The translations under genes were made by a program, and so were the position numbers. From a virus: a stretch of 37,140 bases of DNA. The notes below the pieces were generated by a model that did no database searches, was not told the origin of the DNA, and was given only the letters and a program-made list of their open reading frames with translations. Every line of letters begins with the position of its first letter. Position 1 is the first letter of the stretch. The DNA lies in the IMG/VR virus record IMGVR_UViG_3300022188_000004, positions 1-37,140 of that record. One strand, 5' to 3'. Shown piece by piece: positions 1 to 37,140 of this stretch.

Positions 1-75
1 GCAATAGCTATAGATTCACGCAGTAGGGCATATCAGCCTGTAGTTCAAACTCCATATACGGATGTGAGGCTATAA
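1..75 (+). CDS. 3' end of gp11-like tail adaptor gene (repeat copy)
   Basis: These 25 codons including the TAA stop duplicate the end of the gene at 36,516-37,088, because the window repeats the circle junction. It is not a separate gene. The stop overlaps the ATG of the next gene (TAATG). Confidence 0.95.
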   Translation, partial: AIAIDSRSRAYQPVVQTPYTDVRL

Positions 76-127
76 TGAGGCTAATAGACCATTTTATAAC
101 TAACTTTACAGCTGGAGAATTATCTCC
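1..127. repeat. Terminal direct repeat, left copy
   Basis: Bases 1-127 are identical to bases 37,014-37,140. The repeat holds the last 25 codons of the gp11-like adaptor gene and the first codons of the gp12-like nozzle gene, so it cuts through two structural genes. This is what a circular assembly with an uncut k-mer overlap looks like (127 is a common maximum k-mer), and it is less like a natural terminal repeat, which usually sits in noncoding DNA. Confidence 0.97.
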
Positions 128-2618
128 CAATATGTATGGGAGAATAGATGTAGATAGATACTATAACGGGTGCGAAAAACTACAGAACTTTATCGTACTC
201 CCACAGGGTGGAGTTACCCGCAGGCCCGGAATGGAATACCTTGACCTTGTAGGCTTAACCGGCTTAAAGACATACACTAATGGCAAGGCAAGGCTCATTC
301 CCTTCATCTTCTCAAGCGAACAGAACTATATGTTGCTGTTCGGTGACAAATACATGATACCCTATACCAATGGCGGTGCAGTAATTCATACCACTGCCTC
401 TACTCCAGAATGGCAGTCCGACGTAGAATACAGCAAGGGGGACTATGTCCACACAACAGAAGGATATATCTACAGGTGTTTACAAGACCATACTTCTAGT
501 TCTAGTAATGCCCCAGAAGACCCATATAATGACTATTGGGAAAGGGCAATAAGCTACTACATAGAGACGCCGTACTCAGCAGATGATTTGGACAAGCTGA
601 AGTATGCCCAATCGGCTGATGTTATATACTTTGTTCACCCTGATTATCCTCCGATGAAACTTACCCGTACATGGGACGAAACATACAGTTATTACAAGTT
701 TGCTTTCTCTGAAATGGAATTCAAGAAAGGACCATTTATGGACCCGTGTACAGACTGCGATTATATCATCATTAGCGGCTCCACGGGTGATATTGGAGAA
801 ACTGTAACTGTAACTGCTGCAGATTCCATTTTCTCTTCTACAGATGTGGGTAGATGGATTAAAGTAAGATATACAGTTGAGGCCGAAACAGTATCCTCCG
901 GCGTGCATAGCGGAGACGGCACTCAATGGTCTTCTGATTCGTGGGAGGTAGATGGCGATTGGGAATTCAGAGCGTCTTTTGCCAATAGCCCATCAGGCGA
1001 TATTTGGTATTTGCAGTTCTCTATAGACGGTGGAACAACATGGCGTAATTATTATGCCATAGACGACAGGATAAACACGACAATTGAAGGCTCTGCTTCT
1101 GCTGAGGATTTAGGGGCACAAAGTGGGATATTACCACAATTTAGAATATACACAGAAGACGCCAAAAGCGAAATAACTTGGAACTTTAGAGTGAAAAAGA
1201 GCACTAGGATTGGATATATAAAGATAACCGGCTATACCTCTGGCACAGAAGTGACTGGAGAATTGCAGTCAACATTAAAGTGGCTTAATCAAAAGACGTA
1301 TTCCTTTGCCCTAGGAGCATGGAGTTATACTACAGGTTTCCCCGCAAGCATTACTTTTCATGATGGCAGGTTGTGGTTTGGAGGCAATAAAACATATCCT
1401 AACAGGGTATGGGCTAGCAAGTCTGATGATTATGAAAACTTTGAAGAAACCGACGAAAGCGATGGAGCATTAAGCCTGCAGCCTACAGCAAGTGAAGTTA
1501 ACACGGTAATATGGATGGCAAGCAAGGGCAATATGCTTGTTGGGACTGCCGGAGACGAATGGGTGTTCGATGGGGCTAATGTCTCTCCTGACGACCCGCC
1601 AAAAGCAAGAAGGGAGACCAATTTTGGCAGTCAAGACACGCAAGCAGTTGTTGCCAACGGTTATGCTGTGTTCGTGCAGTATGGTGGCAAAAAAGTTAGG
1701 CATATCGAATATGATTGGGCTAGTGATACATATTATGCCTTTGACTTGACCGTAATGAGCGACCACATAGCCGGAAGTGGAGTTAAAAGGCTAGCTTATT
1801 TGAAGTCCCCTTGGAGCACTATTTGGGTTACACGCAACGATGGAAAGCTCCTTGGGTTGACTTATGTTCCGGAACAAAAGGTTTATGCATGGCATGTTCA
1901 TGATACACAGGACGGGGAAATTGAAGATGTAGCAGCTATTCCGGGCGAATTGTGGGTGATTGTCAACAGAAAGTTGCCAAGCGGGTCTTATTACAGGTTT
2001 ATTGAGCGAATAACCGAATGGGACGGGGACTTAAACAATGCTATATTCTTAGACCATGCCATTACCATAGAAGACCCCGCAGCATGGACTGACAATAGGC
2101 TATATATAGATTGGCAGTTAGCTGTAGCCCCTTTACAGATGACTGATGATTGGGACGGAGCAAAACTTGATGTTTACGCTGATGGGAAATATAGGGGGCT
2201 ATTTACGCTCCATTATGACGGCGGGTCTCAAAAGTATTACCTAGACTTGCCGGAACAATATACCAAAGTGACCATAGGGTTGCCGTATGACAGCATTCTC
2301 AAGCCGATGAACTTTGAACACACCGCAGCTCCGGACACCACACAGGGACTACACAGAAGGCTTATACACGCTGTGCCTAGATTGGTCAATACTGTAGGCG
2401 GTTTTGTTGGACATAATGAGGAAGATGTATATAGGATACGATACCCAAAGAAAGAGGGACGTCCAAATGTGGTGTCTCCGGAACCATTTACAGGAGACGC
2501 TGACAGAATAGCCTTAAATGCTCCATTTGGCTTTGGGCAATATGTTGTACTTAAGCAGGACGAACCGTATCCAATGACCATATCCAGTATTATTGTGCGA
2601 TTGGAGATGGCACAATGA
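75..2618 (+). CDS. Tail nozzle / tail tubular protein B (T7 gp12-like)
   Basis: This 847-residue protein is the probable distal tail-tube (nozzle) protein of a short-tailed phage. The N terminus has the recognisable podovirus pattern: an NFTAGELSP motif at about residues 10-18, then a GRIDVDRYYNGC stretch and an LPQGGVTRRPG motif near residue 45. The length is close to T7 gp12 (794 residues). The start ATG overlaps the stop of the gp11-like adaptor as TAATG, and the same adaptor-nozzle gene order is found in T7-like phages. The gene also overlaps the next by four bases, so the tail and ejection proteins look translationally coupled. The assignment rests on motif memory and gene order; the middle of the protein (around residues 230-400) is probably an inserted beta-rich domain. 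Confidence 0.85.
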   Translation: MRLIDHFITNFTAGELSPNMYGRIDVDRYYNGCEKLQNFIVLPQGGVTRRPGMEYLDLVGLTGLKTYTNGKARLIPFIFSSEQNYMLLFGDKYMIPYTNGGAVIHTTASTPEWQSDVEYSKGDYVHTTEGYIYRCLQDHTSSSSNAPEDPYNDYWERAISYYIETPYSADDLDKLKYAQSADVIYFVHPDYPPMKLTRTWDETYSYYKFAFSEMEFKKGPFMDPCTDCDYIIISGSTGDIGETVTVTAADSIFSSTDVGRWIKVRYTVEAETVSSGVHSGDGTQWSSDSWEVDGDWEFRASFANSPSGDIWYLQFSIDGGTTWRNYYAIDDRINTTIEGSASAEDLGAQSGILPQFRIYTEDAKSEITWNFRVKKSTRIGYIKITGYTSGTEVTGELQSTLKWLNQKTYSFALGAWSYTTGFPASITFHDGRLWFGGNKTYPNRVWASKSDDYENFEETDESDGALSLQPTASEVNTVIWMASKGNMLVGTAGDEWVFDGANVSPDDPPKARRETNFGSQDTQAVVANGYAVFVQYGGKKVRHIEYDWASDTYYAFDLTVMSDHIAGSGVKRLAYLKSPWSTIWVTRNDGKLLGLTYVPEQKVYAWHVHDTQDGEIEDVAAIPGELWVIVNRKLPSGSYYRFIERITEWDGDLNNAIFLDHAITIEDPAAWTDNRLYIDWQLAVAPLQMTDDWDGAKLDVYADGKYRGLFTLHYDGGSQKYYLDLPEQYTKVTIGLPYDSILKPMNFEHTAAPDTTQGLHRRLIHAVPRLVNTVGGFVGHNEEDVYRIRYPKKEGRPNVVSPEPFTGDADRIALNAPFGFGQYVVLKQDEPYPMTISSIIVRLEMAQ

Positions 2619-3019
2619 TAAAGGAAGTCCCTTACAAGATAGAACATGCCTACGCATTAGGCATAGACCCTTACGCAATGATGTTGCATGACGAAAGCAT
2701 GCCGGCAAAGACGCTTATCCTTCCAGATGGCAAGCCTATATGCAGTTTTGGGGTTAGAGTAGCACATGGCGGGACTGGGGAATGTTGGCTAGTGACAGGC
2801 GAGGATTTTCAGAAATACAGCCTATCTGCATGTAAGGCTATACGTAAACATTTAGCTACATGTCAAGAGGAATATAACATAAGCAAATTGACAGCAACGG
2901 TAGATATAGACAATGAAACGCACGTGAAATTTATACGCTGGTTGGGGTTTACGGTGACATTGGGCATTTTCTACGCAGCATGTTCAGATGAAATGTTTCT
3001 GGTGGTGATGAAGCCATGA
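2615..3019 (+). CDS. Internal virion protein A-like (T7 gp13-like, GNAT fold)
   Basis: This 134-residue protein sits directly after the nozzle gene and before the gp14- to gp16-like genes, exactly where T7 gp13 lies. It resembles the DUF2833 / gp13 family: a GNAT-like layout with a strand-loop pattern around residues 45-65 (GKPICSFGVRV...TGECWLVTG), a helix (ACKAIRKHL) and a C-terminal ETHVKFIRWLGF segment typical of acetyltransferase-fold proteins. In T7 the protein is needed for making infectious particles; whether it has any enzyme activity is not known from this sequence. ATGA overlaps join it to both neighbours. Confidence 0.7.
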   Translation: MIKEVPYKIEHAYALGIDPYAMMLHDESMPAKTLILPDGKPICSFGVRVAHGGTGECWLVTGEDFQKYSLSACKAIRKHLATCQEEYNISKLTATVDIDNETHVKFIRWLGFTVTLGIFYAACSDEMFLVVMKP

Positions 3020-3672
3020 GTAGCGGGTTTAGTGGGATAGCGGTTGCGCTGCAAGGAGTCTCTGCAATAGCTAGAGCATACGCGCAGTATCAAGCTGCGG
3101 AAGCTCAAGCAGCTGCTGCTAGAGCACAGGCAGAGGCGATGAAGTATAATGCACAGGTAGCAAAGCAAGATGAAGAGATGGTTAGACAGCGTACTTCTTA
3201 TGAAGCCATGCTTATACGAAGACAAGCAGCAGCCTTGTTGGCTAAGCAAAAGCAGGCTTATGCCTCTAGGGGATTTGCAACAACCACAGGGACGCCTTTA
3301 GCTATTATAAGTGAAACATCTAGAAAGTTAGAGGAAGACAGGGCAATGAAGATGTTTATAGGCGATATAGAAGCCATGAGGCAGAGTTCGACTGCTAAAC
3401 TTTACAACATGAAAGCACGCAGCCTTTTATCTTCAGCTGGTTATTATGAGGACATCGGCACATGGGGAGCACTCACCACAGGGCTAGCAGGACTTGGACA
3501 AACTGCAGTTACGGCACAGGAATTAGGATTGTTCACAAAGCCACAAAAGGAACCCACAAGCGTTGCTACTTCCCCAGACAATATAGCAGATGTAGCCAAC
3601 ACCTACGGATATGATTGGCGATACAAGGAAATATTTGACCCAAGCAAATGGGGAATGGGGGAGGTCTTATAA
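3016..3672 (+). CDS. Internal virion protein B-like (T7 gp14-like)
   Basis: This 218-residue protein is the first of three probable DNA-ejection proteins. It is rich in alanine and glutamine, with a long helical stretch at about residues 20-75 (tandem AQA/AAA patterns) that could form a coiled coil or insert in a membrane, as T7 gp14 does in the outer membrane during ejection. A GFATTTGTPL motif near residue 90 is common in podovirus gp14-like proteins. It overlaps the preceding gene by an ATGA and is followed with no gap by the 533-residue core protein. Identity rests on composition, this motif and gene order. Confidence 0.65.
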   Translation: MSSGFSGIAVALQGVSAIARAYAQYQAAEAQAAAARAQAEAMKYNAQVAKQDEEMVRQRTSYEAMLIRRQAAALLAKQKQAYASRGFATTTGTPLAIISETSRKLEEDRAMKMFIGDIEAMRQSSTAKLYNMKARSLLSSAGYYEDIGTWGALTTGLAGLGQTAVTAQELGLFTKPQKEPTSVATSPDNIADVANTYGYDWRYKEIFDPSKWGMGEVL

Positions 3673-5274
3673 ATGGCAGACAAGATACCTACCTATGAAA
3701 AACAAATATTGCCACCGAAACAGGGCCCTGCTGTAGAAACCCCCTTTGCTATGGACGAAGCAGCGAAAGCACAGGCTTATGGGGCAAAAACATTAGAACA
3801 GTCTGCAGCTAGCCTTTATTGGGCTTCCAAAGACTTAAAACAACTTGCTCTCAAAGAGCGTAAAGACAAGCAGGCAGCAGACTTTGCTTATTTGTTTGCT
3901 TCCACTAAAAAACAAGCCCAGCTTAAAATGATAGAAATTATGGAGAATACTCCGTATGAACAATGGGCTGAAAAATGGGAGAAAGAAAGACCACAAATTT
4001 TTGAGTCCGCCCTCAAGCAGGCTAAAGACCCAGAGGTTGCCCAAGCCCTTCAGGAAGCTCTACCCAGCTTCTTGGTGACTCTTGATGTTGAGCTTGCAGT
4101 TAAACAAGCCGAAAAGCGCCATGAGGAAGGTCAGGCTGAAGTATTGGACGCTCTCAACATGTACGTAGAGAGTGGTGACATGGAGGGCTTCTTGGCTAAT
4201 CTTACCTATTTCAAAGAGAACACTCAGTACTTTGGCTCCAAGAAATGGCTTGAGATAGAGCAGTCTATGGGTGCTCAGTTAGAAAAGAATGTTTTAATTC
4301 AGCAGATTATGGCTAGTCCTTACGGAGTAGACTTGGATAAGGTTGAGACAAAGTATTTAGACGCAGAGGACATTTATACCCTCAAGGCTAGGCAAAGAAC
4401 TATGCAGAATGCACTAGAGAGTGAGCGAAACGACAACGAAGATAAAATATTTCAGAGTTGGATGGAAGAATACATTAATACGGGATATTTTCCCACCCCG
4501 AAAGAAATTACAGAAGTGTACCACCAACGCTTCAAAGACACCCCACTTAATCTGTTAAGTGAACAGGGATACATGCAGGCTGTCAAACTATCTGAAACCA
4601 TACATAATCGACAATCTAAGGGCAAGAAAAGAGTAGACCCGCCCTTAGGGGTTGCATTAAAGAACTACCAAAAGTACGACGACATGCTCACTAAAGCAAG
4701 CACAGAAGAGCTTAATGCGTTTGAGTTGATAATAAATAGAGCTTATGAGGCAGGAGAAATACTCAAAGAGCAAAGAGACGACTTGTTAGATAGGGTCAAA
4801 AATATTAAGAAAGGAATATATGAAGGGCGAGAGGTAGTGATAGACACCTACAAAGCAAACACTAAAAACTTAATAGACCAACTTCTAAAGGTGGGTGCTG
4901 TTGATGAAAGTGGTGCTTATGTATTGCTAGGAGACCTTTATGGTGTGTTAGAGGACGCTGTAAAGAATACCGATAGGCAAACTATGGCGGATGTACTTGC
5001 TGAAAGATATAGCGAAAAAATAAAACGAGCTGTAGAATTGGGACTTATTAAGCCAACAGATAAGCGTGATTGGATTACTGGAATGAAGAAAAAACAAATG
5101 TCTCTCGAAAAGCTATTCATGTCATTTGGATTGCCTGAAGAGGAAGCTGAGGAAATAGCAGAGTTTTCCGTTGAGGGCATAGCTTGGACTAAAGAGGTTA
5201 GCAATCCTAAAGTTCAACAATCTATATTTGACTCCATACATCAGGACATTGGTGGGGGAGGTCTTGGCCAATGA
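3673..5274 (+). CDS. Internal core protein (T7 gp15-like)
   Basis: This 533-residue, highly charged and almost entirely helical protein follows the gp14-like gene immediately and overlaps the gp16-like gene by four bases (ATGA). No enzymatic motif is visible. Its place between gp14-like and gp16-like genes and its alpha-helical repeat-like makeup fit an ejectosome protein such as T7 gp15, though it is shorter than T7 gp15 (747 residues). The function is inferred mainly from position. Confidence 0.55.
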   Translation: MADKIPTYEKQILPPKQGPAVETPFAMDEAAKAQAYGAKTLEQSAASLYWASKDLKQLALKERKDKQAADFAYLFASTKKQAQLKMIEIMENTPYEQWAEKWEKERPQIFESALKQAKDPEVAQALQEALPSFLVTLDVELAVKQAEKRHEEGQAEVLDALNMYVESGDMEGFLANLTYFKENTQYFGSKKWLEIEQSMGAQLEKNVLIQQIMASPYGVDLDKVETKYLDAEDIYTLKARQRTMQNALESERNDNEDKIFQSWMEEYINTGYFPTPKEITEVYHQRFKDTPLNLLSEQGYMQAVKLSETIHNRQSKGKKRVDPPLGVALKNYQKYDDMLTKASTEELNAFELIINRAYEAGEILKEQRDDLLDRVKNIKKGIYEGREVVIDTYKANTKNLIDQLLKVGAVDESGAYVLLGDLYGVLEDAVKNTDRQTMADVLAERYSEKIKRAVELGLIKPTDKRDWITGMKKKQMSLEKLFMSFGLPEEEAEEIAEFSVEGIAWTKEVSNPKVQQSIFDSIHQDIGGGGLGQ

Positions 5275-8200
5275 GCATAGTCCCCAGATTTAAGGAAGGA
5301 ATACCGCCAGATTTATTAGAGCTATACCAGAGGAATACGGTAGAAGTGCCAGTCATTTCTACTTCTATACCTACAATTACACATCTTAGAGGAATACCTG
5401 CGCCCAAAGATTGGCACGAATTACAGTTAATGTATCCCAAACTTAATAAAACTATCGAAACAGCAAAGGCCAATAACCTTACACCAGATCAAACACATGA
5501 ACTTATCAAGCAGGCTATTGCCCACGAGGTGTTAGCCAACGACAAGTCGTATTCAGAGGTAGCAGAAGAGTTTGGCATCACAAACGATTCTATTAGGCTA
5601 TATATGGCGTATAAATCACACAAAACTAACGTAACGACACAGATTCTTACCGGCAAGACTCTGCATAAAGCAGCCGAGATTGCCTACTACTCTGATTATT
5701 TCAACCTCCCAGAACAGGTAATCGAAGCTGACCCTGAAAAGTTCAGATTGTTATACCAAAACGAGCCAGAATGGCTTAGACAGACAAAGATGGTAAAAAA
5801 AGACCCTACTAGTTGGCTGTTTACAAGTGCTAACGCAAAGGACGCACTAGACCAACGCAAAAAATCAGCTATAAAAGAGGCGGTCTTCAGCGACCCTGGG
5901 CTTATGGAATATAGGGACTTTCTGAACAACCATAAAGGACTTAAGGTTATTTCTCAAATTTCAAGCGGTATGGGGTCTACAGCGGGCAAGCTCCTGCAGG
6001 CGGTATCCTTATTAGACAAAAAGATTCCCTTTCTTAATTTAGATTGGCTAGAGGAAAAAGGTGCCGAGATAGAGGCTATGGGGGCCTACATGGTTGAAGG
6101 GATGGAGGACACGTATGGCAGGCAACTCGCAGAAGCCTTTGGAACTATGTCTGTATTTGTGCCTATAGGCTTGCTCATCGCTCATCTTGCTCCCCCTGTA
6201 GCTGTTGGTTCTCTTGGTGCGTGGATAGCATCAGCTTTAGGCGCAACCGCTAAGGCAACTACCGAAGCCATCATAGACGCCAGAGATGTTTATAATAGGG
6301 TGTATGTTGCCACAGGCGACAAACAGAGAGCATATCGTGCTGGTTGGGTTGGTTTCTTAGCTGAAGCTGCGGTTACTGGTCTAATCGACAGTATAACGCT
6401 GTTTAACCCTACTATTGGCCATGTATTAAAGCGCTTTGTGATGTCTGGTATTGGTGAGTCTGTACAAGAAGTTGCCCAAAACCAGATTCAACAACTTGTA
6501 GAAACAAGGCATATTTGGGATAAAGACGACTTTAAGAGCGCCCTGTCTACTGTTGCCGTTTCCTTCCCTATAGGTGGTGTGTTTGGCGCTGCTACTGGGA
6601 CTTCCGTCGATGCGATTGCCAAGCGTTTTGAAAAGCTGGGGCTAGACAAAGAAAGCGCTCATAAGGCTGCCCAAATAGTAGCCAAAGACGGAGAAAAGGC
6701 TATTGAGGTGGTGTCTGAGGTTGAAGAGAAAATTGGTAGTGGGGAACTAAAAGACACAACAGCTCAAACAAAAGGACTACCCAAAATTCAGGAAGTTGTG
6801 GAAAAAGTCCAAGAGGGCGAAGCTACCCAAGAGGATGTCGCTAAGACAATTGACGAGCTGGAGATAAGCGAAGAAGAAATAGACGCCATAGGAGATTTAG
6901 CCGACCTTCTCCAGTATAAGGGCGAGCTCAATCAAGAAACAATTAAAGAGAAGCTAAAGTCTTATCTGGAAGACGAAAGCTCCGTTGAAGAAGAGTTAAA
7001 AGCCATCTTCGACTTGCAGGTCTTTGGCAGAACTACGCCTGAAATAGAAACTATGCTTATCAGCAGAATACAACAAATGACCAAGGGGCAACTCAAGCAG
7101 AGGATTAAAAATACCGAAGACCCTAAACAAAGGCTCAAGATTATTGAAGAGTATTTAGCCAAAGAAGCCTTTAGAAGGCTAACTCAGAAAATAGGGGAAA
7201 TAGAAGGGGTAGCCACGAAAGCCTTAAATGGCGAAAAAGAGAATATTGAGCCTAGGATAATACATATTATAAAAGCATTGAGCAATATTAAAAAAGGTGT
7301 TAAAGTCGAAGAGTCAATAGAAATAGTCAAGCGTACTGTTAAGAACTTTAATAATAAAAATTTGGTTGATGAAGACGGAACACCTATCAGGTTAAATGCT
7401 GACGAATTGCTTAGTATGGTTACAAAACCCAAAGACCAGCTTACATACGGCGACGTGCTTAAATACTATAACAAAATTAAACACATGGTAAAAGTTGGGG
7501 AACAGATAGGGGAAGCCAAAAGGAAGCAACGCCAAGCCAAGGTAGACGCAGCCATGGAAGTAACTAAACACGGAAGCGTCTTAACCACCAAGGTAATGGA
7601 TAGAGCGTTGAGCGATATACTCAAAAAACGTGGCATGACTTGGAAACAGCTTGCTGAAGCTCTTGGTATTCCTAAAGTTAAGTCCAAAAAAGATATTTTA
7701 AGGTACTTCAAAGAAAACTTCAAAGCTAAACATTTAGAAGAAGCTATAGAGATGGCGCTTAACATAGGTGAGGTTTTAGGAATAGAAAACATCCTAGACG
7801 AAGTCGCCAAGGTCGCCAATAGGCTTAACATCAAAGCGAAACACCAGAAAGGCGAAACGGCTAGCTGGAAGGCATTCTTTAGGAATGCTCCATCATTTGC
7901 GATAGGGTTTCACAGGTTGGCAGACGTTGTGGCTAATACTACGACAGGTGCCAAGACGGCCCTACATGAGATATTAACACATGGGCCGGCTAGGGCGTTC
8001 AGTGCTTACATAGAGGCAAAGGCTAACAGAACAATCGAGCTGGTCAAAGACGCCAGAGAGGCTTTTGGCAAGAAGTGGGCTAAGCGCATGTCGGAAAAGG
8101 TGAAAATTGATGGTTTTACCTTCACTAGAGAGCAACTTATGGGTATATATGGCATCAACAAAACTAGAGGTGGTAGGAAAGCCCTTATAGAAGGCGAGGG

Positions 8201-9737
8201 TATGTCCGAGGAAGTAATAGACAAAGCCATTGCCCACCTCACGGAAGAGGAAAAACGCTTCGTTGATGAGCAAGTAGCAAAACTGCAAGCCAAACACGAT
8301 GAGATGATAGACAAAGTTTTTGAAAGGACAGGAAGAGTTCTTCCTTATGAGTCCTACTACTTTAGATTACAGCGACAAATGCTTGGGCCAGATTACTTCA
8401 AGATGGGTATGGATGACCTCCTTGGCTTAACCTACGAGGATACATTATCTCAAACAGATAGGCAGCTAAGCGTTGAGATGAATAGGTCAGACAACTCCCC
8501 TCATCAGCGTCCTGTCAATTATGATTTCTTTGATGTTGTAGCGTCAACGATAGAAATGCAAGAACGTATTATTCATCTCAGTGAGGCTGTTCGTCTGCTT
8601 AGAGACCTAGTTAACAATGTAGAATTTAGAAATATTATTGGCGCCCGCTTTGGTGAGGATATGCTCAAAATGTTTGATGTTTACCGAGACATTTTATCAA
8701 CACCGTACAAAATGTACCAAGGTGGAACTGCAAGCAGGATTATGCGAAAGGTGCGTCACAACAAAGTATTCCAGATTTTGGCATTAAACGTGAAGTCCAT
8801 TCAAAACCAAGTTTATTCTTACTTCTTGATGGCGCCATACATCACCGTACAGGGCTTTTTGGTTGGCAATTTGCATGTTATGCTACACCCTGTCGCAGCA
8901 TACAGAGAGGCACGAGAAAAGTCTGAGATTATGCGGTCTAGAACCTTCGCCTTTGAAGCGCAAGAGCTTGCTGAGTTTAAGAAAATAACCAAAGGAACTT
9001 GGGGCCAGATTTCAGAAAAAGCATTCAACTTGGGGATGTGGCCCCAAAGAGCAATGGATATTATGACTACAACAATAATCTGGCACTCTGTTTATAATAG
9101 TGAGAGGTTAAGTGGCGTTTCTGAACAGGAAGCTATTCGAAAAGCTGACGACGTCATCCGCAACACGCAGCCAATGTCTTGGGTTATTACGCAGAACAGG
9201 CTTATGGTGGGAGAAGATGTGTTGGGAGAATTAGGGCGTGGCATGATGGCATTTACGGGTCAGCAGAGACAGCTCTACAATATGCTACGCGTTGATGTAA
9301 CTAATGCATTTAGACGGGGAGAATACAAAGAAGCTATGCTTAATCTAATAGGTATCATGCTATCTCAGGCGTTTATAACTTACACCTCCTTCAAAGGTAT
9401 GGAAACATTCTGGGACTTTTTGAAAGGCTTTGCTGTTAAAGGCTTAACCATTCTCCCCTTACTTGGACGCTTGATTGACATGGTAATAGAACGCCAATAT
9501 TACACCTCGATATTCTTTGGAGTGCAGGATGCAATAGCCGACCTATACTTTGGAGCGAAGGATATATATGATGGCGACGTGATTGATGGCTTCCTGCGCT
9601 TAGCTGGAGCTGTTGCCGTAGTACCAAATGCCCCTCTACCCTCAGTATTTATCAAGAGGGTGCGTAGGGCTATAGAAGAAGAAGATTGGACTGCATTGAC
9701 GGGATTAAAGAGAGCTCCAATCCCAGAACTTAAATAA
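5271..9737 (+). CDS. Large internal virion / DNA-ejection protein (T7 gp16-like)
   Basis: At 1,488 residues this is the largest protein here, similar in size to T7 gp16 (1,318). It is mostly helical with a hydrophobic, Gly/Ala-rich stretch at about residues 295-335 that may cross a membrane, a charged coiled region at about 450-720, and a second amphipathic zone near 1,380-1,450. I do not see the lytic transglycosylase motifs that open T7 gp16, so wall digestion during ejection, if any, must come from elsewhere. It is coupled to the upstream core gene by ATGA. The role, forming a DNA conduit across the envelope, is inferred from size and gene order. Confidence 0.65.
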   Translation: MSIVPRFKEGIPPDLLELYQRNTVEVPVISTSIPTITHLRGIPAPKDWHELQLMYPKLNKTIETAKANNLTPDQTHELIKQAIAHEVLANDKSYSEVAEEFGITNDSIRLYMAYKSHKTNVTTQILTGKTLHKAAEIAYYSDYFNLPEQVIEADPEKFRLLYQNEPEWLRQTKMVKKDPTSWLFTSANAKDALDQRKKSAIKEAVFSDPGLMEYRDFLNNHKGLKVISQISSGMGSTAGKLLQAVSLLDKKIPFLNLDWLEEKGAEIEAMGAYMVEGMEDTYGRQLAEAFGTMSVFVPIGLLIAHLAPPVAVGSLGAWIASALGATAKATTEAIIDARDVYNRVYVATGDKQRAYRAGWVGFLAEAAVTGLIDSITLFNPTIGHVLKRFVMSGIGESVQEVAQNQIQQLVETRHIWDKDDFKSALSTVAVSFPIGGVFGAATGTSVDAIAKRFEKLGLDKESAHKAAQIVAKDGEKAIEVVSEVEEKIGSGELKDTTAQTKGLPKIQEVVEKVQEGEATQEDVAKTIDELEISEEEIDAIGDLADLLQYKGELNQETIKEKLKSYLEDESSVEEELKAIFDLQVFGRTTPEIETMLISRIQQMTKGQLKQRIKNTEDPKQRLKIIEEYLAKEAFRRLTQKIGEIEGVATKALNGEKENIEPRIIHIIKALSNIKKGVKVEESIEIVKRTVKNFNNKNLVDEDGTPIRLNADELLSMVTKPKDQLTYGDVLKYYNKIKHMVKVGEQIGEAKRKQRQAKVDAAMEVTKHGSVLTTKVMDRALSDILKKRGMTWKQLAEALGIPKVKSKKDILRYFKENFKAKHLEEAIEMALNIGEVLGIENILDEVAKVANRLNIKAKHQKGETASWKAFFRNAPSFAIGFHRLADVVANTTTGAKTALHEILTHGPARAFSAYIEAKANRTIELVKDAREAFGKKWAKRMSEKVKIDGFTFTREQLMGIYGINKTRGGRKALIEGEGMSEEVIDKAIAHLTEEEKRFVDEQVAKLQAKHDEMIDKVFERTGRVLPYESYYFRLQRQMLGPDYFKMGMDDLLGLTYEDTLSQTDRQLSVEMNRSDNSPHQRPVNYDFFDVVASTIEMQERIIHLSEAVRLLRDLVNNVEFRNIIGARFGEDMLKMFDVYRDILSTPYKMYQGGTASRIMRKVRHNKVFQILALNVKSIQNQVYSYFLMAPYITVQGFLVGNLHVMLHPVAAYREAREKSEIMRSRTFAFEAQELAEFKKITKGTWGQISEKAFNLGMWPQRAMDIMTTTIIWHSVYNSERLSGVSEQEAIRKADDVIRNTQPMSWVITQNRLMVGEDVLGELGRGMMAFTGQQRQLYNMLRVDVTNAFRRGEYKEAMLNLIGIMLSQAFITYTSFKGMETFWDFLKGFAVKGLTILPLLGRLIDMVIERQYYTSIFFGVQDAIADLYFGAKDIYDGDVIDGFLRLAGAVAVVPNAPLPSVFIKRVRRAIEEEDWTALTGLKRAPIPELK

Positions 9738-9750
9738 AGGAGGGGTATAA

Positions 9751-10107
9751 ATGCTGTATCCCGCTTATTATGACCTTCCACCTATCATAAAAGGCTATAC
9801 GTGGGACGTTGCATTCACATACGAAGTTAATAATGAACCAATGGATTTAACCGGCTATTCAGCAGAGTTTTTCCTATATGATGAATTTGATGACGAACAG
9901 GAGATAATTAAGCTGACCTCAACGGCTGGGGAGATAGAATTAAGAGATGATGGCACGATATTGATAATAATGACGCCTGAACAAACAGACAGCATTCCTG
10001 AGGGGAGGAAGGGGTATATTCTTGACCTCCTCTTCCCCTCAGGGGCACCTAAGTATCAAATACTTGTCGGCTATGTACCTGTTCTAATTCGTGGCAATGC
10101 TATATAG
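9751..10107 (+). CDS. Small beta-rich tail-associated protein
   Basis: This 118-residue protein lies between the large ejection protein and the tailspike. It looks like an Ig-like or BppU-type beta-sandwich: PIIKGYTWDVAFTYEV near the start, a DLTGYSAEFFLYD segment, and a C-terminal strand set ending in YVPVLIRGNAI. Such small proteins are often found next to receptor-binding proteins in Firmicutes phages and may adapt fibres to the tail. A good Shine-Dalgarno (AAAGGAGGGG) precedes the ATG. Exact function is unknown. Confidence 0.6.
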   Translation: MLYPAYYDLPPIIKGYTWDVAFTYEVNNEPMDLTGYSAEFFLYDEFDDEQEIIKLTSTAGEIELRDDGTILIIMTPEQTDSIPEGRKGYILDLLFPSGAPKYQILVGYVPVLIRGNAI

Positions 10108-10118
10108 GGGTGGTGGAC

Positions 10119-12215
10119 ATGGCTAATTATTTTGAAGATGATGTTAGGATTGTTATAGCTCCACGCATGGCAGTGGGTCCTCAGGGGGCTAATGCTCCCG
10201 AAATGCAGATACAATATTCTGCTGATAGTTCTAGTTGGCACAACACATATCAAGCTGGAGATTTGTATATTCGTTTTAGCACAGATGGGGGCAACACATG
10301 GTCTGATGCTATGGATGTTTCCTCTCCCAATGCACAAGACATATTAACCAAATTAAAATCTGTTGATGGCTTTGACTCTGGCTTAGATGCTGATTACGTG
10401 CGTGGCAATATCCCTGTAAGGGTAGTTTCAACAATTAGTGAACTAATTGGCTTATCAGACTATGATGATGGTGAAACTGTGCTTGTGTTGGGATATCACA
10501 CTGCAGGAGATGGCGGAGGTGGCATTTTCCGTTGGGATGCAAATGAGGATAAAGCCAATCATAATGGTGGAACTGTAATCGACCCTGACGCTGCCTTCCC
10601 GACTGACTGGAGCGATACGGGGCAACAAACTACTTGGTTTACGGCAGGAACGGGTAGTGGCTGTTGGAAAAGGGTATATAGCGGGAAGGTTTATGTAGAA
10701 TGGTTTGGGGCAAAAGGCAATGGAATAACTGATGATTCTATTCCAATTCAAAAGTGTTGTGATTTACAGGGACATATCATCTTGCATAAAACTTATCTAT
10801 GCAAAAATGTTTATCTATCAAGCAACACAACAATAGATGGGTTAGGCACAGGGAGGGTTATTAATTCCGATGGCAACGCGTGTTTGTTGGTGCTGCCTCC
10901 AACACAAAATACTCAATATGCCGACATTAAAATAGTCAACTTATCCTTTGACGGCCAAGTGTCTACTTTGGGATTTTCAGAACATAAACACCTTTTATCT
11001 ATTTCAGGCGGTAAAAATTGTGAAATACATAATTGTAGATTTGAGGGTTATAGAGGCGATGGTATTTATTTGGGTAGTGGGATAGCTGGAGGAGAAGAAT
11101 ACCATAACGAAAATATAACAATAACTAATTGTATTTTTGATGGAATAAACCAAGACAATAGAAATGGGATAAGTATCATAGATGGAACCAGCATTAAAAT
11201 ACAAAAATGTATTTTTAAAAATTCAACAAGGTCTGACATGCCAGGAGCCATAGATATAGAACCTAACAGCGATGTTAGTATTGTGCGGAGCATAAGTATT
11301 TTACATAATGACTTCGACAATATTGGTGGTAATGTTGGAGCCATTAGTTTCGCCCTCAATAATGTAACCCTAAATACACCTTATGGGTTGTATGTTGTAG
11401 GCAATAATATAGGCCTTAATGGGACAATATTATCGACGGGAGTTACTATCGTTAATCCCAATAACTATAATGAGCAGATGGGAATTATTATTAAAGATAA
11501 TGTTATATATACCGACAAAAGGGGTATAAATATTTATGGGAGCTCCTCTTCTGGCTATTTGAATGGAATTAATATACAAGGCAATATTATTAGACAAAAA
11601 TATGCTTCCATCATTGGATATCAGGATTATGATGTGGTATATAATATAACCATTTTGGGTAATATTGTAGAAAGCACGGGGACGGAACATGGGTTTAGCT
11701 TTAAAGAAGTGCACGGGGCAACTATATCAAATAACATATTTACAGGTACTGATAGCAGTGCTTACGATATTCGTTTTGCGGGTGGTGGAGATAGCATTAA
11801 TATTATAAACAATAAATTTTCATCCACTGCAGCATTTTCTGTGTATTCAACCACAGTAGACGGAAGCAGTTGCTTGTATTATGGAAATTGTGGGAATAGG
11901 CCTTATTGGCCCGCATATAGAACAGACGAATGTGGAGGAAAGGTGCAGGCTTTTGATAGCTCTACACTTCCCGACAGCTTCCCTGAAGGAATATCGATTG
12001 CAGTAATTAACGGCGACTCAGGTGTGCCGGATACTGGGGGGCGCCAAGGAACCCTGATAACATATAGACTAACAATGACAGGTGGATATGAAAAATGGAC
12101 ATATCAGTTGTATTATCATGCGAATAATACCGTTGATGTTGGGTGTATGTATATCAGAAGGCGAAATTCTAGTTCAAATAGTTGGACTAGTTGGTATAAA
12201 ATTAGCGGAGCCTAG
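10119..12215 (+). CDS. Tailspike, pectate-lyase-like beta-helix
   Basis: I chose the ATG at 10,119, preceded by AGGGGTGGTGG, giving 698 residues. The first 70 residues form an anchor domain (APRMAVGPQG ... YIRFSTDGGNTW) shared with the fibre protein at 12,789. Near residue 195 comes VEWFGAKGNGITDDSIPIQ, the usual opening of the pectate-lyase superfamily beta-helix, followed by about 400 residues of Asn/Ile/Gly-rich beta-helix coils with repeated NI.I..N patterns. The last 100 residues form a separate receptor-binding or trimerisation domain. The spike probably binds and may cut a host surface polysaccharide. The beta-helix DNA (roughly 10.9-11.9 kb) is visibly more AT-rich than its neighbours, which suggests exchange of the host-range part. 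Confidence 0.82.
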   Translation: MANYFEDDVRIVIAPRMAVGPQGANAPEMQIQYSADSSSWHNTYQAGDLYIRFSTDGGNTWSDAMDVSSPNAQDILTKLKSVDGFDSGLDADYVRGNIPVRVVSTISELIGLSDYDDGETVLVLGYHTAGDGGGGIFRWDANEDKANHNGGTVIDPDAAFPTDWSDTGQQTTWFTAGTGSGCWKRVYSGKVYVEWFGAKGNGITDDSIPIQKCCDLQGHIILHKTYLCKNVYLSSNTTIDGLGTGRVINSDGNACLLVLPPTQNTQYADIKIVNLSFDGQVSTLGFSEHKHLLSISGGKNCEIHNCRFEGYRGDGIYLGSGIAGGEEYHNENITITNCIFDGINQDNRNGISIIDGTSIKIQKCIFKNSTRSDMPGAIDIEPNSDVSIVRSISILHNDFDNIGGNVGAISFALNNVTLNTPYGLYVVGNNIGLNGTILSTGVTIVNPNNYNEQMGIIIKDNVIYTDKRGINIYGSSSSGYLNGINIQGNIIRQKYASIIGYQDYDVVYNITILGNIVESTGTEHGFSFKEVHGATISNNIFTGTDSSAYDIRFAGGGDSINIINNKFSSTAAFSVYSTTVDGSSCLYYGNCGNRPYWPAYRTDECGGKVQAFDSSTLPDSFPEGISIAVINGDSGVPDTGGRQGTLITYRLTMTGGYEKWTYQLYYHANNTVDVGCMYIRRRNSSSNSWTSWYKISGA

Positions 12216-12242
12216 TATAATTTGGGAAGGCTGGTGAACAGA

Positions 12243-12779
12243 ATGAAATATGCAGTATTTGACGATAAAGGCTTTCCAAAAGGCTTTTATAGTAAAGACA
12301 TTCACGGCAACAATATACCCAAAGAAGCCATACAGATAACCGACGAACAATGGCAGGAATTTATCAGTAATCAAGGCAGACGCAAGTGGGATTTTGAAAC
12401 CAACTCTGTAGTCGAATATAACCCAGAAGATGAATTAACGCTTGAGGATTGGAAAGAGCGCAAACGTAAAGAAATTGCCCAAGCTAGATATGAAGCTGAA
12501 ACGGGCGGGCTTACCCTCCCTAACGGATACGTGGTAAAGACAGATAGAGAAAGCCAATCTCTACTTATGGCAGCGGCCTTAAATGCTAAAGAAGACCCTA
12601 ACTACATACTCAACTGGAAGTGTGCTAATGGTTGGATACAGGTTGACGCTGAAACGATACTAAAGGTTGCTCAAGCGGTACGTGAACATGTTGAGATGTG
12701 TTTTGATAAGGAACGGTTGTTGCATGAACAGATAGACAAATGTGAAACAATAGAGGAAGTCAAGGCTATTGAATGGTAG
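12243..12779 (+). CDS. Tail-fibre assembly-like protein, DUF4376 domain
   Basis: The start is taken as the ATG at 12,243 (MKYAVFDD), giving 178 residues. The N-terminal third resembles phage tail-fibre assembly proteins (an IPKEAIQITDEQWQEFI segment). The C-terminal two thirds match the DUF4376 pattern: a helical ERKRKEIAQARYEAE stretch, a TDRESQSLL motif, a W near residue 129, and a final helix with HVEMCFDKERLLHEQI. Proteins of this type sit next to fibre genes and are thought to help fold or attach fibres. Here it lies between the tailspike and a second fibre protein that share an anchor domain. Confidence 0.7.
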   Translation: MKYAVFDDKGFPKGFYSKDIHGNNIPKEAIQITDEQWQEFISNQGRRKWDFETNSVVEYNPEDELTLEDWKERKRKEIAQARYEAETGGLTLPNGYVVKTDRESQSLLMAAALNAKEDPNYILNWKCANGWIQVDAETILKVAQAVREHVEMCFDKERLLHEQIDKCETIEEVKAIEW

Positions 12780-12788
12780 GTGGTAAAT

Positions 12789-13532
12789 ATGGCTAGGGTA
12801 ACAATAAGCCCGCGTATGCCTGTAGGGCCTCAAGGAGCAGCAGCTCCGGAAGTGCAGGTGCAATATTCCTCAGATGGCACCAATTGGCATGATACGCCAC
12901 AGAGCGGGGATATGTACTTGCGGTTCTCTACCGATGGAGGGGACACGTGGGGCGAATCAATTCGGCTTGCCGAAATGGCAATAGATGACCAAATAACCGA
13001 TGGTGTTACGGATAGGGCCCCTTCCCAGAATGCCGTATACGACGCTTTACAGGCTTTAGTTGAAGACCAGATAACAGACGGAGTAACCGATAAGGCTCCA
13101 TCGCAAAACGCAGTCTATGACGCATTACAGAATTATGTATTGCTTTCTGACTATGAAGACGCCGACGTGCTTGCGAAGGTAAAGAATTTAGACGGAGAAA
13201 ATAGCGGATTAGACGCAGACCTTGTTAGGGGGTTGCCTGCAGACTTTACTTCTAGCAAGGCAACCAATGGCTACCAAAAATTGCCGAGCGGATTAATTAT
13301 ACAGTGGGGGCTTGAAAATTCAGGAGCAAGTGGGACAGCTACAATAACCTTTCCAATTGTTTTCCCCAATCAATGTCTAGTTTTAATTGGAACTATTTTC
13401 TATAACTCTGCTGATCAAAATAGAACAGTGCAAGTTTTAACAGTATCAACAGAACAAGCTACAATTTATAAAGCGTACGATGATACTAGTGCGTCAAGTA
13501 GTGATGCTTTTTGGATAGCCATAGGCTACTAG
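12789..13532 (+). CDS. Second tail fibre / receptor-binding protein
   Basis: The ATG at 12,789 (MARVTISPRM) follows a TAGGTGGT ribosome site and gives 247 residues. The N-terminal ~60 residues are a close copy of the tailspike anchor (PRM.VGPQGA.APE...YS.D...WH...). Residues ~65-115 hold two tandem copies of a DDQITDGVTD(R/K)APSQNAVYDAL-type fibre repeat. The region DGENSGLDADLVRGLPAD also matches the tailspike, and the C terminus is a beta-rich tip. It is a short fibre that probably competes with, or attaches beside, the tailspike. Confidence 0.75.
   Translation: MARVTISPRMPVGPQGAAAPEVQVQYSSDGTNWHDTPQSGDMYLRFSTDGGDTWGESIRLAEMAIDDQITDGVTDRAPSQNAVYDALQALVEDQITDGVTDKAPSQNAVYDALQNYVLLSDYEDADVLAKVKNLDGENSGLDADLVRGLPADFTSSKATNGYQKLPSGLIIQWGLENSGASGTATITFPIVFPNQCLVLIGTIFYNSADQNRTVQVLTVSTEQATIYKAYDDTSASSSDAFWIAIGY
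12981..13131 (+). repeat. Tandem fibre-repeat coding sequence (2 copies)
   Basis: Two in-frame copies of a unit of about 75 bases encode GACCAAATAACCGATGG-like starts and an APSQNAVYDAL end. The copies differ at synonymous positions, so they are diverged rather than freshly duplicated. Confidence 0.75.
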
Positions 13533-13542
13533 GAGGTGCAAC

Positions 13543-14145
13543 ATGAAAGATAGATTTTTAGACGTCCTTAAAGTAACCCTCGGCTTTGAGGGCGGATATT
13601 CAGATGACCCCAACGACAAAGGCGGAGCAACTAATCTAGGCATAACAGAAGGTACTTTCGCAAGGGCTAAAGTAGCCGGCTTAGTCTCAAAGGATATGGA
13701 TATAAAAGACCTAACCAGGTTTGACGCAGCAAGGATATATAAGAAATTCTACTGGGAGCCTGCTAAATGCTATTCTTTACCTGCCCCTTTAGACTTAATA
13801 ATATTCGATTGTGCTGTCAATCATGGCGTAGGTGGAGCTGTTAAATTGCTACAGAAGGCTATAAATAGCTTTGACAACTTCCCTAAACTTGTTGTTGATG
13901 GCATTTTTGGCCCTATGACAACAAAGGCAGTGCAGGCATTCATTGACATGAACAAAACAATGATTACAACGTTCCCACAATTAGGGCCTAACTTTCTCAT
14001 TAAACAGCTTGCAAAGACCATCTTGCTTGAGAGGGCTAAAAAATTCAGTAACATTGTTACGCATGACCACACACAAAAGAAGTTCCTTCACGGTTGGATA
14101 AAACAGAGGGTCGTTAATCTGGGATTAAAAACAGACCTGCTATAG
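13543..14145 (+). CDS. Endolysin, GH108 N-acetylmuramidase
   Basis: This 200-residue protein has the glycoside hydrolase 108 signature at its N terminus: FEGGYS at residues 15-20 with the probable catalytic Glu16, then DKGGATNLGIT at 25-35. The C-terminal half (about residues 100-175) matches the PG_binding_3 domain that usually accompanies GH108. It would cut the glycan strand of peptidoglycan at lysis. There is no signal peptide, so it should need a holin; the small membrane proteins just downstream are candidates. An AGGAGG site precedes the ATG. Confidence 0.88.
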   Translation: MKDRFLDVLKVTLGFEGGYSDDPNDKGGATNLGITEGTFARAKVAGLVSKDMDIKDLTRFDAARIYKKFYWEPAKCYSLPAPLDLIIFDCAVNHGVGGAVKLLQKAINSFDNFPKLVVDGIFGPMTTKAVQAFIDMNKTMITTFPQLGPNFLIKQLAKTILLERAKKFSNIVTHDHTQKKFLHGWIKQRVVNLGLKTDLL

Positions 14146-14163
14146 TTAACAGGAGGTTGACCG

Positions 14164-14385
14164 ATGAGTGAACAGCACGTGGCTTGGGAGAACGAAATGA
14201 TAAATGTTGCTACACTTGAAAGCAGGGTGAGGGCATTGGAGGCATGGCAGGAGAAGCAAAACGGCTCTATACAACGCATTGAACGCAAAGTAGACAAGCT
14301 CATGTTTATTCATTATACGGAATTGGTTGCCATTATTAGCGGGAGCATAGGAGTTATTTTTGCAATCATAAAGATGTTGAGGTAG
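14164..14385 (+). CDS. XhlA-like holin-associated membrane protein
   Basis: This 73-residue protein has an N-terminal coiled coil (about residues 12-45, VATLESRVRALEAWQEKQN) followed by one C-terminal membrane segment (about 50-70, LVAIISGSIGVIFAII) and a short basic tail. This is the layout of the haemolysin XhlA family, which acts with holins in Firmicutes phages. It follows the endolysin and a strong AGGAGG site. Confidence 0.75.
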   Translation: MSEQHVAWENEMINVATLESRVRALEAWQEKQNGSIQRIERKVDKLMFIHYTELVAIISGSIGVIFAIIKMLR

Positions 14386-14389
14386 TGCC

Positions 14390-15307
14390 ATGTCGACGAA
14401 AGCTGAGCGAATATGCAAAAAGTGGACATTAGACCCGAATGTGACCATATCGGAGCTAGCTAGACAATTCAACACTAGCCGGTCACAGATACGTAGAGTG
14501 TTACGCAGATATGGTGTATACGATACCCGCAACCGGCACAAGTTTATTCATCCCATAATTATTAAGCAACCTAAGATTAAAGAAGTGGAAATGTTTATTA
14601 GCGACCTGCATATCCCACATCACGACAGAACAGCTTGTGGTGTGATGTATTCATACATGCTCAATCTTCAGCCGGATATAATCTACATAGGTGGAGACGT
14701 GTTGGATTTTCATAAGATAAGTTTCTTTACAAGAGACCCAGAAGAGATAGATATTGTAGACGAGATAGAGCAGGCAAAAGACTTCTTTGCACAGCTAAGA
14801 GAGGACTTTCCTAACGCAAAGATATACCTAGAGGGTGGCAACCATGTAGAGGGCAGATGGGAAAGATACCTAAGCGGGACGCAGTTAAAAGGCATAGAAG
14901 GATTAGACATAGATACAATTCTTGGTCTGCAAGCCTTTGACATAATTTACGTGTCCGCTTTCGAGGAAAAGAAAATGACAGGCAAGTTTCCTAAAATAGG
15001 CGGGCTATATCACCTTCATGGGCATGAGGCAAGCGTAAGCTATAACGGAGTTAATGTAGCTAGAACAATGTTCTTGAGAACTAGAGAAAACGTTATCTTT
15101 GGTCACTTCCATAAAACGCAGGAATACTATACCAGAGACATGAACGGAGATGTAAGGGCTTGTTGGAGTGTAGGTTGTCTATGTGACTTAACGCCTAGGT
15201 TTAGACCTATAAACGATTGGAATCATGGCTTTGCGGTGATATATCATTACGAAAACGGAACGTTTGAAGTTCACAACAAGAAGATAATAGATGGCAAAGT
15301 GCTTTAG
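14390..15307 (+). CDS. HTH-fused calcineurin-like metallophosphoesterase
   Basis: This 305-residue protein combines an N-terminal helix-turn-helix (about residues 15-45, ISELARQFNTSRSQIRRVL) with a full metallophosphoesterase domain. The metal motifs are all present: DLH at 72-74, GGDVLD at 101-106, GGNHV at 149-153, HGHE at 210-213 and GHFH at 238-241. It should be an active, two-metal phosphoesterase aimed at DNA or a DNA-linked target by its HTH. It lies inside the lysis cluster, which is an odd place for such an enzyme. Substrate is unknown; nuclease, phosphatase or nucleotide hydrolase are all possible. Confidence 0.85.
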   Translation: MSTKAERICKKWTLDPNVTISELARQFNTSRSQIRRVLRRYGVYDTRNRHKFIHPIIIKQPKIKEVEMFISDLHIPHHDRTACGVMYSYMLNLQPDIIYIGGDVLDFHKISFFTRDPEEIDIVDEIEQAKDFFAQLREDFPNAKIYLEGGNHVEGRWERYLSGTQLKGIEGLDIDTILGLQAFDIIYVSAFEEKKMTGKFPKIGGLYHLHGHEASVSYNGVNVARTMFLRTRENVIFGHFHKTQEYYTRDMNGDVRACWSVGCLCDLTPRFRPINDWNHGFAVIYHYENGTFEVHNKKIIDGKVL

Positions 15308-15314
15308 TTCTGTA

Positions 15315-15344
15315 AAATGTACAGTTTGTACAGTTTGTACATTT
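15315..15344 (+). repeat. TGTACAGTT tandem repeat / inverted repeat
   Basis: The gap between the phosphoesterase and the first small lysis gene has a 9-base unit TGTACAGTT repeated two and two-thirds times (15,318-15,341). The outer ends also form a perfect 8-base inverted repeat, AAATGTAC and GTACATTT. There is no T-run, so it looks like an operator or translational control element and not a terminator. Confidence 0.6.
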
Positions 15345-15358
15345 AGGTGGGTGATAAT

Positions 15359-15526
15359 ATGAGTTGGTTTAAGGAGAACGTTGACAGCACTGATATTTTA
15401 GCCGGACTAATCTTGTTAGCTGTAACTATAATGGCTATAATGGGTGTAGGTGGAGAGGATTTGCCTAAGGTTGTAATAGGCGGTCTTATAGGATATTTAT
15501 CCAAAAGACAGGTGAACAAACAATGA
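15359..15526 (+). CDS. Small membrane protein, holin candidate
   Basis: A 55-residue open frame (MSWFKENVDS...) follows a TTAGGTGGGTGAT ribosome site. It has two hydrophobic stretches, residues about 12-31 (DILAGLILLAVTIMAIMGV) and 38-48, and a basic C terminus (SKRQVNKQ). It overlaps the next gene as ATGA. Its size, position after endolysin and XhlA-like genes and membrane character fit a holin, although it does not match a named family I recognise. Confidence 0.75.
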   Translation: MSWFKENVDSTDILAGLILLAVTIMAIMGVGGEDLPKVVIGGLIGYLSKRQVNKQ

Positions 15527-15873
15527 AGATTAAAACAAAGATTGCTATCTTTTTCATTATTGTAGGCATAGGCTTGTTCCTCTTATGGTATATCGGCATA
15601 ATTGATACAGTTTCTGTTGCATTGGGCGCTATAATAAGCACCTTTGCAGGCAGTGTTACATACAAAAAGAAAGCCATAGAAGAGGAACAGGAACGTATAA
15701 GGAAAAGGATTAGAGAGCTTAAGAAAGCTAAATTAAAGATGGAATTTGAGCGGGACCTTCACGATGAGGAGGTTAAGAAAGTTAATGAGAAAGATTATAG
15801 CGATATGTCTACTGATGAGCTTATTGCTCATGCCAACGAGCGTGAGAGCAAGCGAACCGATAAGGCTGACTGA
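15523..15873 (+). CDS. Membrane protein with coiled coil, lysis cluster
   Basis: This 116-residue protein has two membrane segments (about residues 6-25 and 28-48) followed by a very charged coiled coil (about 50-95, EEEQERIRKRIRELKKAKLKM). It may be a holin or an inner-membrane spanin-like partner. It is coupled upstream by ATGA, and its 3' part overlaps the next gene out of frame by 89 bases, a layout like Rz/Rz1. Confidence 0.7.
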   Translation: MKIKTKIAIFFIIVGIGLFLLWYIGIIDTVSVALGAIISTFAGSVTYKKKAIEEEQERIRKRIRELKKAKLKMEFERDLHDEEVKKVNEKDYSDMSTDELIAHANERESKRTDKAD

Positions 15874-16150
15874 CGATGGCAAGCATGTTATAATGCCTGT
15901 AGAAACTTTCCGCAACAGGGAGATAGACCTAATGAGGCTAGAACAGAAAGTGAAAGTATTACAGGACGCCCTACAGGAAGAGCGGGATACTACAGATGAA
16001 TACCTAGCCAAAATGGAAGAGCTTGAGGAAGCCATTAACCAAGAACAGCAGAAGGTTAATGAGCTTAGATTGACCAACATACAGGATAAGTTCAAGTGGC
16101 TTACCATAGGATTAGGTGTTGGAATTATTGTTGGTATAGCCATAGACTAA
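15785..16150 (+). CDS. Exported coiled-coil protein with C-terminal anchor (spanin-like)
   Basis: I chose the ATG at 15,785 (MRKIIAICLLM) because it gives a clean signal peptide ending at VRA before SEP. TGAGGAGG lies 12 bases upstream; an ATG at 15,764 is the alternative. The 121-residue product then has a coiled coil (about residues 40-95) and a C-terminal membrane helix (WLTIGLGVGIIVGIAID). A protein held in the envelope at its C terminus with an exported coiled coil resembles spanins, but no lipobox cysteine is seen, so it is not a standard o-spanin or u-spanin. Its start lies inside the previous gene in another frame. Confidence 0.65.
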   Translation: MRKIIAICLLMSLLLMPTSVRASEPIRLTDDGKHVIMPVETFRNREIDLMRLEQKVKVLQDALQEERDTTDEYLAKMEELEEAINQEQQKVNELRLTNIQDKFKWLTIGLGVGIIVGIAID

Positions 16151-16166
16151 TTTGGAGGTGGAAGAT

Positions 16167-16286
16167 ATGAATTTGCCCAATTACATAGCAGCACCTTTGG
16201 CAATCGGCATTTTTCTTGTTTGTGTGTTTGCTTTGAAAAACAAGGACAAAATTAAGGCATGGGTGAAAGACAAGGTTAAGAAGTAA
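16167..16286 (+). CDS. Small single-pass membrane protein
   Basis: A 39-residue frame starts at ATG 16,167 after a TTTGGAGGTGG ribosome site. It has one hydrophobic segment (about residues 6-23, YIAAPLAIGIFLVCVFAL) and a strongly basic C terminus (KNKDKIKAWVKDKVKK). It is the last gene of the rightward unit and may be a holin, pinholin or antiholin. No family recognised. Confidence 0.65.
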   Translation: MNLPNYIAAPLAIGIFLVCVFALKNKDKIKAWVKDKVKK

Positions 16287-16352
16287 CACCGTTTTGTGAG
16301 AAAACGAAAATTAGGCAAAATCGTTTCATCATAGAACGCATAGGGGAAAATA

Positions 16353-16377
16353 AAGAGGGAGGCTAATCCTCCCTCTT
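16353..16377 (-). terminator. Terminator at convergent end of both transcription units
   Basis: A perfect 10-base stem, AAGAGGGAGG pairing with CCTCCCTCTT, has a 5-base loop. Read leftward it is followed by TTTATTTT, a typical intrinsic terminator. The leftward gene's TAG stop lies in the loop. Read rightward it lacks a clear T-run, but the same stem could still slow late transcription. Confidence 0.85.
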
Positions 16378-16776
16378 GGCGATTGTCGCTATGATAGACT
16401 TAGCCGCTTTCTCTATAACTTTTACCCTATGCGGTCTAATGCCCATCATGCGAGCAATCTCCCAATCCCTATATCCTTCCATATATTTTAACACAAGTAC
16501 CGTTTTCTGTGTAGGGGGCAATCCGTCTATAATTAGGTTTAATGTATCAAATTCTTCTTTAATTGTTGCGATACGTTGTAGAACTTCTTTTATGTGCTCC
16601 TTTAACACTACAATCTTGTGTGCTACATCTCCCGCCGTAGCCCCTTTTACTCTTTCAGCTAGCAGGTCAGGCCCTGATTGTAACATCTCCACCCTATCGC
16701 ATAACCTACTCAAGGTCTCCCTTTCTCTCTTTAGCCTCTTCCCAAGCCGGCACCATCTACTTAAAATGTCGGTCAA
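16363..16776 (-). CDS. ArpU/RinA-type late transcription regulator (sigma-4-like)
   Basis: This 137-residue protein has a coiled-coil N-terminal half and a region-4-like sigma HTH at about residues 86-125 (LPPTQKTVLVLKYMEGYRDW followed by EIARMMGIRPHRVKVIEKA). This is the pattern of phage late activators such as ArpU and RinA in Firmicutes. It begins with TTG after GAGGTGGTGAG, since no ATG is available. As the last gene of the leftward unit it would be made late in the early phase, which suits a switch to the rightward structural genes. Confidence 0.78.
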   Translation of the reverse strand: MTDILSRWCRLGKRLKRERETLSRLCDRVEMLQSGPDLLAERVKGATAGDVAHKIVVLKEHIKEVLQRIATIKEEFDTLNLIIDGLPPTQKTVLVLKYMEGYRDWEIARMMGIRPHRVKVIEKAAKSIIATIAKRED

Positions 16777-16793
16777 GAGGTCTCACCACCTCA

Positions 16794-17102
16794 TTACTCC
16801 TCATCTTCTAGTCCTGCGTTAAGAAACTCTTTGATAATCTCATCTTGCACATAACAAATGTCAATTAGCCTAGAGCACAAAGAAATCCACAACCGTTGAA
16901 CACCACGCCACGGCTCCTCATCTCCTCTGGCTGAACAGTTATACAAACCAAGATATCCTTGGGCGTCTTCCCATTTGCCCTTGCTAATATAAACCCCAAC
17001 GCCAGCGTCTGGGTCTATGTTAAAGTAATCCCTACAACTATCCATTGCCCTTTTTCGCTCCTCCAATAACCTGCAGCCCTTGTACGCTGTTACTCCCGCC
17101 AT
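16794..17102 (-). CDS. Hypothetical protein
   Basis: I do not recognise this 102-residue protein. It is acidic, has several cysteines and tryptophans (EEPWRGVQRLWISLCSRL in the middle) and no membrane segment. A strong GGAGGAG site precedes the ATG and the gap to the neighbours is only a few bases, so it is a real member of the leftward operon, between the DUF5664 hydrolase and the late regulator. Confidence 0.75.
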   Translation of the reverse strand: MAGVTAYKGCRLLEERKRAMDSCRDYFNIDPDAGVGVYISKGKWEDAQGYLGLYNCSARGDEEPWRGVQRLWISLCSRLIDICYVQDEIIKEFLNAGLEDEE

Positions 17103-17104
17103 TA

Positions 17105-17425
17105 CTACTCCTCCTTCTTCTTTGGTCTATTATCCTCTCCCACATCTCTTAACTGATATGCAAGTAGGAACAACACATTGCAACAAGCATGGGCTAAGTG
17201 GTTAATCCCGCTTTCTGGGTCGATGTCTTCCTTTTTCTGCCACCAAGAGGCAAGATGTCTCATTGCTGCAGAGAAAGGTCTATCCCAAGACATTCCTTTT
17301 TCCCAATTGCGAGCTTCATATTTTGCTTCGCCATAATTTAGAACCTTTACGACTTCCTCTAAGGCGTCGAACGGCAATAATGCGTATTTGGGCTTGCCAT
17401 AATCGTGCTTGATAGCCATAGACAT
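17105..17425 (-). CDS. DUF5664 dATP/dGTP diphosphohydrolase-like (MazG superfamily)
   Basis: This 106-residue protein matches the DUF5664 / dATP-dGTP diphosphohydrolase family: KHDYGKPKYALLPFDALEEV at the start, YGEAKYEARNWEKG at about 31-44, AAMRHLASWW at 53-62, and a helix NHLAHACCNVLFLLAYQL at 75-92 carrying the all-alpha NTP pyrophosphatase pattern. It would cut nucleoside triphosphates, probably shaping the nucleotide pool. Relatives called MazZ serve phages with 2-aminoadenine DNA, but the other enzymes for that (PurZ, DatZ) are not visible here. Operon member with a TAGAGGAGGG site. Confidence 0.82.
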   Translation of the reverse strand: MSMAIKHDYGKPKYALLPFDALEEVVKVLNYGEAKYEARNWEKGMSWDRPFSAAMRHLASWWQKKEDIDPESGINHLAHACCNVLFLLAYQLRDVGEDNRPKKKEE

Positions 17426-17426
17426 A

Positions 17427-17990
17427 TTATCCCTCCTCTAGGCTTAAATCTGTCAACTGCACATCCGTAAAAGCTGTTTTCCACTTGCCCCTTCTTGATT
17501 GAAACAAATGGTGTCGGCCATGCTTACCTAAGTAGACTAGCTTTATCGCTCCTAAAAAATCAGCCTCATCATCTCCTCCATTCCATATTCTTGCTTTGTA
17601 AATTTTGCCTACTGACAATTGCTCTGGGTTAAGAGTTTTATCTTTTTTCTTTTTCGGTGTTGCGGGTTCAATTAAGCCCATTTTTCTAAGGCGATGTTTT
17701 AGCGATTGTACAGGTCTTCCTAAAGCACGTGCAATTGTACTAAGCCTAGCACCCTCATGATACATTCTGTAAGCCATCTCGTCTTCTTGAGGCTCCCAAG
17801 GTTTTCTAATCATGCGCACCTCTACTCCATGGGAGCGGAGAATCCTACGTGCAGCCTCTTCTGAAACACCAAACCGCTGGCAAATCTGGCATATTGTGCA
17901 GTTTTTGTCGCTTATATATGCCTGCACTAGAGCCTCTTGAGTCTCTTTAGGTATTCGTTTTCCCCGCTTGATAGTCCTTACCCCTGCCAT
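17427..17990 (-). CDS. Two-HTH DNA-binding protein
   Basis: This 187-residue protein has two predicted DNA-binding parts. The first (about residues 15-55, ICQICQRFGVSEEAARRIL) is a recombinase-type HTH. The second (about 64-107) is Myb/SANT-like (PWEPQEDEMAYRMYHEGARL followed by STIARALGRPVQSLKHRL). A basic linker (TPKKKKDKT) leads to a C-terminal beta-rich domain (about 120-185). It resembles the 255-residue Myb-like protein upstream and could be a regulator or a replication accessory. Function unknown. Confidence 0.75.
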   Translation of the reverse strand: MAGVRTIKRGKRIPKETQEALVQAYISDKNCTICQICQRFGVSEEAARRILRSHGVEVRMIRKPWEPQEDEMAYRMYHEGARLSTIARALGRPVQSLKHRLRKMGLIEPATPKKKKDKTLNPEQLSVGKIYKARIWNGGDDEADFLGAIKLVYLGKHGRHHLFQSRRGKWKTAFTDVQLTDLSLEEG

Positions 17991-18020
17991 ATTGCTATCC
18001 CCCTTTGCAATGCATTGTTG

Positions 18021-18524
18021 TTATCTTTTTATCCCTTTAGAAAGCCTGTACTCTTTGTTTCTCTTTGCCTCTAGCCTTACGGTATCCTCAAACCTAGCAG
18101 CATTAATAGGCAGTAAAGACGCTTTAATATCCTCATACTTCTTTTTGACCTTATTTACCCAATGCGGGCATTCCTCATACAATACTGCTAGTTTGGCAAG
18201 CCATAAGGCTATATCTTCTGTGGCTAAATAATGCCTATCCCGATGTAACATAACTACAGGGAAAAAGTTTTCATACGTGTTTATTACAGCCTGTTCATAG
18301 CATTGAAAGATGTTTAACTTGCGTCTGTTCTTAGCCTCAACGCAGTAGGGAAACTTGGAATAGCTATGGTCGCTTGCCCAAAGGTCGCAACCGGGAGCAG
18401 ATTTTCCCCTAAGATTAAGCGATGTGGCGGGAATATTTAGCCCCCTTGCTATAGCGTCCCTACACCAAAACTCAAACTGCCTACCCTTATTTCTAGTACT
18501 TCTAGTGCTCTTTCGTTTACCCAT
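18021..18524 (-). CDS. PD-(D/E)XK nuclease, Holliday-junction-resolvase-like
   Basis: The start is the ATG at 18,524 (MGKRKSTR), because it overlaps the stop of the upstream 3D-domain gene as TAATG; a longer frame reaches back to 18,632. The 167-residue product has a basic N terminus, Glu18 in a GRQFEFW motif, GCDLW with Asp47 and VEAKN with Glu63 and Lys65. The order E ... GxD ... ExK is that of PD-(D/E)XK nucleases, including Hjc-type resolvases. It could resolve recombination intermediates made by the ERF/Cas4-like pair upstream. Confidence 0.72.
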   Translation of the reverse strand: MGKRKSTRSTRNKGRQFEFWCRDAIARGLNIPATSLNLRGKSAPGCDLWASDHSYSKFPYCVEAKNRRKLNIFQCYEQAVINTYENFFPVVMLHRDRHYLATEDIALWLAKLAVLYEECPHWVNKVKKKYEDIKASLLPINAARFEDTVRLEAKRNKEYRLSKGIKR

Positions 18525-19060
18525 TATTTCACCGCCTTTGCTAGTCTTAGGCTGCTTATATCCTGCTTCGGAATAACTACTATTACTTTCCGCCTCCCAA
18601 ATCTTAAAGCCTCTTTTTGTGTCTTCACGCAAATATCTATCCGCTTGCCCTTTATAGCACCCCCCCTGTCATCAACCCGTCTCCAACCTATGTCCTGTAT
18701 ATACAACCATGTTCCAAAGGGCAGGCTAGGGTCGGCTGCTACTGTTACGTCTGGCGTTGTTGGTTTACCGGATGCTGTTATCCTAGGGTCACCTGAATAA
18801 CATATTCCTTCTTTGGCGTTAGGGTCTAATGGGGCATAAGCAGTGGCTTCATATACTTCTATTGTAAACTCTCTTCCTATAAGTTGTTTAACTTCTTTCT
18901 CTAGCTCGGATATTGTCTTGCTGGCTGTCATCAACAAACATAAGGTTGTTTTGTGTTGTTCTAAAAGCCTATCGTATTTCATGCCCATGTCGTATAGCTG
19001 ATATGCAAAAAACACTACGTAAGCTACAGAAAATACAACTAAGGCTACCTTCTTTTTCAA
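18524..19060 (-). CDS. Membrane-anchored 3D-domain cell-wall protein
   Basis: The start is TTG at 19,060 after GGGAGGTG. The 178-residue product has an N-terminal membrane anchor (about residues 4-20), a short coiled coil (29-62) and a 3D domain (about 66-162), named for three conserved aspartates. The motifs are TAYAP, VAADPSLPFGTWLYI (Asp110), VDDRGGAIKGKRIDIC (Asp130/131, Asp142) and FGRRKV. The domain is a double-psi beta-barrel found in lytic transglycosylase-like wall enzymes (MltA/RlpA relatives). It sits with leftward DNA-metabolism genes, far from the rightward lysis cluster. Confidence 0.82.
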   Translation of the reverse strand: MKKKVALVVFSVAYVVFFAYQLYDMGMKYDRLLEQHKTTLCLLMTASKTISELEKEVKQLIGREFTIEVYEATAYAPLDPNAKEGICYSGDPRITASGKPTTPDVTVAADPSLPFGTWLYIQDIGWRRVDDRGGAIKGKRIDICVKTQKEALRFGRRKVIVVIPKQDISSLRLAKAVK

Positions 19061-19063
19061 TGC

Positions 19064-19831
19064 TTACACCTCCCATATTCTGTTGTTAGGTGGGACAATC
19101 CCACCTTCCTGCAATTGTTTGGGGTTAACTCTATTCCACGCCTCATAATCTGTTAGTGATAAGTGGTACTTCTTCCCTTTGCGTCTGAATACATTTAACG
19201 GTGTCTTACCTTTAGTCCTATATTCAAAGATAAACCTTTTGGGGGCAACGGTTGTTTTCGTATCATCGTCATCTATAACGTATTCTATATTTATTTCATA
19301 TTCCTTGCCGGGCTTAAAGAATCCTTTAAAAGAAGGGACAACCATGCATGCTTGTCTAGAAGGCTCTATGTCATTGTGCAAAATTTCCATAGCCATTTTC
19401 TTGTACTTTATCTCCAGCATTGTTTTATCAGGGAAGGTATCAAACAGAATGTCCATAAGAGCCCCAGCATTGATAAGCTCCTTTAGGGTTGCCTCTTCCT
19501 CCGGTGTCCATGAGGTTGGGGGTTTTTCTCCCTCTTCCTTCATTGTCTTTAAAAGACGCTCAATCGTAGATATTTTCCTGTTAAACATCATGCGTTGGAT
19601 TGTCGCAAGTGGGACTCCGTAATGATATAAATACCAAACTTGTCTTTTGTCATCTATGCTCCACGATGACGTTTGTCTTTCCCTTCTTTCTCTTGACAGC
19701 AACCACCTTTTCTTGCTTTCAACAGAATTATAAGTTCTCCCCATTATCGCTGCTATTTCCTTAAGCCCCTTCCCCTCTTTAACTAGGCGGAGGAGTTCAT
19801 TCTCATCTTCTTGTGTCCACCCTGCAGCCAT
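19064..19831 (-). CDS. Myb/SANT-like repeat DNA-binding protein
   Basis: This 255-residue protein contains two clear Myb/SANT-like segments (about residues 5-45, WTQEDENELLRLVKEGKGLK; about 108-150, WTPEEEATLKELINAGA) with a weaker third between them (WSIDDKRQVWYLYHYGV, about 58-95). The last 90 residues form a beta-rich domain with an acidic YVIDDDDTK stretch. It probably binds DNA as a regulator or packaging aid. No known phage homologue with defined role comes to mind. An AGGAGGG site precedes the ATG. Confidence 0.72.
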   Translation of the reverse strand: MAAGWTQEDENELLRLVKEGKGLKEIAAIMGRTYNSVESKKRWLLSRERRERQTSSWSIDDKRQVWYLYHYGVPLATIQRMMFNRKISTIERLLKTMKEEGEKPPTSWTPEEEATLKELINAGALMDILFDTFPDKTMLEIKYKKMAMEILHNDIEPSRQACMVVPSFKGFFKPGKEYEINIEYVIDDDDTKTTVAPKRFIFEYRTKGKTPLNVFRRKGKKYHLSLTDYEAWNRVNPKQLQEGGIVPPNNRIWEV

Positions 19832-20017
19832 TTATAAACCCTCCTCATCGAAAAGTTTATTTTGGTGTTCATTTTCAAACATCATATCAATTAAAGGTGT
19901 CGTCTTTCTGGGGCGATAAAGGAAACATTTACCATCTTTCACGTTCAAAACTCCCTCTATGCATTTGTCCTCTTCTGGGTCATACCGCTCACAGTCTGCA
20001 CATCTCCAGCTTAGCAT
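19832..20017 (-). CDS. Small cysteine-rich protein, probable zinc binder
   Basis: This 61-residue protein has CADC at residues 6-9, then two more cysteines (near 19 and 31), enough for one zinc site. The C-terminal half is acidic. GGGGTGATG precedes the ATG. It lies between SSB-like and Myb-like genes and may be a protein-protein adaptor. Function unknown. Confidence 0.65.
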   Translation of the reverse strand: MLSWRCADCERYDPEEDKCIEGVLNVKDGKCFLYRPRKTTPLIDMMFENEHQNKLFDEEGL

Positions 20018-20030
20018 TGCTACATCACCC

Positions 20031-20354
20031 CTAAAATGGAATATCTACCTCGTCTTCGCCCTGCACAATCTTACCCCTACGTGTCACCTTCAATTTGTCA
20101 ACTGTGAATGTATATTCCCAATTGCCTGTCATGTTGTTCTTTTTTCTGCCCATCTTGCAGATGGCTTTTATTTGGTCTCCTTCCTTCAACTCTTCCTCTG
20201 GGTCAAACCATGTGATACCTAAGTATAATCCCTTAATGTCCAAGTCTTTAACCCATAACCCATATCCAAGATGGTTCCTCCCATGTTTGTCTTGGAATTC
20301 AAATACCCTCGGTTCGCTTGCTATTTCTCCCCATAATGTTAATGTTGCCATCAT
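20031..20354 (-). CDS. ssb: Single-stranded DNA-binding protein, OB fold
   Basis: This 107-residue protein looks like a compact SSB: an OB-fold strand pattern (TLWGEIASEPRVFEF, then LGYGLWVKD) and an acidic C-terminal tip ending DEVDIPF, the hydrophobic tail used by SSB proteins to recruit replication partners. It lies in the replication block downstream of the initiator. AAAGGAGGAATGC precedes two adjacent ATG codons, so the first residue is uncertain by one. Confidence 0.78.
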   Translation of the reverse strand: MMATLTLWGEIASEPRVFEFQDKHGRNHLGYGLWVKDLDIKGLYLGITWFDPEEELKEGDQIKAICKMGRKKNNMTGNWEYTFTVDKLKVTRRGKIVQGEDEVDIPF

Positions 20355-20365
20355 GCATTCCTCCT

Positions 20366-20722
20366 TTATTTTCGTCTGTTATACTTCCAAACTGAACACC
20401 GCATCCAACTAACTTCGACTACTCCCTGATTGTCCTTTGTCAAGGCTGCAATCCAGCCATCATAAGGACAATTCCACACATGCTTGCAATCCGGCTTAGG
20501 GCAATCTTCCTGTTTCTTTGCTCGGAGTACATCTATTGTAGATAGCTCATCATAATAGTACTCATCATATGGTATTTTCTCCCGTAAATATTCCAGTTTT
20601 TCTTGCTCTCTCTTCTGCTTCAATTCCTGCCACGAAGAGCAGCCGGTATATTTCTGTGCCCATTCGTCGGCAATTTTAGCAATCTCTGACAAACTCTTAA
20701 ACTCGTGTTCATGCAAGCTCAT
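20366..20722 (-). CDS. Zinc-domain protein resembling helicase-loader N terminus
   Basis: The 118-residue product has a helical N-terminal half and a C-terminal cysteine cluster: CPKPDC, then C, a GWIAAL segment and a final WMRCSVWKY. The order resembles the N-terminal zinc domain of DnaI-type helicase loaders (C...C...GY.P.L...Y..C), which contacts the replicative helicase, but the ATPase domain that normally follows is absent. It lies right after the replication initiator, where a loader gene is expected, overlapping its end. The start may be ATG 20,722 or TTG 20,716. The link to DnaI is an inference. Confidence 0.55.
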   Translation of the reverse strand: MSLHEHEFKSLSEIAKIADEWAQKYTGCSSWQELKQKREQEKLEYLREKIPYDEYYYDELSTIDVLRAKKQEDCPKPDCKHVWNCPYDGWIAALTKDNQGVVEVSWMRCSVWKYNRRK

Positions 20723-21542
20723 CACCTCTATTCAAGCTATCCCTTATTCTTTGCAATATCCTTGACGGCTTCTTGTTAACGCTTGGCTCCGGCTTTTTAT
20801 TGCGGTCGCTTTCTACCACTTTTGGCTTATCATTGTAATTGCCCTCTAGCACCTTAAGGAAATTGTTGGGACGCAGGAACCAATCGAAAGTAATTACCCA
20901 ACCTCGGGGATTTTGTCCTTTTAAGAAGGATGATTGTTTTACGTTGTCGATTGCCTCAAGCACCGAACTTGCTCCATACTCTTTCAACCTAGCCCGCAAC
21001 AATTTATATCGATTGGTATTAGGCTTAATGGCTTTTATTTGAGTTAATCCTAAAGAATTCCAAGCGTCAATTATGCGTCGCACTTCAGTGCGACATACAT
21101 CTTCTTTAGAAGATGTCTTATTATTAGAGTTGTTATTATTAGAACTGTTATTATTTATACTGTTATTATTAGTGTGGTCAAATTCCATATATGCATTTTG
21201 CGTATATGCATTTTGCATATATGCAATTTGACTACATGGTTCGATGATGTAAGTGTTGTTGTTTATTTTGCCTGCGTCTCTGTTTTCTTTGACCGTGATA
21301 TATCCTTGTTCTATTAGCTGTTGTCGATACTTGTAAAATCGCTTTTTTGAGATGTTAAGGTGGTCGCATATTAAGTCTACTGAGGGGAAACAGGTATTAC
21401 CGGAGCCGGCATAGCTACATAGATATGCGTACAACCCTTTGGCCTCTATGTCAAGGTTCTGGTCTTTCATGACTAGCTTAGCCACTACTCCATAACCCTC
21501 TTTGAATATGCCTTGCAATTCCAGCTTATTCTCTTGCGACAT
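20709..21542 (-). CDS. Replication initiator (HTH plus DnaD-like)
   Basis: The start is ATG 21,542 (MSQENK) after AAGGGTGATAG; a GTG three codons upstream is the alternative. The 277-residue product has a winged helix-turn-helix at about residues 20-95 (GLYAYLCSYAG, then PSVDLICDHLNISKKRFYKY), an Asn/Ser-rich flexible linker (about 127-152) and a C-terminal DnaD-like helical domain (about 155-245) ending in a RGWVITFDWFLRPNNFLKVL motif. It should bind the phage origin and bring in the host helicase. The linker DNA is itself AT-rich and repeat-rich, which fits an origin inside the gene. Confidence 0.82.
   Translation of the reverse strand: MSQENKLELQGIFKEGYGVVAKLVMKDQNLDIEAKGLYAYLCSYAGSGNTCFPSVDLICDHLNISKKRFYKYRQQLIEQGYITVKENRDAGKINNNTYIIEPCSQIAYMQNAYTQNAYMEFDHTNNNSINNNSSNNNNSNNKTSSKEDVCRTEVRRIIDAWNSLGLTQIKAIKPNTNRYKLLRARLKEYGASSVLEAIDNVKQSSFLKGQNPRGWVITFDWFLRPNNFLKVLEGNYNDKPKVVESDRNKKPEPSVNKKPSRILQRIRDSLNRGDELA
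21077..21230. other. Candidate replication origin inside initiator gene
   Basis: Within 155 bases lie a perfect 8-base stem GTCGCACT/AGTGCGAC (21,077-21,094), a second perfect 8-base stem ACATCTTC/GAAGATGT (21,097-21,116), an AT-rich TTATTATTAG-like tract (21,119-21,180) and three contiguous 15-base iterons CATATATGCATTTTG, CGTATATGCATTTTG, CATATATGCAATTTG (21,186-21,230). Iterons beside an AT-rich tract within an initiator gene are the arrangement of the lambda-type origin in gene O. Confidence 0.6.
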
Positions 21543-21699
21543 CTCTATCACCCTTCTTGCGTATCCTTATTGCTTGCCCTATTGTCATGTATCGCCTAAG
21601 TTCGGGATATTTCGCCGCAAAATTACCATCACACAATCTTTCTAGCCTAACTAAATCCTTCTCTAATTGCGAGAGCTTAGAGTGTTCACTTGGAACCAT
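21526..21699 (-). CDS. Small charged hypothetical protein
   Basis: This 57-residue, strongly charged helical protein (MVPSEHSKLSQLEKDL...) starts at ATG 21,699 after GAGGAGTGATATAT; GTG 21,708 is an alternative. It ends KKGDRDVARE, overlapping the initiator start by 17 bases, so the two are translationally linked. No family recognised. Confidence 0.6.
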   Translation of the reverse strand: MVPSEHSKLSQLEKDLVRLERLCDGNFAAKYPELRRYMTIGQAIRIRKKGDRDVARE

Positions 21700-21704
21700 A
21701 TATA

Positions 21705-21764
21705 TCACTCCTCAGATTCACCTAAAATTAGCCACGCTGACATGCCAACTTTTGTTTTAGGCAT
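21705..21764 (-). CDS. Possible 19-codon leader peptide
   Basis: The 127-base gap between ERF and the small charged gene has an ATG at 21,764 after GTTGAGGATATATAATTC, encoding MPKTKVGMSAWLILGESEE and ending just before the next start. Too short to be sure; it may be a translated leader or chance. Confidence 0.25.
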   Translation of the reverse strand: MPKTKVGMSAWLILGESEE

Positions 21765-21826
21765 GAATTATATATCCTCAACAAACTTCAACATGCCAGC
21801 GGGCTTCTATTGTGGCTATGTATACA

Positions 21827-22729
21827 TCAAAATGGTGCTCGCATGTCCTCTTCCGGAATTTCTGCTACAACCTCCGCCTCTGCTTCCTCTTCAACCATAA
21901 GCAGTTTACGCCTACGCTCAAGGTCTTCTTTTAAGGCTTGTATATCTTCAGCCGTCCACTCTTCTTTAGGCTTGTCCCCAACTATTTTCTTAATGGCATT
22001 TATAGCATGTGGCTTAACGTTGTCACATACTGCTAAGTAGCTGTTCCAAATTTCAGCTAATTCTGAACTTTTTTGCGACTTTGGTTTATTTTTTAAGACA
22101 TGTATTTGTGGCGATGGTTTCTTGTTATTTGTGAACCTTTCTGGAAAAGTGGTTTCGCCTAGGCCATCTGTATCCTCATCGGAGGCAATGCCGAAAGCCA
22201 GTGAAAGGGTGTAGCGTTTTGCATAAGTAAGAGCAGCACCCCATTCTTGGATAGGTAGCATGTTGCCGGAGTATCTGATGGGAGCCCTGAAGGATACCTT
22301 TTCCGTGTGCCCACATTCGTGGGACACGTTGCAGGTAACTATAACTGCATCATCATCATAGTCTGTTGTAAAGTAAAATGTAAAACCGTACTTTCGCAGA
22401 TAAGGCTTGATGGTCTCAATAATTTTGTCTAAGGTGGAGTATCGGTATCTAATAGAACCGTCTCTGTTCTTGATGGCTTTGTTTTTCTCCACTGTTGGGA
22501 GTTCGGCTTGTAAAAGAGAAAGGCTTTTGAAAAATTGCTCCCTTGCCCACTCCTCCTTTAACTGTTTCCGCATGTCAAGCAAGCCTTGGACAGTATCAAG
22601 CCCACCGCCATTTTGGATAGCAAGTTGAAGAAGTTGCGTCACATCTTGTTGTATGGGCTTAACCTGCAAGCTCTTGGGTTTGTCTTCCACTATTTGTACT
22701 TCCATTGTTTCATCTTTCTTTTTGCTCAT
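21827..22729 (-). CDS. erf: ERF-family single-strand annealing recombinase
   Basis: This 300-residue protein carries the ERF core (about residues 60-200): FKSLSLLQAELPTVEKNKAI, a YRYSTLDKIIETIKPYLRKYG segment, a beta hairpin GFTFYF and the signature GAALTYAKRYTLSLAFGI followed by SDEDTDG. ERF proteins anneal complementary single strands during phage recombination. The N terminus is lysine-rich, and the C-terminal 90 residues are charged with a coiled segment. It begins as an ATGA overlap with the Cas4-like nuclease, its probable exonuclease partner. Confidence 0.9.
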   Translation of the reverse strand: MSKKKDETMEVQIVEDKPKSLQVKPIQQDVTQLLQLAIQNGGGLDTVQGLLDMRKQLKEEWAREQFFKSLSLLQAELPTVEKNKAIKNRDGSIRYRYSTLDKIIETIKPYLRKYGFTFYFTTDYDDDAVIVTCNVSHECGHTEKVSFRAPIRYSGNMLPIQEWGAALTYAKRYTLSLAFGIASDEDTDGLGETTFPERFTNNKKPSPQIHVLKNKPKSQKSSELAEIWNSYLAVCDNVKPHAINAIKKIVGDKPKEEWTAEDIQALKEDLERRRKLLMVEEEAEAEVVAEIPEEDMRAPF

Positions 22730-23403
22730 TGCTCTACCCCCTCACATAACCCTAGTTTCTTAAAGTAGCAATACCCGCAGCACCATTTAGGGACCTCTGA
22801 CGTGACCCCTAAATGCTCAATTGGGTAAGCCTGTGCAGGCGGGATAACCTTTGTTGTGACAATCATTTTTGCTTTCTCAATTGTTGCCTCAACTACCTTG
22901 TCGTCCCTTGGGAAAACCTCTATTGTGTAATCTGAGGTGTCTTTGTTAACACCCACTATTCCCGCATACTCAAGACCTAAGGCGTGGGCGTAAAGGTTTG
23001 CCTGCACATAATACTGTAGCTTATTCTCAGCTGTTCCGCCTTTCAGCCAATGTTGATACGCTCTGCTATTCATTGACTTGATATCAACCAATATCGGCTT
23101 GCCATCGAACTCTCCGTCTTTGTTGATTATGCAATCATGGTGTCCTGCGATGATGGCGTCGGTGTCTGGTATGTGTATGATTGAAACCTGCTCAGCCTCT
23201 TGTGAGCCCTCGTTCCAATCTACATTCCACCCGTCCTCTCTCAGCCATTGAACAGCTAACCGTTCAATCGCATTGCCTAGGTCAAATATACGCAACACCC
23301 GCTTGTCAAACTTTTCCTGTATCCCGATGTAACCAAACCAGATGTTTCGGATACAGGGAAAGCCTATTTTACTTGCTCTCAGCTCATTCTCCGCTTCATT
23401 CAT
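22726..23403 (-). CDS. Cas4-like PD-(D/E)XK exonuclease with Fe-S cysteines
   Basis: This 225-residue protein has a PD-(D/E)XK core: GHHD (Asp90), DIK (Asp107, Lys109) and a QANLYAHAL motif helix near 133. One cysteine near the start (Cys17) and a C-terminal set (Cys208/209, Cys212, Cys220) match the iron-sulfur cluster of Cas4/AddB-type nucleases. Paired and coupled with ERF, it should resect DNA ends to make single strands for annealing. It is joined by overlaps with both YopX and ERF genes. Confidence 0.85.
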   Translation of the reverse strand: MNEAENELRASKIGFPCIRNIWFGYIGIQEKFDKRVLRIFDLGNAIERLAVQWLREDGWNVDWNEGSQEAEQVSIIHIPDTDAIIAGHHDCIINKDGEFDGKPILVDIKSMNSRAYQHWLKGGTAENKLQYYVQANLYAHALGLEYAGIVGVNKDTSDYTIEVFPRDDKVVEATIEKAKMIVTTKVIPPAQAYPIEHLGVTSEVPKWCCGYCYFKKLGLCEGVEQ

Positions 23404-23840
23404 TTTTGTCCCTCCTTTTTGCTTGCTTCAAATGTATTGCCTATAACTTCCATTTCGCCTTTAGTTGCCCCATAACATGTAAATAGGTTCATTAAAGGTT
23501 GCCCCCCTATCTTATCTCTAAATTCAAAATATGCTTTATCGTTCCAAGTCACTTCACCTACAATCTTGTAGTTGTAATCATCATGATAGGCTATTTTTAG
23601 AATGTCCCCCTCGTAAATTTCATTTCCATTGTTATCTTTTAGTCCCGTGTATTGGCCAATAGAGTCAGCTTCTACAATAAAAGATTGCCCACTGTATTCC
23701 CAACCGTCTACATGCTCTATTCCATATTCCTCTACAATCTCAAACTCATCTCCCCATGAGTTTTGGGTTTTTATTAAATACCCATATACCCACTTATTGT
23801 GATATCTTGCATAGCCTCTAAATTTTATATCCCTATTCAT
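23400..23840 (-). CDS. YopX family protein
   Basis: This 146-residue protein matches the YopX family: it opens with a RDIKFRGYARYHNKWVYGYL segment, includes DSIGQYTGLKDNNGNEIYEG and DILKIAYHDDYNYKIVGEV, and has a small beta-barrel layout. YopX proteins are common in Firmicutes phages but their function is not known. It overlaps the genes on both sides by four to eight bases and has a GAAAGGAGAGG site. Confidence 0.88.
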   Translation of the reverse strand: MNRDIKFRGYARYHNKWVYGYLIKTQNSWGDEFEIVEEYGIEHVDGWEYSGQSFIVEADSIGQYTGLKDNNGNEIYEGDILKIAYHDDYNYKIVGEVTWNDKAYFEFRDKIGGQPLMNLFTCYGATKGEMEVIGNTFEASKKEGQK

Positions 23841-24255
23841 TTGTCCCCTCTCCTTTCCCCATGCACCACTCCTCAGTTGCCCTCTTGGAGAGCTCTAAAG
23901 ATTCTTTTTGTAGCTTTATTGCCTCACGCATTATTGCCGGCAAGTTGTCGGCTAAATATAGTTCTACGTAAACTTCTGGACTTGTATAGCCCCCCACCGC
24001 AACTAACATTTTTGCCTCCTGCACCTCTTCAGAATTTGCGTCCGGCAAGAAGTCAATTAGGCGGTCTTGTTCCCATGCAGATATGGGAACTAAATTTCTG
24101 TGTGTCAGCAAAAACCATTCTACGTTGTAATGTATCCCCTCTAATAACACTTTTGCTACTAATGGCTTGAACTCTACCCATTCAACCCTTTGTGCCCGTG
24201 CTATACTGTTAATAAACTCTAGCGCAGGCTCTAGTTCGAATAATGCCCTTTTCAT
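23833..24255 (-). CDS. Hypothetical protein
   Basis: I do not recognise this 140-residue protein. It is helical, slightly acidic and has no membrane segment. A region VEFKPLVAKVLLEGIHYNVE suggests a globular fold, and the C-terminal third is charged. AGGGGGGCGAT precedes the ATG; the stop overlaps the YopX start by eight bases. Confidence 0.7.
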   Translation of the reverse strand: MKRALFELEPALEFINSIARAQRVEWVEFKPLVAKVLLEGIHYNVEWFLLTHRNLVPISAWEQDRLIDFLPDANSEEVQEAKMLVAVGGYTSPEVYVELYLADNLPAIMREAIKLQKESLELSKRATEEWCMGKGEGTNE

Positions 24256-24313
24256 TATATCGCCCCCCTAACATTATGCATAATGTGGCGGACTGTGAAG
24301 CCCGCCAACATCA

Positions 24314-24742
24314 CTACCCTAAACTTATTCTTACATCGTCATCTTCTGTTTGCAAAGCCAACACGTGCAAGCTTTTTGTCCAAGCCTCCTTAATCAGCTT
24401 GGCCAAATTTTTAGAAGTGACTATTGCATCTAGGTATTGTTTCAGAAGATCAATCCTGCCAGATATTTCGCTTTGAATAGATATTGTTATGAAAATATCA
24501 ACAGTGTAATCACCTACTGCTACCCTAATATTGTTTGGTGGTATCCCAACGGTTTTGGCAAGATGGGCTTCTACTTCTTTCTCTACCCCTACCGCAAACA
24601 TAACCTTTTGGGCTTCATTGCGATAAGGAATAGGGTCTCTTATGGCCGTTTTAATTCTTAAAATGGCATTTCTCTGGTCGTCCACATATACGCTAGTCTT
24701 TGCCCGTGCCCATGGTGCTTGCTTGAAACAATATTCGTCCAT
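24314..24742 (-). CDS. Hypothetical protein
   Basis: I do not recognise this 142-residue protein. Alternating beta patterns around residues 70-90 (NNIRVAVGDYTVDIFITIS) and a helical C terminus suggest an alpha/beta fold. It starts after TTTGGAGGTG and has no signal or membrane segment. Its leader contains the AT-rich direct repeat described at 24,755-24,783. Confidence 0.7.
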   Translation of the reverse strand: MDEYCFKQAPWARAKTSVYVDDQRNAILRIKTAIRDPIPYRNEAQKVMFAVGVEKEVEAHLAKTVGIPPNNIRVAVGDYTVDIFITISIQSEISGRIDLLKQYLDAIVTSKNLAKLIKEAWTKSLHVLALQTEDDDVRISLG

Positions 24743-24754
24743 TTTTTCACCTCC

Positions 24755-24783
24755 AAATATTTTTAATCCCCTAAATATTTTTA
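24755..24783 (-). repeat. AAATATTTTTA direct repeat in gene leader
   Basis: Two copies of AAATATTTTTA (24,755-24,765 and 24,773-24,783) sit directly upstream of the gene at 24,742, one overlapping its ribosome site. On the leftward strand they read AATATTTGG-like, similar to the phased repeats at 27,921-27,948, so a shared binding protein is possible. Confidence 0.45.
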
Positions 24784-24795
24784 CTCTTGACTAAT

Positions 24796-25035
24796 TTATT
24801 CTCTCACCCCCCAAGTGTTTTCGAACTCCCAAAACATCTCCCGCAGGTCTTCCTCCATGTTTTCGACCTGCTGGCTTTTGAAACAGTTGCCATCAAATAC
24901 GCACCCATCAGTGGGACAAGGCCTGCCGTGTCGCTCAGCCTCGCATTCTGTACAGAGGAAGTCCCATGATAGCTGCTCTAAGTAGTCTTCTATGGCATGT
25001 TCTGCTGCCCAAGTTATTTTGACTTTCTTTGACAT
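24796..25035 (-). CDS. Cysteine-rich hypothetical protein
   Basis: This 79-residue acidic protein has five cysteines at about residues 28-51 (CTECEAERHGRPCPTDGC, then C), enough for a zinc site. Between helical flanks rich in Glu and aromatic residues, this looks like a small adaptor. AAGGAGGGATAG precedes the ATG. It lies between the anti-CRISPR gene and unknown genes, so a role against host defence or in host takeover is possible but unproven. Confidence 0.65.
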   Translation of the reverse strand: MSKKVKITWAAEHAIEDYLEQLSWDFLCTECEAERHGRPCPTDGCVFDGNCFKSQQVENMEEDLREMFWEFENTWGVRE

Positions 25036-25058
25036 AACTATCCCTCCTTGACAAAATT

Positions 25059-25093
25059 GGGCATCTAGTTTATTATAAAGATGCCCCCTTTTT
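25059..25093 (+). terminator. Hairpin with + strand T-run
   Basis: GGGCATCT and AGATGCCC form a perfect 8-base stem (25,059-25,066 with 25,079-25,086), followed by CC and five T on the + strand. On the leftward coding strand the tail is only AATTTT. It therefore looks stronger against rightward (antisense) transcription. Confidence 0.6.
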
Positions 25094-25121
25094 GTTATAG
25101 ATTACCTGCTCCTTTCTAACC

Positions 25122-25147
25122 CCCCGCCAAACCGGCGGGGCCTTTTT
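25122..25147 (+). terminator. GC-rich hairpin with + strand T-run
   Basis: CCCCGCC pairs with GGCGGGG (25,122-25,128 with 25,134-25,140) around a 5-base loop, then CC and five T on the + strand, touching the leftward stop codon of the ring nuclease gene. It is an intrinsic terminator for + strand RNA, not for the leftward message. Confidence 0.65.
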
Positions 25148-25466
25148 ATGCCAACCTTTTGATTGCCTTCAACTCGTAAGGAAGAGCCTTCAGCTCCTCC
25201 TCACTGAGTACCTTGCCCTCAGGCAACCTCTGAAGCAGCTTAAAGCAAAGCGCCTCGTCGGTTACCTCATATTTTACCTGTGTCCGATTAACGGGGACAT
25301 CAACGCCAAGGAGCGCTGAAAGCACTTTTGCTGTTCCCTCGTGACCGACGGCAGAAGTAAAGTTGCCATCAGCCACCCACCTCTTTGCCTGCTCTAGCGA
25401 AACAGTCTTCATTTGATATAGCCCGTCATTGGGCAAAACTGTTGTGTTCATAATAAACTTTCTCAT
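25146..25466 (-). CDS. acrIII-1: AcrIII-1-like anti-CRISPR ring nuclease (DUF1874)
   Basis: This 106-residue protein matches the DUF1874 / AcrIII-1 family. These viral enzymes destroy cyclic tetra-adenylate, the alarm molecule of type III CRISPR, and so switch off its helper nucleases. The family pattern is clear: N-terminal FIMNTTVLPNDGLY, a VSLEQAKRWV helix, SAVGHEGTAKVLSALLG with the catalytic-type His42, then NR at 60-61, and QRLPEGKVL with Arg80 and Glu83 spaced as in the characterised archaeal-virus protein. The length is usual for the family. It is the first gene of the main leftward operon (GGGAGGAG site), as expected of a protein needed early. What I see is the motif set; activity is inferred. 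Confidence 0.88.
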   Translation of the reverse strand: MRKFIMNTTVLPNDGLYQMKTVSLEQAKRWVADGNFTSAVGHEGTAKVLSALLGVDVPVNRTQVKYEVTDEALCFKLLQRLPEGKVLSEEELKALPYELKAIKRLA

Positions 25467-25901
25467 TGTATCTCCTCCCTTTGAAATGTAATTTTCTCTC
25501 TCTGTTCACGCTATTCAATTGTCAAGGTTCAAGTCTACCTTACTACACCCAGCCTATATGTCAAGGGCCTTGGGAAGAAGTCTAAATTTTCAGAATTGTT
25601 CTACAATGAGGGCTAGAATTTCAGAGGCCGACCATGTTTCGGCAAGTTTTGCAAGTTGCCGGACTATTCTAAATGTTCTGGAATGTATACAGGACGGAAG
25701 GTTCTGGAAGTTCTGAATAGTCTGGAAATTCTGAAATGTACACACGTGTACTATGCCTTGATGTATGCAATTGTCAAGATGCACAATAAAAAATACCCAC
25801 ACAAACAAGCATTATGCTTGTCTATGTGGGTTGATATTATTTTATTTGGTTAGAAAAATACTAATGCCTATTATGTTATCGCCTGCTTTCTTTTGCTTTC
25901 T
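25467..25901. other. Noncoding region with TTCTGRA-like motifs between leftward units
   Basis: No convincing gene lies here. On the + strand 25,588-25,735 holds many close copies of TTC(A/T)GAA or TTCTGGAA, some back to back (25,701-25,735), resembling half-sites of the palindrome at 27,910-27,926. The leftward strand carries three TTGACA hexamers (ending near 25,525, 25,550 and 25,772) without a convincing -10 at normal spacing, so the operon promoter is probably here but is not pinned down. The terminator of the upstream unit is at 25,787-25,831. Confidence 0.6.
25787..25831 (-). terminator. Strong terminator of amidoligase unit
   Basis: A long hairpin: ACAAGCA/TGCTTGT around a TTA loop (25,805-25,821) inside an outer CCCACA/TGTGGG stem (25,796-25,830). 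Read leftward it is followed by TATTTTTTATT, so it is a strong intrinsic terminator ending the two-gene unit about 70 bases after its last stop. Confidence 0.88.
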
Positions 25902-26624
25902 TTATATGTCTACGTCGTAATATTCCCATGAGTATTTTACATCATTATTGCGCAAATAAGAGTAGTAAGAATATGGATATGTTGCATCGTATATGCTCAC
26001 GTTTTTCCATGCCTTACAATTGACCGAGTATCCACGGCCTAATTTTTTTGTGTCCAAAAAACGGAATAGCCTCGTTGGAAAACTGGACGCAAACAAGCAA
26101 TGGCCGCTCCATTGTGCTAGCTGACCGCTACCTTTTGCAACAAAAGGCACACCTTCTAAACATCCCACGAACACGCTTTCCATGTTCTCTGAAAGAAACT
26201 TTGCCACGTGCGTGGCATTTTGCGGGTTACCTGCAATGAAAAGAGAACGGAAAATTGCTTCTGTATCTGTAGTGTTGTAGAAACTTGCGAGCGTTAAGAA
26301 ATCGTATTCCGTGCCGTTCATCGCAAGACAAGAATTGCCATATACGTACGGATGGCAATTTTTGTCGCTTTTTTGACCGACGCTTGCTATTCTTGTGTGC
26401 CATATTGCGATATCGTAATCTTCATCAACCATTGCTTCATAGCTATGCCGTGCTGTAAAATGAAGGCCTTTTTCAAAATATACAATCTTGCGATTGCGTA
26501 CTAATACCAATCCGTTTCCATGGCCACCTGCTTCTTTCTCTAGATGAGCGAGCAGGTACTCCAAAGAATATGAATCATCGTATTCTAGCAAATCCTTCTT
26601 TTCCCCTAGCAATACTCTGCACAT
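25902..26624 (-). CDS. Class II glutamine amidotransferase (Ntn hydrolase)
   Basis: This 240-residue protein begins MCRVLLG, so removal of Met exposes Cys2 as the N-terminal nucleophile of class II glutamine amidotransferases. Other family motifs follow in order: GGHGNG at 33-38, WHTRIASVG at 75-83, NCHPY at 89-93 and AMNGTEYD at 101-108. It should release ammonia from glutamine or perform a related amide transfer. It starts one base after the amidoligase stop (TAACATG), so the two are made together, the expected pairing of an ammonia supplier and an amide-forming ligase. CpG-rich codons set this pair apart from the rest of the phage. Confidence 0.88.
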   Translation of the reverse strand: MCRVLLGEKKDLLEYDDSYSLEYLLAHLEKEAGGHGNGLVLVRNRKIVYFEKGLHFTARHSYEAMVDEDYDIAIWHTRIASVGQKSDKNCHPYVYGNSCLAMNGTEYDFLTLASFYNTTDTEAIFRSLFIAGNPQNATHVAKFLSENMESVFVGCLEGVPFVAKGSGQLAQWSGHCLFASSFPTRLFRFLDTKKLGRGYSVNCKAWKNVSIYDATYPYSYYSYLRNNDVKYSWEYYDVDI

Positions 26625-26625
26625 G

Positions 26626-27729
26626 TTATATCAACCGCCTTTCTTTCAGATAATCTATTAGAAACTTGTTTTTATTGCTTATTTCTATTAGCTCGTCAAT
26701 AAATTTTTTATCGCTTTGTTGTTTGACAGTATCTTCATCGTGTTGTATGCAATATCTTACAAGAGCATCGACTAATGACAGCGTAGCAATGATAGTCTGA
26801 TACTTTAACGTGCCGCGGAATATTCTTATTTCTACCGTGTGGTCGTTTGTTAGGTTTATTGCTCGATAACGATTAAAAAACGTAGCATCCTTGTTCTTTT
26901 TAATCTCATCTATTACGTCATATATATCATCTCCATATCTAGAGGCCCATCGCTCAAGCTGCGAGCGAGTACGGCGCGAAAATCTCAAGAAAAAGTCAAA
27001 ATGCAATTCGATGCAATTGAGCAGGTTTGCGATAGTCGTTTCGCTTAAAGGGGCCCTGGACACGTGCACATGAAGACCACACGTGCCGGCATCGTGCGAG
27101 CGATAACCTAATTCCACGGCCTTTTCGCAAAATGCTTCTAATCGTGGGAACAGGTTTTCCTTCATGTAGAGAAAAGACATGGGATGACACACAAGCTCAA
27201 AGCCATCGTCCAGGCTTCCGTCGTGCTTTGCGTACCATCCCTCACCGAGGATGTTTAGCAATTCCATTGCTTTGTCGACATCCTCACCGCCATCGTCGAG
27301 TTCGAGCTCGATGCCGTAAAAAACGCTTTCGTTTTCATTATCTAAGGAATAAAAACGAAAGCGTGGTTTAAAATTATATGAATAAATATAGTCGCCGTCG
27401 CCGTCGCTCTGTTCGACTATTTCATCATAGCAGTAGTGGCAATATACTTCATCATTAACCCATCGCGCATCCTCGCAATGCACAAATTCTCCACATCGGG
27501 TACATGTATAGTACCATCCGATGTAGCAATCGTCGCACATGAAATCGCCGCGGCTGTCGTAACGGCATGTTTCAACGTGCACCATTGTGCCACATATTGG
27601 ACAGCGCTCGAAATGCCTATTTAGGCACTCCTCGCACACAAGGCCATAGCCATCAATTTCCTGCATTGTACCGCTATCGAAATAGCGGCCGCAAACCTCG
27701 CAGCGCTCGAGCGCTTCGTTACTACTCAT
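26626..27729 (-). CDS. Amidoligase with three N-terminal zinc-ribbon-like repeats
   Basis: This 367-residue protein has two parts. Residues 10-100 hold three tandem CxxC-(17 or 18)-CxxC units (Cys10/13/32/35, 43/46/65/68, 76/79/97/100), a LIM-like or zinc-ribbon array. Residues about 135-310 match the Amidoligase_2 family, a glutamine-synthetase-fold COOH-NH2 ligase: GIELE at 139-143, KHDGS at 168-172, FELVCHPM at 177-184, GLHVHVS at 218-224 and VEIRIFRGT at 299-307. Such enzymes join a carboxyl to an amine using ATP, forming peptide-like bonds on proteins or small molecules. The zinc array probably selects the target, which is unknown. First gene of a self-contained unit with its own promoter and terminator. 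Confidence 0.87.
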   Translation of the reverse strand: MSSNEALERCEVCGRYFDSGTMQEIDGYGLVCEECLNRHFERCPICGTMVHVETCRYDSRGDFMCDDCYIGWYYTCTRCGEFVHCEDARWVNDEVYCHYCYDEIVEQSDGDGDYIYSYNFKPRFRFYSLDNENESVFYGIELELDDGGEDVDKAMELLNILGEGWYAKHDGSLDDGFELVCHPMSFLYMKENLFPRLEAFCEKAVELGYRSHDAGTCGLHVHVSRAPLSETTIANLLNCIELHFDFFLRFSRRTRSQLERWASRYGDDIYDVIDEIKKNKDATFFNRYRAINLTNDHTVEIRIFRGTLKYQTIIATLSLVDALVRYCIQHDEDTVKQQSDKKFIDELIEISNKNKFLIDYLKERRLI

Positions 27730-27762
27730 TTTTACCCGCCCCTCTCTATTTGATTTTATTCT

Positions 27763-27790
27763 ATCGTATCATTTCAAGCACAAAATGCAA
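27763..27790 (-). promoter_or_regulatory. Leftward promoter for amidoligase unit
   Basis: On the leftward strand TTGCAT (27,785-27,790) and TACGAT (27,763-27,768) are separated by 16 bases, a fair sigma-70 match about 35 bases before the ATG at 27,729. Spacing is slightly short. Confidence 0.5.
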
Positions 27791-27837
27791 GCATCCCACG
27801 AAAAGACTAAATCTTAAAAATATTCTGAATTGTATAC

Positions 27838-27869
27838 GGTTAAGGTCAGTAATGGTTAAGGTCAGTAAT
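27838..27869. repeat. 16-base tandem repeat x2
   Basis: GGTTAAGGTCAGTAAT occurs twice without a gap (27,838-27,853, 27,854-27,869), followed by looser GTCAAAGTCAAC and TTGGTCAAG copies. Probable protein-binding sites between the divergent promoters. Confidence 0.8.
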
Positions 27870-27909
27870 AGTCAAAGTCAACATTGGTCAAGAAATCCAG
27901 CAATTTGGT

Positions 27910-27926
27910 AAATATTCAGAATATTT
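27910..27926. promoter_or_regulatory. 17-base palindromic operator candidate
   Basis: AAATATTCAGAATATTT is a perfect palindrome around a central A. A related AAATATTCTGAAT site lies at 27,818-27,830, and similar half-sites occur before the second leftward unit (25.59-25.74 kb). It resembles a repressor or regulator operator. Confidence 0.6.
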
Positions 27927-27948
27927 GGTAATATTTGGGAATATTTGG
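27921..27948. repeat. Phased ATATTTGG repeats (10-base period, x3)
   Basis: ATATTTGG starts at 27,921, 27,931 and 27,941, exactly one helical turn apart, 23 bases upstream of the -35 box of the consensus promoter. This is the placing of an activator array or an UP-like element. Confidence 0.75.
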
Positions 27949-27971
27949 AATTGTAAAGAGTAGTTCCAATA

Positions 27972-28000
27972 TTGACACATTTTGCACTTTAGCGTATAAT
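27972..28000 (+). promoter_or_regulatory. Perfect sigma-70 consensus promoter
   Basis: TTGACA at 27,972-27,977 and TATAAT at 27,995-28,000 with a 17-base spacer, the full vegetative consensus. Transcription should start near 28,007 and read rightward into a long leader with no gene until 28,817. Confidence 0.88.
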
Positions 28001-28154
28001 GGGCCCATAGTGGGGTATTGCGTACTTGCGCAAATGCCCGCCGGTTGAATTTAGCCGGTTAAAGCTGCTAGTTTTAAACTTTCGCTGGCTTAAACGCCTC
28101 AAGAACTTCTCCAGCAACAACACAAAAACAACACGCCTTGGTGGTTATTTTCAT

Positions 28155-28239
28155 GCTCTGAAGCATGCAAGAAACAAGCTCGGGCATGCTTAAAGCTCTG
28201 AAGCATGCCAAATACTGCAAGCTAAGCTTTCAAGCATGC
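28155..28239. repeat. AAGCATGC iteron-like cluster
   Basis: AAGCATGC occurs at 28,161-28,168, inverted at 28,184-28,191, at 28,201-28,208 and at 28,232-28,239. The first and third are part of an exact 14-base repeat GCTCTGAAGCATGC 40 bases apart. Looser copies continue to 28,680. Confidence 0.8.
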
Positions 28240-28759
28240 AATCGGGTTTGTACATGGCTTAATGCAAGTTTAATTCCCGCTAGATACTGAAGCTTTTACA
28301 AAGCAAGGCATGAAGCATACCGGAACAGAGTAAGAGCATTGCTTAAACGATGATGTGTGAAGCTAGAGCAGGACTGAAGCTATGAAGCATGAAAGTAGAA
28401 GCGAGACAAAAACCATGTTTCATCACATAATCCTATTGTCCTACATTTCCTACCTGGTCTTAATACCAACTCTTAATACCTGCTCACAACAATGCTTTAC
28501 AGAGTTAAACCCTCCATGAAGCATAAACATGCTGGAAAGTAAGTCAATGCAACATAAAGTATGTTATGGGACATGCTGGGTATTAGGGTTGCTTTAATTC
28601 TGTGGAGGGTTGAATATACTGGTACTGGTAGGGGTACCATCCCCCAATTGAAGTGGCCGAGGCGGCTTAAAGCATACACACACTATACAGCAAATTTTTT
28701 GCAATTAATACACACCTAAACTAGGGCTTTGCTTGCAATTAACATGCATTCAGTTAATC

Positions 28760-28799
28760 GGTCGCAAATGGTCGTAATTGGTCGTAATTGGTGTTATTC
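28760..28799. repeat. 10-base tandem repeat GGTCGTAATT
   Basis: Four contiguous 10-base units, GGTCGCAAAT, GGTCGTAATT, GGTCGTAATT, GGTGTTATTC, end just before the ribosome site of the first rightward gene. They lie one helical turn apart and could bind a regulator. They also cover a false upstream ATG at 28,778. Confidence 0.75.
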
Positions 28800-28816
28800 T
28801 GTTAGAGGAGGAATTT

Positions 28817-29068
28817 GTGTTGAGGAAATGCATAGCTAAACCTAATGTTATTTTTGAGTTTATTCAGTGGGACGGCGACAACCTCACTGAAATTTCTGAG
28901 GAAGTTGGAGAATATTGCCGTATAGAAAATGGGCAATTGACCGTTGAAGGTAGAGTTGTTGGGCTAGGCGACTATATCGTCAAGACCCCAGAGGGTGAGG
29001 TTTATCCTTGCAACATTCATCTCTTCAGAAGCATCTTTCAAGATGCAATTCTTAATTCCTCGCTCTAA
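28817..29068 (+). CDS. Conserved small phage protein (LGDYIVKTPEGEVYPC family)
   Basis: The start is placed at GTG 28,817 (or TTG 28,820, better spaced) because GAGGAGG lies 5 to 8 bases upstream; the earlier ATG at 28,778 is in the repeat array. The roughly 83-residue protein has VIFEFIQWDGDN near its start and LGDYIVKTPEGEVYPCNIHLF near its end, a pattern widespread in Firmicutes phages. Function is unknown. First gene of the rightward unit. Confidence 0.8.
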   Translation: MLRKCIAKPNVIFEFIQWDGDNLTEISEEVGEYCRIENGQLTVEGRVVGLGDYIVKTPEGEVYPCNIHLFRSIFQDAILNSSL

Positions 29069-29108
29069 TTGTTGGCTTGTGTTAGTTGTAGTTAGCGCAA
29101 GTTTGGTT

Positions 29109-29138
29109 GCGTTAAGCTGAATTGGTTATGCTTAACGC
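29109..29138 (+). terminator. Hairpin after first rightward gene
   Basis: GCGTTAAGC (29,109-29,117) pairs perfectly with GCTTAACGC (29,130-29,138), followed by TATTTGCATTTT. A weak terminator or attenuator; the next promoter follows within 10 bases. Confidence 0.5.
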
Positions 29139-29141
29139 TAT

Positions 29142-29170
29142 TTGCATTTTGTGCTTGTTTGTGGTATATT
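29142..29170 (+). promoter_or_regulatory. Sigma-70 promoter
   Basis: TTGCAT (29,142-29,147), 17-base spacer, TATATT (29,165-29,170). It would start RNA near 29,177, only about 12 bases before the TTG start of the next gene. Confidence 0.65.
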
Positions 29171-29188
29171 CACTTAGGGGTGTTTATT

Positions 29189-29464
29189 TTGAAGTTAATA
29201 GCAGCTAGTCAATGGTTTAATTTAGGGGATATATCTGACATTGTTGGGCCTATTGAGTTGCTTTTTGAGGAACATGAGGATTACGTTTGCCCGTTTTGCG
29301 GAAGGCCGTTTAGCAGACATGGAGTAATCCGAGACACGTTAAGCATTGTTTGTCCTGGAAACTATGTAGCGTTTATAGAGGCCGATGACAAAGTTGAAGT
29401 TATATCTTGTTCGCCAGGGCTTTTACAAAAGACATTTCCGGCTAAAGAGGGAGAATATCTTTAA
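29189..29464 (+). CDS. Small protein with CxxC, probable zinc binding
   Basis: I place the start at TTG 29,189, after TAGGGGTG, because the ATG at 29,159 lies inside the promoter. The 91-residue product has CPFCGRPFSRHG near residue 33 and a further cysteine in LSIVCPGNYV, suggesting a single zinc site, then a beta-rich tail. Function unknown; lies between the small conserved gene and the putative RNA. Confidence 0.68.
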   Translation: MKLIAASQWFNLGDISDIVGPIELLFEEHEDYVCPFCGRPFSRHGVIRDTLSIVCPGNYVAFIEADDKVEVISCSPGLLQKTFPAKEGEYL

Positions 29465-29494
29465 TTTCCTTCCCTCTAATTGAGTGTTTTGATC

Positions 29495-29523
29495 TTGATT
29501 TTTACTAAACTTTATGTTATAAT
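29495..29523 (+). promoter_or_regulatory. Strong sigma-70 promoter before putative RNA and terminase genes
   Basis: TTGATT (29,495-29,500), 17-base spacer, TATAAT (29,518-29,523). It would drive a noncoding RNA at about 29,530-29,690 and the small basic gene behind it, and may feed the late genes by read-through. Confidence 0.78.
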
Positions 29524-29529
29524 TGCCGC

Positions 29530-29690
29530 GTGCCTACGGGTGGTAAGTAGAAAAGCCTGAACCGATTGGAAGCAAAGGAAGCAAAGAAAAGAAAAACCTT
29601 AAAACCATTGAGCAGAAAAACAAGTTTTTCTGCTTGTCGTAGTCGCTAACGCGACAACGACCCTCTAATTCATTTCTCTTTTTTAGTTTC
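29530..29690 (+). ncRNA. Candidate structured small RNA
   Basis: Downstream of the strong promoter there is no ATG frame for 200 bases. Instead there are two stable elements: a perfect 10-base stem AGCAGAAAAA/TTTTTCTGCT with a CAAG loop (29,611-29,634), and a two-part stem GTCG..GTCGC/GCGAC..CGAC with a TAAC loop (29,636-29,661). The 5' half is purine-rich (AAGCAAAGGAAGCAAAG). It does not resemble a tRNA. A 27-codon TTG frame exists but lacks a ribosome site. The ends are inferred. Confidence 0.5.
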
Positions 29691-29725
29691 TTTCTAAAAG
29701 ACAATTAAGCCTGGAGATGATTAAC

Positions 29726-29863
29726 ATGCCTGCTGGATATGAAAGGCTGAGAGATAAGTTTATCCGTGAAGGAATGTCCAAGAAAGCAGCACAGAAGAAA
29801 GCTGCAAGGATATGGAATGCCAAGCATAAGGGTAAGGAAACAGTAGGCAGAGGTAGGGAATAA
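29726..29863 (+). CDS. Small basic protein (45 residues)
   Basis: ATG 29,726 follows CTGGAGATGAT. The protein (MPAGYERLRDKFIREGMSKK...) is strongly basic and helical, with a KAAQKKAARIWNAKHKGK stretch, and probably binds nucleic acid. Similar short basic proteins occur next to terminase genes in many phages. Its stop overlaps the start of a large terminator stem. Confidence 0.72.
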   Translation: MPAGYERLRDKFIREGMSKKAAQKKAARIWNAKHKGKETVGRGRE

Positions 29864-29946
29864 CACCAATCACCTAAAGCAGGGTTACCTGTATAGCTTT
29901 TGCTATAGTGCATTATGCACCTTTAGGTTTTGGTGTTATTTTTTAT
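29862..29946 (+). terminator. Branched terminator before terminase
   Basis: Outer stems AACACCAA/TTGGTGTT and ACCTAAAG/CTTTAGGT close around two small hairpins, TATAGC/GCTATA and GTGCA/TGCAC, and are followed by ATTTTTTAT. It is a branched intrinsic terminator just before the small terminase gene, a likely control point for late transcription. Confidence 0.8.
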
Positions 29947-29962
29947 AAAGTGAGGTGACGCT

Positions 29963-30466
29963 ATGACGTCAAGCGTAATGAAGCCAATGCCGGAGAATGT
30001 CAAGAAGTGGTATGTCCGTTACAAGGCATTAGGTCCCGGGAGGAACCCTCACAGGCTTTGGAAGCAAATAAAAGATGAGCCTGGGCGTCCTACATATCGA
30101 ACAATATGTGCCTGGAATGAAAAGTACCAATGGGACGCCAGGATAACTGCAGAGTTGGCTACTGCAATGACAGTTGAGGCCAACCTTACCAATGAGGTTG
30201 ACACTGCTGTCTTAAACAAAGAGACTTTATTTGAGATAGACAGGGCTATTCGCTCTATAAGGGACAAGCCGGAGAAGACAGAGAAGGAAGTATTAAGCCT
30301 AACCAAGCTGGTGGAGCTTAGGGCTAAAATAGCTCAGAAAATAGACGACGCAGAAGAGAAAGACCGCTTTAAGGTTGTTATAGAATACGTCACAAAGATA
30401 CGAAACCAGCTGGAGGAAGAGTTCCGTGACAAAGTTAACATGGCTAAAGCCCAAGAAACTAGCTAA
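29963..30466 (+). CDS. terS: Terminase small subunit
   Basis: This 167-residue protein precedes the large terminase and has the usual small-subunit layout: an N-terminal HTH-like region (about residues 8-45, including NPHRLWKQIKDEPGRPTYRT and WNEKYQWDARI) and a long C-terminal coiled-coil (80-160) for ring assembly. It should recognise phage DNA for packaging. TGAGGTGACGCT precedes the ATG. The 3' end overlaps the large-subunit gene by 41 bases. Confidence 0.78.
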   Translation: MTSSVMKPMPENVKKWYVRYKALGPGRNPHRLWKQIKDEPGRPTYRTICAWNEKYQWDARITAELATAMTVEANLTNEVDTAVLNKETLFEIDRAIRSIRDKPEKTEKEVLSLTKLVELRAKIAQKIDDAEEKDRFKVVIEYVTKIRNQLEEEFRDKVNMAKAQETS

Positions 30467-32015
30467 AGAGTTTTACTTCAAACTCATAGACGCCTCTCTG
30501 TCGGCCGGCAACCCAAAGATAGTTATAGAAACTCTTAGACAGCTATGCAAAGATGACCTTTTCTTTTTGCTTGCCTACGTTCTAGGAAGAAGAGACGTAG
30601 ACATTCCCCCTGACCCAAAATTTAACCCTAATTGGTGCTTTGAAAGGTGCAGAGAAGTTCAAGCCAACCCAGATGGCTACATAGACTTGTGGTCTCGTGA
30701 ACACTTTAAAAGTACCATCATCACGTTTGCCCTAACTATACAAGACATATTAAACAATCCCGAAATAACGGTTGGGATATTCTCACATAAAAGAGATATG
30801 GCTAAAGACTTTCTGCAGCAAATTAAAAGGGAATTTGAAAGCAATGAATTCTTGAAGGCTTTGTTCCCGGATATTTTGTATCAGAACCCTAGAAGCGAGA
30901 GTACGTTATGGACGAATGAGGCTATTATTGTCAAGCGTAAGGGCAATCCCAAAGAAGCCACTGTAGAGGCTTGGGGCATAGTTGAAGGTCAGCCAACGTC
31001 AAGGCACTTCAGCTTAATGGTGTTTGATGACGTTGTTTCTAGGGAGAGTGTAAGCACTCCGGAGCAGATAGAGAAGACTACTAGAGCTTGGGCGGACAGC
31101 TTAAACCTTTCCTCTGCAGGAGGAAAGATACGATACATAGGCACTAGATGGGCTACTAGGGATACTTACGCAGAGATTATAGAACGAGGCGCAGCAAAGC
31201 CTAGAATATATCCGGGTGTTCTTCCTAATGGTGAGCCGGTCTATTGGGACAAGGAAACCGTTAAGTCTAAGCGTGAAAAGATGGGAGCGCACACCTTTGC
31301 GTGTCAGATACTGCTTAATCCTCAAGCAGCGATAGAGAATACATTTGACCGTTCATGGATACGCTTTTGGGACGTTGATGAGAACGGCAAATACAACTTA
31401 GAAAACTTGAACATTTACATTGTAGTTGACCCTGCGGGTTCTAAAAAGAGACGCAGGGACTATACGGCTATAGTTGTCTTCGGCGTTGGAGAAGATGAAG
31501 TTTACCGCATAATCGACATGGAAAAGGATAAACTTAACCTAGAAGAGCGTACTAATGTAGTGTTCGACTTGGTTAAAAGGTATCGTCCAATCATAGTCGG
31601 TTATGAGAAATACGGCATGCAGTCAGACATAGAGCATATACAGTATGTTCAGAGGAAGAAGAATTTTATGTTCAATATAGTCCCGCTGTATTCTCCGCTC
31701 TCAAAGGCGGATAGAATAGCTTGGCTTATAGCTCCATTCAAGCAGGGGCGGATACTTTTGCCTAGGAGCATAGTTAAGCGCAATTGGGAAGGCTTAGAAA
31801 TTGACGTTGTGCAGGACTTTATAGACAACGAGTATTCGGTGTATATGCCGGGGCTTGAAATGCATGACGACATGCTTGACTGTATGGCTAACATGTTCCA
31901 CCCAGACTTGGGAGTGACACCTCCGGTTTCAACAGCAAGCCCATTCCAATTGCAAAGGGAAGTAATAAACAATTATGATCCGTTAGATATGCAGGAAAAT
32001 TTTATGTGGTGGTGA
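30426..32015 (+). CDS. terL: Terminase large subunit
   Basis: This 529-residue protein has both terminase activities. The ATPase has a Walker A-like WSREHFKST at 89-97 (a common deviant form) and Walker B LMVFDD at about 197-202. The nuclease has VVDPAGSKKRRRDYTAIV with Asp335 and a late acidic MHDDMLD near residue 475. The translation starts at GTG 30,426 after GGAGGAAGAG inside terS. It cuts and pumps DNA into the prohead with the portal. The type is closest to T7-like/Terminase_6 enzymes. Confidence 0.93.
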   Translation: MTKLTWLKPKKLAKEFYFKLIDASLSAGNPKIVIETLRQLCKDDLFFLLAYVLGRRDVDIPPDPKFNPNWCFERCREVQANPDGYIDLWSREHFKSTIITFALTIQDILNNPEITVGIFSHKRDMAKDFLQQIKREFESNEFLKALFPDILYQNPRSESTLWTNEAIIVKRKGNPKEATVEAWGIVEGQPTSRHFSLMVFDDVVSRESVSTPEQIEKTTRAWADSLNLSSAGGKIRYIGTRWATRDTYAEIIERGAAKPRIYPGVLPNGEPVYWDKETVKSKREKMGAHTFACQILLNPQAAIENTFDRSWIRFWDVDENGKYNLENLNIYIVVDPAGSKKRRRDYTAIVVFGVGEDEVYRIIDMEKDKLNLEERTNVVFDLVKRYRPIIVGYEKYGMQSDIEHIQYVQRKKNFMFNIVPLYSPLSKADRIAWLIAPFKQGRILLPRSIVKRNWEGLEIDVVQDFIDNEYSVYMPGLEMHDDMLDCMANMFHPDLGVTPPVSTASPFQLQREVINNYDPLDMQENFMWW

Positions 32016-32017
32016 TG

Positions 32018-32320
32018 AAAATGAGTATACCGGCATGGATTACTAATTTTTTAGGGGCTGCCTCAGCAGCAGCAACAACGTATAGCGCAGTTAAATCTAC
32101 AAAAACTCCCGCTGCACCTAAAATCCCTCAAGTGCAGGTTAAAGACACAACACCTAAACCTGAAACTGTAGAACAGAGGGTTACAGACGCAGGGGAATTG
32201 GCAGCAGAAGTTGCCAGAAGGAAGGCAGCTAGAAAACGTGGCTACATGTCTACCTTACTTACGCCTCTCGGGCAGAGTGCTATAACAACAGGAGTGAGGA
32301 AGTCCCTTTTAGGGGGGTAA
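32018..32320 (+). CDS. Small conserved virion-region protein
   Basis: I place the start at ATG 32,018 (MSIPAWITNF), properly spaced from GGTGG; ATG 32,012 overlaps the terminase stop. The 100-residue protein has an Ala-rich N terminus, a Pro/Thr/Lys linker and a C-terminal basic helix with a RKRGYMSTLLTPLGQSA motif. Proteins with this tail occur between terminase and portal in several podoviruses. Function unknown. Confidence 0.65.
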   Translation, partial: KMSIPAWITNFLGAASAAATTYSAVKSTKTPAAPKIPQVQVKDTTPKPETVEQRVTDAGELAAEVARRKAARKRGYMSTLLTPLGQSAITTGVRKSLLGG

Positions 32321-32323
32321 AGA

Positions 32324-33919
32324 ATGGCTGATGAGCGGATAATCCAACAAGTTATACGCAGACATGATACGCTACAGTCTGTAAGAAAATCTTGGGAGAC
32401 ACATTGGAACGAAGTCTCCGAATATGTTATCCCAAGGCACAACATATACACCAAGACCCGTGGGGGGAAGAGGAATACTACCATATACGACAGCACTGCA
32501 CCTAGGGCTTGTGCTAGACTAGCAGCCTCACTCCATTCAATGCTTACCAATCCCTCTCAAGATTGGATAGCCTTACGGGTTATGCCGGAAACGCTAATGG
32601 ACGCTATTGAAGTCAGGCGGTGGCTCTACAAGACAGAGGAAGCAATATTAACCGAAATTAACAACTCAAACTTCCATGCAAAGGCCCAAGAATTCTACCT
32701 AGACCTTGTAGCATTTGGGACTGGTATTCTCTTTGCTGACGAGAGCCCCACAGGCAGTCCAAGCAATGTAACATTCTATTGTTTGCCTATTAACCAATGT
32801 GGCATTGCAGAGAACAGCTATGGACGAATAGATGTCCTTCATAGGGAATTCAACATGAGTGCGCGCAACATTGTACAGAAGTTTGGGGAGAAGGCTTGCA
32901 ATAAGGAAATACTAGAGATAGCAGAAAAGCGCCCCGATTCAGAAGTAACAATAATCCATGCTATATTTCCCAAAGAGGATTACAATAAATACAACAAGTT
33001 TGACAAGCCATATGTATCCCTATGGATAGCCAAAAAATGGAACCATGTCCTACGTGAGGGGGGCTATTATGAGTTCCCCGCATTCGTTACTAGGTGGGCT
33101 ACTGCTAGTGGGGAAATATGGGGTAGAGGGCCCGGCATGGAGGCTTTAGCGGATATTAAAACCGCCAACAAGATGACCAAGGACATACTTGACGCTACAA
33201 GCAGGATTATAACTCCCCCATTAGATATGGAGTATCAATCGTATCTTACCCCATTAGACATAACTCCGGGGAGACTTAACCAAAGGGCGAAGAATGCCAA
33301 CCCTGTTCAGCCATTATATACCGTTGATGGCAGGGCAATTCCTGTAACGGACAACCTTTTAGAGAAGATTAAAGCCAGTATAAATGAGACGTTTTACTTT
33401 GACGCAATAAGCCTCATTAAGGCGGACAGAATGACAGCTACTGAGGTTATGCAGAGAGTAGAGGAGAACATGCGCATCTTAGGCCCGACATATTCTAGGC
33501 TTGTTCATGAATATTTAGAGCCTTTGACAAAGAGAGTGTACGGCATTCTTTTGAGAAAAGGTATATTGCCGGAACCTCCACAGATACTACAACGCTACAG
33601 AGGCAAAATGAAGATAGACTACATGTCGCCTATGGCTAGGGCACAGAAGACCAGCGATGTTGCTGCTATACAGAGGACTATAAACATGCTAGCAGCAATG
33701 GCACAAATACAACCTGAAGTGCTTGATAATTTTGACTTTGATATAGCTGCAAGATATACAGCAGATGCTACCGGTGTGCCTTCAATTCTGATACGCAGCC
33801 ATGAAGCTGTAGCAGCGATAAGAGACGCTAGAGCACAACAGCAACAAGCAATGCAACAAATGCAGGCTATGAAAGAGGCTGCGGAAGTTGGTAAAACCTT
33901 GTCTGAAATTCAAATGTAG
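32324..33919 (+). CDS. Portal (head-tail connector, T7 gp8-like)
   Basis: This 531-residue protein matches the podovirus head-tail connecting family: WETHWNEVSEYVIPRHN near residue 24, a YDSTAPRACARLAASLHSML segment at about 55-75, and a C-terminal region with SLIKADRMTATEVMQRVEEN. The end is Gln/Met-rich helix (barrel region). It forms the twelve-part ring for DNA passage. Length matches T7 gp8 (536). Confidence 0.93.
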   Translation: MADERIIQQVIRRHDTLQSVRKSWETHWNEVSEYVIPRHNIYTKTRGGKRNTTIYDSTAPRACARLAASLHSMLTNPSQDWIALRVMPETLMDAIEVRRWLYKTEEAILTEINNSNFHAKAQEFYLDLVAFGTGILFADESPTGSPSNVTFYCLPINQCGIAENSYGRIDVLHREFNMSARNIVQKFGEKACNKEILEIAEKRPDSEVTIIHAIFPKEDYNKYNKFDKPYVSLWIAKKWNHVLREGGYYEFPAFVTRWATASGEIWGRGPGMEALADIKTANKMTKDILDATSRIITPPLDMEYQSYLTPLDITPGRLNQRAKNANPVQPLYTVDGRAIPVTDNLLEKIKASINETFYFDAISLIKADRMTATEVMQRVEENMRILGPTYSRLVHEYLEPLTKRVYGILLRKGILPEPPQILQRYRGKMKIDYMSPMARAQKTSDVAAIQRTINMLAAMAQIQPEVLDNFDFDIAARYTADATGVPSILIRSHEAVAAIRDARAQQQQAMQQMQAMKEAAEVGKTLSEIQM

Positions 33920-33928
33920 GAGGTAGAC

Positions 33929-34180
33929 ATGGGGAAGAAAAGCAAGGGCATACAGGATATAATGACTGCTTACAAGGCAGTTTTCAATACCAAAGAAGGG
34001 AAGGAGGTGTTAGAGGACTTAGCTAGGTTTTGTGGATGGGGCATATCGCCCTATGACAAGGACAGCTACAGGGAAACAGACAGACGTATTGCTTACCAAG
34101 AAGTATTTATGCATATCATGTCCATGGTAGGCGAAGATATTTTTGAAAACATACAAACGGAGGTAATAAATCATGAGTGA
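33929..34180 (+). CDS. Bbp19-like small virion-region protein
   Basis: This 83-residue protein resembles the Bbp19 family found next to portal and scaffold genes: MTAYKAVFNTKEGKEVLEDLARFCG, a Y/D-rich middle, then a RRIAYQEVFMHIMSMVG helix. Role unknown, probably in head assembly. GTAGGAGGTAG precedes the ATG and the stop overlaps the scaffold start. Confidence 0.75.
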   Translation: MGKKSKGIQDIMTAYKAVFNTKEGKEVLEDLARFCGWGISPYDKDSYRETDRRIAYQEVFMHIMSMVGEDIFENIQTEVINHE

Positions 34181-35063
34181 AGAATTTGTCAACCCCCAAG
34201 ACGCACCAACAAACGAGCCACAAGAACCGGCAGGGCAAGATTCTCAGGGGACACTTGACAAAACTTTGTTAGGCGGGAGCAATCCCGTTCCCAGCGATGG
34301 CGCCCAGCAGGCTGATAAAGACAGTCCGTGGTGGGAGACTCTCCCAGATGAGCTTAAGAACGAGCCGACAGTTCAGAAGTATAAGAGTGTAGAAGAGGCT
34401 ATTAAGGGGCTTGTTAATGCCACAAAGTTGATAGGCAGGGACAAAGTGCCAGTTCCTAAGCCAGACGCCCCTAAAGAAGAGTGGGACGCCTTTTATCAGG
34501 CAATAGGGAGACCCGACACTCCGGACGGATATGAAATTCGGTACGAGGGCGCCGACGAAGAACTGCTTAACTCTTTCAAGCAGGCTGCCCATGAGGCAGG
34601 CTTAACCCCGCAGCAAGTTCAAAAGATAGCGGACTTTTGGCAGCAAACTGAAGGGCAGTTAGTTGAGAAGTATGAGCAATTAGCACAGCAACAGCAAATG
34701 CAAACCGTGCAACAGTTGCAAAAAGAATGGGGAAGCAAGTTTGAGGCTGAGCTAGATACTGCCAGAAAAGCTGTCAGAGCTCTTTGTGATGACGAAACAA
34801 TACAGCTATTGGATAGCACGGGGTTAGGTAATGATGTTCGTATTGTCAAGTTATTTAACAAACTTGGCAAAATGCTTACCGAAGACCAATTAGGTTCATT
34901 GGACAACGTTGCAGCGGATACACTCTCTGCAAAGCAGGAGCTGCAGAAGCTCAAGGGAGACAAGGAGTTCATTAAGATACTTGAAGACCCATTCCACCCA
35001 GAGCATGAAGCAGCCAAGGCTAAATTCAGGAAGCTCCACGAAATAGTCTTCGGTGGCAAATAG
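34173..35063 (+). CDS. Capsid scaffolding protein (T7 gp9-like)
   Basis: This 296-residue acidic protein opens with a disordered Pro/Gln/Glu/Gly-rich stretch (about residues 1-45) and continues with a VQKYKSVEEAIKGLVNATKL segment and RPDTPDGYEI, both typical of podovirus scaffolds, then long helices (LAQQQQMQTVQQLQKEWG) and a short basic C-terminal helix used to touch the capsid protein. It guides prohead assembly and then leaves. Confidence 0.88.
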   Translation: MSEEFVNPQDAPTNEPQEPAGQDSQGTLDKTLLGGSNPVPSDGAQQADKDSPWWETLPDELKNEPTVQKYKSVEEAIKGLVNATKLIGRDKVPVPKPDAPKEEWDAFYQAIGRPDTPDGYEIRYEGADEELLNSFKQAAHEAGLTPQQVQKIADFWQQTEGQLVEKYEQLAQQQQMQTVQQLQKEWGSKFEAELDTARKAVRALCDDETIQLLDSTGLGNDVRIVKLFNKLGKMLTEDQLGSLDNVAADTLSAKQELQKLKGDKEFIKILEDPFHPEHEAAKAKFRKLHEIVFGGK

Positions 35064-35102
35064 CGGACACTCTCTAAAGAGACCCGTTAAACTTTTAATG
35101 TA

Positions 35103-35135
35103 CTTTATCAAGCCCGCAAGGAAACCTTGATAAAG
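35103..35135 (+). promoter_or_regulatory. Leader hairpin before major capsid gene
   Basis: CTTTATCAAG and CTTGATAAAG (35,103-35,112 with 35,126-35,135) form a perfect 10-base stem about 35 bases before the capsid ATG. No T-run follows, so it is more likely an RNA processing or stabilising element for the highly expressed capsid message than a terminator. A smaller TCTCT/AGAGA hairpin lies upstream. Confidence 0.6.
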
Positions 35136-35171
35136 ATGGAAATTAAATCTTTTTCAAGGGAGGAAACAACG

Positions 35172-36047
35172 ATGAGTTCTCAAATCACCACTATGATGAT
35201 TGAGGAATTTAAATCTGGTATAGAGATTGCATTCCAGCAAATGGAAAGCAAGCTCCGCAATAGCGTAAGAGTAGAGCCTTTAAACGGCAAATATACATTC
35301 TTTGACCAGATAGGAACTGTAGAGGCCAAAGAGAAGACCACACGCCACGCCGACATTGAGACTGTCGACACTCCACACATGAGGCGTAGGGTTTCCTCAA
35401 GGGACTACTATGTCGCAGACTATGTTGACATGGAAGACCTTTTGAGGATACTGCAGAACCCTGCCGATGAATATTATAGGACTTTTGTGGCAGCGCTTAA
35501 CAGAAAGCTGGACAGCTTGATAATTAACGCTGCTCTAGGCACCGCTTATACTGGAGTGGACGGCTCAACGACCGTGTCCTTCGATAGCAACATGACTGTT
35601 GCGGTCGACGTCGGGGACTCTGGTGCTACCGGCTTGAACATTGACAAGCTGATAGCAGCTAAAGAATTGCTCGATGAAAATGAAGTACCTGATGAAGACA
35701 GATATGTTGTTGTAGCTCCAAAGCAGCTTTCCAACCTGCTTGGAACTACTGAGGTCACGTCCAGCGACTACAACACGGTCAAGGCTCTAGTGCAGGGAGA
35801 CTTGGATACCTTCTTGGGATTCAAGTTCATAAAGAGCAACCGCCTTACTGCTGATGGCAATGGCTACAGAGAAGTCCTTTTCTATCAGAAGAGGGGCTTG
35901 CTCTTGGGCATGGCAAGGGAGATAGGCGGGTCTCTAGACAATATCCCTCAAAAAGGGCACTCAATTCTCGTGCAGGCTTGGGTATCTGCCGGTGCTACTC
36001 GTATGCATGAGGCTGCGGTTGGCAAGATACTCTGTGCCGAGTCTTAA
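35172..36047 (+). CDS. Major capsid protein
   Basis: The start is ATG 35,172 (MSSQITTMMI) after AAGGGAGGAAAC; the longer frame from 35,127 runs through the leader hairpin. The 291-residue product resembles a podovirus/HK97-fold capsid family: KYTFFDQIGTVEAKEKTTRHAD with VDTPHMRRRVSSRDYYVADYVD, then a spine-type helix, LDSLIINAALGTAYTG, and a VVAPKQLSNLLG region. Its position after the scaffold agrees. Confidence 0.9.
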   Translation: MSSQITTMMIEEFKSGIEIAFQQMESKLRNSVRVEPLNGKYTFFDQIGTVEAKEKTTRHADIETVDTPHMRRRVSSRDYYVADYVDMEDLLRILQNPADEYYRTFVAALNRKLDSLIINAALGTAYTGVDGSTTVSFDSNMTVAVDVGDSGATGLNIDKLIAAKELLDENEVPDEDRYVVVAPKQLSNLLGTTEVTSSDYNTVKALVQGDLDTFLGFKFIKSNRLTADGNGYREVLFYQKRGLLLGMAREIGGSLDNIPQKGHSILVQAWVSAGATRMHEAAVGKILCAES

Positions 36048-36060
36048 GGAGGGTTAAACT

Positions 36061-36462
36061 ATGGCTACTGTATATGGAGTAAACAAAACCAAATTTGATG
36101 CGGGCACTGTGCTTGACCCGGGTTGCTGGAATGCAAGGGTAAAAGCCAGTTGGGACACTTACGAGGCGTCCTCTCTGGCTGATGGGTCTAAGATAGAGAT
36201 GTGCGTTGTGCCCAAGGGTGCACGTATTTTAGGTGGCTGGCTGGTCTTTGACGCACTTGGGACAAGCACTACGCTTGCCGTAGGCGATGGGACTACTGCC
36301 GACAAGTACCTTGCTGCAACCGACACCAGCTCTGCTGGCAGTGCAACGTTCTTCCCCGTCGATGGGGACAAGCTGTCAGATGATGTCACTATGACATTGA
36401 CGCTGGCTGGGGCTGCAGCTACCGGCAGTATTAAGCTAGTTGTGTTGTACGTGATAGACTAA
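36061..36462 (+). CDS. Head decoration-like protein
   Basis: This 133-residue beta-rich protein follows the major capsid gene with an AAGGAGGG site. It is Gly/Ala/Thr-rich, with VPKGARILGGWLVFDALGT, VGDGTTADKYLAA and a SIKLVVLYVID end. Capsid-adjacent proteins of this type in podoviruses are thought to be decoration or head-completion proteins. Function inferred from position. Confidence 0.72.
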   Translation: MATVYGVNKTKFDAGTVLDPGCWNARVKASWDTYEASSLADGSKIEMCVVPKGARILGGWLVFDALGTSTTLAVGDGTTADKYLAATDTSSAGSATFFPVDGDKLSDDVTMTLTLAGAAATGSIKLVVLYVID

Positions 36463-36470
36463 TGTGATGG

Positions 36471-36493
36471 GGGGAGCTAGTCTCTCCCCTTTT
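36471..36493 (+). terminator. Terminator after capsid block
   Basis: GGGGAG pairs with CTCCCC (36,471-36,476 with 36,484-36,489) around a 7-base loop, followed by TTTTAAC. It is a short intrinsic terminator, probably partial, that lowers tail gene expression below capsid expression. Confidence 0.75.
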
Positions 36494-36515
36494 AACTTTA
36501 TGGTGGTGAGAAAAG

Positions 36516-37088
36516 ATGGCAATAGACAGGGTGACAATATGCAATAAAGCTCTTCTTGCGATTGGAGCAAGTCTTATAACGTCTCTTACAGATGACACTA
36601 AGGAAGCCAAAGTGTGTGCGCTTGTATATGACGAATGCTTATGGGAGTTTTTGTCTGAGAATGATTGGTCTTTTGCGACTATTTCTGCCACACTCACGCC
36701 AAACGGAAATACGCCAACTGACGGCTATACCTATGCCTATAGTTTGCCTAATGACTTTTTAAGGCTTGTATATAATCCTGATTATGCTGTTTATGGTGTT
36801 GATGATTGGCGACTTGCAGGAAGTGAGATTCACTGCAATGCAGAGGAAATAACCATAAATTATATCAGCAGTAATATAAACGAATTTACCTTCCATGCGA
36901 AAGCTAGAACAGCTTTAGCATACTTAATTGCCTCCCAGGTTGGTATGGCTTTGTCTGGAAGCCCTGAGAAGGTGCAGATGGTTTATGAATTGTATAAAAT
37001 GACACTTATGGACGCAATAGCTATAGATTCACGCAGTAGGGCATATCAGCCTGTAGTTCAAACTCCATATACGGATGTGAGGCTATAA
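36516..37088 (+). CDS. Tail adaptor / tail tubular protein A (T7 gp11-like)
   Basis: This 190-residue protein matches the gp11-like adaptor family: AIDRVTICNKALLAIGASLI at the start, a DDTKEAKVCALVYDECLWEFL helix, W near residue 50, YAYSLPNDFLRLV at about 72-84 and an ITINYISS strand. It joins the portal to the nozzle. Length matches T7 gp11 (196). The TAA stop overlaps the next ATG as TAATG; the final 25 codons are repeated at window start. Confidence 0.92.
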   Translation: MAIDRVTICNKALLAIGASLITSLTDDTKEAKVCALVYDECLWEFLSENDWSFATISATLTPNGNTPTDGYTYAYSLPNDFLRLVYNPDYAVYGVDDWRLAGSEIHCNAEEITINYISSNINEFTFHAKARTALAYLIASQVGMALSGSPEKVQMVYELYKMTLMDAIAIDSRSRAYQPVVQTPYTDVRL

Positions 37089-37140
37089 TGAGGCTAATAG
37101 ACCATTTTATAACTAACTTTACAGCTGGAGAATTATCTCC
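37014..37140. repeat. Terminal direct repeat, right copy
   Basis: Exact copy of bases 1-127. Joining the two copies gives a circle of 37,013 bases in which the gp11-like gene is followed directly by the gp12-like gene with a TAATG stop/start overlap. Confidence 0.97.
37088..37140 (+). CDS. 5' end of gp12-like nozzle gene (repeat copy)
   Basis: These 53 bases repeat the start of the gene at 75-2,618, which continues from the left end of the window across the circle junction. Not a separate gene. Confidence 0.95.
   Translation, partial: MRLIDHFITNFTAGELS

Follow-up and report, generated by a model that had tools for sequence, protein, structure and literature searches.

The stretch of DNA analysed here, hereafter the window, is an entire IMG/VR virus record of 37.1 kb. 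Its first 127 bases recur exactly at its far end as a direct repeat (1-127 = 37014-37140), and the record is therefore probably a complete genome, circular or terminally redundant. The phage encodes podovirus-like particle genes (a T7-type head-tail adaptor, terminase and tail genes) and carries its early region, with genes for Erf, a Cas4-type exonuclease and a DnaD-like loader, on the minus strand. At the end of this early region lies a two-gene cassette, which has the following features in and beside it:

25146-25466, minus strand: DUF1874/STIV B116-like gene (PF08960, E 1.9e-28)
25795-25831, minus strand: intrinsic terminator at the 3' end of the cassette, a 17-bp stem and a T run
25902-26624, minus strand: predicted class II glutaminase gene (240 aa), Ntn type, of a divergent subfamily
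26626-27729, minus strand: Amidoligase_2 gene (367 aa), a predicted GS-fold carboxylate-amine ligase with an N-terminal array of three zinc-finger units
26810-27315, minus strand: motifs of the ligase catalytic core, G139-x-E141-x-E143, D170-G-S172, E178, G218-x-H220-x-H222, Y288/N292 and T298-x-E300-x-R302
27323-27364, minus strand: terminator-like hairpin within the amidoligase reading frame, at the boundary of zinc fingers and catalytic core (17-bp stem, T run, -22.2 kcal/mol, z -5.5)
27430-27702, minus strand: three CxxC-x17/18-CxxC LIM-like units, within ligase residues 10-100

The two open reading frames are intact and co-directional and meet at TAA-C-ATG, one base apart, as a preliminary description made from the sequence had stated. 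It was equally right about a strong terminator: the hairpin that ends the cassette has a folding energy of -27.9 kcal/mol and a z of -6.2. The promoter that it assigned to the cassette was not confirmed. Consensus promoter matches around the cassette number 8, against 7.6 expected by chance from shuffled sequence, and those on the correct strand 5' of the cassette are two weak ones (9/12). The hairpin inside the ligase gene showed no general conservation when sought in relatives; shorter counterparts occur near the same place in three loci (L089, L098 and L154). An Rfam search of positions 25400-30000 returned no RNA.

On profile and model evidence, the 367-aa protein is an Amidoligase_2 with a GS-like fold, predicted to carry out ATP-dependent amide ligation. 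It scores 35 bits against PF12224 (cutoff 22; E 1.8e-8) and matches phrog_16683 (5.8e-56), and its catalytic motif residues are invariant in alignments with 6, 57 and 60 relatives. The AlphaFold2 model has a mean pLDDT of 90.8 (rows from the annotated phage collection were left out of the alignments for structure prediction), and the solved folds nearest to it are YbdK, gamma-glutamylmethylamide synthetase, glutamine synthetase and the Pup deamidase Dop. N-terminal to the catalytic core, the zinc-finger units occupy residues 10-35, 43-68 and 76-100. Their 12 cysteines are at least 90% conserved in family alignments of 57 and 60 rows, and LIM domains are the closest, if weak, PDB matches of the region in both sequence and fold searches. 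These fingers presumably choose the ligase's target.

The 240-aa protein matches the GATase_6 profile (33 bits, cutoff 27; E 7e-8) and keeps the class II signature: the nucleophile Cys2, R78, the N103-G104 oxyanion hole and D120. These residues, together with H76, H91 and P92, are present in 147/147 aligned relatives; H102 is replaced by Met in the window phage and two relatives. Residues 1-183 are modelled as an Ntn glutaminase fold, with GlmS the top match and EgtC also close, and the last 57 residues have very low model confidence. A first hint that this protein is divergent was a tblastn search of the phage collection, which gave no match. Scans of IMG/VR with the ligase or the glutaminase as a single sequence likewise gave none, and a profile from six relatives was required. 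The family and motifs of the ligase, its three CxxC...CxxC units and a class II glutaminase with an N-terminal Cys had all been put forward in the preliminary description, and all stand.

Confirmed matches to the six-relative profile numbered 541 in viral records and 475 in genomes, and the best 80 of each were used. Among loci with sufficient sequence downstream, a class II glutaminase lies directly downstream on the same strand in 65 of 75 viral loci and 76 of 78 genome loci; these counts describe the best-scoring relatives and are not a rate for all Amidoligase_2 proteins. Conserved pairing, proposed earlier as a check on the cassette, is thus plain among these relatives. The genes are usually separated by 0-5 bp or overlap slightly, and a search for fused ligase-glutaminase reading frames among the loci found none. 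One locus (L003) was scored as unpaired through an earlier alternative glutaminase start, and has an MC start 5 bp past the ligase. In the 10 of 75 viral relatives that have no adjacent glutaminase, one encoded elsewhere may act in trans, or the ligase may manage with free ammonia. Chance pairing is rejected by the correlation of ligase and glutaminase distance matrices (r = 0.92 over 129 pairs; 0/500 permutations).

Nearly all of the genome loci, taken as the best 80 of 475, come from Oscillospirales or related gut Clostridia. In 55 of these 80, a gene for a resolvase, relaxase or integrase lies within 5 kb, and 16 host genomes hold between one and ten matches each, decayed copies with stops included. 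This mobile, multi-copy distribution points to a putative common function in conflict or takeover. DUF960 is found in 31 of the 80 loci, usually immediately 5' of the ligase, and several loci have DUF3846 after the glutaminase. Loci L113, L119 and L166, from the series L087-L166, are examples of these possible third components; the literature searched held nothing linking DUF960 or DUF3846 with an amidoligase. The earlier characterization of the cassette as a self-contained system therefore calls for qualification: roughly 30 bacterial copies add DUF960 and some add DUF3846, and ligases of the window's type normally pair with a different kind of glutaminase.

This mismatch is seen when the two proteins are placed separately. 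In a tree, the window ligase falls on a long branch inside an Oscillospirales clade (support 98). Modules in Oscillospirales mobile elements (L093, L087 and L125, for example) resemble the window in having three zinc-finger units and an adjacent glutaminase, and their nearest ligases are 37-44% identical to the window's over the full length and about 50-53% over the core. Their glutaminases differ: they are about 300 aa long, of an MCCLFG type, and many are accompanied by an upstream DUF960. The arrangement of these modules recurs in MT839723, a phage record from human faeces. Where other pairs have ligases of equal identity, their glutaminases are 44-45% identical (5th percentile 0.39-0.40), whereas the window glutaminase is 20% identical to those of its nearest ligase relatives, with a maximum of 23%. 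It groups instead with that of a viral locus, L015 (38% identity, support 99). The IMG/VR phages L192 and L015/L193 carry glutaminases of the window's subfamily (36-40% identity) beside zinc-finger amidoligases, and share with it the motifs MCR..., GGHGNG and AMNGTE. A second scan placed the L192 glutaminase between two zinc-finger amidoligases (2066-7060) and found in L194 a glutaminase of this subfamily with no zinc-finger amidoligase within 4 kb.

Because the ligase sits in the Oscillospirales clade and the glutaminase belongs to a distant subfamily, the glutaminase partner of the window phage was probably exchanged. That the glutaminase alone diverged very rapidly is less probable, since motifs specific to the subfamily are common to the window and L015, whose ligases are only about 31-35% alike. 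Ligase type and glutaminase type thus appear separable in these comparisons, with the glutaminase a replaceable subunit. If so, this compact two-gene cassette is a case in which even a tightly matched pair has changed its glutaminase, a sign that specificity may lie with the zinc-finger ligase.

The cassette is a separately acquired accessory module, as its CpG anomaly and its absence from a colinear phage indicate. The CpG observed/expected ratio is 1.53 for the ligase gene and 1.19 for the glutaminase gene, against 0.41-0.88 in 30 other genes tested; CGN codons make up 73% and 70% of their arginine codons, and both genes are atypical in codon divergence (z of 4.0 and 2.3). The 32.9-kb phage G005 is colinear with the window, with matching structural genes that are mostly 44-72% identical and a few that are lower. 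Neither an amidoligase nor a glutaminase was found in G005, and unrelated small genes fill that end of its early region. Separate acquisition had been suggested earlier from CpG-rich codon use, and both composition and comparison agree. The preliminary description had named profile mismatch, lack of co-occurrence and ordinary codon use as counting against it; the profiles match, the genes co-occur and the codon use is unusual.

The pairing itself is not new. Amidoligase/GATase pairs had been reported from Marvin, from LUZ24-like phages and from phages of OM43 bacteria (PMC10580990, PMC3890496, PMC11318856, PMC11253131), and predictions of how phage amidoligase modules work chemically go back to 2009 (Iyer et al., 2009, as relayed in papers that cite it). 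In Marvin (gp105/gp106) and the OM43 phages (MEP401/402), as in the window, a PF12224-type ligase is followed on the same strand by an adjacent class II glutaminase that starts with MC. The window ligase is only 22-28% identical to gp105 and MEP402, and these phages have another glutaminase subfamily and lack the full three-unit array; no further ligase partners are annotated beside either pair. The phiEco32/LUZ24-like phages (Iyer et al., 2009; UFV-P2 ORF23/25) resemble the window in that their early region includes both Amidoligase_2 and GATase_6, and UFV-P2 has nearby ATP-grasp, PF14395 and GGCT-type genes, none of which is among the window genes scanned. The literature searched yielded no functional experiments on, or substrate for, phage amidoligase modules, and no description of a multi-copy mobile-element distribution or of partner exchange.

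We propose that the cassette encodes a glutamine-dependent, amide-forming ligase that mobile elements use to alter a target in the host or in a rival, a reading that we consider probable by a narrow measure. The class II glutaminase would free ammonia from glutamine through its Cys2 nucleophile, and the GS-fold Amidoligase_2 would use ATP to activate a carboxylate, to which the nitrogen would then be joined. The target would be bound by the LIM-like zinc fingers at the N-terminus and would most likely be a macromolecule in the cytoplasm, such as a protein of the host or a precursor of wall or peptide. The phage would have taken the ligase from the Oscillospirales mobile-element pool, and during infection could use it to change the physiology of the host cell or to counter the host's defences or competing phages. 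We infer the ammonia coupling, the zinc-finger targeting and the role in infection; the folds themselves are predicted. Fold matches to GS-type ligases and to the glutaminases of GlmS and PurF count in favour of a coupled ligase, as do the conserved pairing and the fact that the window's partner gave way to another class II glutaminase and was not simply lost. The inclusion of stand-alone gamma-glutamyl hydrolases among class II GATase folds counts against it, as do the 10 of 75 viral relatives that lack an adjacent glutaminase.

Those hydrolases suggest a different division of labour, in which a gamma-glutamyl group, or one like it, is put on a substrate by the ligase and taken off again by the Ntn enzyme acting as a hydrolase. 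In ergothioneine synthesis, gamma-glutamyl intermediates are handled by the GS-fold EgtA and the class II EgtC, and the fold matches to EgtC, YbdK and gamma-glutamylmethylamide synthetase, with a weak NCBIfam match to YbdK, speak for such a writer and eraser. Amidoligases of other phages also adjoin gamma-glutamyl cyclotransferases (PMC11318856, PMC11253131). Among records related to the window, however, such a cyclotransferase is found in 3 of 40 viral ones and in none of the window genes scanned, and the closest matches of the glutaminase, in both sequence and fold, are the ammonia-donating GlmS and PurF; we consider this division of labour rather unlikely. A similarly modest probability attaches to amidation of peptidoglycan precursor carboxylates in the manner of MurT-GatD, which would alter receptors or lysozyme sensitivity and exclude other phages. 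MurT-GatD is a precedent for such amidation (PMC3267633), and a role of phiEco32-type modules in wall modification and superinfection is predicted in work cited in PMC10580990 and PMC11318856. Against it, a domain search of both proteins found no wall-binding domain, three zinc-finger units would better fit binding of a macromolecule, and the hosts of relatives (Mycobacterium, OM43 bacteria and Clostridia) differ in their walls.

The zinc fingers also bear on whether the pair could instead be an auxiliary metabolic cassette, making a small amide compound or peptide that has no part in conflict during infection. The authors of the OM43 phage study call their module an auxiliary metabolic gene (PMC10580990), and related GS-fold ligases do use small molecules. 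YbdK, gamma-glutamylmethylamide synthetase and PafA-Dop share the GS fold of the window's catalytic domain (weak, partial matches, TM about 0.3-0.4) and act on different substrates; we know of no zinc-finger array of this kind in any of them. The presence of three units in 76 of 81 ligase reading frames of the Oscillospirales copies, the mobile-element setting of the loci and the lack of biosynthetic genes seen near them make a metabolic role improbable. Mobile, multi-copy and sporadic distribution would also suit an antiphage defence or toxic system that the phage carries against competitors. PADLOC gave no match for the cassette, and no antitoxin-like partner that accompanies every locus was found; we regard such a system as very unlikely.

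The gene next to the cassette bears on a possible anti-defence role. The DUF1874/STIV B116-like family is the AcrIII-1 family of viral ring nucleases, which degrade the cyclic oligoadenylate of type III CRISPR systems. The product of 25146-25466 (minus strand), labelled Csx16 by PADLOC, retains a GHEGTA motif in which the His may be catalytic, and the gene is probably one for counter-defence. A more specific proposal would be a zinc-finger-guided, glutamine-dependent amidating enzyme with an interchangeable glutaminase, which mobile elements of gut Clostridia and their phages use as a counter-defence or takeover tool against a specific host protein; we hold it to be improbable. No AcrIII-1 gene was found in 40 other amidoligase-bearing viral records, which lowers the anti-defence reading; as a single case, the neighbour links the cassette weakly to anti-defence. 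Abundant multi-copy relatives in culturable gut Clostridia (Ruminococcus flavefaciens, Butyricicoccus and Oscillibacter) provide hosts in which the proposed ligase could be tested.

Elsewhere in the phage genome, a perfect TTGACA-17-TATAAT promoter lies on the plus strand at 27972-28000 and is followed at 28150-28400 by four copies of GCTCTGAAGCATGCAA, which have no Rfam match. The stretch of about 2 kb around these copies, before the terminase, has no clear genes. The reading frame at 17105-17425 (minus strand) matches the N-terminal domain of a dATP/dGTP diphosphohydrolase (PF18909, 3.5e-32) and is a possible nucleotide-pool gene.
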